Assembly (NCBI RefSeq): GCF_003752025.1 | Contig: NZ_RJKR01000005.1 | Coordinates: forward strand, 248,001 to 312,000 | DNA: 64,000 nt | From: Curtobacterium sp. PhB115 | GTDB lineage: Bacteria > Actinomycetota > Actinomycetes > Actinomycetales > Microbacteriaceae | Reading direction: 5' to 3' | Part shown: piece after piece, positions 1 to 64,000 of the stretch | How the letters are laid out: each line of letters begins with the position of its first letter | Numbering within the stretch: position 1 is the stretch's first letter | Made by a program: the position numbers and the translations under genes | The notes under the pieces: generated by a model | Told to the model about the DNA's origin: nothing | Database searches by the model: none | The model's input: only the letters and a program-made list of their open reading frames with translations

Positions 1-913
1 CGGGGATCAAGCCGAACTTGTGCAGGTCTTCCGGCAGCACCTCGGAGTACAGGTCCTGGTGGTCGTTCGCGCTGTGGAGCGGGGCGCCGAAGCCGATCCC
101 CCGCTTGCCGACGCGGGACGACACGATGTCCTCGAGCCCGGCGAACGCACCGGCGACGATGAACAGCACGTTCGTCGTGTCGATCTGGATGAACTCCTGG
201 TGCGGGTGCTTCCGACCGCCCTGCGGCGGGACCGAGGCGACGGTGCCCTCGAGGATCTTGAGGAGCGCCTGCTGGACGCCTTCGCCCGAGACGTCACGCG
301 TGATCGACGGGTTCTCGGCCTTGCGGGCGATCTTGTCGACCTCGTCGATGTAGATGATGCCGGTCTCGGCGCGCTTCACGTCGTAGTCGGCGGCCTGGAT
401 GAGCTTGAGGAGGATGTTCTCGACGTCCTCACCCACGTAGCCGGCCTCGGTCAGCGCGGTGGCGTCGGCAACGGCGAACGGCACGTTGAGGCGCTTCGCC
501 AGGGTCTGCGCGAGGTACGTCTTGCCGCAGCCCGTCGGGCCGATGAGCAGGATGTTCGACTTCGCGATCTCGATGTCGTCGCGGTCCTCGGCCGCGGTGA
601 TCTGCCCCTGGGCGCGGATGCGCTTGTAGTGGTTGTAGACGGCGACCGCGAGGGCGCGCTTCGCCGGGTCCTGCCCGATGACGTACTCCTGCAGGAAGTC
701 GAAGATCTCGCGCGGCTTCGGGAGCTCGAAGTCACCGCTCGTGGTGTCCTCGCCCGCCTCGGCCAGACGCTCTTCGATGATCTCGTTGCACAGCTCGACG
801 CACTCGTCGCAGATGTACACGCCGGGACCGGCGATCAGCTGCTGCACCTGCTTCTGGCTCTTGCCGCAGAAGGAGCACTTCAGGAGGTCACCGCTCTCTC
901 CGATGCGTGCCAT
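1..913 (-). CDS. clpX: ATP-dependent Clp protease ATP-binding subunit ClpX (partial, C-terminus outside window)
   Basis: AAA+ unfoldase that feeds substrates to the ClpP peptidase in the cytoplasm. The first 304 residues are in the window. The N-terminal zinc-binding domain has cysteines at 13, 16, 35 and 38. The Walker A motif GPTGCGKT is at about 125-132, and the Walker B stretch IIYIDEVDK follows. The start ATG (911-913) is preceded by a GGGAGG ribosome site. A family member is about 420 residues, so roughly 120 residues are missing at the window edge. It lies downstream of tig-clpP1-clpP2 on the same strand, but a terminator and two plus-strand copper genes separate it from clpP2. It therefore probably has its own promoter in 914-1135. 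Confidence 0.97.
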
Positions 914-1102
914 TCCAGTGCCTCCCGTGGTCGGACGTGTCGGTCGCGCCGTCGCGACGACCGTTGGTGCACCGTGGTGGTGGGCACCTCGTCGTGCACA
1001 CGAGCCTAACCGCAACCGGTGACACCGACCGCGATGCCCCTCGGGATTTCGCCGGCGCGTTCGCCCAGGGCGTTCGATCCTGCTACGGTGATCCGGTCTC
1101 CT

Positions 1103-1115
1103 CTACAAGTTGTAG
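1103..1115. promoter_or_regulatory. 13-bp palindrome CTACAAGTTGTAG, candidate copper-responsive operator
   Basis: A perfect palindrome lies 20 bases before the YcnI start and just downstream of a possible -10 box (TACGGT, 1084-1089). The TACA/TGTA half-sites resemble operators of the BlaI/CopY repressor family, although here the spacer is three bases. The link to copper sensing is inferred from the two genes it precedes. Confidence 0.5.
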
Positions 1116-1135
1116 AAACATCCGGAAGGAACTCC

Positions 1136-1861
1136 ATGCACAACCGACTCGTCGCCGGCGGCGCCGTCACCCTCGGCATCACCGCCGCGATCGTCCTCGG
1201 CTCCGCCGCGTCGGCCAGCGCACACGTGTCCGCGACCGCGACGTCCACCGCGGCGAACTCGTACACGACGGCGACGTTCTCGGTCCCGCACGGCTGCGAC
1301 GGCTCCCCCACGACGAAGATCGAGTTCCAGGTGCCGGAGTCCGTGATCGAGGTCACCCCGACGGTGAACCCGAACTGGACGATCCGCAAGGCCACCGAGC
1401 CCTACACCGACCCGTCGGCATCCGCGTCCGACGACGAGGCCGAGGCCGCCGCCGAGCGCGTCACGAGCATCACCTACACCGCGAAGACCCCGCTCCCCGC
1501 GGACGAGCGCGACACCTTCGCCCTCTCCTTCTCGCTGCCGGACGGCAAGGCCGGCGACCTGGTCGAGTTCCCCGCCCTGCAGACCTGCGAGAAGGGCTCC
1601 GTCGAGTGGAACCAGGAGCAGGTCGCCGGTGAGGCCGAGCCCGAGCACCCGGCGCCCTCGATCACCCTGACCGCGGCCGAGGCCACGGACGACGACGGTG
1701 ACCCCATCGCCGCCACCCCCACGACCGAGGCCGCCGCTGCGACCGCCCCCGCCGACCCCGACCTGGTCGGCCGCTTCCTCGGCCTCGGCGGCCTGGTGCT
1801 CGGCGCCGTCGCCCTGGTCGTCGCCGTCGCGAACACGCGTCGTCGGGGCTCCGTCAAGTGA
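1136..1861 (+). CDS. YcnI-like (DUF1775) copper-associated membrane-anchored protein
   Basis: 241-residue exported protein. A signal peptide ends in ASASA, leaving a histidine (AHVSA) at the mature N-terminus, the residue that binds Cu(II) in characterised YcnI proteins. The YcnI domain spans roughly residues 30-175. An Ala/Thr/Asp/Pro-rich linker and one C-terminal membrane helix (LGLGGLVLGAVALVVAVA) with a basic tail follow. The ATG at 1136 was chosen over the upstream in-frame GTG because of the signal peptide and the GGAAGG ribosome site. It overlaps the CopC gene by four bases (GTGA), indicating translational coupling. The pair probably handles copper outside the membrane; delivery to a cuproenzyme versus detoxification cannot be told apart. 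Confidence 0.88.
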   Translation: MHNRLVAGGAVTLGITAAIVLGSAASASAHVSATATSTAANSYTTATFSVPHGCDGSPTTKIEFQVPESVIEVTPTVNPNWTIRKATEPYTDPSASASDDEAEAAAERVTSITYTAKTPLPADERDTFALSFSLPDGKAGDLVEFPALQTCEKGSVEWNQEQVAGEAEPEHPAPSITLTAAEATDDDGDPIAATPTTEAAAATAPADPDLVGRFLGLGGLVLGAVALVVAVANTRRRGSVK

Positions 1862-2517
1862 CGCAGCGCGGCTCGCGTCGGTCCCGGCTGCGGTCCTCTG
1901 CCTGGAGGCTCGTGGCCGGGTCCGCCGCGGCCGTCGCGATCGCGGGCGGTGCCGTCCTCGGGCTCGCCAGCCCGGCCAGCGCGCACAACTACCTGATCGC
2001 GTCGACCCCGGAGGTCGGTGGCACCCTCACCGAGTTGCCGAAGTCGTTCGACATCACCACGAACGACAAGCTGCTCGACATCGGTGGCTCCGGCTCGGGG
2101 TTCGCCTTCCGGGTCGTCGGCCCGGACGGCAAGTACTACGAGGACGGCTGCGTCGACATCGACGGCCCCTCGATGACCACCCCAGCCGCACTCGGCGGCT
2201 CGGGGAAGTACACGGTCGAGTGGCAGATCGTCTCGGCCGACGGTCACACCGTCTCCGACGAGTACACCTTCACGTGGAAGGCCCCCTCCGGCTTCTCCGC
2301 CGCGACGGGTTCGTCGACGCCGCCGACCTGCGCCACCGCGGGCGACTCGTCGACCGAGGCGGCCACCTCAGGCACGGCCTCGGGCAGCGCCGACTCCGCC
2401 GCGTCGGACGCGCTCTGGATCGGCGCCGGCGGACTCGTCCTCGTCGCGCTGGTCGTCACGGTCCTGCTGCTCCTGCGGCGCCGCCCCGCGCCCGAGACGG
2501 ACGACACCGACGATTGA
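1858..2517 (+). CDS. copC: CopC-domain copper resistance protein
   Basis: 219-residue exported copper-binding protein. The signal peptide ends in SPASA, so the mature chain begins HNYLIASTP with the conserved N-terminal histidine. The second copper-site signature SADGHTVSDEYTFTW lies near residues 123-137. A Ser/Thr/Ala-rich linker leads to a single C-terminal membrane helix and a basic-acidic tail, so the domain is tethered to the outer face of the membrane. The GTG start overlaps the TGA of the YcnI gene. There is no fused CopD domain as seen in YcnJ, and no copD gene nearby. Confidence 0.9.
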   Translation: MTQRGSRRSRLRSSAWRLVAGSAAAVAIAGGAVLGLASPASAHNYLIASTPEVGGTLTELPKSFDITTNDKLLDIGGSGSGFAFRVVGPDGKYYEDGCVDIDGPSMTTPAALGGSGKYTVEWQIVSADGHTVSDEYTFTWKAPSGFSAATGSSTPPTCATAGDSSTEAATSGTASGSADSAASDALWIGAGGLVLVALVVTVLLLLRRRPAPETDDTDD

Positions 2518-2526
2518 CACCGCTGC

Positions 2527-2568
2527 ACGACGAAGGCCCCGCACCGATCGGTGCGGGGCCTTCGTCGT
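2527..2568. terminator. Bidirectional terminator between copC and clpP2
   Basis: A perfect 42-base inverted repeat (arms start ACGACGAAGG and end CCTTCGTCGT) sits between the convergent copC and clpP2 genes. It is GC-rich and ends in a short T-containing tail, as expected for a shared intrinsic terminator. Confidence 0.85.
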
Positions 2569-2579
2569 TCCTGCTGGTG

Positions 2580-3239
2580 CTACTTGACGAGCGCCGGCAG
2601 GTTCTTGCGGCTGGTGAGGACCTGGTCGATCAGGCCGTACTCCACGGCTTCCTGCGCGGACATGATCTTGTCGCGCTCGATGTCGTGGTTGATCTCCTCC
2701 GGCGTCTTGTTGGAGTGCTTCGACAGCGTCTCCTCGAGCCAGGTGCGCATGCGGAGGATCTCCGCCGCCTGGATCTCGATGTCCGACGCCTGACCGCCAC
2801 CCTGCTGGGTCGCGGGCTGGTGGATGAGCACACGGGCGTTCGGCAGCGCGAGGCGCTTGCCCGGGGTACCGCCGGCGAGGAGCACCGACGCAGCCGAGGC
2901 AGCCTGGCCGAGGCAGACCGTCTGGATCTGCGGACGGATGTACTGCATCGTGTCGTAGATCGCCGTCATCGCGGTGAACGAACCACCGGGCGAGTTGATG
3001 TACATGACGATGTCGCGGTCGGGGTCCATCGACTCGAGCACGAGCAGCTGGGCCATGACGTCGTCAGCCGACGCGTCGTCGACCTGGACACCGAGGAACA
3101 CGATGCGGTCCTCGAAGAGCTTCGCGTACGGGTCCTGGCGCTTGTAGCCGTAGGCCGTGCGCTCCTCGAAGCTCGGCAGGATGTACCGATTGGACGGAGC
3201 CGGGACGTTCTGCGCGCCACCGAGCATTGGGAGATGCAT
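2580..3239 (-). CDS. clpP2: ATP-dependent Clp protease proteolytic subunit ClpP2
   Basis: 219-residue serine peptidase subunit. The catalytic triad is Ser115 (GQAASAAS), His140 (LIHQP) and Asp186 (HDIERD). The N-terminal extension before the ClpP fold (about 35 residues) is longer than in ClpP1. Actinobacteria normally assemble mixed ClpP1P2 tetradecamers that dock ClpX or ClpC; this is the second gene of the pair. It lies 26 bases downstream of clpP1 on the same strand, with an A/G-rich ribosome site (AAAGGAAA) before the ATG, so the two are almost certainly one operon. Confidence 0.97.
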
Positions 3240-3265
3240 TCTCGTTTCCTTTTCTTCGGTGGGGA

Positions 3266-3895
3266 TCAGGACTGGGCGTCGGGGTCGGCCGCGCTGGTGG
3301 GCGTCTCGCCGTCGGCGACGGTGCCGCCGCCACCGATGACCTCGGCGCTCGACGCGCGGAGGTGGTCGACGAAGCCGTACTCGAGCGCTTCCTGCGCCGT
3401 GAACCAGTTGTCACGGTCGTTGTCCTTGAGGATCTGCTCGATGGACTTGCCGGTCTGCTCGGCCGTGAGCTCCGCCATCCGCTGCTTCATGTCGAGGATG
3501 ACCTTGGCCTGCGTCTGGATGTCGGCAGCGGTACCGCCGAAGCCACCGGACGGCTGGTGCAGCAGCACACGGGCGTTCGGCGTGATGTAGCGCTTGCCCG
3601 GCGTGCCGGAGGACAGCAGGAACTGTCCCATCGACGCGGCGAGGCCGATGCCCACGGTGACGATGTCGTTCGGCACGAACTGCATCGTGTCGTAGATCGC
3701 CATGCCCGCGGTGATCGAGCCACCGGGTGAGTTGATGTAGAGGTAGATGTCCTTCTCAGGGTCCTCGGCGGCGAGCAGCAGCAGCTTGGCTGCGATCTCG
3801 TTCGAGTTGTCGTCGCGGACCTCGGAGCCGAGCCACACGATCCGGTCTCTCAGAAGGCGGTCAAAAACACTGGGGTTCAGTGTTGCTTCGGCCAT
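3266..3895 (-). CDS. clpP1: ATP-dependent Clp protease proteolytic subunit ClpP1
   Basis: 209-residue serine peptidase subunit. Ser88 (GLAASMG), His113 (LLHQP) and Asp158 (KDNDRD) form the triad. The ATG at 3893-3895 is preceded by GGGAGC; the longer upstream reading frame has no comparable start. It is first in the clpP1-clpP2 operon. The C-terminus (after residue about 185) is a Gly/Ala/Asp-rich tail that looks disordered. Confidence 0.97.
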
Positions 3896-3998
3896 GGAAA
3901 AGCTCCCGTTCAGTTGTCGCTTGTTGTCGAACTTATCGGGTGCAACGCACCAGTTCTCGCCTGTTCGCCGACAGCAATGCGGTGGTGCGGAAAACACG

Positions 3999-4040
3999 AG
4001 ACGGGAGGCACGGTGCCAGCTGGCACCGTGCCTCCCGTCT
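3999..4040. terminator. Terminator between tig and clpP1
   Basis: A perfect 42-base inverted repeat (arms AGACGGGAGG and CCTCCCGTCT) lies 24 bases after the trigger factor stop. It separates tig transcription from clpP1P2, so clpP1P2 probably starts from a promoter in 3896-3998. Confidence 0.85.
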
Positions 4041-4064
4041 GTCTTGCCGGTGGCGTCGAGATCG

Positions 4065-5372
4065 TTACTCGGCGTCCTCCGCAGGCGCCTGCGCGACACC
4101 CGCCGTGAAGGCGGAGAGGTCGACTGCGTCGCCGTTGGTGTCCTTGACGGTCACCTTCGCGAGGACGGTCGCGACCGCCTTCGAGCGGGCGACCTCGCCG
4201 ACCATGCCCGGGATCTGGCCGTTCTGGTCGATGACCTTGATGAACTCGGCCGGCTCCATGCCGTACTGCGCCGCAGCCTGGATGAGGTACTGGGTCAGTT
4301 CCTCCTGGGAGACCTGGATCTCCTCCTTCTCGGCGATGGAGTCGAGGAGGATCTGCGAGCGGAAGGCCTTCTCGCTGGACTCGGAGACCTCCTTGCGGTG
4401 CTCCTCGTCCTCGAGGCGGTTCTCCTGCTCGAGGTGACGGTGCACCTCGTCCTCGATGAGCTGCTCCGAGATCGGGATGTTGACGTCCTCGATGAGCTTC
4501 TCGACGAGCTTGTCGCGAGCCGCGGCGCCCTGACCGAAGGTCTTGGACTTCGCGATCTGCTCCTTCAGGTCCGCCTTGAGCTCGTCGATCGTGTCGAACT
4601 GGCTGGCGATCTGCGCGAACTCGTCGTCGGCCTCGGGGAGCTCGCGCTCCTTGACGGCGGTGACGGTGACGGCGATCTGAGCGGTCTCGCCCTCGCGGTC
4701 GCCACCGACGAGCTTCGACTCGAAGTTCGTCGACTCACCGGCGGTGAGGGACTCGAGCGCCTCGTCGATGCCCTCGAGCAGGTCGCCGGAGCCGATCTCG
4801 TAGGAGACGCCGGTGGCCGAGTCGACCTCGTCGTCGCCGATGCTGGCGGTGAGGTCGATCTGCGCGAAGTCGCCCGTCTTCGCCGGACGGTCGACCGTCA
4901 CGAGCGTGCCGAAGCGGGTGCGCAGGTTCTGCAGCTCCTCTTCGATCTCGTCGTCCGACACCTCGACGGCGTCGACGGTGAGCTCGTAGTCCTCGTACTT
5001 CGGGAGGTCGAACTCGGGACGCACGTCGACCTCGAAGGTGAGGACGAGGTCGCCCGCGAAGTCGGCGAGGTTCGGCAGCTCGGCGACGTCGGCCTCGGCA
5101 CGGCCGAGGATGCGCAGCTCCTGCTCTTCGACCGCCTGGCGGTAGAAGTTGTCGATGGCGTCACCGACGGCGTGGTTCAGGACCTCGCCGCGGCCGACGC
5201 GCTGGTCGACGATCGCCGGCGGGACCTTGCCCTTGCGGAAGCCGGGGATGTTGATCTGCTCGGCGATGTGCTTGTACGCGTGGTCGATGCTCGGCTTGAG
5301 ATCTTCCGGCGTCACGTTCACGGTGAGCTTGACGCGGGTGTCGCTCACCTTGTCGACGGTGCTGGTGGCCAA
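4065..5372 (-). CDS. tig: Trigger factor, ribosome-associated chaperone
   Basis: 435-residue ribosome-bound chaperone and peptidyl-prolyl isomerase. It has the N-terminal ribosome-binding domain with the GFRKGKVP signature near residue 44, the FKBP-type domain in the middle ([21 protein letters not shown]) and the long helical C-terminal domain with an acidic end. The start is a TTG at 5370-5372, eight bases after a GGAG site, giving [11 protein letters not shown]; no ATG with a ribosome site is available. It lies upstream of clpP1P2 on the same strand, the usual chaperone-protease neighbourhood, but has its own terminator. Confidence 0.96.
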
Positions 5373-5424
5373 GGGATGTTCTCCTGTTGGTTGACGTTCG
5401 TGTGGTCGGTGGTTCTCGAAGACC

Positions 5425-5501
5425 TGGTCGGGGCGACAGGAGTTGAACCTGCGACCTCCCGCTCCCAAAGCGGGCGCTCTACCAAGCTGAGCTACGCCCC
5501 G
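5425..5501 (-). tRNA. tRNA-Pro (anticodon UGG)
   Basis: Cloverleaf on the minus strand. The acceptor stem CGGGGCG pairs with CGCCCCG, the anticodon loop is TTTGGGA (anticodon TGG), and the T-loop is GGTTCAACTCC. The discriminator A is followed by an encoded CCA (5425-5427). Confidence 0.96.
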
Positions 5502-5557
5502 TTTGTGTGTGCCAGGGATTCCGCGCACGCCGACAGGCGCATGCGACGCCGATGAGT

Positions 5558-5869
5558 CTAGCGGTCCGGAGGTGCTGGGTTCCCGGGAGCTTGTCCGTCG
5601 ATCTCGGCGGCGCGTCGCAAGCCGTTCCGCCAGTGCACGCCGACGGCCACCTGGACCCCCAGCGCAGCGACCGCCAGGACGACCCCGACGACGATCCGCC
5701 AGACGTGCAGGAGTGCGTGCGCGGGCTGCGACTGCGGGTCACCGAACAGCTCCGGGCGCATCGAGAAGACCACCGCGGCGAGGACCACCAGCACGTACGA
5801 GGCCACCCGGGACCAGCGGATCGTGCGCTCGGCCGTGGCGTCCGGCTTGGGGATGACGCGCCCTGGCAT
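5558..5869 (-). CDS. Small two-helix membrane protein, function unknown
   Basis: 103-residue protein with two predicted membrane segments: [16 protein letters not shown] near residues 20-35 and [23 protein letters not shown] near 52-74. The N-terminus is basic and the C-terminus is short and Pro-rich. The ATG at 5867-5869 was chosen because the upstream extension would read through the tRNA-Gly gene. It is boxed in by tRNA genes and is not recognised as a named family. Confidence 0.65.
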
Positions 5870-5923
5870 GTCGGTGCCCGTTCGTCCGCTACGATGATCT
5901 GGCTGCGCCTGGTGCGCAGGCGC

Positions 5924-5997
5924 GGGGATGTAGCTCAATGGTAGAGCCCCAGTCTTCCAAACTGGCCACGCGGGTTCGATTCCCGTCATCCCCTCCA
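5924..5997 (+). tRNA. tRNA-Gly (anticodon UCC)
   Basis: The acceptor stem GGGGATG pairs with CATCCCC. The anticodon loop is CTTCCAA (anticodon TCC), the T-arm is GCGGG-TTCGATT-CCCGT, the discriminator is T and CCA is encoded. A promoter-like TACGAT at 5890-5895 lies about 28 bases upstream. Confidence 0.96.
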
Positions 5998-6046
5998 CCA
6001 GGGGTCCCCTCTCCACCCCACGGGCGCTGCGCCACGCGGAGCCCGG

Positions 6047-7696
6047 TCAGGATGCCGGCCCGTCCGCGCGCAGGGCGGTCGCCGCCGCCGCGTTCGTCGA
6101 GAACTGCCGGGCGTCGCCGAGCAGGTCGAAGTGCGCGAACTGCTCGCGGACACCGGCCCGCAGACGGCTGAACGAGACGGTGACGCCCTGCTCCGCGCAC
6201 CACGCGAACGTCTCGTCCGCGACGTCGGCCGCCGTGGTGTCGACGTCGGTGATCGCCTCGCAGTCGAGGACGAGGTGCCGGGCATCGACCGCGAGACCCG
6301 CCGTCACCGCGGAGCGCACCGCCGAACCGAACCGTTGGGCGTTGCCGAAGAAGAGCGGGCCCGCGAACCGCAGCACCACCACGCCGGGCACCGAGGTCAC
6401 CGTGCCGTCGTCCGCCGCACGGAACGCGTCCAGCGGCTCGCCGCCGGGCGTCAGGACGTCCACCGGCGGGTGGGACGCGCGGCGGACGACGTCGACGAGG
6501 GACAGCACGAACGCGATGACCACGCCGATGACCGGACCGAGGAAGAGTGCCCCGAGGAAGCACACGGCCGCGACGGCGAACTCGAAGCGCCGGAGGCGCC
6601 AGAGCCGCGCGAAGTCGGCGAAGCCGAGCAGCGGTACGACGGCGACGGCGACGATGGCGCCGATCGCCGGCGACGGGATGTCCCGCAGCAGCGCCGTCCC
6701 GAAGCACACGACCAGGAAGGTGAGGACCGCCGCGACGAGCGCCGGCAGCTGCGTCCGCGAACCAGCCTGGTCCATCGCGGCCGTGCGGGACGCGGACGAC
6801 CCGACCGTGAACCCGCCCGTCACACCCGCGCCGAGGTTGGCCGCGGCGAAGGCGAACAGGTCGCGGTCGGGTTCGTCGCGGTACCCGTGCCGTTCGGCGT
6901 ACCGGCGGGCCACCAGCAGTCCCTCGGCGATGGTGACGAGCGTCAGCGCGAACGCGCTCGGGACGACCTGCAACCACTGCGTCCAGCTGATCTGCGGCCA
7001 CGTGAATGACGGCGGCCCGGCCGGCACGTCGCCGAGGACCGACACCCCGGCGTCGTCGAGGCGGAAGACGACCAGTGCGACCGTTGAGGCGACGAGGACG
7101 ACGAGCGCCCACGGCACCCCGCGCACGCGGCGCCCGAGCACCAGGACGGCCACGGACAGCGCGGCGATGACGACGGACCACAGGTTGGTCCCGCCGAGCC
7201 CGGCGAGCAGCTGTCCGGCCTTCTCCACGAACTCGCCGCCGCTGTCGATGTGGACGCCGAGCATCTTGGCGACCTGGCTGACGAGGATGTCGAGCGCGAG
7301 GCCGCCGACGAACCCGACGAGGATCGGCGCCGACAGGAAGTTCGCGAGGAACCCGAGCTTGAGGACGGCGCAGAGTGCGAACATCACGGCACCGATGAGT
7401 GCCTGCGCGAACGCGAGCTGCAGGTACGTGTCGCTGTCCGCTGCGACCAACCCGGTCAACGAGGACCCGACCAACGCGGCAGCCGCGGCGTCCGGCGATG
7501 CGACGAGCTGCCGGCTCGAGGCAAGGAGCGCGTACAGCACGGCGGGCACGATCAACGCGTAGAGACCGGCGGTCGGCGGGAGTCCGGCGATCTGGGCGTA
7601 CCCGATGTTCAGCGGGATCGCGATGGCTGCGAGGGTGACGCCCGCGAGCGCCTCCGTCCGCAGGTTCCCGCGTTGCAGCCCGGGGAGGATGCGCAT
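6047..7696 (-). CDS. SulP family (SLC26) anion transporter with STAS domain
   Basis: 549-residue inner-membrane transporter. The N-terminal 400 residues are a series of hydrophobic helices with SulP hallmarks (AIPLNIGYAQIAGLPPTAGLYA near residue 26; GGFTVGSSASRTAAMDQAGSRTQ in the middle). A cytoplasmic STAS domain follows (about 425-540, with VVVLRFAGPLFFGNAQRF). Family substrates are sulfate, bicarbonate and other anions; which one applies here is not visible. The gene overlaps the upstream permease stop by one base (TGATG), so the two are co-translated. Confidence 0.9.
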   Translation of the reverse strand: MRILPGLQRGNLRTEALAGVTLAAIAIPLNIGYAQIAGLPPTAGLYALIVPAVLYALLASSRQLVASPDAAAAALVGSSLTGLVAADSDTYLQLAFAQALIGAVMFALCAVLKLGFLANFLSAPILVGFVGGLALDILVSQVAKMLGVHIDSGGEFVEKAGQLLAGLGGTNLWSVVIAALSVAVLVLGRRVRGVPWALVVLVASTVALVVFRLDDAGVSVLGDVPAGPPSFTWPQISWTQWLQVVPSAFALTLVTIAEGLLVARRYAERHGYRDEPDRDLFAFAAANLGAGVTGGFTVGSSASRTAAMDQAGSRTQLPALVAAVLTFLVVCFGTALLRDIPSPAIGAIVAVAVVPLLGFADFARLWRLRRFEFAVAAVCFLGALFLGPVIGVVIAFVLSLVDVVRRASHPPVDVLTPGGEPLDAFRAADDGTVTSVPGVVVLRFAGPLFFGNAQRFGSAVRSAVTAGLAVDARHLVLDCEAITDVDTTAADVADETFAWCAEQGVTVSFSRLRAGVREQFAHFDLLGDARQFSTNAAAATALRADGPAS

Positions 7697-8871
7697 CAGA
7701 CGCTCCCGGTGTTCGTCGGTGCGGCCGTGCTCGTGCGGTCCCGCTGCCGTCGCTTCGCCGGTGTGAACCCGGAGAGGTCACCGAGCGCTGGGCGCATCCA
7801 GCGTGCGTCCGGGTTTGCGTCGACGAGGAGCGCGCGGACGAGGAGCGTGAGCGGGAGGGCGAGGATCGCGCCGAGCGGCCCGAGGAGCGCCGACCACACG
7901 ACCACGGACAGGAATGAGATCGTCTGGTTCAACGACACCGCGGAGCCGGTGATGTGCGGCTGCAGGCCCGACTGGATCACACCGTTGATCACCGCGTAGA
8001 CGACGATCACCGCGAGGGCCGTCGGCCACCCGAACGCGAGCAGTGCGAGGAACGCCGGGGGGATGAGGCCGATCCAGTAGCCGATGTTCGGGATGAACCC
8101 GGTGATGAAGGCGAGCAGACCCCAGAGCAGCGCACCCGGGATCCCGAGGAGCACCAGCGCCAGCGCGTCGAGCGCCGCCACCGCTGCACCGAGCAGCGCC
8201 GTGACGAGCATGTACCGGCGCACGCTCACCGTGTAGGCGACCAGGGCCTCCACCAGGCCGGGACGCGCCGGTCGGAGCCGACCCGCGATGAGGTGTCCCC
8301 AGCCGGCGTCGAGGGTCATGAACACGATGAGTGACAGCACGAGGAAGGTGGAGAAGCCGAACCCGAAGACGCTCCCGATGAGACCGGACACCACACCGAC
8401 GATCTTCCCCGGGTCGAAGGTGGCGAAGACCGCTGCGACCTGCTCCGGTCCCACGCCGAGGGACTCCAGGCCGTTGGCGACCGATTGCTCCAGATCGGCG
8501 AACTGGTCGGAGTACTGCGGGAACAGCGTGGCGAACTGCGCGAGGGAGATCACGAGCGCGGCGGTGAACGCCACGGTGACCACGAGCACGATGACGATCA
8601 CGACCGCTGACGCGAGGCTCCGGGCGAACCCGAGCCGTTCGAGGAAGACCCGAGCCGGTTGCACGCAGATGGTGACGACGAGCGCGAGGACGGTCGGGCC
8701 GATGATCGGGGCGAACCGCGCACAACCGAACGCGATGACGACCGCGCAGGCGAGGCCGATCACGGTGCGCAGACCGCGGCCGAGACCGGCGCGGTCGTCC
8801 TGCGAGCGCGGGGCCGCGTCCGCGGCCGGCGACACCGGCGCGGTGTCGTGATGGCGTCTTCTCCACAACAC
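7696..8871 (-). CDS. AI-2E/PerM family permease
   Basis: 391-residue polytopic membrane protein of the AI-2E transporter family, with about eight helices. The conserved region GIPGALLWGLLAFITGFIPNIGYWIGLIPP lies near residue 245, and the C-terminal GLQPHITGSAVSLNQTISFLSVVVWSALLGPLGAILALPLT is the strongest family signature. The start is a GTG at 8869-8871 with a GAGGAG site six bases upstream. It is first in a two-gene operon with the SulP transporter. Members export diverse solutes, including quorum signals, or act in ion antiport, so the substrate is open. Confidence 0.88.
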   Translation of the reverse strand: MLWRRRHHDTAPVSPAADAAPRSQDDRAGLGRGLRTVIGLACAVVIAFGCARFAPIIGPTVLALVVTICVQPARVFLERLGFARSLASAVVIVIVLVVTVAFTAALVISLAQFATLFPQYSDQFADLEQSVANGLESLGVGPEQVAAVFATFDPGKIVGVVSGLIGSVFGFGFSTFLVLSLIVFMTLDAGWGHLIAGRLRPARPGLVEALVAYTVSVRRYMLVTALLGAAVAALDALALVLLGIPGALLWGLLAFITGFIPNIGYWIGLIPPAFLALLAFGWPTALAVIVVYAVINGVIQSGLQPHITGSAVSLNQTISFLSVVVWSALLGPLGAILALPLTLLVRALLVDANPDARWMRPALGDLSGFTPAKRRQRDRTSTAAPTNTGSV

Positions 8872-9119
8872 GGTGGTCTCCTCGTGGTTCGTCGGCGCTG
8901 GTGCTCATGGGTGATCCCGTCCGCAGCGGACCGGTTCACGGGTCGTGCTCCCTCACGAGTGGTGGTGTGGCGACTGGTCTACCGGTCCGCCCGAACGCGG
9001 GGCACCACCCGGATCGGGCGATCTGCGCGACACGGCGGCGGAGATCACCCGATCCGGATGGCGCATCGCCCGGACCACCAGGCAGAGGCTGGGCCGATCG
9101 ACGAGGGGATGACGAGGCG
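8872..9119. other. Divergent intergenic region before the giant surface protein
   Basis: Separates the minus-strand permease from the plus-strand surface protein gene. It contains an inverted repeat, CCGGATCGGG at 9009-9018 and CCCGATCCGG at 9048-9057, which could be an operator or an mRNA leader hairpin. No additional gene was recognised. Confidence 0.5.
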
Positions 9120-15078
<5,959 letters not shown>

Positions 15079-15104
<26 letters not shown>

Positions 15105-15369
15105 TCTGCGGAGCGTCGCCGAGCTCCACCCGAGCACGTCGGCGCTCCGCGGCCCGCAACGGCACGAGGTAGCCGCCGTCCTTCGGGAACAACGAGGTCG
15201 TCCAGGTCACGGTGCCGATCGTCACCCGCGCGGGGATGACGCCCCAGCCGTACGTGAGCATCGGCGCGAGGTCCGCGATCACCTCGGCGGCCTCGGGCGG
15301 CACGATCGCGAAGAAGAACGGTGACGGTCCGCGCCACTCGATGACCTCACCGCGGAACTCGAGCTCCAT
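15079..15369 (-). CDS. DUF1905 domain protein
   Basis: 96-residue cytoplasmic protein that is almost entirely one DUF1905 beta-rich domain (MELEFRGEVIEWRGPSPFFF, GWGVIPARVTIGTVTWTTSLFPKDGGYLVPL). The biochemical role of the family is unknown; some members are fused to YdeI/OmpD-associated domains. The gene is convergent with the giant surface protein and overlaps its 3' end by 26 bases. Confidence 0.82.
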
Positions 15370-15397
15370 GCCGCGATCGTACGGCGGCGGACCTCGC

Positions 15398-15508
15398 ACG
15401 GTGCGAGGTCGCCCGCGACACGGTGCGAGGTCGCCCGCGACACGGTGCGAGGTTCCGCGCACCGTGCAGCGGCTTTCGCCCCGCACCGTGTTCGGAACCT
15501 CGCACCGT
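15398..15508. repeat. Intergenic hairpin/tandem repeat of CGGTGCGAGGT type
   Basis: A 22-base unit (positions 15398-15419) is repeated exactly at 15420-15441 and begins again at 15442. The last partial unit (15442-15457) pairs perfectly with 15493-15508, giving a 16-bp stem. The stretch lies upstream of the DUF1905 gene and of the LexA box and carries no coding sequence. Confidence 0.8.
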
Positions 15509-15603
15509 AGGACGTCCCGCCACCGCCCGCGCTCGGGGCTGACCCGACACGCCCAGCACGTCCACATCGCGCGCCGATCGCACGCGGCCGACTTGACTGC
15601 CGT

Positions 15604-15619
15604 TCGAACACACGTTCGA
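15604..15619. promoter_or_regulatory. LexA (SOS) box
   Basis: TCGAAC-ACAC-GTTCGA is a perfect match to the actinobacterial LexA operator TCGAAC-N4-GTTCGA. It ends eight bases before the GTG at 15628 and overlaps a possible -10 element (TCGAAT, 15616-15621), so LexA would directly block transcription. Confidence 0.9.
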
Positions 15620-15627
15620 ATACCGTC

Positions 15628-15933
15628 GTGGGACGGCGTCGCGAGAACCGGTGGCAGCCCCCGGAGCACCCGGAGGTCGAACGTCCGCGCGCCTACTCGC
15701 TGTCCGACGACGCCCGGGGGCCCGACGTCTGCCACGCGGTGACGCCGGTGCCGGTCTGGGCATGGATCCAGTTCCCGACCTTCCACGTCCGCGTGAAGGC
15801 CTTCGCGAAGAGCTGGACGCGCGACGCCGTGCTCGTCGAGTGGGCGCAGTTCGGGCAGCAGGCCGAGGCGTGGGTGTGGCGATCGGCCGTGAAGCACCGG
15901 ACCCTCCGGAGTCCGCAGAACGCATCGCGTTGA
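15628..15933 (+). CDS. Small protein, probably SOS-induced, function unknown
   Basis: 101-residue basic, Trp-rich protein (WIQFPTFHVRVKAFAKSWTRDAVLVEW, then QAEAWVWRSAVKHR). There is no signal peptide or membrane helix. No ribosome site precedes the GTG; the -10-like TCGAAT ends six bases upstream, so the mRNA is probably leaderless. The LexA box directly in front implies induction by DNA damage. The family is not recognised, and the usual mutasome genes (imuA', imuB, dnaE2) are not next to it. Possible roles are a DNA-damage accessory or DNA-binding protein, by inference from regulation only. Confidence 0.72.
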   Translation: MGRRRENRWQPPEHPEVERPRAYSLSDDARGPDVCHAVTPVPVWAWIQFPTFHVRVKAFAKSWTRDAVLVEWAQFGQQAEAWVWRSAVKHRTLRSPQNASR

Positions 15934-16035
15934 CTTCCGGCCCACGCCCGAGGATCGTTCAGTGAACAGCGGTTCGGCAAGTAACTCACTGATCGAGGCA
16001 TTCGGTCCCGGGTGCCGTGACCGTGAGGAGGCACC

Positions 16036-16188
16036 ATGAAGAACGCAGCGGTGCCGTCCTGGGTCGCCCACGTGCTCACCCCACCCGAGGTCATCAGCGC
16101 CTACGTCGAGCGGCGGGTCAACGATCCCGCCCTCCTCTCGGGGGAGCACACGGAGCCCACGTACGCAGATTTCCTGCGCGACGAGTAG
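16036..16188 (+). CDS. 50-residue hypothetical protein
   Basis: Encodes MKNAAVPSWVAHVLTPPEVI and continues to an acidic end (YADFLRDE). A strong GAGGAGG ribosome site at 16025-16031 sits five bases before the ATG, and a good terminator follows directly, so it is very likely expressed. No known domain is seen; the hydrophilic helix-prone sequence suggests a small cytoplasmic protein. Confidence 0.62.
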   Translation: MKNAAVPSWVAHVLTPPEVISAYVERRVNDPALLSGEHTEPTYADFLRDE

Positions 16189-16199
16189 GCGGTCTTCCT

Positions 16200-16247
16200 G
16201 GAGGCCCGGATCACGTTCCGAACGGACGGAACGTGATCCGGGCCTCC
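16200..16247. terminator. Bidirectional terminator
   Basis: A perfect 20-bp stem (16201-16220 with 16227-16246), extended by one pair on each side, with a six-base loop. It lies between the 50-residue gene and the convergent EamA gene. Confidence 0.88.
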
Positions 16248-16254
16248 TCTTCGT

Positions 16255-17112
16255 TCACGGGGTCGGTTGGGCACGTCGGCGTCGCGCCGACAGCGTCACG
16301 CCGACGCTCGCGGCGGTGACGCACGCCAGCGCGACGGTCTCGAGCACCGACAGTCCCTCGTGCAGCACGACCAGGCCGGCCAGCGCGGCGATCGCCGGGC
16401 CGAGGCTCTGCAGCACGCCGAACACCCGGGTCGGCATCCGCCGGAGCGCGAGCATCTCGAGGGCGTACGGCAGGACGCTCGACAGCACGGCGACGGCGCC
16501 GAAGACGACCAGGAGCACCGGCTCGCGCACCACGCCGTCGACCGCGGCGGGCAGCCCGAACGGCAACGACACGAGCATCGCGACCACCATCGACACCACG
16601 AGTCCGTCGACGCCGGGGATCGCCGCACCCACGTGCCGGTTCATCACGATGTAGCCCGCCCAGCACGCCGCGGCGAGCACGGCCCACACGACGCCACCGA
16701 CCTCGGTGACGGCGGACGGTCCGACGCCGAGCAGGACCACCCCGGCGAGCGCCAGCACCGCCCACAACGCGTCACGCCACCGGCGGGTGTGCACGAGCGA
16801 CAGGGCGAGCGGTCCGAGGAACTCGATCGTCACCGCGACCCCGATCGGGATGCTCGCGAAGGACAGGTAGATGAAGACGTTCATCCCGCCGAGCGCCAGC
16901 CCGAGGCCCACGGCGCCGAGCCACTGCGCGCGGGTCCAGTGCCGGACGCGTGGCCGCACGACCAGGGCGAGGACGATCGCGCCGATGACGAGCCGGAGCG
17001 TGGCGGCGCCCACGGCGCCGACGTCGTCGAAGTGGGTCTTGGCGATCGCGGCGCCGAGCTGCACGGACACCATCGCGGTGAGCGCGAGCAGCGGCGCGGG
17101 GACGCGGTTCAT
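16255..17112 (-). CDS. EamA/DMT family exporter, RhtA-like
   Basis: 285-residue inner-membrane protein with ten predicted helices and two EamA repeats. The sequence LGGMNVFIYLSFASIPIGVAVTIEFLGPLALSL in the first half and LPYALEMLALRRMPTRVFGVLQSLGPAIAALAGLVVLHE in the second are characteristic of the RhtA branch that exports threonine or homoserine. Its ATG overlaps the stop of the response regulator gene (ATGA), so it is translated with, and possibly regulated by, the adjacent two-component system. Confidence 0.88.
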   Translation of the reverse strand: MNRVPAPLLALTAMVSVQLGAAIAKTHFDDVGAVGAATLRLVIGAIVLALVVRPRVRHWTRAQWLGAVGLGLALGGMNVFIYLSFASIPIGVAVTIEFLGPLALSLVHTRRWRDALWAVLALAGVVLLGVGPSAVTEVGGVVWAVLAAACWAGYIVMNRHVGAAIPGVDGLVVSMVVAMLVSLPFGLPAAVDGVVREPVLLVVFGAVAVLSSVLPYALEMLALRRMPTRVFGVLQSLGPAIAALAGLVVLHEGLSVLETVALACVTAASVGVTLSARRRRAQPTP

Positions 17113-17771
17113 CCCAGGTAGGCCAGCACGGCGAGCACGCGGCGGTGGTCCTCGCCGGTGTCCTCGAGCGCGAGCTTGCCGAAGATGCTCGACACGTGCT
17201 TCTCGACCGCGCCGGTCCCGATGACCAGGGCGCGGGCGATGGCGGCGTTCGTCCGCCCCTCGGCCATCAGCCCGAGCACGTCGCGTTCGCGGGGCGTCAG
17301 CGCGGCGAGCGGGTCTCGGCGGCGGCTCATCAGCTGGGTCACGACCTCGGGGTCGAGGACGGTCCCACCGGCGGCGATCCGGCGGACGGCGTCGTCGATC
17401 TCCTCGAGGCGGGTGACACGGTCCTTGAGCAGGTACCCGATGCCGGTGGCACCGGCGGCGAGGACGTCCTCGGCGTAGGTGGCCTCGACGTACTGGGACA
17501 GCAGCAGGACGCCGGTGCCGGGTGCGATGCGTCGGGTCTCGACGGCGGCGCGGACGCCCTCGTCGGTGAAGGTCGGCGGCATCCGGACGTCCATCACCAC
17601 GACGTCGGGGGCGCCGTCCGGCAGCGTCGCGAGGAACGACCGGGCGTCGGAGAACTGCGCGACGACCTCGATGCCGGCCTCGTCGAGCACCCGTGCCAGT
17701 CCTTCGCGGAGCAGGACGGCGTCGTCGACGACGACGGCCCGGATGCGTGCTGCACCCGGGCCGTCGCTCAT
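17109..17771 (-). CDS. LuxR/NarL-type response regulator
   Basis: 220-residue regulator. The receiver domain has Asp16/Asp17 in the acidic pocket, the phosphoacceptor Asp61 (VVVMDVRMPP) and a conserved lysine in LLKDRV. The C-terminal HTH is of LuxR type (LTPRERDVLGLMAEGRTNAAIARAL). It is encoded 40 bases after its cognate histidine kinase and overlaps the downstream exporter gene. Confidence 0.95.
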   Translation of the reverse strand: MSDGPGAARIRAVVVDDAVLLREGLARVLDEAGIEVVAQFSDARSFLATLPDGAPDVVVMDVRMPPTFTDEGVRAAVETRRIAPGTGVLLLSQYVEATYAEDVLAAGATGIGYLLKDRVTRLEEIDDAVRRIAAGGTVLDPEVVTQLMSRRRDPLAALTPRERDVLGLMAEGRTNAAIARALVIGTGAVEKHVSSIFGKLALEDTGEDHRRVLAVLAYLG

Positions 17772-17811
17772 GCCGATCAGCCTAGTGGGAGCGAAGACGC
17801 CCCCGGCCGTG

Positions 17812-19362
17812 TCACGACCGCTGCTGCCCCGCCGTCGGGATCCCGTTCAGCGCGCCGAGCGGGATCCGTGCGGTGGCCTCGGTGGGACCGCCCTCGGGAC
17901 TCGCGACCACGAGGTCGCCGTCGAGGGCACGCATGCGACCGATCAGGCCCTCGATGCCGTGACCCTCCTGGGGGCGGGCACCGCCACGGCCGTCGTCGGT
18001 GACGCTGACGGTCAGGTACCAGAGCCCGGAGGCGTCAACCACGAGCCCGAGGTAGACCCCGGCGGTGGTCGCACGAGCGTGCTTCATCGTGTTCGTCAGG
18101 AGTTCACTCACCGTGAAGTACACGTTCCGCTGGATCTCGGTCGCGAGCTCGAGGCCCTCAGGCAGGCGGATGTCGAGACCGACCGGGATCGGGGTGCGGG
18201 CGACGAGGGCCTCGAGCGCGGCGACCAGGCCGCGGTCGAGCAGGATCGGCGGCGCGAACCCGCGGGACAGGGCGCGCAGCTCGTCGAGGGCGTCCTGCGC
18301 GTGCTCCGAGGCCTCGCCGATGAGCTGCTTCGCCTTCACCGGGTCCTTGTCGAACGCGCGCTCGGCAGCGGACAGGTCCATCCGGAGCCGGACGAGCCGC
18401 TGTTGCGGACCGTCGTGCAGGTCGCGCTCGATCTGGCGCAGGGCCTGTCCCTCGGCGGTGACCGCACCGGCTCGGGACGCCTGCAGCCCGGCGACGCGGC
18501 GCTCGAGCACCTCGGCACGGAACCCACCGAGCAGCCCGAAGTCGATCCACCAGTGCGCGATCACCGACGCCCGCGCCCACAGCGGCAGCAGCACGACCGA
18601 CGCCGCCATCGACAGCAGCCCGAGGAAGCCGACACCGGTCACGAACCCGAGGCCCTCCGGGAAGTACCCGATGCGGACGTTGTTGAGCAGGTACACGCCA
18701 CCGAGGGCGATGGGCCAGACGAACCCGGCGAGCAGCAGTGCGCCCGCGCCGACGGTGAACACCGCGGCCATCGGGTACACGACCGCAGCGTGCAGCAGGT
18801 AGAGCCAGTAGTGCGGGTTGGCGACCGCCGAGCCCGTCCGCGTCCACCAGTTCTGCTGCCAGCGCGGCGTCCAGTCCACCGGGCGGATCGGGCGCTTGTC
18901 GGCCCAGCCGATGCGACGCTTCTCGAACTGCCCGAGCCACCGCGCCACGAACAACGCGATGAAGAACATCAGCAGGACGAACGGGTTGAAGAGGTCGCGG
19001 AACCCGCCGCCGAAGATCGCCGCGGGGAACGCGAAGTACAGCGTGCAGAGGAGCACCGCCGTCAACGCCATGTACCCGAAGTCCCGTGGCAGGCGCTTCC
19101 AGGCGTCGCGGTAGAACGCACCGGCGGTCATGCCGGAGCCCGACCCACGGCCGCCCGCCGGCACCGAGCCGATCGGCGGAGTCGCACCCCACGACGCCGG
19201 CGGCGTCCGGTGGTCGTGCTGGCGCGGGTACTGCGGCATCGGCTTGGTGGCTCCAGGTGGGACGGAGTCGCCCAGCGGGACGGTCTGGGCCTGGTCGGGC
19301 GAGGGCGTGACGTCGTCCAGCGGGACGGTTCGCGCCTGGTCGAGGCGGTCGGTGTCGGTCAT
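17812..19362 (-). CDS. Membrane sensor histidine kinase (HisKA_3 type)
   Basis: 516 residues. A Pro-rich cytoplasmic N-terminus with a short internal duplication (TVPLDDVTPSPDQAQ / TVPLGDSVPPG) precedes four or more membrane helices between residues 95 and 265 that form a putative sensor region. The HisKA_3 dimerisation site ERDLHDGPQQ has the phosphoacceptor His316. The ATPase domain carries the N-box (ELLTNTMKHA) and the G-box VTDDGRGG. The start ATG (19360-19362) has a GAGG site eight bases upstream. The kinase-regulator-exporter order suggests one operon; the stimulus is unknown. Confidence 0.94.
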   Translation of the reverse strand: MTDTDRLDQARTVPLDDVTPSPDQAQTVPLGDSVPPGATKPMPQYPRQHDHRTPPASWGATPPIGSVPAGGRGSGSGMTAGAFYRDAWKRLPRDFGYMALTAVLLCTLYFAFPAAIFGGGFRDLFNPFVLLMFFIALFVARWLGQFEKRRIGWADKRPIRPVDWTPRWQQNWWTRTGSAVANPHYWLYLLHAAVVYPMAAVFTVGAGALLLAGFVWPIALGGVYLLNNVRIGYFPEGLGFVTGVGFLGLLSMAASVVLLPLWARASVIAHWWIDFGLLGGFRAEVLERRVAGLQASRAGAVTAEGQALRQIERDLHDGPQQRLVRLRMDLSAAERAFDKDPVKAKQLIGEASEHAQDALDELRALSRGFAPPILLDRGLVAALEALVARTPIPVGLDIRLPEGLELATEIQRNVYFTVSELLTNTMKHARATTAGVYLGLVVDASGLWYLTVSVTDDGRGGARPQEGHGIEGLIGRMRALDGDLVVASPEGGPTEATARIPLGALNGIPTAGQQRS

Positions 19363-19499
19363 GGCTCCAGCCTCGCGATCCCGGGGCCGTTCCCCCATCC
19401 TGCCCTCTCCCCACCCTGGGTGGGGTTATCCCCCCCTCCCTCTCCACAGATCGGTCCGGGGCGACTGTCGACGCAACGCCGACCGGACATGCTCGTCCG

Positions 19500-20342
19500 A
19501 TGAGTGATGCACTCCGGGCGCTGATCGACGCCGTCGGACTCGTGGTCGGCTCCGGCGCGGAGATCCGCTCCGACGACGAGCGGTGGACGTTCGACCTGCA
19601 CACGACCGGGACACACGTCTGGGTCGCGACGCTGCACACGGCGATCTGGATCCACCGCGGCGACGGAGCAACGGTCCTGGAGGCCGGCGGTGCGGCGCTC
19701 GTCGAGCGACACCGGATGCTGTCGATCGGGACCGATGCCGACCGGTGCGGCCCGCCCCGGGTCGCACCGCAGTACGAGTTCCCGCACGAGGCGCTGTTCT
19801 CCTACACCGGCGTCCACACCGGCACGGCGACCCTCGGCCCGCTCGCCGACGAAGCCCTCGCGCTCCCGAGCCTCGCCACGACCCAGCCGCCCGGGGCACC
19901 GGCACCTGATGTCGTGCTGGCACTCCGGCACATCGGCCATCTCGACGGTGGTCGGTGGCACGGCGCGCAGCAGGACGCACTCGCGCGGCTCGTCGTCACG
20001 ACGGTGCTCCGTGACAACCCGCCGCCGATGCTCGGTGACAACAGCGTGGCGAGGGTGCTCGACCGGCTCCTCGACGGCGCTGTGCGACACACGACCGTCG
20101 AACTCCTCGACGGCGTGCGGATGTCGGAACGCACGTTCGAGCGCCGCTGTGCAGCGACGACCGGGCGGACACCAGCGCAGCTCGGACGATGGTTCCGCAG
20201 CCTGGCCGTCCGGACGGCGCTCGCCGATGGGGCCGCCCCTGCGGAGGTGGCGCAGCACTTCGGGTTCAGCACCACGGCATCGATGCGGCGAGCGCTGCGA
20301 CGCGTCGTGCCGCCGGAGACGCATGTCCTCCGGAGGTTCTGA
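19500..20342 (+). CDS. AraC-type helix-turn-helix transcriptional regulator
   Basis: 280 residues. The N-terminal half is a sensor region of unknown ligand. The C-terminal domain resembles the AraC double HTH (MSERTFERRCAATTGRTPAQLGRWFR, then ALADGAAPAEVAQHFGFSTTASMRRALRRV). It is transcribed divergently from the histidine kinase. No clear ribosome site is present, and a -10-like CATGCT six bases before the ATG hints at a leaderless mRNA. The stop codon forms part of the terminator stem. Confidence 0.82.
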   Translation: MSDALRALIDAVGLVVGSGAEIRSDDERWTFDLHTTGTHVWVATLHTAIWIHRGDGATVLEAGGAALVERHRMLSIGTDADRCGPPRVAPQYEFPHEALFSYTGVHTGTATLGPLADEALALPSLATTQPPGAPAPDVVLALRHIGHLDGGRWHGAQQDALARLVVTTVLRDNPPPMLGDNSVARVLDRLLDGAVRHTTVELLDGVRMSERTFERRCAATTGRTPAQLGRWFRSLAVRTALADGAAPAEVAQHFGFSTTASMRRALRRVVPPETHVLRRF

Positions 20343-20387
20343 CGCTTCTGGTGCACGATCCCCGGGGATCCTGCACCAGAAGCGTCA
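20340..20387. terminator. Terminator overlapping the AraC-gene stop codon
   Basis: Long inverted repeat with arms TGACGCTTCTGGTGCA (20340-20355) and TGCACCAGAAGCGTCA and a GATCCCCGGGGATC core. The TGA stop of the regulator gene is the first three bases of the left arm. Confidence 0.82.
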
Positions 20388-20444
20388 GCGAACAGAATGA
20401 ACATGCCCTTCCCCGGCACGCGCGACACCGCGTAGGGTCCGGGT

Positions 20445-21053
20445 ATGCAGAACATCACGGGGGTTCGGGTGGTCTCGGCCGCGGCACTGGTCGCGGCGAT
20501 CGTGTTCGGCGCGAGGGGGTTGGTGGGGACGATCTGGCTCGCACCGTGGGACCTGCCGCGGGGCGTGCTGCTCGTGGGCACCGTACTGGCCGGGCTCGCG
20601 GGGGTGCTCGTGCTCGTCGCCGCATCGCGTGCTCGGGACCGTCGAGCGCTGGCCTTCGGTGCCTCGGCGGTCGCGTTCGCGCTGCTGTGGCCCGCGCCGG
20701 GCTGGGCGACCGAGGTGCTCCTCGTCGTGGCACAGGGGGCACTCATCGCGTTCGGCGTGCTCACGATCCGCGGCGATCAGGGCGGACAGCGCGGACAGGG
20801 CGGACGGGGCGGACAGCGCACGCTCGGGTGGATCGTCACCGTGGCGGCGTCACTGTGGTTCGTCACCGCGCTGCTGTCGAGCACGGCGCTGATCCTGACG
20901 ATCCCGGAGACGGCGCTGGGCGTCGTGCTCTCGGTCCCGGGGCTGCTGCAGGCCGTGGCGTACCTGGCAGCAGCCGTGCTCGTCGCCGTGCCGCTGCTCC
21001 GGACGGTCGGCCAGGGTGCCGGCGCCCTCTGGGCTTCCGCCGAGGTGCGCTGA
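20445..21053 (+). CDS. Multi-pass membrane protein, function unknown
   Basis: 202 residues with about six hydrophobic segments and a Gly/Gln/Arg-rich cytoplasmic loop (DQGGQRGQGGRGGQR, residues 110-124) encoded by short nucleotide repeats. A TAGGGT -10 box (20432-20437) ends seven bases before the ATG and there is no ribosome site, so translation is probably leaderless. No named family is recognised. Confidence 0.68.
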   Translation: MQNITGVRVVSAAALVAAIVFGARGLVGTIWLAPWDLPRGVLLVGTVLAGLAGVLVLVAASRARDRRALAFGASAVAFALLWPAPGWATEVLLVVAQGALIAFGVLTIRGDQGGQRGQGGRGGQRTLGWIVTVAASLWFVTALLSSTALILTIPETALGVVLSVPGLLQAVAYLAAAVLVAVPLLRTVGQGAGALWASAEVR

Positions 21054-21095
21054 CCCAGGGAGCGACCGTGACCGACGTCGCGACCGCCGCGACCC

Positions 21096-22499
21096 TCAGG
21101 CGAGACCGGCGGCGACCTCGGGCGTCTCCTCCGGGATCGACCACGGCTCCGAGGTCATGCCGCCACCTCCACGGATCGCGCGCACGGTGCCGTCGGTGCC
21201 CCGGTCGTAGGTGACGTCCTCGTCGACCGACGCGAACCGGGACCCGTGCGTCATCCGCAGCGTGTCCGCGTCGACGACCTCGAGGCGGGTCGGCGACTCG
21301 AGCGGGGCCGGCGCAGTGGGATCGATCTCGAGCAGGCGCTCCCCGATGCGGGCGACGTCGGTGACGCCCCACGGGTTGGCGAAGCGGCCCGTGAAGGTGT
21401 CCGCATCGACGTCCGCCGGGATCGGGGTCCCCTCGGCGTGCTCGTCCGCCGCTGCGTCGAGCAGCTGCACGATGCCGGTCGCGAGGAGCGTCGCCGGGCC
21501 CGAGGCGGCGCTGGTCAGCACGGACACGACGAGCCCCGAGGCCGGGTCGAACAGCGACTGGGTGATGTGGCCGGGGAAGCCGCCGGAGTGTCCGCGGACC
21601 TCACGGCCGTTGATCTGCTCGGTGATGAAACCAGCGCCGTACCCCTTCGGACCGGCGGTGTCGGCCGAGCGCCAGGCGGTGCGCTGTGCGAGGCGCTTCG
21701 AGTGGTCGTCGAGGAGCGTGCCCTGCCCGATCACGTGCGCGGAGAAGTACCGGACCAGGTCGGACGCAGTGCCGTGGAAGCCCGTCGCCGCTGCCATCGC
21801 CCGGGTGTCGACGTGGTCGAGCCGGTGCCGGGTGCGCGCGGTGTGGAAGCCGGAGTACCCGACCACGAAGTCGTCCGCGCGGGACGGGTCCCAGTCCGGG
21901 CCGGTGTTCGTCAGGCCGAGCGGCTCGGTGATCTCCGCCCGGACGTACTCGTTGTACGACTTCCCCGAGACCGCGGCGATGACGAGCCCGAGCAGCGAGT
22001 ACCCGAGGTTCGAGTAGTTGAACGAGGACCCGGCCGGCACCTTCTGCCCGCGGTCGAGCACGAGCGCCAGCAGCTCCGCCTCGTCCGGGAACGCCCGCAG
22101 CTGCGACCAGTAGTCGCCGTCGTGCCCGTCGCGGATGACGCCGGCGCCCATCTCCATGAGCTCGCGGACCGTCACGTCGGCGAGCGGGGACCCACCGTCG
22201 ACGAGTGCCGGCACGTACGTCCCCACGGTGTCGTCGAGCCGCAGCGAGCCGCGCTCGGCGAGCTGCAGGAGCGCGGTCGCCGTGAAGGTCTTCGAGTGCG
22301 ACGCGATCCGGAACAGGTCGCTCGTCGTGAGGCGTCGCCCGGCCTCGACGTCCGCGTACCCCCAGGCCTCGGAGAAGAGCTCCTCACCGCGGTACCCGAT
22401 CGCGACCTGCACGCCCGGCACCCGGAGCTGCCACACCTTGTACGACACCCACTCGCGGACGTACGGCAGGACGGACTCGAGTGCGGCGCGGTTCGACAT
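21096..22499 (-). CDS. Serine hydrolase of the class C beta-lactamase/penicillin-binding fold
   Basis: 467-residue cytoplasmic-looking hydrolase. The motifs are S67-H-S-K70 (SxxK nucleophile), Y162-S-N164 (YxN) and H304-S-G306 in place of KTG, the pattern of family VIII esterases and D-peptidases rather than true beta-lactamases. A C-terminal beta-rich domain follows after residue 350. There is no signal peptide. It is divergent from the PaiB gene. Substrate is unknown: an ester or a D-amino acid peptide are the likely options. Confidence 0.88.
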   Translation of the reverse strand: MSNRAALESVLPYVREWVSYKVWQLRVPGVQVAIGYRGEELFSEAWGYADVEAGRRLTTSDLFRIASHSKTFTATALLQLAERGSLRLDDTVGTYVPALVDGGSPLADVTVRELMEMGAGVIRDGHDGDYWSQLRAFPDEAELLALVLDRGQKVPAGSSFNYSNLGYSLLGLVIAAVSGKSYNEYVRAEITEPLGLTNTGPDWDPSRADDFVVGYSGFHTARTRHRLDHVDTRAMAAATGFHGTASDLVRYFSAHVIGQGTLLDDHSKRLAQRTAWRSADTAGPKGYGAGFITEQINGREVRGHSGGFPGHITQSLFDPASGLVVSVLTSAASGPATLLATGIVQLLDAAADEHAEGTPIPADVDADTFTGRFANPWGVTDVARIGERLLEIDPTAPAPLESPTRLEVVDADTLRMTHGSRFASVDEDVTYDRGTDGTVRAIRGGGGMTSEPWSIPEETPEVAAGLA

Positions 22500-22532
22500 G
22501 TGCTCCAGCCTTCCATGTGCCACGCTCGATCC

Positions 22533-23186
22533 ATGCGGCACACACCCCACTTCCTGACGACGGACGTCGGCGAGGTCAAGCGGCTCGTCGACGGCAACCC
22601 GTGGGCCACGATCGTGTCGCACACCGACGCCGGGATCGTCGCGTCGCACTACCCGGTCCTGCTCGAGACGCCGGGGCCGGACGACGACCCCGACGAGATC
22701 GTCCTGGTGTCGCACGTCGGCCGACCGGACGAAGTGGCGCACGAGCTCGGCCGCCACGAGGTCCTCGTCGTCTTCCAGGGCCCGCACGGCTACGTCTCCC
22801 CCGCCTGGTACCCGCCGGAGCAGTTCGTCCCGACCTGGAACCACGTGACCGCGCACCTGTGGGGCACGCCGGAGATCCTGTCCGACGAAGAGAACTTCCG
22901 GGTGCTCGGCGAACTCGTCGACCACTTCGAGCGGGAGATGCCGGAGCCGGTGTCGCTCGAGGTCGACGAGGAGACCGCCCGCCGGATGGCGAAGGGCACC
23001 GTGGGGATCCGCATCCGCGTGACCCGGTTCGACGCCCGCGCGAAGCTGTCGCAGAACAAGGCTCCGGAGGTCGTCGAGCGCATCGTCGCCGGGCTGCGCG
23101 GCGACGGCCCCTACGCGTCGCCGGCACTCGCCGACGAGATGGAACGAGCGCACGCTGCGCGTGTCGACGGCCTGGAGGCTCGATGA
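22533..23186 (+). CDS. PaiB-like FMN-binding protein
   Basis: 217 residues matching the FMN-binding PaiB family along its whole length (MRHTPHFLTTDVGEVKRLVDGNPWATIVSH, HVGRPDEVAHELGRHEVLVVFQGPHGYVSPAWYP, VPTWNHVTAHLWGTPEIL). Members have a split-barrel flavin-binding fold; PaiB of Bacillus was described as a negative regulator of sporulation and protease genes, but the biochemical activity of most members is unproven. The stop overlaps the start of the amidohydrolase gene (ATGA). Confidence 0.9.
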   Translation: MRHTPHFLTTDVGEVKRLVDGNPWATIVSHTDAGIVASHYPVLLETPGPDDDPDEIVLVSHVGRPDEVAHELGRHEVLVVFQGPHGYVSPAWYPPEQFVPTWNHVTAHLWGTPEILSDEENFRVLGELVDHFEREMPEPVSLEVDEETARRMAKGTVGIRIRVTRFDARAKLSQNKAPEVVERIVAGLRGDGPYASPALADEMERAHAARVDGLEAR

Positions 23187-24652
23187 ACGAGATCCTGCTC
23201 CGCACCGTCCGCAGGGTGGGCACCTCCGGGGCCCCTGCCGACGTCCGCATCGTCGACGGTCGCGTCTCCGAGATCGCACCGACCGGCACCCTCGACCCGA
23301 CCGGGCCCGACACCGAGGTCGTCGAGGCCGCCGGCGCGTGGCTCGGCCCCGGCCTCCGCGACCACCACACCCACTTCGACCAGTGGGCGCTCGTCCGCCG
23401 CCGTGTCGACGTGTCCACCTGCGACTCCGCGGAGTCGACCGCGGCCCTCCTCGCCGACGTCGCACGCACCGGCGTGACGGACCGCGTGCTGATCGGACAC
23501 GGCTACCGCGACGGGTTGTGGCCGACCCCTGCACGACGCGAGCTGCTCGACCAGGCCGCACCGGGCCTCCCGACCGTCGTCATCAGCGGCGACCTGCACG
23601 CGGTCTGGTGCAACGCCCTCGCACTCGAGTACTTCTCCGCCGTCGTCGGGCGACCGCTCGAGACGGGCGACGACGGCGTCCTGCGCGAGCAGGACGCGTT
23701 CGACGTGACCGGGGCGCTCTCGCAGGTGCCGGACGACCTGCTCGACGGCTACGTCGCCGACGCGGTCGAGGCCGCCGCGGCCCGCGGTGTGACGGGCATC
23801 GTCGACCTGGAGATGCGCTTCGGGCTCGACCGGTGGCGCCGCCGGATCCACGCCGGGGCCGACGCCCTCCGGGTCTCGTCCGGCGTGTACGCCACCGAGC
23901 TCGAGGACGTCATCGGCCGGGGCCTCCGCACCGGGGACGTCGTCGACGGCACCAGGGGCCTGCTCACGATGGGCCCGTTCAAGGTGGTGACGGACGGCTC
24001 GCTCGGCACCCGGACCGCTGCGATGACGGACGGTTCCGGGGTCCTCGCCTGGCCGTTCGACGAACTCGTGGCGATCACCCGCCGCGCCGTCGACGCCGGA
24101 CTCGTCCCCGCGATCCACGCGATCGGCGACCGCGCGAACACCCTCGCCCTCGACGTCTTCGAGACCGTCGGCACCCGCGGCACCGTCGAGCACGCGCAAC
24201 TGCTGGTCGACACCGACGTCCACCGGTTCGCGCGGCTCGGGGTCGCGGCGTCGGTGCAGCCCGAGCACGCCATGGACGACCGGGACATCGCCGACCGGCA
24301 CTGGGCGGGCAGCACCGACCGGGCGTTCCCCTTCGCCGCGCTCGAGCGTGCCGGCGCGCGGCTGCTGCTCGGCTCGGACGCACCGGTCGCCCCGCTCGAC
24401 CCGTGGATCTCGATGGCTGCGGCCGTCGGACGCGACCGCGACGGGCGCGAACCCTGGCACCCGGAGCAGCGGATGTCGGCGCTCGCCGCGTGGCGGGGGT
24501 CGACCGACGGGCGTGTGGGCGTCGCCGTCGGGGACCTCGCGGACCTGGTGCTCGTCGAGTCCGACCCGCTGGCGTCGTCGTCCGCCGGACTGCGCGCGAT
24601 GCGGGTGCTGGCGACCGCCGTCGCCGGACGCTTCACCTACCGGGAACTCTGA
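23183..24652 (+). CDS. YtcJ-like metal-dependent amidohydrolase
   Basis: 489 residues, cytoplasmic. The binuclear metal site is complete: H62-x-H64 (DHHTHFD), K267 (MGPFKVVTDGSLG, the carbamylated lysine), H312 (AIHAIGD), H337 (VEHAQ) and D399 (LGSDAPV). The YtcJ group of the amidohydrolase superfamily acts on small amides or ring compounds; the substrate is not evident. It is translationally coupled to the PaiB-like gene. Confidence 0.9.
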   Translation: MNEILLRTVRRVGTSGAPADVRIVDGRVSEIAPTGTLDPTGPDTEVVEAAGAWLGPGLRDHHTHFDQWALVRRRVDVSTCDSAESTAALLADVARTGVTDRVLIGHGYRDGLWPTPARRELLDQAAPGLPTVVISGDLHAVWCNALALEYFSAVVGRPLETGDDGVLREQDAFDVTGALSQVPDDLLDGYVADAVEAAAARGVTGIVDLEMRFGLDRWRRRIHAGADALRVSSGVYATELEDVIGRGLRTGDVVDGTRGLLTMGPFKVVTDGSLGTRTAAMTDGSGVLAWPFDELVAITRRAVDAGLVPAIHAIGDRANTLALDVFETVGTRGTVEHAQLLVDTDVHRFARLGVAASVQPEHAMDDRDIADRHWAGSTDRAFPFAALERAGARLLLGSDAPVAPLDPWISMAAAVGRDRDGREPWHPEQRMSALAAWRGSTDGRVGVAVGDLADLVLVESDPLASSSAGLRAMRVLATAVAGRFTYREL

Positions 24653-24659
24653 GCGGGCG

Positions 24660-25589
24660 CTACTTCTGGTCCTTCGGGCACCAGTAGAGCTTCCGGCCGG
24701 CCATGTCCGCCATCCGGATCTCGGTGCCGCACACCCGGCACGGTTCACCCTGGCGGTGGTACACCCAGTGCCGGTCCTTGCGCGACCGCTGCGCCTTCTC
24801 GTACTCGGCGTCGGACAGGCCGTCCATCGTCATCATCAGGCCGTCGCGGACGCCGTCGTGCAGCAGCTTCGACCAGTCCTGCCAGAGCGCCTTCGCCTGC
24901 TTCACGGTGATCTTCTTGCCCGGCTTGTACGGGTCGATGCGCTGCCGGAACAGCAGCTCGGCCCGGTAGATGTTGCCGATGCCGCTCACCACGGCCTGGT
25001 CCATCAGCAGCTGGCCGATGGCGACGTTCCGCTTCCGGACGTTGTCCACGAAGGTCTTCTCGGCCTCGGGGCCGTCGTCGTTCATCGGGTCGGGGCCGAG
25101 CTTGTCGAGGGCACGCTGCACCTCGGCCGGGGTCTCCACCACGCACGCGGTCGGACCGCGGAGGTCGGCGACGGTGTCCTCGGTGAGGATCCGGACGCGG
25201 ACCTGCCCGACGGGGTCCGGCGGGAAGGACTCGATCGGGTCCTCGACCTTCTCCTGCTCGGCCATCCGGTACCGCGCCAGGCGGGGAGCACCGATCGAGG
25301 TCAGCGACTCCTCACCGTCGGCGTCCGAGGACAGCCCGGTGGCGGTCGACAGGTCGCCGGCGAAGTCCCACGCGCCGTAGAGCCCGAGGTGGACGCGGAG
25401 GAACAGGTCGCCCTCGAACTCGAGGAACATCTGCTTCGCCACGGCCCGGGCCGCGATCATGCGCTTGCCGTCGAGCTGCGCGGCCCCGGCGGCGAACCGG
25501 CCCTGCGGACTCGACACCTCGCAGCGCTTGCCGACGAAGTGCCGGGAGAACTGGTTGGCGATGCGGTGGACGGAGTGACCCTCGGGCAT
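24660..25589 (-). CDS. Fpg/Nei family DNA glycosylase-AP lyase with incomplete zinc finger
   Basis: 309-residue base-excision repair enzyme. The mature N-terminus PEGHSVHR has the catalytic Pro2 and Glu3 of the Nei branch. The H2TH region (QLLMDQAVVSGIGNIYRAELLFR) is near residue 190. The C-terminal zinc finger reads CRVC...LYWCPKDQK, so the fourth cysteine expected in WCPxCQ is an aspartate. It follows rpiB by 18 bases on the same strand and is probably co-transcribed. Confidence 0.93.
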   Translation of the reverse strand: MPEGHSVHRIANQFSRHFVGKRCEVSSPQGRFAAGAAQLDGKRMIAARAVAKQMFLEFEGDLFLRVHLGLYGAWDFAGDLSTATGLSSDADGEESLTSIGAPRLARYRMAEQEKVEDPIESFPPDPVGQVRVRILTEDTVADLRGPTACVVETPAEVQRALDKLGPDPMNDDGPEAEKTFVDNVRKRNVAIGQLLMDQAVVSGIGNIYRAELLFRQRIDPYKPGKKITVKQAKALWQDWSKLLHDGVRDGLMMTMDGLSDAEYEKAQRSRKDRHWVYHRQGEPCRVCGTEIRMADMAGRKLYWCPKDQK

Positions 25590-25607
25590 GCGTCCTTGGT
25601 ACTCCTG

Positions 25608-26096
25608 CTACTCGTCGATCTGCTTACCGGCGATGTGCCCCGTCTGCTCGTACTCGGCGAGCTGGGCGATGCGGCGGGCGTGCCGTTCCTCGCCGGAGAA
25701 GGGCTCGGCGATGAAGAGGTCGACGAACCGCATGGCTTCTTCCTCGGTGTGCTGGCGCGCGCCGATCGAGATGACGTTCGCGTCGTTGTGCTGGCGGGCG
25801 AGGAGCGCGGTCGACTCGTTCCAGACGAGCGCGGCCCGGATGCCCTCGACCTTGTTCGCGGCGATCTGCTCGCCGTTGCCGGAGCCGCCGAACACGACGC
25901 CGAGCGCCTGGACACCCGCACGCTGGTCCTGCACGACGGCGTGCGCGGCGTTGATGCAGAACGAGGGGTAGTCGTCGAGCGCGTCGTACTCGGTCGGACC
26001 GTGGTCCACGACCTCGTGCCCGGCCTCGGTGAGGTGCGTGGCGAGGGTCTTGTTGAACTCGAGGCCGGCGTGGTCCGTTCCGAGGTGGATGCGCAT
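25608..26096 (-). CDS. rpiB: Ribose-5-phosphate isomerase B
   Basis: 162-residue enzyme interconverting ribose 5-phosphate and ribulose 5-phosphate in the pentose phosphate pathway. RpiB/LacAB signatures are MRIHLGTDHAGLEFN at the N-terminus, GVVFGGSGNGEQIAANKVEGIRAALVWN in the middle and HNDANVISIGAR. The active-site cysteine of many RpiB enzymes is replaced by serine in GGSGNG, as in actinobacterial members that use an acidic residue instead. It is the first gene before the Nei-type glycosylase. Confidence 0.95.
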   Translation of the reverse strand: MRIHLGTDHAGLEFNKTLATHLTEAGHEVVDHGPTEYDALDDYPSFCINAAHAVVQDQRAGVQALGVVFGGSGNGEQIAANKVEGIRAALVWNESTALLARQHNDANVISIGARQHTEEEAMRFVDLFIAEPFSGEERHARRIAQLAEYEQTGHIAGKQIDE

Positions 26097-26118
26097 GGGA
26101 CCGATCCTATTCCTGCGA

Positions 26119-26763
26119 CTACTGCCCTCTGACCACCACGACGACGTACCGCGTGGGCACCTCGCCCGGGTTCCGGTAGACCACGTCGGCGGGGTCGCCG
26201 AGCTCGATCCGGTCGCCCGCGGCGAGCCGCGTCGGCTCGCCGCCGACGACGAGCTCGAGCACGCCCTCGACCACCCAGATGCAGTGGCGCAGGAACGCGT
26301 ACGCGGACGCCGGGTACGCCACTTCGCGGCCGGCCGGGAGGCGCACCTCGGTGACGTCCACGGGGAAGGTCGCGCTCGAGACCGGACGGCGGCGGTACCC
26401 GGTGTCGGGATCGGTCCACGAGTCCGCGGTCGCGCCACGTTGGATGCCGCGTGCGTCGTCGGGGTCGGTCGCCCTGGGCACCTCGTGCTCGAGTGCGTCG
26501 TCGAGGAGCTGCGAGATCGTCAGGCCGAACGCGCCGGAGAGCCGGCCGAGGATCGTCGCGGTGGGGCTCGACACCCCGCGTTCGACGCGGTTGATCATGG
26601 CGCGGGAGACACCGGACTCCTCGGCGAGCTCGGTGAGGCTCCACTTCCGTTCCGTGCGGAGGCGCTGGAGCCGTTCCCCGAGGGCGCGCTGATCGTCAGC
26701 GGCGACGTCGTCGTCGAGGGCGGTTGCGTCGGCGACCGTCGGGTCGTCTACGATGTGAGACAT
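26119..26763 (-). CDS. XRE-family regulator with C-terminal cupin domain
   Basis: 214 residues. A Cro/C1-type HTH (ALGERLQRLRTERKWSLTELAEESGVSRAMINRVERGVSSPTATILGRLSGAFG, about residues 27-80) is joined to a cupin sensor domain (about 120-210). This architecture is common in regulators of amino-acid, polyamine or detoxification genes. The ATG (26761-26763) overlaps the start codon of the divergent GNAT gene. A TATGCT box (26770-26775, minus strand) ends six bases upstream, pointing to a leaderless mRNA. It probably controls the divergent gene and itself. Confidence 0.9.
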   Translation of the reverse strand: MSHIVDDPTVADATALDDDVAADDQRALGERLQRLRTERKWSLTELAEESGVSRAMINRVERGVSSPTATILGRLSGAFGLTISQLLDDALEHEVPRATDPDDARGIQRGATADSWTDPDTGYRRRPVSSATFPVDVTEVRLPAGREVAYPASAYAFLRHCIWVVEGVLELVVGGEPTRLAAGDRIELGDPADVVYRNPGEVPTRYVVVVVRGQ

Positions 26764-26775
26764 GACGACAGCATA
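26749..26775. promoter_or_regulatory. Overlapping divergent promoters with shared start codons
   Basis: Plus-strand -10 TACGAT (26749-26754) lies seven bases before the GNAT ATG (26762). Minus-strand -10 TATGCT (26775-26770) lies six bases before the XRE ATG (26763). The two start codons share the tetranucleotide CATG (26761-26764), so each promoter core lies inside or next to the other gene's first codons. Confidence 0.7.
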
Positions 26776-27280
26776 TGCGACGAACGGCGCCGTGATCCGC
26801 GACTGCACCCCCGCCGATCTCGACGTCGTGCACGCACTGCACGTCGATGCCGTCCTGCACTCCACCGCCATCTGGCAGGAGGAGCCGCACCCGCGCCCGT
26901 ACTTCGACGCGTGGCTCACCGAGCGCCGGGCCGACGGGTACCCGGTCGTCGTGGCCGAGGTCGACGGGGTCGTCGCCGGGTACGCGACGTACTCGCAGTG
27001 GCGGCCGCACCAGGGGTACCGGCTCACCGTCGAGCACAGCGTCTACGTGGTCGAGTCGTTCCGCGGCAGGGGCATCGCCTCGACGCTGATGCGGGCACTC
27101 GTCGAGCAGGCGACCGCCGAGGGCCGGCACGTCATGATGGCCGGCATCTGCAGCACGAACACCGGGTCGATCGCGCTGCACGAGAAGCTCGGGTTCGCCA
27201 CGGTCGCGGTCGTGCCCGAGGTCGGACGCAAGTTCGACCGCTGGCTCGACCTGACGCTCATGCGCCTGCCCCTCGTCTGA
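26762..27280 (+). CDS. GNAT acetyltransferase, phosphinothricin/methionine sulfoximine N-acetyltransferase-like
   Basis: 172 residues. The acetyl-CoA site VEHSVYVVESFRGRGIASTLMRALVEQA has the Q/RxxGxG/A pattern (RGRGIAS). The block CTPADLDVVHALHVDAVLHSTAIWQEEP near the N-terminus and GICSTNTGSIALHEKLGFATVAVVPEVGRKFDRWLDLTLM at the C-terminus are typical of the PAT/YncA branch. The substrate is probably an amino-acid analogue such as methionine sulfoximine (inference). It is controlled from the promoter shared with the XRE-cupin gene. Confidence 0.9.
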   Translation: MTTAYATNGAVIRDCTPADLDVVHALHVDAVLHSTAIWQEEPHPRPYFDAWLTERRADGYPVVVAEVDGVVAGYATYSQWRPHQGYRLTVEHSVYVVESFRGRGIASTLMRALVEQATAEGRHVMMAGICSTNTGSIALHEKLGFATVAVVPEVGRKFDRWLDLTLMRLPLV

Positions 27281-27324
27281 CGCGAGCCGAGGGGCGGGCG
27301 CACCACGGGCCTCCCGGCCGTCGT

Positions 27325-27412
27325 TCGCGAGCCAGTCGGCGGGGTTGCACCCCGTGTCGGGCGTTGCGCCCCGACTCTTCGGGGCGCAATGCCCGTGGCG
27401 GGGCGCAACAGG
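27325..27412. repeat. Intergenic nested hairpin, terminator-like
   Basis: Between the convergent GNAT and DsbA-like genes. The inner stem pairs GGGCGTTGCGCCCCGA with the following CGGGGCGCAATGCCC, and an outer pairing brings GTTGCACCCCG against CGGGGCGCAAC. It probably terminates both genes and resembles the other dispersed GC-rich elements in this window. Confidence 0.65.
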
Positions 27413-27423
27413 CGGGCCCGGGG

Positions 27424-28077
27424 TCAGTCGGTGGTGTCGAAGACCGGGCCGACCGTGCGCGAGCGCTTGAGCTCGAAGAAGCCGGGGTACTTCGCGACGC
27501 CGACGACGCCGTCCCACAGGTCGAGCGCTTCCTGACCCTTCGGCGCCGGGGAGATGACCGGTCCGAAGAACGCGGTACCGGCGACCGCGATGACGGGCGT
27601 GCCGACGTCCTGTCCGACGCGGTCGATGCCGTCCTGGTGGCTCGCACGCACCGCGGCGTCGACCTCGTCCGTCCAGGCGTACTCGAGCAGGTCAGCGTCG
27701 AGGCCGAGCTCCGCGAGCACCGCGGGGACGACCTGCTCGGGGTCCTGCTCCTGGCGGTGGTGGACGTGCTCACCGAGGGCGTCGTAGAGCGGCTTCACGA
27801 TGTCCTGGCCGAGCCGGAGCCGCGCTGCCGTGACGATGCGCGGGTAGAGCTGGCCCTTGTGGATCCGCTCCCGGTACTCGTCCGGGATGTCCTGGTCCTC
27901 GTTGAGGACGAACAGGCTCATCACCTTCCACGTGACGTCGAGGTCGCGGTGCTCGGCGACCTCGCCGACCCAGCGGCTCGTCATCCAGGCCCACGGGCAG
28001 TTGGGGTCGAACCAGAACTCCACGGTCGTGCGTTCGGTGGCGGGTTCGGTCGTCTTGTCCACAGTCGTGTCGGTCAC
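27424..28077 (-). CDS. DsbA-family oxidoreductase, mycothiol-dependent nitroreductase (Rv2466c) homologue
   Basis: 217-residue thioredoxin-fold protein with a helical insertion. The family block VEFWFDPNCPWAWMTSRW, SLFVLNEDQD, SHQDGIDRVGQDVGTPVIAVAGTAFFGPVISPAPKGQEALDLWD and FFELKRSRT matches the mycobacterial mycothiol-dependent reductase. The active site reads C27-P-W-A30, so the second cysteine of CPWC is absent and only a monothiol mechanism using mycothiol is possible. The start is a GTG (28075-28077); a TACGCT -10 seven bases upstream suggests leaderless translation. Confidence 0.88.
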   Translation of the reverse strand: MTDTTVDKTTEPATERTTVEFWFDPNCPWAWMTSRWVGEVAEHRDLDVTWKVMSLFVLNEDQDIPDEYRERIHKGQLYPRIVTAARLRLGQDIVKPLYDALGEHVHHRQEQDPEQVVPAVLAELGLDADLLEYAWTDEVDAAVRASHQDGIDRVGQDVGTPVIAVAGTAFFGPVISPAPKGQEALDLWDGVVGVAKYPGFFELKRSRTVGPVFDTTD

Positions 28078-28197
28078 GCTGGCGAGCGTACGCGGCGTCG
28101 CTAGGCTGGAACCCACCGTCCCGCCGGTGCACGACGCCGTGCGGGACTCCCCCGCGCGGACATCGATCGTCCGCGTCCCAGCGAAGATGGAGCGTCC

Positions 28198-30777
28198 GTG
28201 CCCGGAGAGAACCTCACCAGAACCGAAGCCCAGGAACGTGCCGGCATCGTCAGCGTGCAGACGTACGACGTCGAGCTCGACCTGACCCGCGGCGCCGAGA
28301 CCTTCGGCAGCACCACGGTGGTGCGGTTCACCGCGACCGCCGGCGCCTCGACGTTCATCGACGCGATCACGAAGACCGTGCACTCGATCACGCTGAACGG
28401 CACCGCGCTCGACGTCGACGCGGTGAACGACGGCGTCCGGATCCAGCTCGACGACCTGCAGGAGCAGAACGAGCTCGTCGTCGTCAGCGACGCGCTGTAC
28501 ACGAACACCGGCGAGGGGCTGCACCGCTTCGTGGACCCGGTGGACGACGAGGTGTACCTGTACTCCCAGTTCGAGGTCCCCGACTCCCGCCGCATGTTCG
28601 CGGTGTTCGAGCAGCCCGACCTCAAGGCCGAGTTCACCTTCACCGTGACGGCGCCGTCACGGTGGCAGGTCGTGTCGAACTCCCCCACCCCCGAGCCGCA
28701 CGTCGACGGTGAGGACGCGACCTGGTCGTTCCCGCCCACGGCGAAGATCTCGAGCTACATCACCGCGCTCGTCGCCGGCCCGTACGAGGTCGTTCGCGAC
28801 GAGCTGACGAGCCGCGACGGCCGCACGATCCCGCTCGGCGTCTTCGCGCGGAAGTCGCTCGCCTCGTACCTCGACCCCGAGTACGTGTTCGACATCACGA
28901 AGAAGGGCTTCGCCTACTACGAGGAGAAGTTCGACGTCTCGTACCCGTTCGAGAAGTACGACCAGCTCTTCGTGCCGGAGTTCAACGCCGGTGCGATGGA
29001 GAACGCGGGCGCCGTGACCTTCACCGAGACCTACGTCTTCCGGTCGAAGGTCACCGACGCCATCAAGGAGCGCCGGGTCGTCACGATCCTGCACGAGCTC
29101 GCGCACATGTGGTTCGGCGACCTCGTCACGATGAAGTGGTGGAACGACCTCTGGCTCAACGAGTCCTTCGCCGAGTGGGCGTCGACGATCGCCACCGCCG
29201 AGGCCACCGAGTGGACCGAGGCGTGGACCACGTTCCAGGCGATGGAGAAGTCCTGGGCCTACCGCCAGGACCAGCTCCCCTCGACGCACCCGATCGTCGC
29301 GACGATCAACGACCTCGAGGACGTCCAGGTCAACTTCGACGGCATCACCTACGCCAAGGGCGGCTCCGTCCTGAAGCAGCTCGTGGCGTGGGTCGGCATC
29401 GACGCGTTCTTCGCCGGTGTCTCCGCGTACTTCAAGAAGCACCACCACTCGAACACCGAGCTGCGCGACCTGCTCGTCGAGCTCGAGGCGACCAGCGGCC
29501 GTGACCTGTCCGAGTGGTCGAAGCTCTGGCTCGAGACCGCGGGCGTCAACACCCTGCGTCCCGAGATCGAGACCGACGAGTCCGGGGCGATCACCGCCTT
29601 CGCCGTCCTGCAGGAGGCGCCGGCAGACCACCCGACGCTCCGCCCGCACCGTCTGGCGATCGGCGTCTACGCGTTCCGGAACGACGAGTCGGCACCGTTC
29701 GGGGCCGACACGGCGTCCGCCGGCGGCAAGCTCGAGCGGGTCCACCGCGTCGAGATCGACGTCGACGGACCCCGCACCGAGGTCCCCGAGCTCGTCGGCG
29801 TGCAGCGCGGCGACCTCGTGCTGCTCAACGACGACGACCTGGCGTACGCCAAGATCCGTCTCGACGAGCACTCGCGCCGCACGGCGATCGAGCACCTCGC
29901 GTCCATCGCGAACCCGCTCGCCCGCTCGATCGTGTGGGGTGCGATGTGGGACGCCACCCGCGACGCCGAGTCGCCCGCCAGCGACTACGTCCGGCTCGTG
30001 CTCGGCAACATCGCGACCGAGACCGAGTCGACGACGATCCGCACCACGCTCTCGCAGCTGCTGCTCACCGCACGCAACTACGTTGCGCCGTCGAAGGTCG
30101 ACGCGACGGTCCGCACCGTGGGCGACACGCTCTGGCAGCTCGCGGCGTCGGCCGAGGCCGGCTCGGACGCGCAGTTCCAGTTCGTGAAGTTCTTCGCGCA
30201 GATCGCGTCGACGCCGGAGCACGTCGCCACCCTCGCCGGGCTGCGCGACGGTTCCGTCACGCTGCAGGGCCTGGAGATCGACACCGACCTGCGCTGGGAG
30301 CTCCTCGAGGGCCTAGTACTCGCCGGTGCCGCCGGTGCCGCCGAGGTCGACGCCGAGCTCGCCGCGGACAAGACCGCGTCGGGTGAGCAGGCCGCGGCCC
30401 GCGCCCGCGCGACGATCCCCACGGCCGAGGGCAAGCTCGCCGCGTTCTCGTCGCTGGTCGACTCGTCCGAGCTGCCGAACGCGATCGTGCGCCAGACCAC
30501 GGTCGGGTTCCAGCACGTGAACAGCCCGGTGGTGCTCGAAGGCCTCGTGCCGAAGTACTTCGAGGTCCTGACCCGCATCTGGGCCGAGCGCAGCTACCAC
30601 ATGGCCGACACCATCGTCTCGGGCCTCTACCCGGCACCGCTCGCGTCGGCCGAACTGCGTGACGCGGCGACCGCGTGGCTCGAGGAGCACCCGGAGACCC
30701 CGGCGCTCCGACGCATCGTGTCCGAGAGCGTGGCCGGCACGGAGCGCGCACTCCGGGTCCAGGCAGCGGACGCCTGA
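28198..30777 (+). CDS. pepN: Aminopeptidase N (M1 family)
   Basis: 859-residue zinc aminopeptidase that removes N-terminal residues from peptides in the cytoplasm. The substrate-recognition motif GAMENAG precedes the zinc site H299-E-L-A-H303 with the third ligand E322 (LWLNESFAEW). The C-terminal ERAP1-like helical domain extends to the end. The GTG start is preceded by a GGAG site. It is divergent from the DsbA-like gene; a TAGGCT box in the gap may serve it. Confidence 0.96.
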   Translation: MPGENLTRTEAQERAGIVSVQTYDVELDLTRGAETFGSTTVVRFTATAGASTFIDAITKTVHSITLNGTALDVDAVNDGVRIQLDDLQEQNELVVVSDALYTNTGEGLHRFVDPVDDEVYLYSQFEVPDSRRMFAVFEQPDLKAEFTFTVTAPSRWQVVSNSPTPEPHVDGEDATWSFPPTAKISSYITALVAGPYEVVRDELTSRDGRTIPLGVFARKSLASYLDPEYVFDITKKGFAYYEEKFDVSYPFEKYDQLFVPEFNAGAMENAGAVTFTETYVFRSKVTDAIKERRVVTILHELAHMWFGDLVTMKWWNDLWLNESFAEWASTIATAEATEWTEAWTTFQAMEKSWAYRQDQLPSTHPIVATINDLEDVQVNFDGITYAKGGSVLKQLVAWVGIDAFFAGVSAYFKKHHHSNTELRDLLVELEATSGRDLSEWSKLWLETAGVNTLRPEIETDESGAITAFAVLQEAPADHPTLRPHRLAIGVYAFRNDESAPFGADTASAGGKLERVHRVEIDVDGPRTEVPELVGVQRGDLVLLNDDDLAYAKIRLDEHSRRTAIEHLASIANPLARSIVWGAMWDATRDAESPASDYVRLVLGNIATETESTTIRTTLSQLLLTARNYVAPSKVDATVRTVGDTLWQLAASAEAGSDAQFQFVKFFAQIASTPEHVATLAGLRDGSVTLQGLEIDTDLRWELLEGLVLAGAAGAAEVDAELAADKTASGEQAAARARATIPTAEGKLAAFSSLVDSSELPNAIVRQTTVGFQHVNSPVVLEGLVPKYFEVLTRIWAERSYHMADTIVSGLYPAPLASAELRDAATAWLEEHPETPALRRIVSESVAGTERALRVQAADA

Positions 30778-30793
30778 CGCACAGGTGACACGG

Positions 30794-30831
30794 CGGGGTC
30801 TTGGCGTTCCTCCAGGGATGCCGAGGCCCCG
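30794..30831. terminator. Terminator after pepN
   Basis: A 14-bp stem with three G-U pairs: CGGGGTCTTGGCGT (30794-30807) and ATGCCGAGGCCCCG (30818-30831), ten-base loop. The next gene's -10 box begins six bases later. Confidence 0.75.
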
Positions 30832-30849
30832 CCCCTTACGATCGTCCGG

Positions 30850-31917
30850 ATGATCTTCCTCGCTGCTTCGACCGACGAAGCGTCCAAGTGGGTCTCGAAC
30901 TCGTTCACCGAGTTCGTGACCACCTGGCGCATCCCGATCGTCATCGTGGTGACCGTGCTCGTCGCCATCGTCGTCCGACTCATCCTCCGCCGCACGATCA
31001 AGCAGGTCGTCGACCGCATCGTGAACGGCGTCAAGAAGCGACAGGGCGCCACGGACACGCAGGCGCTCATCGCCTCCCCGGTCCAGACGGCCCGCGTCGT
31101 CCAGCGCACCCGCACCCTCGGCAGCGTGCTCGAGAACCTCGCGACGGTGGCGGTCGTCATCATCGCGCTCGCGGTGATCATCCCGCAGGTGCTCCCGAAC
31201 GCCGCCGTCGGCATCGTCGGCGGGGCGTCGCTCGTCGCTGCCGGCCTCGCGGTCGGTGCGCAGTCGATCGTCAAGGACCTGCTGTCCGGGGTCTTCATGA
31301 TCCTCGAGGACCAGGCCGGCGTCGGTGACGTCGTCGACACCGGGCAGGCGACGGGCGTCGTCGAGAACGTCGGGCTGCGCGTCATGCAGATCCGCGACGT
31401 CAACGGGATCCTGTGGTTCGTGCCGAACGGGCAGATCCTGCGGGTCGGCAACCTGTCCCAGGGCTGGTCGCGGGTCCTGGTGGACATCACCGTCCCGTAC
31501 GACACCGACATCGACGCCGTGCAGGACGCCCTGCTCAAGGCCGCGGTGACCATGTCGCAGGAGCCCCGCTGGCGGCAGCGCATCGTCGAGAAGCCGGAGA
31601 TCTGGGGCCTGCAGTCCATCTCCGACGCCGGCATGGTGTTCCGGCTCGTCGTGAAGACCCGCGCCTCGGAGCTCGACGTCGTCGGCCGTGAGCTCCGGTC
31701 GCGTCTGAAGCACGCGGTCGACGAGCTCGGCATCACCCTCCCCGCGATGGCGATGATCATGCCGGAGGGCTGGGAGAACGCCACCTCGATCAACGGCCTC
31801 CGCACCGTGCGGACGCAGCCGACGCCGGCGCCGACGAAGCCCCGGCGCACCCGTCGGAACCTGCTCGGGCAGCCGATCCGCACCGACGAGCCCGACAGTG
31901 GGAAGGACCCGCAGTGA
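30850..31917 (+). CDS. Small-conductance mechanosensitive channel (MscS family)
   Basis: 355-residue inner-membrane channel that opens under hypo-osmotic stress. Hydrophobic helices lie near residues 26-46 and 95-135; the pore helix is GGASLVAAGLAVGAQSIVKDLLSGVFMILEDQ, followed by the beta domain (VGDVVDTGQATGVVENVGLRVMQIRDVNGILWFVPNGQI). The basic Pro-rich tail is disordered. A TACGAT -10 (30837-30842) ends seven bases before the ATG with no ribosome site, so it is probably leaderless. The stop overlaps the globin start (GTGA). Confidence 0.93.
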   Translation: MIFLAASTDEASKWVSNSFTEFVTTWRIPIVIVVTVLVAIVVRLILRRTIKQVVDRIVNGVKKRQGATDTQALIASPVQTARVVQRTRTLGSVLENLATVAVVIIALAVIIPQVLPNAAVGIVGGASLVAAGLAVGAQSIVKDLLSGVFMILEDQAGVGDVVDTGQATGVVENVGLRVMQIRDVNGILWFVPNGQILRVGNLSQGWSRVLVDITVPYDTDIDAVQDALLKAAVTMSQEPRWRQRIVEKPEIWGLQSISDAGMVFRLVVKTRASELDVVGRELRSRLKHAVDELGITLPAMAMIMPEGWENATSINGLRTVRTQPTPAPTKPRRTRRNLLGQPIRTDEPDSGKDPQ

Positions 31918-32465
31918 CCGATCCGACCTCCCCTCCCGGCACCACCGGTCTCCCGGTCGGCCCCGGAGTCCCGGGTGTCCCCGGAGTCCCGGCTGTCCCC
32001 GGAGTCCCGGCTGTCCCCGGAGTGCCGGCTGTCCCCGGAGTGCCGGCGCAGCCGATCACGCTGCGGGTCGGTGAGCACGGGGTCTCCGCGACCGGCTCGC
32101 TGTTCGACCGCATCGGCGGTGCGCCCACGTTCGACCGGCTCGTGCGCCGGTTCTACGAGGGGGTGCAGCAGGACGACGTCATCTGGCCGATGTACCCGGC
32201 CGACGACCTCGAGGGTGCGATCTGGCGCCTGTCCGCGTTCCTCCAGCAGTACTGGGGCGGGCCCGGCACCTACAGCGAGGAGCGCGGGCACCCCCGGCTC
32301 CGGATGCGCCACATGCCGTTCCGCGTCACTCCGGAGGCCCGGGAGCGCTGGCTGCACCACATGCGCGACGCCGTCGAGTCCCTCGAGCTCGCTCCCCTCG
32401 ACGAGGCCGAGCTCTGGGCCTACCTCGACCGCGCGGCGCACGCGATGACGAACACGTTCGACTGA
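31914..32465 (+). CDS. Truncated hemoglobin, group II (trHbO-like), with elastin-like N-terminal repeat
   Basis: 183 residues. Residues 18-45 are a tandem VPGVPA repeat encoded by near-identical 18-base units (31965-32048). The globin starts near residue 61 (LFDRIGGAPTFDRLVRRFYEGV); the CD-E region has AFLQQYWGGPGTYSEERGHPRLRMRH with the proximal His133. Group II globins bind O2 or NO and are linked to respiration and stress. Co-translation with an MscS channel is clear from the GTGA overlap; the functional link is unknown. Confidence 0.93.
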   Translation: MTDPTSPPGTTGLPVGPGVPGVPGVPAVPGVPAVPGVPAVPGVPAQPITLRVGEHGVSATGSLFDRIGGAPTFDRLVRRFYEGVQQDDVIWPMYPADDLEGAIWRLSAFLQQYWGGPGTYSEERGHPRLRMRHMPFRVTPEARERWLHHMRDAVESLELAPLDEAELWAYLDRAAHAMTNTFD

Positions 32466-32541
32466 CGCGCTGACGCGCTGACGCGCTGCTTGCCGGGTCG
32501 CGCGCTGCTCGCCGGGTCACGCTCTGTGGGCGACCACGGAA

Positions 32542-32585
32542 CGGACGGGAGGCCCGTGGCGGCGCCGCCACGGGCCTCCCGTCCG
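32542..32585. terminator. Bidirectional terminator
   Basis: A perfect 44-base palindrome centred at 32563/32564 (arms CGGACGGGAGGCCCGTGGCG and its complement), between the convergent globin and SDR genes. Confidence 0.88.
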
Positions 32586-32622
32586 CCTGTCCCCCGTCCA
32601 GATCCCGCGAGACGCCGGCGTC

Positions 32623-33465
32623 TCAGCGCACGTACGAGCCGCTCGCGAGGTCCTCGACGAGGGTCGGCCGGGTCGGGTCCCACCCGAAGGCCGAGCGGGC
32701 GTGTGCCCCGGAGGCCTCCTGGTGGAGCAGCAGCGCATCGGCGTAGGCGGCTCCGAGACGCTCGCGGCTGGCGTCCACGCTCTCGGCCACGACCGGCGAC
32801 CCGTGTGCACCGGCCTCGGCGACCTCGCGCACCGTCGGGTTGTCCCCGGTGGCCGCGACGACGTACCCCTCCTGCTCACCGCGGTGCAGGGCAAGTGCGT
32901 AGAGCGCACCGAGGTCGTCGACGTGCACCGTCGTCCAGCGCTGCGAACCGTCACCGACCAGGGGCACCGGCTGCTCGCCGTCACCGACGAACATCGACGG
33001 GATGCCGGCACCGCGTCCGTACACGATCCCCGGCGCGACGATCGTGGTCCGGACGTCGCTCGCCCGCAGCGTCGCCTCGTTGGGGGTCCGCCACGAGGTC
33101 AGCTCCGGCGGGTCGATCGGCGACTGCTCGGAGATGTCCGTGGAGTTGCCGAAGGTGAAGATGCCGCCGGTGTGCACGAAGGGCTTCGGGGTGCCCGAGT
33201 ACGCACGGATGACCGTGGCGACGAAGTCGGGATCGACCTCCGGCGCGGATGCGGTGTGGACCGCGCCGTCGGACTCGTGCAGCAGCCGCTCGACGACCTC
33301 GGTGTCGGTGACGTCCTCGACGAACGCCTGCCCACCAGCGTCGCGGACGGCCTGCGCCTTCTGGTCGGAGCGGACGATGGCGGTGACCTCGTGTCCGTGG
33401 GCCAAGAGAGCGCGGAGGACCGATGAACCGATGTAGCCGGACGCGCCGGTGAGGAAGACGTGCAT
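32623..33465 (-). CDS. NAD(P)-dependent epimerase/dehydratase-like SDR protein
   Basis: 280-residue extended short-chain dehydrogenase. The nucleotide-binding motif is GASGYIG (residues 7-13, TGxxGxxG type), with an acidic/basic pair after strand 2 (VRSDQKA). The usual YxxxK catalytic pair is not obvious, so it may be an atypical member of the NmrA/epimerase-like group. The ATG at 33463-33465 is preferred to a TTG 12 bases upstream; neither has a strong ribosome site. Confidence 0.82.
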   Translation of the reverse strand: MHVFLTGASGYIGSSVLRALLAHGHEVTAIVRSDQKAQAVRDAGGQAFVEDVTDTEVVERLLHESDGAVHTASAPEVDPDFVATVIRAYSGTPKPFVHTGGIFTFGNSTDISEQSPIDPPELTSWRTPNEATLRASDVRTTIVAPGIVYGRGAGIPSMFVGDGEQPVPLVGDGSQRWTTVHVDDLGALYALALHRGEQEGYVVAATGDNPTVREVAEAGAHGSPVVAESVDASRERLGAAYADALLLHQEASGAHARSAFGWDPTRPTLVEDLASGSYVR

Positions 33466-33502
33466 GGTCCGAGCCAACCACGCAGGGTGGGCGGGACGTG
33501 GA

Positions 33503-34204
33503 CTACAGGTTCAGCGTCCAGGCGCGACGCTTGACGAGCACGTGGCCGCGCGAGGTCGTCAGACGGCTCCACGGACCGGTCTCGAACAACCGGACCGGGT
33601 CGTGCCCGAGGAACCCGAGGCTCTCCCCCGCGAAGCCGGCGCCGGCGGGCAGGTGCTCGATGCCGGGGACCGGACGGCCCCAGACCTCGGAACGGACCTT
33701 GCGGACGATCGCCTCGCCCGCGTTCGTCGGGACCGCGTCGGCGACCTCGGCGATGCCGTCGCGGGTCGCGCGGCGGAGCAGCTCCGGGGAGATGTCCGGC
33801 AGCGGGACCCAGCCACCGCGCGGCGGCGAGATCGCTGCCCAGGTCACGGTGTGGACCTCGTGCGGGAGCTCGACCTCGATCGGGGTGGCGCGGGTCGGGT
33901 CGGCACCCTCGGCGTGCTCGGCGTCCTGGGTCTCCGCGAGCAGCCGGAGCCGTTCGAGCAGGGACTGCAGCGGCACCACGACGTCGATCGTCGCCGGCTC
34001 GGTGAGCGAGAACGTCCGGAGGCCGAGCACCGTGGGGAGTTCGTCCAGCAGCCCGAGGGGGTAGAGGATCGCGGTGTAGACGGCGAGGACCCCGGAGTCG
34101 GCGATGAGTCGCACCGAGCCGTCCTCGATCCGAGCGGCACGTCCGAGGTACGTGCGGAGGTCACCGAGTGAGGCGGCGTCGGGAAGCGTGAACGAGGTGC
34201 CCAT
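33503..34204 (-). CDS. Conserved actinobacterial protein of unknown function
   Basis: 233 residues, no signal peptide, no strong membrane helix apart from a moderately hydrophobic stretch near residues 37-50 (VLAVYTAILYPLGLLDELP). It has a conserved-looking C-terminal block (GFLGHDPVRLFETGPWSRLTTSRGHVLVKRR). It is divergent from tesB across a 48-base gap. No family name is assigned. Confidence 0.75.
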   Translation of the reverse strand: MGTSFTLPDAASLGDLRTYLGRAARIEDGSVRLIADSGVLAVYTAILYPLGLLDELPTVLGLRTFSLTEPATIDVVVPLQSLLERLRLLAETQDAEHAEGADPTRATPIEVELPHEVHTVTWAAISPPRGGWVPLPDISPELLRRATRDGIAEVADAVPTNAGEAIVRKVRSEVWGRPVPGIEHLPAGAGFAGESLGFLGHDPVRLFETGPWSRLTTSRGHVLVKRRAWTLNL

Positions 34205-34252
34205 GTCGGGTCCGATCCTACCGGCGCGGCCTGGGTTCGTAGACTGCAGGAC

Positions 34253-35116
34253 GTGAACGGCGAACCCGACTTCCTGCACACCCTCCGTCTCGAGGACACC
34301 GGCGCGAGCACCCGCGAGACGATCCTCACCGGGGTGAACCACTGGTCCCCGAACGGCCGCGTGTTCGGCGGCCAGGTCCTGGCCCAGTGCATCGTCGCGG
34401 CGCAGTCGACCATCGACGGGCGCCCGATCCACTCCGTGCACGGGTACTTCCTGCGTCCGGGCGACATCGAGGTGCCGATCACGTTCGGCGTCGAGCGTGT
34501 CCACGACGGCCGGTCCTTCGCGACCCGACGGGCGCAGGCGTACCAGAACGGCGTGCCGATCTTCTCGATGATCGCGTCGTTCCAGACCGCCGACGAGGGC
34601 GTGGAGCACCAGGAGCCGTTCCCGACGGACATCCCCGAGCCGGAGTCCCTGCCGTCGGCCGCCTCGGTCCTGTCCACGATCGACCATCCCGTCGCCCGCG
34701 CCTGGGCGGAGCGGTCGATCGACCTCCGCCACGTCGAGGGGCCGGTGTTCGTCGACGTCCAGGGCGAGCAGCTGCCGCACCAGGCCGTCTGGTTCCGCGT
34801 GCAGGGCGACCTGCCAGACGATCCCGCGCTGCACCGTGCCGTGCTGGCCTACGCGAGTGACCTGTCGATCCTCGAGCCGATCATGCGGCGGCACGGGGTC
34901 GCCTGGGGAACGCCGGGCCTGAAGAGCGCGAGCCTCGACCACGCGATGTGGTGGCACCGTGACGGTCGCGCCGACGAGTGGATCCTGTACACGCAGGAGT
35001 CCCCGAGCGCACAGGGCGGCCGGGGACTCGCGTTCGGGCGGATGTTCTCACGCGACGGCCGCCTGCTGGCGAGCGTCGCCCAGGAGGGCATGATGCGGAT
35101 CCCGCGCCGCCCCTGA
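34253..35116 (+). CDS. tesB: Acyl-CoA thioesterase II (TesB-like)
   Basis: 287-residue double hot-dog thioesterase hydrolysing acyl-CoA to fatty acid and CoA. The N-terminal half carries RVFGGQVLAQCIVAAQST and HSVHGYFLRPGD; the C-terminal half has LKSASLDHAMWWHRDGRADEWILYTQESPSAQGGRGLAFGRMFSRDGRLLASVAQEG with the Asp, Thr/Ser and Gln of the catalytic group. The GTG start lies seven bases after a TAGACT box (34240-34245) with no ribosome site, so the mRNA is probably leaderless. Confidence 0.93.
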   Translation: MNGEPDFLHTLRLEDTGASTRETILTGVNHWSPNGRVFGGQVLAQCIVAAQSTIDGRPIHSVHGYFLRPGDIEVPITFGVERVHDGRSFATRRAQAYQNGVPIFSMIASFQTADEGVEHQEPFPTDIPEPESLPSAASVLSTIDHPVARAWAERSIDLRHVEGPVFVDVQGEQLPHQAVWFRVQGDLPDDPALHRAVLAYASDLSILEPIMRRHGVAWGTPGLKSASLDHAMWWHRDGRADEWILYTQESPSAQGGRGLAFGRMFSRDGRLLASVAQEGMMRIPRRP

Positions 35117-35121
35117 CGTCG

Positions 35122-35604
35122 CTACGGACGGCTGAACTGCACCGGGTCCTCGAGGTAGCGCTCGCACGCCGCACGTTCGGCGTCGGTCAGCCGGCGCGGT
35201 CGGTTCGTCGCGGCGTCGACCATCACCAACGCCGTGGTCGCCCGTGTGTACAGCTCGGCGGGCTCCTGCCCGACCGGCGACCAGACCTCGTACGAGACGT
35301 CGATGCTCGCACCCCCGAGCCGCCCGATCCACATCTGGATGTCGAGCGGCTGCCGGAGGTACGGGATCGACGCGAGGTACTCGAGCCGCTGCCCGGCGAT
35401 CACCGTCATCGTGCCGGAACCCGGACGACCGTCGATGATCGGTTCGGGTACGCCACCGTCGGCGGTGCGCTCGCCCGGGTCAGGTCCCCAGAACCCCACG
35501 ATGCGCGCCTCTTCGAGCAGGCGCAGCATCGCGGAGTTGTTGACGTGACCGTACGCGTCGATGTCGCTCCACCGCATGCGGACCGGAGCGTGCAGTCTCG
35601 ACAC
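35122..35604 (-). CDS. 4HBT-type acyl-CoA thioesterase
   Basis: 160-residue single hot-dog protein of the 4-hydroxybenzoyl-CoA thioesterase/YbgC family. The active-site loop is RMRWSDIDAYGHVNNSAMLRLLEEAR (residues 9-34, Asp and His conserved). It starts with GTG (35602-35604), six bases after the ettA stop, and is co-transcribed with ettA. It is convergent with tesB with a five-base gap and no room for a separate terminator. Confidence 0.9.
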   Translation of the reverse strand: MSRLHAPVRMRWSDIDAYGHVNNSAMLRLLEEARIVGFWGPDPGERTADGGVPEPIIDGRPGSGTMTVIAGQRLEYLASIPYLRQPLDIQMWIGRLGGASIDVSYEVWSPVGQEPAELYTRATTALVMVDAATNRPRRLTDAERAACERYLEDPVQFSRP

Positions 35605-35610
35605 CGCGGA

Positions 35611-37296
35611 TCAGTCGCGGGTGAGCTTGCGGTACGTCGAACGACCGGGCTTCGCCGCGTCGGCACCGAGGCGCTCGATCTTGTTCTCCTCGTACGCCTC
35701 GAAGTTGCCCTCGAACCAGTACCAGTTCGGCGTGCCGTCCTCGTTGAGGCCTTCCCACGCCAGGATGTGCGTCGCGATGCGGTCGAGGAACCACCGGTCG
35801 TGCGTGATGACCACGGCGCAACCGGGGTACTCGAGCAGTGCGTTCTCGAGGCTGCCGAGCGTCTCGACGTCCAGGTCGTTGGTCGGCTCGTCGAGGAGCA
35901 GCAGGTTGCCGCCCTGCTTGAGCGTCAGCGCCAGGTTCAGACGGTTGCGCTCACCGCCGGAGAGGATGCCGGCACGCTTCTGCTGGTCCGGACCCTTGAA
36001 CCCGAACTGCGACACGTAGGCGCGGGACGGGATCTCGGTCTTGCCGACCTGGATGTAGTCGAGCCCGTCGGACACGACCTCCCACAGGTTCTTGTTCGGG
36101 TCGATGCCGCCACGGCTCTGGTCGACGTACGAGATGTCGACCGTCTCGCCGATCTTGAGCACGCCGCCGTCGAGGGGCTCGAGGCCGACGATCGTCTTGA
36201 ACAGCGTGGTCTTGCCGACGCCGTTCGGTCCGATCACGCCGACGATGCCGTTGCGGGGCAGCGTGAAGGAGAGGTCGTTGATGATGACACGCTCGCCGAA
36301 CTGCTTGTGCAGCTTCTCGGCGTCGATGACCTGCGAACCGAGGCGCGGGCCCACGGGGATGACGATCTCCTCGAAGTCGAGCTTGCGCGTGCGCTCGGCC
36401 TCGGTGACCATCTCCTCGTAGCGGGCGAGACGGGCCTTCGACTTCGCCTGACGGCCCTTGGTGTTGCTGCGGACCCAGTCGAGTTCGGAGGACAGACGCT
36501 TCGCGAGCTTGGCGTCCTTCTTGCCCTGGACCTCGAGACGAGCGCGCTTCTTCTCGAGGTAGGTCGAGTAGTTGCCCTCGTACGGGTACAGGCGGCCGCG
36601 GTCGACCTCGGCGATCCACTCCGCGACGTGGTCGAGGAAGTACCGGTCGTGGGTCACGGCGAGGACGGCACCGTGGTACTGCTGCAGGTGCTGCTCGAGC
36701 CACTGCACGGACTCGGCGTCCAGGTGGTTGGTGGGCTCGTCGAGGAGGAGCAGGTCGGGCTTCTGCAGCAGGAGCTTGCAGAGCGCGACACGACGCTTCT
36801 CACCGCCGGAGAGGTGGGTGACCATCTCGTCCCCCGGGGGGCACTGGAGCGCGGCCATGGCCTGCTCGAGCTGCGAGTCGAGGTCCCACGCGTCGGCGGC
36901 GTCGATCTCTTCCTGCAGGGTGCCCATCTCGGCCAGGAGCGCGTCGAAGTCGGCGTCCGGCTCGGCCATCAGTGCGGAGATCTCGTTGAAGCGCGCGAGC
37001 TTGCCGTGGATCTCGCCGACGCCCTGCTGGACGTTCTCGAGCACGGTCTTGGTCTCGTCGAGCTCCGGCTCCTGCATGAGGATGCCGACCGTGAAGCCCG
37101 GCGAGAGCTTCGCCTCACCGTTGGAGGGCTGGTCGAGACCGGCCATGATCTTCAGGATCGTCGACTTGCCAGCACCGTTCGGTCCGACGACGCCGATCTT
37201 GGCGCCGGGGAGGAACGACATCGTGACGTCGTCGAGGATCAGCTTGTCGCCGACCGCCTTGCGGGCGCGGACCATCTGGTAGATGTACTCAGCCAT
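35611..37296 (-). CDS. ettA: Energy-dependent translational throttle protein EttA (ABC-F)
   Basis: 561-residue soluble ABC-F ATPase that binds the ribosomal E site and gates the first elongation step according to ATP/ADP. It has two ABC domains: Walker A GPNGAGKS (38-45) and GPNGVGKT (about 357), two LSGGE(K/R)-type signatures, and DEPTNHLD and DEPTNDLD Walker B regions. The inter-domain linker (P-site tRNA interaction motif) includes SNTKGRQAKSKARLARYEEM. No membrane segments are present. A TACACT box precedes the ATG by about ten bases, giving a very short leader. Confidence 0.95.
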   Translation of the reverse strand: MAEYIYQMVRARKAVGDKLILDDVTMSFLPGAKIGVVGPNGAGKSTILKIMAGLDQPSNGEAKLSPGFTVGILMQEPELDETKTVLENVQQGVGEIHGKLARFNEISALMAEPDADFDALLAEMGTLQEEIDAADAWDLDSQLEQAMAALQCPPGDEMVTHLSGGEKRRVALCKLLLQKPDLLLLDEPTNHLDAESVQWLEQHLQQYHGAVLAVTHDRYFLDHVAEWIAEVDRGRLYPYEGNYSTYLEKKRARLEVQGKKDAKLAKRLSSELDWVRSNTKGRQAKSKARLARYEEMVTEAERTRKLDFEEIVIPVGPRLGSQVIDAEKLHKQFGERVIINDLSFTLPRNGIVGVIGPNGVGKTTLFKTIVGLEPLDGGVLKIGETVDISYVDQSRGGIDPNKNLWEVVSDGLDYIQVGKTEIPSRAYVSQFGFKGPDQQKRAGILSGGERNRLNLALTLKQGGNLLLLDEPTNDLDVETLGSLENALLEYPGCAVVITHDRWFLDRIATHILAWEGLNEDGTPNWYWFEGNFEAYEENKIERLGADAAKPGRSTYRKLTRD

Positions 37297-37481
37297 ATCG
37301 GCCCCAAGTGTAGTGACACCGTCGAGCCGCCGCTCGCGGCACCCTGGATCGCCGGTTCACGCACCCCGTGTCAAGGGGGTGTCGCGATCCCGATGCGCGA
37401 CGTACCGTTGTTGCGCCAGCCACCAGGGGCCGCCACTCACCACGGCGGAGACCGGATCAGGACCACGGACAGGACAGGCAC

Positions 37482-38201
37482 ATGACCACGAAACGACTTC
37501 GTCGACTCGCGCTCCCCCTCGTCGGAGCGATCGCCCTCGGGCTCGGACTCATCGCCCCCGCCGCACCGGCGTCGGCCGCGGGTGCCGTGCCGAAGGGCGA
37601 CCCGTACCTGCTGTACACCGCGAGCATCAGTGCGAGCGGCTCCGGCACCGGGTACTCGTCGTACATCAACGTGCACGACGCCCACAACAACGCGTTCTCG
37701 TTCGGGATCCAGTCGGACAAGGGCTCCCCGCAGAGCAAGGGCAAGCCGCGCTACATCTGGGAGCGCGTGCAGAACGGCAAGTTCACCTACGGGTACCTCG
37801 GCGCGGCGTCGAACAAGGTGACGCCGGTCGGCATGCGCTGGTACCAGAACGACGTCGGAACGATGATCGTCAACCACCACACCATCGGCACCCTGAAGGT
37901 CGAGCTGCACGGACGGCTGTTCTTCAACGCCGAGGCCAACGCCCGACTCAACGGTGACGTCGTGCACTCCACGGTGCAGAACACCCGCATCACGGTCGGC
38001 AACGTCAAGGGCCGCACCGGCCTGAACGGCAAGTGGGACACGAGCTTCTCGTTCCGCGGGCTGAAGGCGAAGCAGACGAACGCCCCGCGGGTGCAGGGAG
38101 CCACGTTCAAGATCGACGGACGGGTCGCCGGCCTGCCACGCGGCGGGAACTGGGACACCGAGCAGGTGTCCGGAATCGCCATGATCGCGCAGAAGTGGTG
38201 A
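37482..38201 (+). CDS. Secreted protein of unknown function
   Basis: 239 residues. A typical signal peptide (KRLRRLALPLVGAIALGLGLIAPAAPASA, residues 4-32) is followed by a beta-rich domain with many aromatic residues (PRYIWERVQNGKFTYGYLG, MRWYQNDVGTMIVNHHTIGTLKVELHGRLFFN). There is no cysteine and no C-terminal anchor, so it is probably released. A lectin-like or carbohydrate-binding role is possible but unsupported. A run of GGACAGG provides the ribosome site. Confidence 0.78.
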   Translation: MTTKRLRRLALPLVGAIALGLGLIAPAAPASAAGAVPKGDPYLLYTASISASGSGTGYSSYINVHDAHNNAFSFGIQSDKGSPQSKGKPRYIWERVQNGKFTYGYLGAASNKVTPVGMRWYQNDVGTMIVNHHTIGTLKVELHGRLFFNAEANARLNGDVVHSTVQNTRITVGNVKGRTGLNGKWDTSFSFRGLKAKQTNAPRVQGATFKIDGRVAGLPRGGNWDTEQVSGIAMIAQKW

Positions 38202-38220
38202 CCCGCCCGGTCGACTGATG

Positions 38221-38925
38221 TCAGGCGGCGTTGCGAGCGGCACCGAACCCGCCGAGCGCCGCGTCGACGTCGTCGGGCTCGCCGTCGTGATCGTCGTCGG
38301 GCTCGGCGTGCCCTGGCCGACGGTCGTCGTCGGACGGGTCGTGGTCGAGGTGGCCGTCGGAGTGGCCGTCGGGGTGGCCGTCGGGGTGGCCGTCGGAGTG
38401 GCCGTCGGAGTGGCCGTCGGGGTGGCCGTCGGGGTGGCCGTCGGGGTGGCCGTCGGTGTCCGCGGGCTGCGGGTCGCCGCCGGCCGCGGTGTCGCGCCGG
38501 TCCTTCACCTCGCCCGTGCGCATGTCGACCGGCCGGTCGATCCCCGACACCGACGAGTCGTTGACCTGCCGGGGCACACGGACCCAGTTGCTGATGCCCC
38601 ACGCCAGGTCGTGCCCGATGCCGTCCGCGTCGATCTCGACGGAGGTCCCGCCGCGGCCGTCGCGTTCCCACGTCCGGATGCGGACCCGGCCGGCGACCAC
38701 GATCCGGTCGCCCTTCTTCAGGGACTTGAACACGTTGGCCGCGAGCGAGCGGAACGCGGTGACGGTGTACCAGTTGGTCGCGCCGTTGACCCAGGCGGAG
38801 GTCGCCCGGTCCCATCGGCGTGAGGGTGAGGCGAGCCGGAGGCTCGTGATGGCGATGCCGGTCTCGGTGACGAGGTGACGCGGCTCTGTCGCGACGATTC
38901 CGCAGACGGTGATGATGTCGTTCAT
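38221..38925 (-). CDS. Single-stranded DNA-binding protein paralogue with His-Asp repeat tail
   Basis: 234 residues. The OB fold covers about 1-115 (MNDIITVCGIVATEPRHLVT, WYTVTAFRSLAANVFKSLKKGDRIVVAGRVRIRTWERDG). Residues 158-192 are nine DGH units separated by Pro or Ser, encoded by a 12-base tandem repeat, followed by another Asp/His/Pro-rich stretch. The C-terminus ends GGFGAARNAA and lacks the acidic-hydrophobic tip that recruits partners in canonical SSB. It is not in the usual rpsF-ssb-rpsR context, so it is a secondary SSB; competence or repair are possible roles. The tail could bind Zn, Ni or Cu. Confidence 0.9.
   Translation of the reverse strand: MNDIITVCGIVATEPRHLVTETGIAITSLRLASPSRRWDRATSAWVNGATNWYTVTAFRSLAANVFKSLKKGDRIVVAGRVRIRTWERDGRGGTSVEIDADGIGHDLAWGISNWVRVPRQVNDSSVSGIDRPVDMRTGEVKDRRDTAAGGDPQPADTDGHPDGHPDGHPDGHSDGHSDGHPDGHPDGHSDGHLDHDPSDDDRRPGHAEPDDDHDGEPDDVDAALGGFGAARNAA
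38350..38454. repeat. 12-base tandem repeat in the SSB-paralogue gene
   Basis: About nine copies of GTGGCCGTCGGG (plus-strand reading, third or last base varying G/A) encode the (P/S)DGH units. The in-frame 12-base period makes copy-number change by slippage possible without frameshift. Confidence 0.9.
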
Positions 38926-38939
38926 GCGTCGAGCGTGCA

Positions 38940-38973
38940 GGAGCCCGGGGCTGCGGAAGCAGCCCCGGGCTCC
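38940..38973. terminator. Hairpin terminator
   Basis: A 15-bp perfect stem GGAGCCCGGGGCTGC (38940-38954) with a GGAA loop, located between the 67-residue gene and the SSB paralogue on the minus strand. It probably ends the upstream transcript. Confidence 0.75.
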
Positions 38974-39044
38974 ATCTGTGTCGTGTGGACCCGAACAGGC
39001 GACCTGTGGAGGACGAGTCCCCCGCGCCTCCTGTCCGGACCCGC

Positions 39045-39248
39045 TCAGTGCGCTCGGAACTCGGGCCGGGCTGCCAGCGGGCCGAGCGCGGCGTGGACCG
39101 CACCCTTCGCCGACTCGAGGGACGGGTACAAGCCACCCGTCCGCCCTCGTCCGTAGAGCTCGACCTGGAAGCCGTCCGCCGCGCGGTGGATGCTGCCCAC
39201 CGCTCCGGCCGGACCGATCGCGACCCAGGTCCCGGTGTTGTTCGTCAT
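39045..39248 (-). CDS. 67-residue hypothetical protein
   Basis: Small soluble protein (MTNNTGTWVAIGPAGAVGSI at the start; FQVELYGRGRTGGLYPSLESAKGAVHAAL near the middle), probably a compact beta-alpha fold. A strong AGGAGG site precedes the ATG and a terminator hairpin follows. It lies 37 bases downstream of msrA on the same strand, so it may share its transcript. No family is recognised. Confidence 0.7.
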   Translation of the reverse strand: MTNNTGTWVAIGPAGAVGSIHRAADGFQVELYGRGRTGGLYPSLESAKGAVHAALGPLAARPEFRAH

Positions 39249-39285
39249 CGTTCGACCACCTCCTCGTGGCCCCGACGCCCGAGGT

Positions 39286-39813
39286 TCAGGACGCCAGGAT
39301 GTACTGACTGTAGGCCTTGCGGACCTTGTTCACCTTCGGCAGCGCGACTGCGAGGCAGTAGCCCTGGCCGGGGTTCTTCGCGAAGAAGTCCTGGTGGTAC
39401 TCCTCGGCGGGGAAGAACGTGCTGAGCGGCTCGATCGTCGTGACGATCCCACCGTCCCAGATGTCCGACGCGCGCCCGACGGCCCGCTCGAACAGCTCGC
39501 GCTGCGCGTCGTCGGCGGGGAACATCGCCGAGCGGTACTGCGTGCCGACGTCCGCACCCTGCCGGTTCAGCTGGCGCGGATCGTGCAGCGTGAAGAAGAC
39601 GTCGAGGATCACGTCAGCGGGGATCACCGTCTCGTCGAAGGTCACGGCGACGGCCTCGGCGTGCCCGGTCGTGCCGGTGCACACGAGCTCGTACGAGGGG
39701 TTCTCGATGCGTCCACCGATGTAGCCGGACACCACGTCCTGCACGCCTTCGAGCGTGCGGTACACGGCGTCGAGACACCAGAAACACCCACCTGCGAGCA
39801 CGAACGTCGTCAT
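39286..39813 (-). CDS. msrA: Peptide methionine sulfoxide reductase A
   Basis: 175-residue enzyme that reduces methionine-S-sulfoxide in proteins and free methionine. The catalytic motif is G9-C10-F-W-C13 followed by LDAVYRTLEGVQDVVSGYIGG; DPRQLNRQGADVGTQYRS is the usual substrate-binding block, and a cysteine in GQGYCLAV can act as resolving residue. The ATG at 39811-39813 was chosen because AAGGTAGG lies eight bases upstream. Confidence 0.96.
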   Translation of the reverse strand: MTTFVLAGGCFWCLDAVYRTLEGVQDVVSGYIGGRIENPSYELVCTGTTGHAEAVAVTFDETVIPADVILDVFFTLHDPRQLNRQGADVGTQYRSAMFPADDAQRELFERAVGRASDIWDGGIVTTIEPLSTFFPAEEYHQDFFAKNPGQGYCLAVALPKVNKVRKAYSQYILAS

Positions 39814-39971
39814 GGGCACAACCTACCTTTCCGGGCTCCGGACGAGCCGTGTCGGGGTCTTCCTCCTCCACAACCCGCATCGACGCCGCCCTGTTCCCCA
39901 CCTCGGACGGATCCCTCGGCGTGTCGGTGGTCGCCCGTACCGTCGGACCCACACCGACCAGGAGGCCCACG

Positions 39972-40238
39972 ATGCAGATCACGACCGAACCCGCACTGCG
40001 GATCCGCAGCGTCCCGCTCGCCCGGTCGCGTGGCGACCTCCGCATCCTCGACGTCCGCGACGACCTGAGCCGGGTGACGCGGGCGAACGGCGAGATCGTC
40101 GGGTACGTCGACCGGGTCGACGTCGCCGGGGACACGGCCTACCGTGCGCGTCGCTACGTCGCGACCGAGCGTCGGTTCGTCGAACTCCCCAACGTCTGGT
40201 CCGCCGACGACGCGGTCGACTGCCTGCGGTGGGCATGA
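39972..40238 (+). CDS. 88-residue hypothetical protein
   Basis: Small soluble protein (MQITTEPALRIRSVPLARSR at the start; GEIVGYVDRVDVAGDTAYRARRYVATERRFVELPNVWSADDAVDCLRWA at the end). A GGAGG site six bases before the ATG supports the start. The alternation of strand-like segments suggests one small beta-sheet domain. No named family is recognised. It is divergent from msrA. Confidence 0.7.
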   Translation: MQITTEPALRIRSVPLARSRGDLRILDVRDDLSRVTRANGEIVGYVDRVDVAGDTAYRARRYVATERRFVELPNVWSADDAVDCLRWA

Positions 40239-40327
40239 TGTTCCAGATTGGAATCATCTCGGGTCGGATGCGCGGAACGCCGTGCACCCTCCCCGACGCC
40301 TGACCGTTTCGTGAGTACGGTGCACGC

Positions 40328-41659
40328 ATGGACTGGTGGAACGACCTGACCGACTGGACTTCGTCCGACGACGGATGGCGCGTGATCTCGGGCGCACTCA
40401 TCCCCTTCGTCGCCATCGTGGTGGCGGGTGTCATCGCGGCGCTCATCGGCCGCGGCGCGACGAAGCGGGTCGTGGCGCTGCAGGAGCGCGAGTCGAAGAA
40501 CGCCGCCGTCGCGGCGATCATCTCCGCGGCACGCAAGGCCGCGGCGTGGGGCTCGCTCGGACATGACGAGCGCGGCTACGCCGACCACCTCGCCGAGGAC
40601 GCCGACATCCGGCTCCGCCTGCTGCCCGTGCAGGGCGCACCGCTCGCCGCGAACTGGGCGCAGCACGAGATCGCCGACATCAAGAAGAACTCGTCGACCT
40701 TCAGCTTCCAGGCGGAGCAGTCCCTCGCCGACTTCCGCGACCGTCTGCTCGAGTGGCAGGCGCGGCCGGGTCGTGCGCGCAAGCTCTTCAAGGCAGACCT
40801 CGAGCGTTGGAAGTTCGACTCGCCGGACCCCGACGCCGACCTGATCAAGCGTCAGCAGGACTGGAACGCCGATCAGGCCGAGCCTTCCCGCGCACCGGCC
40901 GGCCCGACGCCGGGCGTCGCTGCTGCCCCGGGCGTCGCTGCCGCCTCGGGCGTCGCTGCCGCCTCGGCCGAACGCCCGACCCCGACGACGACCTCGCTCC
41001 GTCCGGCCCAGCGACCCGTGCCGGCCCCGGCTGCGGCTGCGGCTCCGACGACCTCGGCCGCTCCCGCGGCCTCGAACCCGGCTCCGACCCAGGCCCCGGC
41101 TCCCGCACCGACGTCGGGTACGACCGGCTCCGGTGCGACCGGCGCGGGTGCCGCTGCCGGCGCCGGCGCCGCGGGCTTCACGATCAACCGTGGCGGCGCC
41201 GACCAGAACGCGACGCGCTCCTACGGCGAGAACACCACCCGGGTCTACGGCGACGACACCACCGCATCGTCCACGCCGACCCCGCCGGTCCGTCCGGCGC
41301 TCGGTTCGCCGACCTCACCCGCTCGATCCGCCTCTGCTCGGGACACCGACGACACCGAGGTCGTGGACGACGCCACCGCCACCAAGGCGTTCGGGTCCGA
41401 CCGACCGACCGTGCCGGTCGCATCGACGCCTGCTCCGACCTCGGCCGACGCGCACGTGAACCGGACCCCGTCGAACGACGTGCCGTCTCCCGCGCCGAAG
41501 GTCGAGACCCCGGGGACGACGAGCACCACGTCCATCCCCACCCGGATCAACCAGGCACCGGCCGAACCGAGCGATGCGAACGAGACGTCCGAGGCGCCGT
41601 ACACGCAGCCGATCAGTGCCGCCGAACTCCGCCGCCGCGCCGCCGACGACGACGAGTAA
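40328..41659 (+). CDS. Membrane-anchored protein with long Ala/Pro/Thr-rich cytoplasmic region
   Basis: 443 residues. A single membrane helix (residues about 20-42, VISGALIPFVAIVVAGVIAALIG) is followed by a helical region (44-180, ALQERESKNAAVAAIISAARKAAAWGSLGHDERGYADHL) and a low-complexity tail of about 260 residues rich in Ala, Pro, Thr and Ser with short repeats such as GVAAASGVAAAS. The end is acidic and TQPISAAELRRRAADDDE may be a short interaction motif. A TACGGT box six bases before the ATG and no ribosome site suggest a leaderless mRNA. Function is unknown. Confidence 0.72.
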   Translation: MDWWNDLTDWTSSDDGWRVISGALIPFVAIVVAGVIAALIGRGATKRVVALQERESKNAAVAAIISAARKAAAWGSLGHDERGYADHLAEDADIRLRLLPVQGAPLAANWAQHEIADIKKNSSTFSFQAEQSLADFRDRLLEWQARPGRARKLFKADLERWKFDSPDPDADLIKRQQDWNADQAEPSRAPAGPTPGVAAAPGVAAASGVAAASAERPTPTTTSLRPAQRPVPAPAAAAAPTTSAAPAASNPAPTQAPAPAPTSGTTGSGATGAGAAAGAGAAGFTINRGGADQNATRSYGENTTRVYGDDTTASSTPTPPVRPALGSPTSPARSASARDTDDTEVVDDATATKAFGSDRPTVPVASTPAPTSADAHVNRTPSNDVPSPAPKVETPGTTSTTSIPTRINQAPAEPSDANETSEAPYTQPISAAELRRRAADDDE

Positions 41660-41679
41660 CGAGCAGCACCCGAACGAGC

Positions 41680-41713
41680 AACGGGCCGCCATCCGATCGG
41701 ATGGCGGCCCGTT
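41680..41713. terminator. Terminator hairpin
   Basis: A perfect 34-base palindrome (arms AACGGGCCGCCATCCGA) 20 bases after the membrane-anchored protein and eight bases before the convergent tRNA-Arg. Confidence 0.85.
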
Positions 41714-41720
41714 CGCGTCG

Positions 41721-41793
41721 TGCCCCCGGCAGGAATCGAACCCGCGGCACGGTGGGTAGAAACCACCTGCTCTATCCACTGAGCTACGGAGGC
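41721..41793 (-). tRNA. tRNA-Arg (anticodon UCU)
   Basis: The acceptor GCCTCCG pairs with CGGGGGC (one G-U). The anticodon loop is TTTCTAC (anticodon TCT), T-loop TTCGATT, discriminator A. CCA is not encoded, unlike the other three tRNAs here. Confidence 0.95.
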
Positions 41794-41913
41794 GAGCGAC
41801 GTCGATTCTAGCGGCGACCCGTTCCGGGTGCTGGATGAACGCCCCCGCAGCGTTCCGCCCGCGTCTCCTCCCCGTTCGCCTCCGGGACACCCGGGCTTCG
41901 TAGCGTCCGGAAG

Positions 41914-42693
41914 ATGCACTCCTCCGGCACCGTCCTCGCCGTCGTGCCCGCCCGTGCCGGCTCGAAGGGCATCCCGGGCAAGAACCTCCGCACCGTCGCC
42001 GGGCAGACCCTGGTGCGGCGCGCCGTCCGCTCCGCGACCCGCGCGGCACGCATCGACGCCGTGATCGTCTCGACGGACGGGGACGCCATCGCCGCCGAGG
42101 CCCTGGCCGCCGGGGCCGACGTGGTGCGGCGACCGGCCGACCTCGCCGGCGACGAAGCCTCGTCGGAGTCCGCGTTGCTGAACGTCCTCGACGAACTCGA
42201 GGCGACCGGGGCCGCACTGCCCGAGGTCCTCGTGTTCCTGCAGGCCACGTCGCCGTTCATCGACCCGGGCGACCTCGACGCCGCGGTCGCCCGGGTCGTC
42301 GACGGGCACGCCGACTCGGTGTTCGCCGCCGCTCCGTCGCACGCGTTCCTGTGGCGGACGGCACCGGACGGCTCCGCGGTCGCGGTGAACCACGACGCAT
42401 CGACCCGTCCGCGCCGGCAGGACCGCGCGCCGGAGCACCGCGAGACCGGTGCCTTCTACGTGTTCCGGACGGATGGGTTCCGCGCGCGAGGGCACCGGTT
42501 CCACGGCCGCGTCGAGGTCGTCCTCGTGGACGCTGCCGGCGCGATCGACATCGACGACCCGTCCGACCTCGCCCTGGCCGAGGCCCTCGCCGAGCACCTC
42601 GACGGCCGGCACCCCGAGCACCTCGACGACGAGCACGGCACACCGACCCCAACCCCGACGCGGGCAGCCCCCGCACCGAACGGAGCACCATGA
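41914..42693 (+). CDS. Acylneuraminate cytidylyltransferase-like protein
   Basis: 259 residues. The nucleotide-binding N-terminus VVPARAGSKGIPGKNLRTVAG (10-30) and IVSTDGDAIAAEALAAGADVVRRPADLAGDEASSESAL identify the NeuA/PseF family, which transfers CMP from CTP to a nonulosonic (sialic-type) acid. The fold ends near residue 230; a disordered Pro/Thr/Ala tail follows. A TAGCGT box seven bases before the ATG indicates leaderless translation. The stop overlaps the NeuB-like gene (ATGA). Confidence 0.9.
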   Translation: MHSSGTVLAVVPARAGSKGIPGKNLRTVAGQTLVRRAVRSATRAARIDAVIVSTDGDAIAAEALAAGADVVRRPADLAGDEASSESALLNVLDELEATGAALPEVLVFLQATSPFIDPGDLDAAVARVVDGHADSVFAAAPSHAFLWRTAPDGSAVAVNHDASTRPRRQDRAPEHRETGAFYVFRTDGFRARGHRFHGRVEVVLVDAAGAIDIDDPSDLALAEALAEHLDGRHPEHLDDEHGTPTPTPTRAAPAPNGAP

Positions 42694-43562
42694 CCGTCAC
42701 CATCGGCAAGTCCAGGATCGGCGCTGGACACCCCGCCTACCTCATCGGCGAGATCGGCCTCAACCACAACGGCGACGTCGACATCGCGAAGCGACTCATC
42801 GACGTCGCGGCCGACGCCGGCCTGCAGGCCGTGAAGTTCCAGAAGCGCACGCCGTCGATCTCCACGCCCGAGCACATGAAGCACACGCCGCGGAGCACTC
42901 CGTGGGGCGACATGACGTACCTCCAGTACCGCTACCGCGTCGAGTTCGACCGCGACCAGTACATCGAGATCGGCGACCACGCGACGCTCCGCGGCCTCGA
43001 CTGGTTCGCGTCCCCGTGGGACGAGCCGTCGGTGGACTTCCTCGAGGACCTGAACGTCGTCGCGTACAAGATCGCCTCCGCTTCCGTGACGGACCTCGGC
43101 CTCCTCGCGGCGGTCGCTGCCACGGGCAAGCCGGTCATCCTGTCGACCGGCATGTCCACGCTCGAGCAGATCGACGCAGCGGTCGAGGCCCTCGGTACCG
43201 ACCGCCTCGTGCTCATGCACGCGACCTCGACGTACCCGTTGCCCGCCGAGGAAGCGAACCTCCGCATGATCGACACCCTCGCGGGCCGGTACTCGGGGGT
43301 CCCGGTCGGCTACTCGGGGCACGAGCCCGGTCTGCAGATCTCGATCGCTGCCGTCGCGCTCGGTGCCACCGCGGTCGAGCGGCACATCACCCTCGACCGG
43401 ACGATGTGGGGGTCGGACCACGCGGCGTCGCTCGAGCCGCACGGCCTCCAGACCCTCGCACGCGACATCCGCATCATCGAGACCGCGCTGGGCGACGGGG
43501 TGAAGCGGATCTTCCCCGGCGAGCGGGCACCACTCGCGAAGCTCCGCCGCGTCGGCGCGTGA
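42690..43562 (+). CDS. NeuB-like nonulosonic acid synthase, without SAF domain
   Basis: 290 residues forming a TIM-barrel of the NeuB family, which condenses phosphoenolpyruvate with a hexosamine: YLIGEIGLNHNGDVDIAKRLID, AVKFQKRTP, YKIASASVTDLGLL, STGMSTLEQID, YSGHEPGLQISIAAVALGATAVERHITLDRTMWGSDHAASLEP. Usual NeuB proteins (about 340 residues) carry a C-terminal SAF domain; this one ends right after the barrel (GERAPLAKLRRVGA). Its last 46 bases are duplicated 25 bases downstream. It forms an operon with the cytidylyltransferase and the following gene. Confidence 0.9.
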   Translation: MTVTIGKSRIGAGHPAYLIGEIGLNHNGDVDIAKRLIDVAADAGLQAVKFQKRTPSISTPEHMKHTPRSTPWGDMTYLQYRYRVEFDRDQYIEIGDHATLRGLDWFASPWDEPSVDFLEDLNVVAYKIASASVTDLGLLAAVAATGKPVILSTGMSTLEQIDAAVEALGTDRLVLMHATSTYPLPAEEANLRMIDTLAGRYSGVPVGYSGHEPGLQISIAAVALGATAVERHITLDRTMWGSDHAASLEPHGLQTLARDIRIIETALGDGVKRIFPGERAPLAKLRRVGA

Positions 43563-43633
43563 GAGCATGCAGTACCCATTCGACCAGCGGCGAGCGGGCA
43601 CCACTCGCGAAGCTCCGCCGCGTCGGCGCGTGA
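43517..43633. repeat. 46-bp direct repeat spanning the end of the NeuB-like gene
   Basis: Copy 1 is 43517-43562 (the 3' end and TGA of the NeuB-like gene) and copy 2 is 43588-43633. They are identical, with a unique 25-base spacer (43563-43587). Copy 2 keeps the same reading of the last codons but is cut off from the gene by the first stop. Confidence 0.95.
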
Positions 43634-43644
43634 AGGACGGTCGC

Positions 43645-45249
43645 GTGAGCGGCCTGGTCGACGGGATCGGTGCCCTGGACGTACCGGGTGACGGCGGCGA
43701 GTCGACCGACGGCCTGGAGGCGCGCCTCCCGGCCGCACCGCGACCACGCGTCCGACGCGTGGTCGGCCTGGTCGACACCGACTCGTTCGCGAAGTGGGGC
43801 GCGCACCTGCTCGCCACTGCCCCCGCTGACTGGGAACTCGAGCTCCGCACCGTCGCGACGCCCCGGTCGGCGAGCCCCGGACAGCTGCGATCGGCGTTCC
43901 GGGGACTGGACTCGCGCCTGGCGCACCTGCGGACGGACCCTCCGGCGCCGAACGACGTCGACACGATCGTCGAGGAGCTGCGACGCGACCCGCCCGACGC
44001 CGTCCTCGTGTCGGTGATCGGCCCGGTGGCGGAGCTCGTGCTCGACGAGGTCCACCGACGTGTCCCGAACCGTCCAGTGCTCGTGTCGGGGCTGCCGGGC
44101 ATCTCGTTCCCGGCGAAGTGGAAGGGGATCTTCTTCCGCGCCCGTGCCGACCTGTTCGTCCTGCACAGCCACCGTGAGGTGCGTGCGTACGAGGAGCTGG
44201 CTCGCGAGGGCGGGGTGGAGCCGCACTTCGCGCTCGCGACGCTGCCGTTCGCCCGGAGCGTGAGCGGGCACGCCGGCGGGCACGCCCACGACACCGGCAG
44301 CACCCGCGACGTCCGTGACACCGGCGGCACCGGCGCGGTGCGCGACTCCGTCGTCTTCGCCGCGCAGCCGAGCGTGCCGTTCGAGCGCGCCGACCGCGCC
44401 CTCGTCGTCGAGTGGCTCGTCGCGACCGCGCGGGCCCATCCCGAGTGGCGTGTGGTGATCAAGACGCGTGCGGCGTCCGGCGAGCACCAGACGCACCGCG
44501 AGGAACACCCCTACCCCGACCTCGTGCCGGCCGACGCACCGGCGAACCTGGTGGTCGAGAGCGGGCCGATGGCCGAACACCTCGACCGTGCGGTGGCCCT
44601 CGTGACGATCAGCTCGACCGCCGTCCTCGAGGCTGCGGCCCGCGGGATCCCGGCACTCACCCTGACGGACTTCGGCATCGGCCGGCACCTGATCAACGAG
44701 GTGTTCGTGTCGAGCGGGCTCGAGGGGGACGCGGTCGACCTGCTCGACGGCCGGTTCGGGACCGTCCGTCAGAGTTGGATGCGGGACAACTACTTCCACC
44801 CGCCGTCGGACGACGACTGGCAGCGTCGACTCGCGGAACTGATGCTCCGGCGCGACGACGGGACGCTGGTGGACCGGGCGCCTGCTCGTCGGAGTCGCGG
44901 CGGCGTGCTCCGCCGTGCCTGGGAGCGGAAGAACGCCCTCGGTGGTGCCGACCGCAGCCCGCTCGGTCTCGCCGCCCTCGTCGTCGGGGCACCGATCCGG
45001 AGCGTGAAGCGCCTGGTGCGCCGCGTCCGTGCGCTGGTCGATCCGCCGGAGCTGGCGGTGGTGGCTGCGCCGACGTCGCAGCGCGCGGCTCCGTCGTTCG
45101 GGGCTGTGCCGGTCGGGGCTGTGCCGGTCGGGGCTGTGCCGGTCGGGGCTGTGCCGGTCGGGGCTGTGCCGGTCGGGGCTGTGCCGGTCGCGTCAGAGGG
45201 CCTTCGCGACCGCGAGCAACAGCTGGTCACGGGTGGGGACCCCGGGTGA
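43645..45249 (+). CDS. Putative glycosyltransferase (DUF6716-type) of the nonulosonic-acid locus
   Basis: 534 residues. The core looks like a GT-B-type sugar transferase (VVGLVDTDSFAKWGAHLLA, VLVSGLPGISFPAKWKGIFFRARADLFVLHSHREVRAYEELA, HPEWRVVIKTRAASGEHQTH, VALVTISSTAVLEAAARGIPALTLTDFGIGRHLINEVF). The GTG at 43645 has AAGGA seven bases upstream; an earlier GTG lies inside the duplicated 46-bp segment. A basic region precedes seven GAVPV units near the C-terminus. The last 57 bases overlap the convergent thioredoxin-like gene. Probably adds the CMP-activated sugar to a surface glycan. Confidence 0.72.
   Translation: MSGLVDGIGALDVPGDGGESTDGLEARLPAAPRPRVRRVVGLVDTDSFAKWGAHLLATAPADWELELRTVATPRSASPGQLRSAFRGLDSRLAHLRTDPPAPNDVDTIVEELRRDPPDAVLVSVIGPVAELVLDEVHRRVPNRPVLVSGLPGISFPAKWKGIFFRARADLFVLHSHREVRAYEELAREGGVEPHFALATLPFARSVSGHAGGHAHDTGSTRDVRDTGGTGAVRDSVVFAAQPSVPFERADRALVVEWLVATARAHPEWRVVIKTRAASGEHQTHREEHPYPDLVPADAPANLVVESGPMAEHLDRAVALVTISSTAVLEAAARGIPALTLTDFGIGRHLINEVFVSSGLEGDAVDLLDGRFGTVRQSWMRDNYFHPPSDDDWQRRLAELMLRRDDGTLVDRAPARRSRGGVLRRAWERKNALGGADRSPLGLAALVVGAPIRSVKRLVRRVRALVDPPELAVVAAPTSQRAAPSFGAVPVGAVPVGAVPVGAVPVGAVPVGAVPVASEGLRDREQQLVTGGDPG
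45108..45190. repeat. 15-base tandem repeat encoding GAVPV
   Basis: Units of GTGCCGGTCGGGGCT are repeated about five and a half times without mismatch, giving GAVPVGAVPV and so on. Perfect identity indicates recent expansion. Confidence 0.93.
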
Positions 45250-45453
45250 ACGGAAGACCTCGGCTCCGTCGTCACGCCGCACGATGATCGTGGGCGTCGA
45301 TCGGATGCCGAGGTCCTCCGCGGTGTCGGGGGCGGCCGCCACGTCGCGTTCGGTCACGGCGAGCCCCGGGACGAGCGCCGACACCTCGGCCGACACCCGG
45401 CGGGCGGCGGCACACGGTGCGCAGAAGGCGGACGTCCAGAGGTCGAGCTGCAT
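45193..45453 (-). CDS. Small thioredoxin-fold redox protein
   Basis: 86 residues. The active site C11-A-P-C14 (WTSAFCAPCAAARRV) and the cis-proline region STPTIIV are those of thioredoxin/glutaredoxin-like proteins; the chain is shorter than thioredoxin (about 105). The ATG at 45451-45453 has an AGGG site; a TTG four codons upstream is possible. It is convergent with, and overlaps, the glycosyltransferase gene by 57 bases. Confidence 0.88.
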   Translation of the reverse strand: MQLDLWTSAFCAPCAAARRVSAEVSALVPGLAVTERDVAAAPDTAEDLGIRSTPTIIVRRDDGAEVFRSPGVPTRDQLLLAVAKAL

Positions 45454-45482
45454 GTGACCCTGCAACGCGGCGGCGCGGGGTT

Positions 45483-45773
45483 CTACTCCCGGTCGAACTC
45501 GCCGCTGCGGTCGCCGCGGTCGGCCAGGTCGTCCACGGGGTCGGACTCCCCCGGCTCGTACGTGAACTCGACCGAGATCTGGTCGAGCACCTGACGGGAC
45601 TTGGTGGCGCGGTAGGTGAAGGCCGTCTGGAGGCCCTCGACGTCAGCGAACACCGTGACCTCGTCGTCCAGCGCGTCGCTCGTCGCGGTGCGGGTGTCAG
45701 TCGTGCCGTCGAAGGGTCCGCCGTGGAAGATCGCGGTGTACTCGTCGCCTTCGTGGATGGTGATGTCGCTCAT
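45483..45773 (-). CDS. 96-residue acidic hypothetical protein
   Basis: Soluble acidic protein (MSDITIHEGDEYTAIFHGGP at the start, FTYEPGESDPVDDLADRGDRSGEFDRE at the end) with a strand-rich middle. It lies upstream of the thioredoxin-like gene on the same strand and is divergent from the MarR gene. No family is recognised. Confidence 0.7.
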   Translation of the reverse strand: MSDITIHEGDEYTAIFHGGPFDGTTDTRTATSDALDDEVTVFADVEGLQTAFTYRATKSRQVLDQISVEFTYEPGESDPVDDLADRGDRSGEFDRE

Positions 45774-45832
45774 GCATCCCTTCTACCAGGCAGTGGTTGG
45801 CGCAGTCTGCTGCGGTGCCTGTTGCGGGATGC

Positions 45833-45858
45833 ATAGCATCGCTATATAGTTCTGCTAT
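45833..45858. promoter_or_regulatory. Double MarR operator over promoter and start codon
   Basis: Two abutting 13-base palindromic boxes, ATAGCATCGCTAT (45833-45845) and ATAGTTCTGCTAT (45846-45858), share the ATAG-N5-CTAT pattern. They cover the -10 box TATAGT (45845-45850) and the first two bases of the ATG, so a bound MarR dimer would block both RNA polymerase and the leaderless start. Confidence 0.8.
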
Positions 45859-46345
45859 GGAATCATCGCGCGAGCAGACGATCGAGACGCTCCTCGTCTC
45901 CGTCAACCGCCTGATCCGCACCGCGGCACAGTCGACCGGCAACACCACGTCGGCGGCCGTCTGGCGGACCCTCGGAATCCTGGAGACCGACGAGCCGCTC
46001 CGACTCGGCGAGCTCGCTGCAGCCTCCCGCGTCGCACAGCCCACGATGACCCGGCTCGTCGCCGGCATGCTCGCCGACGGCCTCGTCACCCGGAGCGTCG
46101 ACCCCGACGACTCCCGCGGCCAGCTCATCGAGATCACCGATGCCGGCCGCGCACGGCTCACCGCGTGGCGCGCCACCCTCACCAGCACGGTCGGCCCGAT
46201 GTTCGCCGACCTCACCGACGACGACTGGGACGTCCTGCACCACGCGTCGATCCTGATCGCCGAGCGCACCAGGACGTCGCTCACCACGACGTCGACCACG
46301 ACATCGACCACGACATCACTCACCGGAACGGAGATCCCCGCGTGA
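45857..46345 (+). CDS. MarR-family transcriptional regulator
   Basis: 162 residues. The winged HTH is LRLGELAAASRVAQPTMTRLVAGMLADGLVTRSVDPDDSRGQLIEITDAGRARL. A Thr/Ser-rich tail (TSLTTTSTTTSTTTSLTG) comes from a short nucleotide repeat. The ATG lies six bases after TATAGT with no ribosome site, so the mRNA is leaderless. The stop overlaps the start of the MFS gene (GTGA). It is very likely the autoregulated repressor of that exporter. Confidence 0.93.
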   Translation: MESSREQTIETLLVSVNRLIRTAAQSTGNTTSAAVWRTLGILETDEPLRLGELAAASRVAQPTMTRLVAGMLADGLVTRSVDPDDSRGQLIEITDAGRARLTAWRATLTSTVGPMFADLTDDDWDVLHHASILIAERTRTSLTTTSTTTSTTTSLTGTEIPA

Positions 46346-47583
46346 ACGCCCACGCACCTGCCGGCCAGTCCGGCTCGATCCTCAAGCAGTCCTCAGCGGT
46401 CTGGGCGATCGCCTTCGCCTGCGTCGTAGCCTTCATGGGCATCGGCCTCGTCGACCCGATCCTGCCCGCGATCGCTGCATCCCTGAAGGCAACCCCGGCG
46501 CAGACCGAGCTGCTCTTCACGAGCTACCTCGCGGTCACGGGCGTCGCGATGTTCTTCACCAGCTGGGTGTCGAGCCGCATCGGCGCGAAGCGCACCCTGC
46601 TGATCGGCCTCGCGCTCATCGTCGTGTTCTCGGTCCTCGCCGCCACCTCGAACAGCGTGTGGAGCATCATCGACTTCCGCGCCGGATGGGGTCTCGGCAA
46701 CGCGCTCTTCATCTCCACTGCCCTCGCCACCATCGTCGGTGCAGCGTCCGGCGGAACCGCGTCCGCGATCATCCTGTACGAGGCGGCGCTCGGCCTCGGC
46801 ATCGCCGTCGGGCCCCTCGTCGGAGGGCTGCTCGGCTCGGTGAGCTGGCGCGGACCGTTCTTCGGCGTCACCACGCTGATGGCCGTCGCGTTCATCGCCA
46901 TCGTGGCGCTGCTCAAGTCCGGCTCCCTCGAGAAGCCGACGCCGACGAAGCTCTCGGCACCGTTCCGCGCCCTCGCCCGTTCCGCGCTCGCAGCACTCGC
47001 CGCGACCGCACTCTTCTACAACATCGGCTTCTTCGTCCTGCTCGCCTACACGCCGTTCCCGCTGGGCTTCGGGGCGCTCGGCATCGGCTTCACGTTCTTC
47101 GGCTGGGGGCTCGGTCTCGCGATCACCTCGGTCTGGGTCGCCCCGATGCTCACCGCCCGCATGCGTCGCACGAGCGTGCTCAAGATCGCGCTCCCGCTGC
47201 TCGCGCTCGACCTGTTCGCCGCAGCGGTCGTCGTGCGGTCGCAGGTGGGCCTGATCATCTGCGTCATCATCGGCGGGCTCGTGCTCGGTGTCCTGAACAC
47301 GGTGCTCACCGAGTGCGTGATGGAGGCCACGGACCTGCCCCGATCGGTCGCCTCGAGTGCGTACTCGGCCGTCCGCTTCATCGGCGGCGCAATCGCCCCG
47401 CCCGTCGCGACCCTGCTCGCCGACGCGTACTCGCCGTCGGCCGCGTACATCTTCGCCGGAGCCTCGGTCGCCGTGGCGTTCGTGGTGATCCTCTGCACGA
47501 CGAAGGTACTGCGCCGGGTCGACGACGGCGCCGAGCCCGAGCGCGTCGAGGCCGAGGCCATCTCCGCCGGCGAGATGTCCTAG
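46342..47583 (+). CDS. MFS drug/solute efflux transporter
   Basis: 413 residues with 12 predicted membrane helices. The N-terminal half has MGIGLVDPILPAIAASLKATPAQTELLFTSYLAVTGVAMFFTSWVSSRIGAKRTLLIGLAL, the DHA1-type drug:H+ antiporter layout with motif A around SSRIGAKRT. The GTG start overlaps the MarR stop. Induction of this exporter by a ligand of the MarR protein is the simplest reading. Confidence 0.92.
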   Translation: MNAHAPAGQSGSILKQSSAVWAIAFACVVAFMGIGLVDPILPAIAASLKATPAQTELLFTSYLAVTGVAMFFTSWVSSRIGAKRTLLIGLALIVVFSVLAATSNSVWSIIDFRAGWGLGNALFISTALATIVGAASGGTASAIILYEAALGLGIAVGPLVGGLLGSVSWRGPFFGVTTLMAVAFIAIVALLKSGSLEKPTPTKLSAPFRALARSALAALAATALFYNIGFFVLLAYTPFPLGFGALGIGFTFFGWGLGLAITSVWVAPMLTARMRRTSVLKIALPLLALDLFAAAVVVRSQVGLIICVIIGGLVLGVLNTVLTECVMEATDLPRSVASSAYSAVRFIGGAIAPPVATLLADAYSPSAAYIFAGASVAVAFVVILCTTKVLRRVDDGAEPERVEAEAISAGEMS

Positions 47584-48217
47584 CGCTCCCCCGCCGCGCC
47601 CCGCGGCACCCCGCCGAACCCCCGCGGGGCCGTCCCGCGAGGCCGTCCCGCGAGCGGGCGAAATGCCCGGACACCTGACGAAGGTGCCCGGGCATTTCGC
47701 CCGCTCGCGCTGGGCGCGGCGCGACACGAGTGCCCACGCGAGCCGAGCGGGCGAAATGCCGCGGTCGCCACGCGGCACGGCCAGGCATTTCGCCCGCTCG
47801 CGCTGGGCGCACTGGTCGCGACCGCCTGGAGGCCCGTCACCCGCCCGGCGGACCACCACCGGACCTCCAGGCGGTCACCGTCACCGCCACCGCCCGACGC
47901 GCCTTCGCGTCGACCCGCGATGAGCGCCCAATCGCCGAGCGGGCAAAACCGCAGGCCCGACCCGCAAGGCGACCGCGGTGTTTCGCCCGCTCGCGTCGGG
48001 TGCGCTGGCTCGCCCGGGCGCGCGGACATCGAGCGGCCGCGTGGCCGCGTGGCGAACGGGCGAAACCGCAGGCCCGACCCGCAAGGCGACCACGGTATTT
48101 CGCCCGCTCGCGTGGCGGGGGAGGCGCGGGGCCGGTCCGGCGGAGGGGCGGCGGGCCTCCAGGCAGTCACCACCACCGCGTCGGGACCGCACGCGGGCCG
48201 GGAATAGGATCGTGCAC
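47584..48217. repeat. 630-base intergenic array of dispersed hairpin elements
   Basis: No gene was found here. The array contains four copies of one hairpin family (arms GAGCGGGCGAAA and TTTCGCCCGCTC): 47649-47709 with a 22-bp perfect stem, 47745-47799, 47937-47992 and 48054-48109. The last two have the core in the opposite orientation to the second. A second hairpin type, CCTGGAGG-based, is at 47821-47875 (12-bp stem), with a single arm near 48147. A TAGGAT promoter for orn is at the end (48205-48210). Confidence 0.85.
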
Positions 48218-48856
48218 ATGGCAACCGCGAATGACCGCCTCGTCTGGATCGACTGCGAGATGACCGGCCTCGACCTCGAGGTCGACGAACTCGTCGAGGT
48301 GGCCGTGGTCATCACCGACTTCGACCTCGAGCCCGTGCACCCCGGGTTCGACATCGTCATCAAGCCGGACCAGTCGGCGCTCGACAACATGAACGAGTTC
48401 GTGACGAACATGCACGTCACGTCGGGGCTCATCGAGGAGATCCCGAACGGCGTGAGCCTGGCGGACGCCGAGTACCAGGTGCTCGAGTACATCCTCCAGC
48501 ACGTCCCCGCCGAGGGCACCGCGCCCCTGGCCGGCAACACCATCGGCACCGACCGGGCGTTCCTGTCGAAGTACATGCCCCGCGTCGACGGCCACCTGCA
48601 CTACCGCAGCGTCGACGTGTCGAGCATCAAGGAACTCTGCCGTCGGTGGTTCCCGCGCGTGTACTTCAACTCCCCCGAGAAGCACGGCGGGCACCGCGCA
48701 CTCGCGGACATCCTCGAGTCGATCCGCGAACTCGAGTACTACCGCCGCGCCGGCTTCGTCGCCGAGCCCGGGCCGACCACGGACGAGGTGCGTGCCGTCC
48801 AGTCCGCGGTCGTCGAGAAGTGGGAACCGCGCCTGGCACAGCCTGCGGCCGAGTAG
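48218..48856 (+). CDS. orn: Oligoribonuclease
   Basis: 212-residue DEDDh 3'-5' exonuclease that degrades di- to pentaribonucleotides, including pGpG from c-di-GMP turnover. Motifs: WIDCEMTGLD (Exo I), NTIGTDRAFLSKYMP (Exo II) and HRALADI (Exo III with the catalytic His). The tail after residue 180 is longer than in E. coli. The ATG lies seven bases after a TAGGAT box without a ribosome site, so it is leaderless. Confidence 0.97.
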   Translation: MATANDRLVWIDCEMTGLDLEVDELVEVAVVITDFDLEPVHPGFDIVIKPDQSALDNMNEFVTNMHVTSGLIEEIPNGVSLADAEYQVLEYILQHVPAEGTAPLAGNTIGTDRAFLSKYMPRVDGHLHYRSVDVSSIKELCRRWFPRVYFNSPEKHGGHRALADILESIRELEYYRRAGFVAEPGPTTDEVRAVQSAVVEKWEPRLAQPAAE

Positions 48857-48930
48857 CGACACGGGTGGTCGGCACCGCCCGCAGCATGTACTACTATTGA
48901 GTGGTCGCGCCGGTCCGCTGGCGTGTGCAT

Positions 48931-49007
48931 GGTGGATATAGCTCAGTTGGTAGAGCGCCTGGTTGTGGTCTAGGAGGTCGCGGGTTCGAGACCCGTTATT
49001 CACCCCA
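48931..49007 (+). tRNA. tRNA-His (anticodon GUG)
   Basis: The acceptor GTGGATA pairs with TATTCAC (one G-U). The extra G at -1 (48931) faces discriminator C (49004), the identity element of tRNA-His. The anticodon loop is TTGTGGT (anticodon GTG) and CCA is encoded. A TACTAT box lies at 48892-48897. Confidence 0.96.
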
Positions 49008-49027
49008 GTACTGATGCAGATCAGAAG

Positions 49028-49056
49028 AAGGCCCCGGTCCGTTGGATCGGGGCCTT
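49028..49056. terminator. Terminator after tRNA-His
   Basis: A 13-bp stem (AAGGCCCCGGTCC with GGATCGGGGCCTT, one G-U) and a GTT loop, followed by a CGTCGTT tail. Confidence 0.85.
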
Positions 49057-49102
49057 CGTCGTTCCGCGAGTGGTCAGTGCGGTGTGGGACGATCACCCCG
49101 TG

Positions 49103-49447
49103 ATGGAGATGTCCGCCGACGCGTTCGAGCAGCTCGTGACCGACGAGCTCGACCTGCTCCCCGACGAGATGGTCGACGGCCTCGACAACGTGGTGTTCGT
49201 CGTCGAGGACGAGCCCGAGGACGGCTCCGAGCTGTTCGGGGTGTACGACGGCATCGCGGCCACCGAGCGCGGGCAGTACGGCTTCGGTGAGCTGCCCGAC
49301 CGGATCGTGGTGTTCCGCAAGCAGCACCTGGTCGAGTGCGACACCCTCGAGGAACTCAAGGACGAGGTGCACACCACCCTCGTGCACGAGATCGGGCACT
49401 TCTACGGCATCGACGACGAGCGGCTGCACGAGCTCGGCTGGGCGTAG
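49103..49447 (+). CDS. Zincin-like metallopeptidase (DUF1025 family)
   Basis: 114-residue protein with the zinc motif HEIGHFYGIDDERLHELGW (HExxHxxGxxD) near the C-terminus and an acidic N-terminal half (LLPDEMVDGLDNVVFVVEDEP). The family is widespread in actinobacteria, with an unknown substrate. An in-frame GTG one codon upstream (49100) sits six bases after a GACGAT box and could be a leaderless start. Confidence 0.88.
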   Translation: MEMSADAFEQLVTDELDLLPDEMVDGLDNVVFVVEDEPEDGSELFGVYDGIAATERGQYGFGELPDRIVVFRKQHLVECDTLEELKDEVHTTLVHEIGHFYGIDDERLHELGWA

Positions 49448-49488
49448 GCGCTCGGCCGGTGCAGCGGCGCACCCGGCGCTGCGGCGCT

Positions 49489-49560
49489 GCGAGTTTTCGG
49501 GCTCAGCGACATCTCTCGGGCCCACGAGCACGCGAACTGTCGCCCACCGCGAAAACTCGC
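49489..49560. repeat. Dispersed hairpin (GCGAGTTTTC type), copy 1
   Basis: Arms GCGAGTTTTC and GAAAACTCGC with an inner GCGACA/TGTCGC pairing. It lies between the metallopeptidase and the convergent acyl-CoA dehydrogenase-like gene. A related copy is at 53784-53853. Confidence 0.8.
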
Positions 49561-49609
49561 GCCCGCGCGCCGCCCGCGCCCGCCCGCCCGCGCCCGCGCC
49601 CGCACCCCC

Positions 49610-50893
49610 TCAGAACCGCGTCGGCCCCACCTCGTGGTACTTCTCCCACGCGTCCACCGGCCCCCGCCCGTGCAGCGCGTACTCCCCCACGAGCCGCTCC
49701 TTGTACACGGCCGGGTTGTGCGACGCGACGACCCGGGCGTTCCGCCAGTGCCGGTCGAGCGCACGGGTCCGGTCAGCAGCCGACGCCCCGCCGACCTCGA
49801 ACAACTCGGACGCCGCCCGCAGCACCCGCGGACCGATCTCGACCTGCGCCTGGTACACGGCGTTCTCGGCGGCGTCGAGCAGCGGCTTCGACACACCCGC
49901 ATCCGAGCCCGCCGGCCCCGCCACGTTCGTCGCGACCACCCCGTCGAGCATCCCGGCCGCCACCACGACGAGTGACCGAGCCGTGAACGCCCCGGCCGAC
50001 AGCCGTCCGAGCACCGCCAGGATCTGCGGGTCATCGCCCGGCCGAGAAGCGTTCGCGTGGATGTACGTCCGGGTGCGGGGCCGCACGAACGCGACAGCAT
50101 CGTCCGACACGGCCTGCCCGATCCCGGCGAGGACCGCCAGCAGGTACAGCTGGTAGAAGGCCTGGATGTGCGACAGCGGCGCGTCCTTGTACGCCGAGAC
50201 CACCGACGGGTCGACGGCGACCCCGTCGAACACCGTCGTCCCGGAAGCGGTCAAGCGCTGCCCGAAGCCGTCCCAGTCGTCGATGCTCGTCACGCCCGGC
50301 GCGGAGGCGTCGACGGCGAAGGTCACGCGCTCCCCCGAGCGGTCCGCCGCCAAGTAGATCCAGTCCGCGTAGAGCGTGCCGGTCGAGTAGAACTTCCGAC
50401 CGTCGAGACGAACGGAACCACCATCAGCCGCCGACACCGTCGTCGAGATGTCCGCGAGCGTGGTGCCGGTCCGCTCGGACGTGGCGTTCCCGATGATCGC
50501 TCCGCCCACGATCCGCGCCAACCACTCGTCCCGCCCGGCCGACGATGGCCGGAGCAACACCAGTTCGGTGTACCCGAAGTGCCCTCGCCACAGGTGCGCG
50601 ATGTTCGAGTCCGCCGCCGCCAGGTCCGCCACCAGCTGCACGAGTTCGACGAGCGTGACCCCGAAGCCGCCACGGTCCTCCGGCACGCGCAGCCGTCCGA
50701 AGCCGGCGTCGGCGAGCGCGCGGACCTCGGCGTGCGGCAACGGCCGGTCGCCGGGGGCACCGGAGGCGAGCTCCCGCTCGACGGCACCTTCGCGGATGGT
50801 CGCGAACACGGGTGCGAAGCGTTCGCGCAGGGTCGCCAGACGATCGGCCGGGAGGCCCGTCCCCCGCCCGTCGGTCGTCGTCGCGTCCGTCAT
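49610..50893 (-). CDS. Acyl-CoA dehydrogenase-fold flavoprotein (SfnB/DszC-like)
   Basis: 427 residues. The fold is that of acyl-CoA dehydrogenases (ADAGFGRLRVPEDRGGFGVTLVELVQLVADLAAADSNIAHLWRGHFGYTELVLL, VRLDGRKFYSTGTLYADWIYLAAD). The divergence from true dehydrogenases and the coupling to an NtaA-type monooxygenase suggest a reduced-flavin-dependent monooxygenase or the SfnB type used in sulfur acquisition. The ATG overlaps the stop of the upstream gene (ATGA). Confidence 0.87.
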   Translation of the reverse strand: MTDATTTDGRGTGLPADRLATLRERFAPVFATIREGAVERELASGAPGDRPLPHAEVRALADAGFGRLRVPEDRGGFGVTLVELVQLVADLAAADSNIAHLWRGHFGYTELVLLRPSSAGRDEWLARIVGGAIIGNATSERTGTTLADISTTVSAADGGSVRLDGRKFYSTGTLYADWIYLAADRSGERVTFAVDASAPGVTSIDDWDGFGQRLTASGTTVFDGVAVDPSVVSAYKDAPLSHIQAFYQLYLLAVLAGIGQAVSDDAVAFVRPRTRTYIHANASRPGDDPQILAVLGRLSAGAFTARSLVVVAAGMLDGVVATNVAGPAGSDAGVSKPLLDAAENAVYQAQVEIGPRVLRAASELFEVGGASAADRTRALDRHWRNARVVASHNPAVYKERLVGEYALHGRGPVDAWEKYHEVGPTRF

Positions 50894-52317
50894 GCGGTCA
50901 CCTCCACGGCCCGTGCCGCGTCCGCCGGCGCCGTCGCGCCCGCGCCGCCCGTGAACGCGCCGCGCCACTGCCGGGCGGGGTGCGAGTCCGGCAGCTGCGG
51001 ATGGCCGAAGAGCTTCTCGCGCAGGGTGCCCTCGCGGTACTCGGACTGCATCAGGCCCCGCTCCTGCAGGGTCGGCGCGATGTCGTCGACGAACTCCTCG
51101 TACGAGCCGGGCAGGGTCCAGTTGATGACGTTCACCCCGTCGACGCCGACCCGCTGCCAGTCGGCGAGTTCGTCGGCGATCTGCTCCGGGGTGCCGACGA
51201 CCCGGGCGCGGAGCTTGGCGGACAGGCGGGCGAGGTCGGCGATCGTGGGTTCGCGGTCGCCGGCTGCTTCGCGGAGCCACTGCAGGTGCGACTGCCCGGC
51301 GTGGGTGCGGACCTCGGACAGTGGGGTGTCCGGGTCGAGGGCCTCGCCGGTGTCCGGGTCGAAGCCGAGGTTCGAGTGCACCAGGAAGCCGTCGGCGGCG
51401 AGGTACTCGTCGATCTCGGCTTCCTTCGCCTTCGCCTCGGCTTCGGTGGACCCGGTGACGAAGGTGAGCCCGAGGAAGAACGCGAGGTCGTCGCGGTTCC
51501 GGCCGGCCGCCTGGGCGAGGTCGCGGGTCTCGCGGATGAGCTGCTCGGTGGCGTCCCGGTTCGAGGTCAGGATGAACTGGGCCTCGGCGTTCCGCGCGGC
51601 GAAGGCACGACCGGCGGGCGACGACCCGGCCTGGAACAGCACCGGCGTCCGCTGCGGCGACGGTGCGCTGAGGTGCGGTCCCTGCACGTCGTAGCGCTTG
51701 CCGTGGTGGTCGATGCGGTGCACCTTGTCGGGGTCGGCGTAGCCCCGGACCGGGTCCTTGAGCACGGCGCCGTCCTCCCACGAGCCCTCCCAGAGCTTCG
51801 CGCAGACCTCGAGGTACTCCTCGGCCCACACGTAGCGCTCGTCGTGCTCCTCGAGCCGGTCGGCACCGAAGTTCCGGGCGGCGCTGTCGAGGGCGCTCGT
51901 GACGACGTTCCAGCCGATGCGGCCCTTGGTGATGTGGTCGAGGGTGGAGACCTTGCGGGCGAAGTCGAACGGGTGCGACTGGATGACGCTCGACGTGAAC
52001 GCGAGCCCGAGGTGCTCGGTCGACACGGCGAGCGCGGAGAGCAGCACCGACGGGTCGTTCGAGGGGATCTGCAGCCCCTCGCGCAGGTTGGTCGAGTAGT
52101 CGCCGCGACCAGGTCCGTACGTCCCGACGACGTCGGCGAAGAACACCGCGTCGAACTTCCCGCGCTCGAGCGTCTTCGCCAGGTCCGTCCAGAGCGTCAC
52201 GTCGTCGAAGTCGGCCTGCCGGGCGTCGGGGTGCCGCCACAGGCCGTGCTGGATGTGCGACGTCGTGTTCATGACGAAGGCCGCGAAGCGCAGCGGACGG
52301 TTCGGTGCATCGCTCAT
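50890..52317 (-). CDS. NtaA/SnaA/DszA-type FMN-dependent monooxygenase
   Basis: 475-residue bacterial luciferase-like (LLM class) enzyme. The opening RFAAFVMNTTSHIQHGLWRHPDARQADF and the blocks GRIGWNVVTSALDSAARNFG, DPVRGYADPDKVHRIDHHGKRYDVQGPHLSAPSPQRTPVLFQAGSSPAGRAFAARNAEAQFI are characteristic of this branch, which attacks chelators, sulfones or alkanesulfonates with FMNH2 and O2. A partner flavin reductase is not in the window. It forms an operon with the SfnB/DszC-like gene and is divergent from the MHS transporter. Confidence 0.93.
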   Translation of the reverse strand: MSDAPNRPLRFAAFVMNTTSHIQHGLWRHPDARQADFDDVTLWTDLAKTLERGKFDAVFFADVVGTYGPGRGDYSTNLREGLQIPSNDPSVLLSALAVSTEHLGLAFTSSVIQSHPFDFARKVSTLDHITKGRIGWNVVTSALDSAARNFGADRLEEHDERYVWAEEYLEVCAKLWEGSWEDGAVLKDPVRGYADPDKVHRIDHHGKRYDVQGPHLSAPSPQRTPVLFQAGSSPAGRAFAARNAEAQFILTSNRDATEQLIRETRDLAQAAGRNRDDLAFFLGLTFVTGSTEAEAKAKEAEIDEYLAADGFLVHSNLGFDPDTGEALDPDTPLSEVRTHAGQSHLQWLREAAGDREPTIADLARLSAKLRARVVGTPEQIADELADWQRVGVDGVNVINWTLPGSYEEFVDDIAPTLQERGLMQSEYREGTLREKLFGHPQLPDSHPARQWRGAFTGGAGATAPADAARAVEVTA

Positions 52318-52418
52318 GCACCCATGTTCCCCGCGCGACGGTCACGGGACGCAGTGACGTGACCCCGCGTTACGACGCCGGTTCCGCCAGACGTCGGAGG
52401 CGACCATGCTCCTGAGGC

Positions 52419-53798
52419 ATGCCGACCTCGACCACCGTCACCGCGCCTCCAGGCCGTCCGACCGCACCGACGACCAACGCGACCCGCCGACGCGTCGCCC
52501 TCGCGTCGTTCGTCGGCACCACGGTCGAGTACTACGACTTCTACCTCTACGCGACGGCCTCCGCCCTGGTGTTCGCACCGACGTTCTTCCCGTCGGTGAC
52601 CCCGGCGGTGGGTGTGATCGCGTCGTTCGCGACGTACGGGGTCGGCTTCGTCGCGAGGCCGCTCGGCGGGATCATCGCCGGGCACCTGGGCGACCGGATC
52701 GGGCGGAAGAAGCTGCTCGTCGCGTCGCTGGTGCTGATGGGTGTGGCCTCGACGCTCATCGGTGTCGTGCCCTCAGCGTCGAGCATCGGGATCTGGGCGG
52801 TCGTCGCCCTCGTCGTGCTGCGGCTGTTGCAGGGCCTCGCGGCCGGCGCGGAGTGGGGCGGCTCCGCACTGCTGTCCGTCGAGCACGCACCGGAACGGCA
52901 CCGCGGACTGTTCGGGGCGTTCACGCAGATGGGCTCGGCCGGTGGGATGCTGCTCGCGACCGGGGTGTTCACCCTCGTCCGGGCGGTGCTCGGTGACGAG
53001 GCCTTCCTCGCCTGGGGGTGGCGGCTGCCGTTCCTGTTCTCCGCGGTGATCGTCGCCGTCGGGCTCGTGATCCGCCTCGGCGTGCAGGACGCGCCGGTGT
53101 TCCAGGAGCTCCGTGCGTCGGGCCGGGTCGAGCGGTTCCCGGTGTGGGCGGCGATCCGGCAGCACCCGCGGTCGATCCTGGTCACGGCCGGACTCCGGCT
53201 GGTGCAGCCCGCGCTGTACTCGATCCTGACGACGTACTCGCTGACGTACCTCGGCTCCGTCCGTGGCCCATCGGGGGCTTCGGCCGGGCTGCAGGCGGTG
53301 TTGATCATCTCCGCGGTGTCGCTCGTGTCGACGCCGTTCTGGGGCTGGCTGTCCGACCGGGTCGGGCGACGGGTGCTCACGATCTGGTCGGCGGTGGGGA
53401 TCGCGGTGCTCATCTGGCCGTACTTCGCGTTCCTCGACTCCGGGCCGCTCGGGCTGCTGCCGCTCGTCGCGCTGCTCGGCATGTGCGTGTTCCACGACAG
53501 CATCTACGGGCCGCAGGCGGCGTGGTTCGCGGAGCAGTTCCCGACGGGACGGCGCTACTCGGGGATGTCGCTCGGGTACCAGATCGGGTCGATCTTCTCG
53601 GTGGGGCTCACGCCGTTGCTGGCCGCGGTGTTCGTCGAGGTGGGCGGGGGTTCGCCGTGGATCCTGTGCGGGTACGTCGGGGTGTACGCGGTGCTGAGCA
53701 TCGTCGCGGCGGTGTTCGCGGTGGACCCGGCTGGTCGGGGTTCGCGCCGGCGGGCTTCTCGGGCGTCTCGGGCGTCTCGCCGGCAGATTTCGGGCTGA
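52419..53798 (+). CDS. MHS-family MFS transporter (metabolite:H+ symporter)
   Basis: 459 residues with 12 membrane helices. Signatures are ASFVGTTVEYYDFYLYATASALVF at the first helix, GGIIAGHLGDRIGRKKLLV and GLAAGAEWGGSALLSVEHAPERHRGLFGAFTQMGSAGGMLLATG; this is the ShiA/ProP-like metabolite:H+ symporter branch. The basic tail RRASRASRASRRQISG and the stop codon come from a dispersed hairpin element. It is divergent from the monooxygenase pair and may import their substrate. Confidence 0.92.
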   Translation: MPTSTTVTAPPGRPTAPTTNATRRRVALASFVGTTVEYYDFYLYATASALVFAPTFFPSVTPAVGVIASFATYGVGFVARPLGGIIAGHLGDRIGRKKLLVASLVLMGVASTLIGVVPSASSIGIWAVVALVVLRLLQGLAAGAEWGGSALLSVEHAPERHRGLFGAFTQMGSAGGMLLATGVFTLVRAVLGDEAFLAWGWRLPFLFSAVIVAVGLVIRLGVQDAPVFQELRASGRVERFPVWAAIRQHPRSILVTAGLRLVQPALYSILTTYSLTYLGSVRGPSGASAGLQAVLIISAVSLVSTPFWGWLSDRVGRRVLTIWSAVGIAVLIWPYFAFLDSGPLGLLPLVALLGMCVFHDSIYGPQAAWFAEQFPTGRRYSGMSLGYQIGSIFSVGLTPLLAAVFVEVGGGSPWILCGYVGVYAVLSIVAAVFAVDPAGRGSRRRASRASRASRRQISG

Positions 53799-53853
53799 GC
53801 GACACTTCTCGCCCTCGTGCGCCCGTGAACTGTCGCTCAGCGCGAGGACTCCC
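53784..53853. repeat. Dispersed hairpin (GCTGAGCGACA type), copy 2, at the MHS gene 3' end
   Basis: An 11-bp perfect stem GCTGAGCGACA (53794-53804) pairs with 53831-53841. Flanks and loop resemble the element at 49489-49560. The MHS stop codon (53796-53798) lies in the left arm. Confidence 0.8.
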
Positions 53854-53891
53854 GGCGCTCCGGCGCTCCGGCGCTCGGCGCACGCGCACGC

Positions 53892-54606
<715 letters not shown>

Positions 54607-54614
<8 letters not shown>

Positions 54615-57084
54615 GCCAGGTCCCCACGCACACCGCCACCGTGATCGACACCGCACCGATCCCGACGAGCACCGCCACCATCGCCCACTCGGGCCCTGCG
54701 AACCGCGCCACCCGCGCCCACGTCCGCCTGCCGGGAGCGCCGAACCCGCGGGACTCCATCGCCACCGCCAGGGTCGTCGCCCGCCGCAGCGCGAGCACGA
54801 GCAACGCGAACGCCATCGAGGCCCCCCGCCGCACCCGTCCGGAGTCCGCAAGCCCACGGGCTCGACGGGCCATCGCGAGCTGCCGCCAGTCGTCCGCGAG
54901 CAACGTCATCATCCGGATCGCCGCGAGCGCGCCGAGGACGAACCGTGCCGGCAACCGCAGCACCTGGGCGAGGCCGTCAGCGAGGTCCGTCGGATCCACC
55001 CGGACGAACAGGACGACGGCGGGCAGGCCGACCGCCAGCACGCGGAGCGCCGTCGCCAGTGCGAGGGTCAGCGACCCGTCGGTGACGTGCGCGAAGCCGA
55101 TGTCGAGCCACTCCCGACCCGACGGGCGGCCGTACAGCGCGATGCCGAGGGCGGTGAGCGGCACGGCCACGAGCACCGGAGCCGTCCGGAGGAGCAGGGT
55201 GCGAACCGGCAACCGCAGCAACGGCAGGAGCGCGAGTTCGAGCGCGAGGGCGACGGCCGCGGACACCACGTCGAGGCTCAGCACGAGACACACCCCGAGC
55301 GCGAGCACGCCGAGCAGCGACGCCACCGGCTGCACGCCGCGGACCCCGCGTCGGCCCGGCCGGCCCGGAGGCGCGGCTCGGCCCGGAGGCGCGGCTCGGC
55401 TCACACGTTCCGGCCCGGCCGCCGGGGCGGTCGCGTTCGACGTCCCCTGGTCACCCCCCACGAGCCGGGCACCGTCCGCCGCGAGCACGAGCTCGTCGGC
55501 GTCGAGCGCCCGGACCAGGTCGCGGTCGTGCGTGACGGCGACGATCGCGGTGCCGTCGTCGGCCAGGGCTCCGAGGCGACGGACCACGGCCTCCCACGTG
55601 GCGCGGTCCTGCCCGGAGGTCGGTTCGTCGAGCACGACGACGGGCGGCCGGGAGGCGATCACCGCTGCGATCGCGAGCCGCCGCTGCTCCCCGCCGGAGA
55701 GCGTGAAGGGATTGGCGTCGGCCAGGTGCGCGAGCCCGAACTCGTCGAGCAGGGCACTCGCCCGGGCAGCCGCATCCGCCGAACCGAGGGCGCGGGGGCC
55801 AGCCTCGACCTCGTCCCGGACGGAACGGCCGACGAACTGGTGCTCGGGGTCCTGGAACACGGTGCCGATGCGGGCCGCGAGCTGCCGGCTCGACCAACGG
55901 TCCGGGGCATCGTCGAGGCCCGCGGCGAGGAGCGCGCCGGCGCGCAGGGTGCCCTCGGCCGGCGGCAGGAGTCCGGCGAGGGTGAGGCCGAGCGTCGACT
56001 TGCCGACGCCGTTCGGACCGGTGACGGCGAGGACCTGTCCCGGCCGGAGCGCCAGGTCGATCCCACTGCCCACTCGCCGTTGCCGGCCGCGGGCGGTCCC
56101 GAGCCCGATCGCCTCGAGGACCGCGTCGCCCTCGTCCCCGTCCCTGCCCCCGTCCCCGCCCGCTTCGCCGCCCGCTTCGCCGAGCGGGCGGAACACCGCG
56201 GTCGCCACCGGGGGCGCGCCGGGTATTTCGCCCGCTCGGCCGGGCGGGCGCCGCCCTCGGGCTGAGCCGCGCGCGGGTTCGGCGCCGGGGACCCACACGC
56301 CGGCGGCGGTCAGTGCGGCGCCGTGGGTGGCGAGCACCTCGGCGGGGCTGCCGTCGGCGACGACTCCCCCGGCTGGCTCCAGGAGCACGAGCCGGTCGAC
56401 CAGGTCGAGCCACGTGCCGATGCGGTGCTCCACCACGAGCAGCGTCGCCCCGGTCTCGTCGAGGAGCGCCCGGACGGCGTCGTGCACCTGGTCCACGCCG
56501 GACGGATCGAGGTTCGCACAGGGCTCGTCGAGCACCAGGGCTCCCGGTCGCATCGCGAGGACCCCCGCCAGCGCCAACCGCTGCCGCTGCCCACCGGAGA
56601 GCTGCGCCGTCGAGCGGTCGAGCGGTAGGTCGAGCCCGACGACGTCGAGCGCTGCCCGGACCCGGTCCCAGGTCTCCTCGAGCGACACGCCCGCGTTCTC
56701 GCAGCCGAACGCCACGTCGTCGCCGACCCGCGACATCACGGTGTGCGCCTCGGGGTCCTGCATGACGAGACCGACCCGCCCGCGGACGGCGCGGGGGTCG
56801 GCGCCGTCGACGAGCAGTGTCCCCTGCACCGAGGCAGCGGTGTCGTCGGTGGGGTCTGGTTCGTCGGGCAGCACGGCGGCGACGGCTCGGAGGAGCGTCG
56901 ACTTGCCGGCGCCGGAGGGTCCGACGATCGCGACCCGCTCCCCCGGTTCGACGGTCAGGTCGACGCCACGGACGGCCCACTCGCGCCGCTCCGGGTACCG
57001 CCAACCCCAGTCACGGAACGCGATGCGCGCCTCACGCTCGTCGGCGACGCCCGGGGACGCCGCCGACGGGGTGGTCACGGTCAC
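54607..57084 (-). CDS. Fused ECF transporter: two ATPases and transmembrane EcfT in one polypeptide
   Basis: 825 residues. ABC domain 1: Walker A GPSGAGKS (55-62), signature LSGGQRQRL, Walker B VLDEPCANLD. A low-complexity linker of about 270-320 follows. ABC domain 2: Walker A GPNGVGKS (356-363), signature LSGGEQRRL, DEPTSGQD. The EcfT membrane protein is about 587-825, with hydrophobic helices and the two Ala-Arg-Gly-type coupling motifs (ARRARGLAD, AMESRGFG). In the homologous YkoEDC systems YkoD holds both ATPases and YkoC is separate; here they are joined. It overlaps the upstream YkoE gene (GTGA) and the kinase gene. Residues 283-301 derive from a dispersed hairpin element. Confidence 0.93.
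56182..56237. repeat. Copy of the GAGCGGGCG hairpin element inside the ECF gene
   Basis: Has the same arms (GAGCGGGCGGAA and TTTCGCCCGCTC) and the same inner GCGGTCGCCA core as the element at 47745-47799. It is read in frame as part of the linker between the two ATPase domains. Confidence 0.85.
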
Positions 57085-57731
57085 ACCAGGGCGCCCGGTC
57101 GGCGACGGCTGTGCTCACGCCCGGCAGCGAACGAGGACAGCACCCCGGTCCGTGCGAGCGCGCGGACGACGAGCCACGAGCCCACGCCCGCGATGACGGC
57201 GCCGGAGACGACGGCCGAGACGACGTAGACGACCTTGAACGCCGCGTCGAGACCCGGGTACCAGAGGACCGTGTCGTTGATCCCGAGCGCGAGTCCCGCG
57301 GCGGCACCGGCGAGCGCCACCACCGGCAGGCGGTACACCCGGTACAGGAACAGGGCGAGCACGATCTCCGCGCCGAGGCCCTGCACGAGCCCGGCCTCGA
57401 GCGTCAGCCACCCCCACTGGGTGCCGAAGAGCGCTTCGACGGACGCGGCGACCATCTCGCCGTAGAGCGCGGCGCCGGGCTTGCGGACGACGATGGCGAC
57501 GATGGGTCCGGCGAGCAGCCAGACCCCGCCGAAGAGTGCCTGCGTGCCCGGGAGCACGAGGGCCATCACGGCACTGATCGGTTCGTAGCCGAACTCCCAG
57601 AGCCGGAAGACGACGCCGAGTGCGACGGCGAGGACGCTCGCGACGACGATGTCGACGACCCGCCAGCGGAGCGATCGCCGAGGTGCGGCGGTAGCAGTGG
57701 TTGCGGTTGCTGAAGACGTGCCAGAAGGCAT
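57081..57731 (-). CDS. ykoE: YkoE-like substrate-binding (S) component of a thiamine-related ECF transporter
   Basis: 216 residues with five to six membrane helices (IVVASVLAVALGVVFRLWEF, ISAVMALVLPGTQALFGGVWLLAGPIVAIVVRKPGAALYGEMVAASVEALFGTQWG, GAEIVLALFLYRVYRLP, FKVVYVVSAVVSGAVIAGVGSWLVV). The FGxxW/RKPGAAxxxE pattern is that of YkoE, which binds thiamine or its hydroxymethylpyrimidine precursor. The ATG (57729-57731) follows GGGAGGA, the ribosome site at the end of the TPP riboswitch. It heads the operon ykoE, fused EcfA-EcfA'-EcfT, kinase. Confidence 0.92.
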   Translation of the reverse strand: MPSGTSSATATTATAAPRRSLRWRVVDIVVASVLAVALGVVFRLWEFGYEPISAVMALVLPGTQALFGGVWLLAGPIVAIVVRKPGAALYGEMVAASVEALFGTQWGWLTLEAGLVQGLGAEIVLALFLYRVYRLPVVALAGAAAGLALGINDTVLWYPGLDAAFKVVYVVSAVVSGAVIAGVGSWLVVRALARTGVLSSFAAGREHSRRRPGALV

Positions 57732-57741
57732 GGTGCTGACT

Positions 57742-57832
57742 CCTCCCTGCGCCGGCATGATCCGGATCAGGTTCGACGGTCGGAGCGCCGTTCGCTCCCT
57801 CTCAGCCCGGTGGACCCGGACTCCCGTGTGTG
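57742..57832 (-). promoter_or_regulatory. TPP (thi-box) riboswitch
   Basis: On the minus strand the leader contains CTGAGAGGG, then AACCTGATCCGGATCATGCC and GGCGCAGGGAGG, the conserved pyrimidine- and pyrophosphate-sensing parts of the TPP aptamer. The 3' end overlaps the ribosome site of ykoE, nine bases before the ATG, so control of translation initiation by thiamine pyrophosphate is likely. Confidence 0.95.
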
Positions 57833-57903
57833 TCCCAGCAGTCTAGACGCGGTCACGACCGCGTGACGCGACCAGGCGTCGCGTCAGCGCCGGGTGACCA
57901 GCG

Positions 57904-57951
57904 GACGGCCTGGAGGCGCGGGGCGGGGCCGCCACGCGCCTCCAGGCCGTC
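57904..57951. terminator. Hairpin of the CCTGGAGG family, probable terminator
   Basis: A 17-bp perfect stem: GACGGCCTGGAGGCGCG (57904-57920) with 57935-57951. It lies seven bases after the stop of the GerW-like gene and before the TPP leader on the same strand. Related to 47821-47875. Confidence 0.75.
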
Positions 57952-57957
57952 GATCGG

Positions 57958-58281
57958 TCACTTCTTCAGGACGCGGACCAGTTTGCGCAGGACGGTGCCG
58001 GTCACCCAGACGAGCGGGATGCTCACTGCGACGAGGGAGATGAGGTTGGGCTCGAACTCGAGGTCCTTGCCGGGGCGTCGGACGTACGCGCCGATGGGGA
58101 TGGAGACGGACCCGCCGCCCCCACCGCCGTTGTCGTCGCCGTCCCCGCCGCCGCCGAAGCCGAACCAGCCGAGGGACACCGGGATGAGGGTCTGGTCTCC
58201 GACCTCGACGGGTTCTCCGTAGTTCGTGGAGACCCCGATCGGGCGGACCTTGTCTGCGATCTGCGTGACGATGTTGGCCAT
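57958..58281 (-). CDS. GerW/YtfJ-like protein
   Basis: 107 residues. The motif VSTNYGEPVEVGDQTLIPVSLGWFGFGGGGDGDDNGGGGGGSVSIPIGAYVRR is that of the GerW family, named for a Bacillus spore germination protein but common in non-sporulating actinobacteria, where the role is unknown. A hydrophobic segment near the C-terminus (LISLVAVSIPLVWVTGTVL) may anchor it. TACCGT seven bases before the ATG and no ribosome site indicate a leaderless mRNA. Confidence 0.85.
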   Translation of the reverse strand: MANIVTQIADKVRPIGVSTNYGEPVEVGDQTLIPVSLGWFGFGGGGDGDDNGGGGGGSVSIPIGAYVRRPGKDLEFEPNLISLVAVSIPLVWVTGTVLRKLVRVLKK

Positions 58282-58409
58282 GCGCGCGACGGTACTCGTC
58301 CGTCCCTCCACAGGCCGCGACATCCGCGAACCGTCCACAGCTGGTGCTTGTCTGCGGACAGCGACGGAGGCCGTCGATATCTTGACGTGACACCCCCATG
58401 GAGGACCGT

Positions 58410-60644
58410 TTGCACACCTGGCCCGGCAACCCTTATCCCCTCGGGGCGACCTACGACGGGAGCGGAACGAACTTCGCGCTCTTCAGCGAGGTCGCCGAGC
58501 GCGTGGAGCTCTGCCTGTTCGACGCGGACGGCACCGAGGAGCGCGTCCCCCTCGTCGAGGTCGACGCCTACGTCTGGCACGCGTACCTGCCGAACGTCGG
58601 CCCCGGGCAGGAGTACGGCTTCCGCGTCCAGGGCCCGTACGACCCCGAGTCCGGCGCGCGCTGCAACCCGTCCAAGCTGCTGCTCGACCCGTACGCGAAG
58701 GCGACGAGCGGCGAGATCGACTGGGACCAGTCCCTGTTCTCGTACACGTTCGGCGACCCCGACTCGACGAACGACGACGACTCCGCCACGCACATGATGA
58801 AGGGCGTGGTCATCAACCCGTTCTTCGACTGGCAGGGCGACCGCGCACCGCGCACCCCGTACGGCGAGACCGTGATCTACGAGGCCCACGTGAAGGGCCT
58901 CACCGAGACGCACCCCGACATCCCGGAAGAGCAGCGCGGCACGTACGCCGGCGTCTCGCACCCGGCGATCATCGAGCACCTGAAGAACCTCGGCATCACG
59001 ACGCTCGAGCTCATGCCGGTGCACCAGTTCGTGAACGACTCGACCCTGCAGGACAAGGGGCTGTCGAACTACTGGGGTTACAACACCATCGGCTTCTTCG
59101 CGCCGCACTCGTCGTACTCGTCGTCGGGCGACCAGGGCCAGCAGGTCCAGGAGTTCAAGACGATGGTGCGCGAGCTGCACCGTGCGGGCATCGAGGTCGT
59201 CCTCGACGTCGTCTACAACCACACCGCCGAGGGGAACCACCTCGGCCCCACGCTGTCGTTCCGCGGCATCGACAACGCGGCCTACTACCGCCTGGTCGAC
59301 GACGACAAGCGCTACTACATGGACTACACGGGCACCGGGAACTCGCTCAACGTCGGGCACCCGCACTCACTGCAGCTCATCCTGGACTCGCTCCGCTACT
59401 GGGTCACCGAGATGCACGTCGACGGCTTCCGCTTCGACCTGGCGTCGGCGCTCGCCCGTGAGTTCTACGAGGTCGACCGGCTCTCCGCCTTCTTCGAGCT
59501 CGTGCAGCAGGACCCGATCGTGTCCCAGGTGAAGCTCATCGCCGAGCCGTGGGACGTCGGCCCCGGCGGCTACCAGGTGGGCAACTTCCCGCCGCAGTGG
59601 TCCGAGTGGAACGGCAAGTACCGCGACACCGTCCGTGACTTCTGGCGCGGCGAGTCCTCGACCCTCGGCGAGTTCGCCTCGCGCATCTCGGGCTCGGCGG
59701 ACCTGTACGAGCACGACGGCCGCACGCCCAAGGCGAGCATCAACTTCATCACCGCCCACGACGGCTTCACGCTGTACGACCTCGTCGCCTACAACGACAA
59801 GCACAACGAGGCCAACGGCGAGGACAACAACGACGGCGAGAGCCACAACCGGTCGTGGAACTCCGGGGTCGAGGGGCCGACCGACGACGAGTCCGTGAAC
59901 GCCCTGCGGCTGCAGCGCCGTCGGAACTTCCTCGCGACGCTGCTCCTCAGCCAGGGCGTGCCGATGATCGCGCACGGTGACGAGCTCGGCCGCTCGCAGT
60001 CCGGCAACAACAACGTCTACGCGCAGGACTCCGAGCTCAGCTGGATCGACTGGGAGACCGCGGACGAGGACCTCGTCCAGTTCACGGCGGACGTGGTCAA
60101 GCTCCGACACGACCACCCGACGTTCCGCCGGACCCGGTACTTCAACGGCCGCCCGGTCCGTCGTGGCGAGGGCGAGCCCCTGCCCGACGTGGTGTGGCTG
60201 ACGCCCTCCGGCGACGCCATGGACCCGGAGGACTGGGACTCCGGCTTCGGCAAGAGCGTCGGCATGTACCTGAACGGCGACGGCATCCGCGGGCGCGACT
60301 CCCGCGGTGAGCGCGTCACCGACGTCGGCTTCCTGACGTACTTCAACGCGCACGACGACGTCGTGACGTTCACCCTGCCGCCGGAGGAGTACTCCCCCGG
60401 ATGGACCGTGCGCATCGACACCGCCGAGCCCGGTGCTCGGGACGAGGTCATCGACGCCGGCACGCCGCTCGACGTGCCCGCCCGGTCGATGATCGTGCTC
60501 CGTGCCGAGCCGGACCACGAGGTCTCGGTGACCCCGGTCGAGGTCCAGCACCACGCCGGCGCCCCGGAGCCCCGTGCGCCGCAGGACGCCGTGACGCCCT
60601 CGAACCCCGCGGGCTCGACCGCGCCGAGCGGAACCGCCCGATGA
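58410..60644 (+). CDS. glgX: Glycogen debranching enzyme GlgX
   Basis: About 744 residues, a GH13 isoamylase-type enzyme that hydrolyses alpha-1,6 branch points of glycogen or limit dextrins. A CBM48 domain (FALFSEVAERVELCLFD) is followed by the catalytic barrel: DVVYNHTAEG, DGFRFDLASAL (nucleophile Asp), AEPWD (acid Glu) and FITAHDGFTLYDL. The start is uncertain: TTG at 58410 has GGAGG five bases upstream and gives MHTWPGNPYPLG, matching the usual family start; ATG at 58398 lacks a ribosome site. It overlaps treY by four bases. Confidence 0.95.
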   Translation: MHTWPGNPYPLGATYDGSGTNFALFSEVAERVELCLFDADGTEERVPLVEVDAYVWHAYLPNVGPGQEYGFRVQGPYDPESGARCNPSKLLLDPYAKATSGEIDWDQSLFSYTFGDPDSTNDDDSATHMMKGVVINPFFDWQGDRAPRTPYGETVIYEAHVKGLTETHPDIPEEQRGTYAGVSHPAIIEHLKNLGITTLELMPVHQFVNDSTLQDKGLSNYWGYNTIGFFAPHSSYSSSGDQGQQVQEFKTMVRELHRAGIEVVLDVVYNHTAEGNHLGPTLSFRGIDNAAYYRLVDDDKRYYMDYTGTGNSLNVGHPHSLQLILDSLRYWVTEMHVDGFRFDLASALAREFYEVDRLSAFFELVQQDPIVSQVKLIAEPWDVGPGGYQVGNFPPQWSEWNGKYRDTVRDFWRGESSTLGEFASRISGSADLYEHDGRTPKASINFITAHDGFTLYDLVAYNDKHNEANGEDNNDGESHNRSWNSGVEGPTDDESVNALRLQRRRNFLATLLLSQGVPMIAHGDELGRSQSGNNNVYAQDSELSWIDWETADEDLVQFTADVVKLRHDHPTFRRTRYFNGRPVRRGEGEPLPDVVWLTPSGDAMDPEDWDSGFGKSVGMYLNGDGIRGRDSRGERVTDVGFLTYFNAHDDVVTFTLPPEEYSPGWTVRIDTAEPGARDEVIDAGTPLDVPARSMIVLRAEPDHEVSVTPVEVQHHAGAPEPRAPQDAVTPSNPAGSTAPSGTAR

Positions 60645-63148
60645 GCACCGGCACCCCGGGGTCGGGGCGCCGCGTCCCCGTCTCGACGTACCGGCTGCAG
60701 GTCTCGGCGGACTTCGACCTGTCGGCCGCCCGTGACCTCGTCGACTACGTGCACGACCTCGGCGCCGACTGGCTCTACCTGTCGCCGGTGCTGCGGGCCG
60801 AGCCGGGCTCGGACCACGGCTACGACGTCGTGGACCACACCCTGGTCGACCCGGAGCGCGGCGGCGACGACGCGCTCCGGGCCCTGGCCGACGCCGCACA
60901 CGCGGTGGGACTCGGCGTGCTCGTCGACGTCGTGCCGAACCACGTCGGCGTCGCCACCCCCGCGGTGAACCCGTGGTGGTGGTCCCTGCTCGAACTCGGT
61001 CAGGGCTCCCCGGTGGCCTGGGCGTTCGACGTCGACTGGGCCGCCGGCGACGGTCGGGTGCGGGTCCCCGTGCTCGACGACCGGCTGCTCGACGCGGTCT
61101 CGCTCGACACGTCCGACGCCGACCGACCGGTGCTGCGGGTCGGCGACACGGCGTACCCCACCGCTCCCGGCACCGTGCACGACGGCGACGACGTCGCCGC
61201 AGTGCACGCCCGACAGCACTACGAGTTCGTGCACTGGAAGCGGGCCGACCACGAGCTCAACTACCGGCGGTTCTTCGCGGTGAACACGCTCGCGGCCATC
61301 CGGGTGGAGGAGCCCGAGGTGTTCGCGGCCTCGCACGCGGTCATCGGGGCCTGGTTCCGTGACGGACTCGTCGACGGGCTCCGCATCGACCACCCCGACG
61401 GGGTGTACGACCCTGCCGGGTACCTGCAGGACCTGGCCGAGCTCACCGGCGGCGCGTACACGCTCGTCGAGAAGATCCTCGAGCCCGGCGAGCAGCTGCC
61501 GAGCTCCTGGCCGGTCGACGGCACCACGGGCTACGACGCGCTCGGCGTGCTCGACCGCGTCTTCATCGACCCCGCCGGCGAACCGGCGCTGACCGCGGCA
61601 TCCGGTGCAGAACCCGCCGACTGGCAGCAGCTGACCCACGACACCCGACGCGGCATCGCGGACGGCATCCTCGGCAGCGAGGTCGAACGACTCGCCCGCC
61701 TGCTGGGTCCCGGCACCGCGACGATCGGGTCCGACCCCGTGCCGCACGCCCGGATCGTGGACGCCGTCGCCGAGGTCGTGGCGTCGTTCGACGTCTACCG
61801 CACCTACCTGCCCGAGGGCGTGCACCACCTGGTGACCGCGCTCGAACGCGCCGCCGAGTCCCGTCCGGACCTGGACGACGTCATCGACCGGATCGCCCCG
61901 GCCCTCGTCGACCCGACGAACGCCGCGGCGCTCCGCCTGCAGCAGACGAGCGGCATGGTGATGGCGAAGGGGGTCGAGGACACCGCCTTCTACCGGACGT
62001 CCCGCCTGAGCTCCCTGAGCGAGGTCGGCGGCGACCCGAGCGTGTTCTCGGTGTCCGTCGACGCCTTCCACCAGGCGCAGCGCGACCGGCTCGGCAGCTG
62101 GCCGGACACGATGACGACCCTCACCACGCACGACACGAAGCGCAGCGAGGACACCCGTGCGCGGATCGCCGTGCTCGCCGAACTCGGTGACGAGTGGGCG
62201 GCGACCCTCGACCGGTTGCAGTCCCTCGTCCCGCTCGAGGACCGCGTCTTCGCCGACCTGCTCTGGCAGGCGGTCGTCGGCGCGCGTCCCGCCAGTCGTG
62301 AGCGGTTGCACGCGTACGCCGAGAAGGCCTCGCGCGAAGCCGGCGACAGCACCACCTGGACCGAACCCGACCAGGACTTCGAACGGCGCATGCACGCGCT
62401 CGTCGACGCCGCGTTCGACGATCCGGCCGTGGTCGCGGTGCTGGACGCCCTCGACGAGCGGATCGACGCCGCCGGGTGGTCGAACGGCCTCGCGCAGAAG
62501 CTCGTGCAGCTCACCGCGCCCGGCGTCCCCGACGTCTACCAGGGCACGGAGTTCTGGGACCGCTCCCTCGTCGACCCCGACAACCGGCGGGCGGTGGACT
62601 ACGTCGAACGGCGCCACGTGCTCGCCGAACTCGACGGCCCGGACGACGACGGACCGGAGGACCTGCCCGCGATCGGCATCGACGGTGCGGCGAAGCTCCT
62701 CGTGACGACCCGTGCACTGCGGGCCCGTCGTGACCACCCGGACCTGTTCACCCGGTACCTCGCACTCGAGGCCACCGGCAGCGCGGCGGACCACGTGCTC
62801 GCCTTCGACCGCGGGGGTGCCGTCACGGTCGCCACACGCCTGCCCATCGGTCTCGGACGGGTCGGCGGGTGGGGCGACACCCTGGTGCACCCCACCCCGG
62901 TCGACCGCGTCGACCTGCTGACCGGGCGCCACGTCCCCGCGGCCCGGGGCATCCGCCTCGACGAGCTGCTCGCCACCTACCCGGTCGCCCTCCTCGTCCC
63001 GGTGGGCGCGGTCGGTGAACCCGGCCACGTCGACACCGTGACCGCCGCGTCGGACGCGGGGCGCGCCTCCCGGCCGTCCGCCGACCCGACGGACGCCACC
63101 GAGACGCCGGAGCAGGCCGAGATCGACATCCTGGAGGGCCACGCATGA
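60641..63148 (+). CDS. treY: Maltooligosyl trehalose synthase
   Basis: 835 residues. GH13 enzyme that isomerises the reducing end of maltodextrins to an alpha,alpha-1,1 linkage. Family landmarks: [129 protein letters not shown] and [18 protein letters not shown] Pro/Ala/Asp-rich C-terminal tail is present. The starts and stops of glgX, treY and treZ overlap (ATGA), so the three are translated together. Confidence 0.96.
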
Positions 63149-64000
63149 CCGCACCCGACCGATACGCCGTGTGGGCTCCCGAGCCGGACCGCGTCCGGCT
63201 GGTGGTCGACGACGTCGAGTACCAGCTCACCCGTCGCGACGACGACTGGTGGGCGACCGACGCGATCATGCCGGTCGTCGGCGCCCGGTACGGCTTCCGC
63301 ATCGGCGACGACGACGCCGTGCGGCCGGACCCCCGCAGCCGGCACCAGCCGGACGGCGTGCACGGACCGTCCGAAGTGGTGGACCCCGCCCGGTTCGCGT
63401 GGACCGACGAGTCGTGGACCGGCCGCCCGGCCCGCGGTGCCGTGATCTACGAGCTGCACGTCGGCACCTACACGCCCGAGGGCACGCTCGACGCCGCGGC
63501 CCAGAAGCTCGACCACCTCGTCGAGCTCGGGGTCGAGTTCGTCGAGCTGCTCCCCGTCAACGCCGTGAACGGCGAGTGGAACTGGGGCTACGACGGTGTC
63601 GGCTGGTTCTCGGTGCACGCGCCGTACGGCGGCCCGGACGCCTACGACCGGTTCGTCGACACCGCCCACGCGCTCGGCCTCGGCGTCATCCAGGACGTCG
63701 TCCACAACCACCTCGGGCCGAGCGGCAACTACCTGCCGCTGTACGGGCCGTACCTGCTGCAGGGACTCGGCAACACGTGGGGCGACTCCGTCAACGTCGA
63801 GCACCCGGAGGTCCGTCGGTACGTGCTCGACAACGTCCGGATGTGGTTCCGGGACCACCACGTCGACGGGCTCCGGCTCGACGCCGTGCACGCCCTGCGC
63901 GACACCACCCGGCCGCACGTGCTCGCGGCGATGGCCGACGAGACCGACGCGTACTCGTCGTTCGTCGGGCGACCGCTCTCCCTCATCGCGGAGTCGGACC
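63145..64000 (+). CDS. treZ: Malto-oligosyltrehalose trehalohydrolase (partial, 3' end outside window)
   Basis: 285 residues visible. GH13 enzyme releasing trehalose from maltooligosyl trehalose. Visible parts are the N-terminal CBM48-like domain ([22 protein letters not shown]), [97 protein letters not shown] and [13 protein letters not shown] with the nucleophile Asp; the acid Glu of IAES is at the window edge. The ATG overlaps the treY stop. Confidence 0.96.

Follow-up and report, generated by a model that had tools for sequence, protein, structure and literature searches.

A small tryptophan-rich gene of Curtobacterium sp. PhB115 lies directly behind a perfect LexA operator, and its layout and conservation make it very probably a LexA-repressed, leaderless SOS gene. 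Its product may be a small adaptor in damage tolerance, perhaps in translesion synthesis, but this assignment is tentative and stands somewhat below an even chance. Taken whole, the reading of the locus as a LexA-repressed leaderless SOS gene for a small damage-tolerance adaptor is about evenly balanced. Positions below are those of the window, the whole stretch of 64,000 nucleotides that was analysed. The features of the locus are as follows.

15593..15598, + strand: -35 element TTGACT, read from the sequence
15604..15619, + strand: LexA operator (SOS box) TCGAACACACGTTCGA, a perfect match and the sole one in the window
15616..15621, + strand: -10-like TCGAAT, putative, overlapping the right half of the operator
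15628..15933, + strand: open reading frame (ORF) of 101 aa with 7 Trp and a GTG start, a Trp-rich SOS family protein, predicted leaderless
16036..16188, + strand: companion ORF of 50 aa, whose core motif is found downstream in 37 of 41 orthologous loci
16200..16247, + strand: terminator-like hairpin with a 20-bp stem, computed

The stretch GACTTGACTGCCGTTCGAACACACGTTCGAATACCGTCGTG consists of the LexA-type palindrome at 15604-15619, eight bases, and the GTG at 15628. The half-sites and centre of the box read TCGAAC-ACAC-GTTCGA, a perfect palindrome, and the spacer between TCGAACACACGTTCGA and the GTG is ATACCGTC (8 nt). The original prediction, made from the letters of the sequence, had described an exact SOS operator eight bases before the GTG of a 101-residue Trp-rich ORF with no ribosome site, and all of this was borne out; by eye, no purine-rich ribosome site was seen before the GTG. 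One perfect box occurs in the 64-kb window against 0.0011 expected from base composition, and six occur in the 3.97-Mb genome against 0.07 expected on the same basis. Imperfect sites are also over-represented: the window holds 14 with two mismatches or fewer (4.4 expected from shuffles), and the genome holds 68 with at most one mismatch, against three for the reversed pattern. This excess perhaps comes from base composition, and therefore the case rests on the conservation and the position of the box. A LexA-like site with one mismatch, TCGGACGCAAGTTCGA, is found at 27222-27237, and such sites are frequent in this genome. Just upstream of the SOS gene, at 15390-15510, several direct and inverted copies of ACGGTGCGAGGT can be recognized by eye.

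The promoter is less clear-cut than the operator. TTGACT, a 17-nt spacer, TCGAAT and then 6 nt to the GTG fit a transcription start on the GTG itself. This was also the original proposal, and its spacing stands; its -10 element, in contrast, is weak. TCGAAT matches the sigma-70 -10 at four of six positions and lacks the A at position 2, and a strict sigma-70 scan of 15500-16300 reported no promoter, so the transcription start given here is a deduced one.

Orthologues were collected by one scan of species genomes, which gave 42 loci (41 orthologues and the paralogue L043); the name Curtobacterium is carried by 40 of these records. In every one of the 41 orthologues a box precedes the start codon, at 8 nt in 37 and at 9 nt in four, and it is perfect in all except L044, which has one mismatch. 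TTGAC is kept in 40 (L041 lacks it), with 5 nt (27 loci) or 6 nt (13 loci) between the end of its hexamer and the box. From that hexamer to TCGAAT there are 17 or 18 nt, and from TCGAAT to the start codon 6-7 nt, and transcription should therefore begin on the GTG. The operator and the AT that follows it are near-invariant across the 41 loci, while most flanking columns drift. Judging from the coding sequences, the protein is under purifying selection, because pN is 0.050 against a pS of 0.348 (pN/pS 0.14; 820 pairs of the 41 sequences, first 91 codons).

Downstream of the SOS gene, about 100 nt away in the window, lies the 50-aa companion ORF, followed by the hairpin, which is a strong one. 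The core motif of the companion was found within 1.5 kb downstream in the 37 loci listed above, and in 25 of them the companion starts 98-118 nt after the first gene; the two may be co-transcribed. A purine-rich stretch lies ahead of its ATG (ORF at 16036-16188). The companion was found in three of 120 Microbacteriaceae genomes, all of the window's genus, and no LexA box was found in the companion loci L227-L229. Two weaker paralogues lie elsewhere in the genome, at C2:624227 and C1:853251. On the other side of the SOS gene, at 8901-15104, a 2067-aa ORF has the look of a surface protein by its sequence: it contains repeated domains and a stretch rich in Pro and Thr, and its C-terminus bears LAFTG and then a hydrophobic tail. 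None of the 41 orthologous loci yielded the LAFTG motif.

The box was then followed into the divergent relatives of the protein. Family members were clustered at 90% identity, and a box with no more than two mismatches was sought in the 200-nt stretch upstream of the barrel. The 64 clusters comprise six of the Curtobacterium type, 57 others and L087, which runs off its contig and was dropped; 12 members lacking the anchor motif, left out of an earlier count, are included in the repeated count given here. All six Curtobacterium-type clusters have the box, and so do 36 of the 57 others, against 9 of 495 control stretches from the same loci. In most boxed clusters the start codon follows the box by 3-21 nt. 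In L118, L122 and L124 a perfect box even spans the ATG (TCGAAC-ATGN-GTTCGA), so that the operator encodes the first codons. Among the 21 distant clusters without a box at this threshold are second copies whose genomes also contain another member (e.g., L002 and L089), a copy on a Curtobacterium flaccumfaciens plasmid (L132) and several strongly diverged members. Conservation of both protein and box in relatives had been proposed as a test of the idea, and the idea passed it. Long ORFs and near-matches to TCGA-rich palindromes are both plentiful in high-GC genomes, and a chance palindrome before a spurious ORF could be imagined on that ground. Since box and ORF are conserved, as seen in the 41 orthologues, the low pN/pS and the distant clusters, this explanation is refuted to the point of being extremely improbable.

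The rest of the genome gives the box its company. The five other perfect boxes stand ahead of recA, the imuA'-imuB-dnaE2 genes (two boxes), a radical SAM gene of the Rv2578c type and a second small gene. Among these, dnaE2 and the radical SAM gene score above NCBIfam cut-offs, imuB was recognized by Pfam IMS, and recA and imuA' were named by eye. The genome thus holds a recA-like ORF behind a perfect box as well as lexA, which lies at C1:132020, scores above its cut-off and has a two-mismatch box upstream (read by eye). The 16 bp of the window box recur unchanged before the small gene on C2 and in reversed form before the radical SAM gene on C5, and the recA and imuA' boxes share the half-sites of the window box. 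The order of box, some 8-10 nt and a possible start codon is also seen at imuA' and at the radical SAM gene. In Streptomyces venezuelae, the experimentally determined LexA motif is tCGAAC-N4-GNNCGa, and the targets named in the consulted part of that report include recA, dnaE2-dinP and a radical SAM protein (PMC9380542). To the extent that sequence can tell, the window box is part of this genome's LexA regulon. The usual mutasome genes had been described as not adjacent to the gene; indeed, about 56 kb of the same contig separate it from imuA'-imuB-dnaE2. The idea that a small protein lies between imuB and dnaE2 in Microbacteriaceae was considered and rejected, since imuB adjoins dnaE2 here. 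The second small gene (L065:3725-4019; C2:371725 in the genome itself) is likewise Trp-rich and stands behind a box identical to that of the window. Compared with DUF6504, it gave 31.6% in hhalign over 24 columns only, in its first part, and no Pfam match.

Neither Pfam nor NCBIfam gave a match to the protein itself, even at E values of up to 1. Its wider family is marked by a variable N-terminus and a core of P-V-x-A-W ... W-T-x-x-A-V ... A-W-V-W-x-S-A-V, and for the three to five members tested no match above cut-off was found in Pfam, NCBIfam, PHROGs or PADLOC (the last returned nothing for three members). Divergent relatives turned up in sequence and profile searches: 95 of 398 Microbacteriaceae genomes have them, some in several copies, and so do 58 genomes, out of 396 from the order, that fall in eight family groups. 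A draw across the phylum gave a match in one of 396 genomes, the window's own; it says little about distribution, because relatives listed from the order went without a match in it and 12 first-look candidates per genome were scored. PhB115 carries a second family copy, without a box, at C1:78249 (L002). Another Microbacteriaceae genome (G115) has five family matches, of which at least one copy (L089) lacks a box. On the Curtobacterium plasmid pC1c, L130:4632-5285 holds two divergent members, each with a two-mismatch box before its start.

Plasmids are a frequent home of the family: tblastn found relatives in 30 plasmid records with the window protein as query, in 50 with L092 and in 46 with L134. 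The original suggestion of a stand-alone DNA-damage gene is supported as to the conserved box and protein; the gene is not a lone one, however, and belongs to a family with mobile copies. From the sequences, this is probably a mobile, unnamed family of DNA-damage-response proteins. A different account would make its primary role one in the mobile element, such as helping plasmids or prophages to restart replication, to become established or to tune the SOS response of their host, with a domesticated copy in Curtobacterium. The plasmid records obtained with the window protein and L092, the patchy and sometimes multiple occurrence in Microbacteriaceae, and copies near ssb, ParA and NrdH genes speak for it. 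On the other hand, the Curtobacterium-type copy is present in the 10 same-genus genomes among the matches listed, the box is common to chromosomal and mobile copies, which points to the host damage response as their common factor, and tblastn with the window protein gave no match in 50,697 phage records. We consider this account unlikely. Six relatives were found on viral contigs. A phage origin was rejected, since four of these matches lie about 0.3-0.7 kb from a contig end and may be host DNA flanking a provirus; of the other two, L192 has no box in the scanned stretch and L193 is partial.

The neighbours of the plasmid copies provide the link to damage tolerance. In 25 of 26 plasmid records of Arthrobacter, Pseudarthrobacter and Paenarthrobacter, a DUF6504-like gene directly follows the family gene (the exception is AP018698.1), and an overlap of 4-29 nt between the two was seen in the six loci that were read. 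These 25 records are not independent, as some of the plasmids are closely related. The neighbour matched DUF6504 (PF20114) at 98.2% in hhalign, while a single-sequence Pfam search stayed below threshold (E 0.05); three of the more distant DUF6504-like plasmid matches are annotated as DUF6504. Counted in reverse, the family gene stands beside the DUF6504-like gene in 25 of the 53 plasmid records that have the latter. NC_019331.1 has a partial family match about 3 kb from its DUF6504-like gene, and the remaining records gave no family match at E 0.001 with L092 or E 0.01 with L134. This reverse count slightly lowers the odds both of a role in tolerance and of the broader reading as a mobile translesion accessory. 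DUF6504 itself matched in 32 of 99 genomes of the order. A DnaE-type gene lies within 1.5 kb of it in 24 of 30 loci (four are cut by a contig end), where "DnaE-type" is used because the fragments beside DUF6504 score alike against DnaE1 and DnaE2. A LexA box lies upstream of DUF6504 in 19 of the 30 loci, against 13 of 231 controls.

SRAP (HMCES-type) genes lie 7 nt downstream of L121, divergent to L152 and about 2 kb from L134, and ssb, NrdH and ATP-dependent ligase genes are further plasmid neighbours of relatives, with ParA genes near some copies; L136 and L148 look like the same plasmid. No imuA', imuB or dnaE2 was found by phmmer, which may miss a divergent ImuB, in 20 regions around relatives. 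In 80 genomes picked from the 398 Microbacteriaceae, two or more PF07733 hits occur in 40 of 40 with the family and in 36 of 40 without it; DnaE2 is near-universal, and its co-occurrence is therefore uninformative on a mutasome role. The role of a damage-tolerance adaptor is a tentative one drawn from gene association. A broader version, in which unnamed, mobile, LexA-controlled Tudor-like adaptors work with DUF6504 as an accessory of DnaE-type translesion machinery on chromosomes and conjugative plasmids, is rather unlikely as it stands.

AlphaFold2 gave the 101-aa protein a mean pLDDT of 80.6, with block means of 89-96 over residues 21-90, a confident five-stranded barrel at residues 35-90 and a low-confidence N-terminus; a relative at 35-36% identity has a similar, less confident barrel. 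Structural comparison ranks Tudor domains highest, with a Z of 6.8 and an rmsd of 2.1 over 58 residues; among the top rows for the relative is one with a Z of 6.0 and an rmsd of 1.4 over 48 residues. No related sequence of solved structure was found. Because such Z values fall in the range of common arrangements, only a predicted Tudor/SH3-like shape is claimed, and neither membership nor ligand.

Small, lineage-specific SOS genes are often inhibitors of growth or division, and this counts for the view that the gene encodes an SOS-regulated growth or division inhibitor, a checkpoint protein like SulA, YneA or DivS. Ranked by E-value, the Foldseek list is headed by ZapC, which binds FtsZ, at a non-significant E of 0.38. 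The missing Pfam and NCBIfam matches, the predicted barrel, the presence of several copies in one genome and on many plasmids, and the DUF6504-like neighbour genes all argue against such an inhibitor, and we regard it as improbable. We think just as little of a real box serving a stress role outside repair, for example RNA or protein binding by the Tudor-like barrel. It is true that the fold matches include Tudor, PWWP and integrase C-terminal barrels, whose ligands vary, and that LexA regulons include metabolic genes, according to the portion of PMC9380542 consulted; however, DUF6504-like, SRAP, ligase and ssb genes stand beside some relatives, with the reverse count of 25 of 53 as the background for such neighbours.

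For the preferred reading, a LexA-repressed gene for a damage-tolerance adaptor, we infer LexA binding, induction, the transcription start and the role in tolerance, and events would run as follows. LexA on the box would cover the -10 element and the start of the transcript and lie against the start codon, and the gene would be repressed. Cleavage of LexA, set off by RecA filaments, would let RNA polymerase initiate at the GTG itself or one or two bases from it, and on the resulting leaderless mRNA the ribosome would begin directly at that codon. A leaderless mRNA has been documented for lexA of Mycobacterium tuberculosis, in the part of the report available (PMC2897130). The Tudor/SH3-like adaptor might then, along with DUF6504-type partners, help a translesion polymerase assembly of the DnaE-type/ImuB kind. 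On the broader reading, as a mobile accessory of translesion machinery, incoming plasmids could add to the damage tolerance and mutagenesis of their host. With this locus, the probable SOS response of an actinobacterial order gains a protein family that has no name yet, along with a testable partner. According to the consulted text of PMC10421592, more partners of the mycobacterial mutasome are still being looked for, and comparative genomics puts forward a candidate through the DUF6504 link. An operator in contact with the start codon of a leaderless gene, or lying across it, is also a simple layout, and its effect on repression and on translation start could be measured directly.

How, then, does the locus compare with known systems? 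Small genes under LexA control are in themselves nothing new. The open-licence literature searched yielded no account of this protein family, of its distribution and mobility, or of its start-codon geometry; nor, as judged from titles and abstract openings, did it yield one of LexA control in Curtobacterium or Microbacteriaceae, or a paper on DUF6504. With Tudor/SH3-like barrels (SGF29, TDRD3, PHF1 and the C-terminal domain of retroviral integrase) the protein shares a predicted five-stranded barrel, but identity is about 12-22% and the Z values are those of common arrangements. DUF6504 (PF20114) is likewise a small Trp-rich protein with an upstream box at many loci, and adjoins the family on Arthrobacter-group plasmids; it is nevertheless a separate family, as hhalign gave 0.2% between the two and Pfam no match. 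With the ImuA'-ImuB-DnaE2 mutasome the gene shares the same kind of control, and the tie runs only via DUF6504-like genes near DnaE-type genes; unlike the mutasome genes, it lies outside their cluster here, and the Pfam and NCBIfam searches at E up to 1 gave no homology to ImuA', ImuB or DnaE2. A possible parallel to the plasmid copies, likened by gene description only, is the pair pvnz_37140-37135 on an S. venezuelae plasmid, in which a LexA-controlled gene with a hypothetical product precedes one for DNA polymerase IV, as given in the consulted part of PMC9380542. The Actinomycetota LexA/SOS regulon is the closest relation, with the operator TCGAAC-N4-GTTCGA and, in this genome too, recA, imuA'-imuB-dnaE2 and the radical SAM gene; the consulted part of PMC9380542 makes no mention of this protein family, and what sets most boxed family members apart is an operator placed close to, or across, the start codon.
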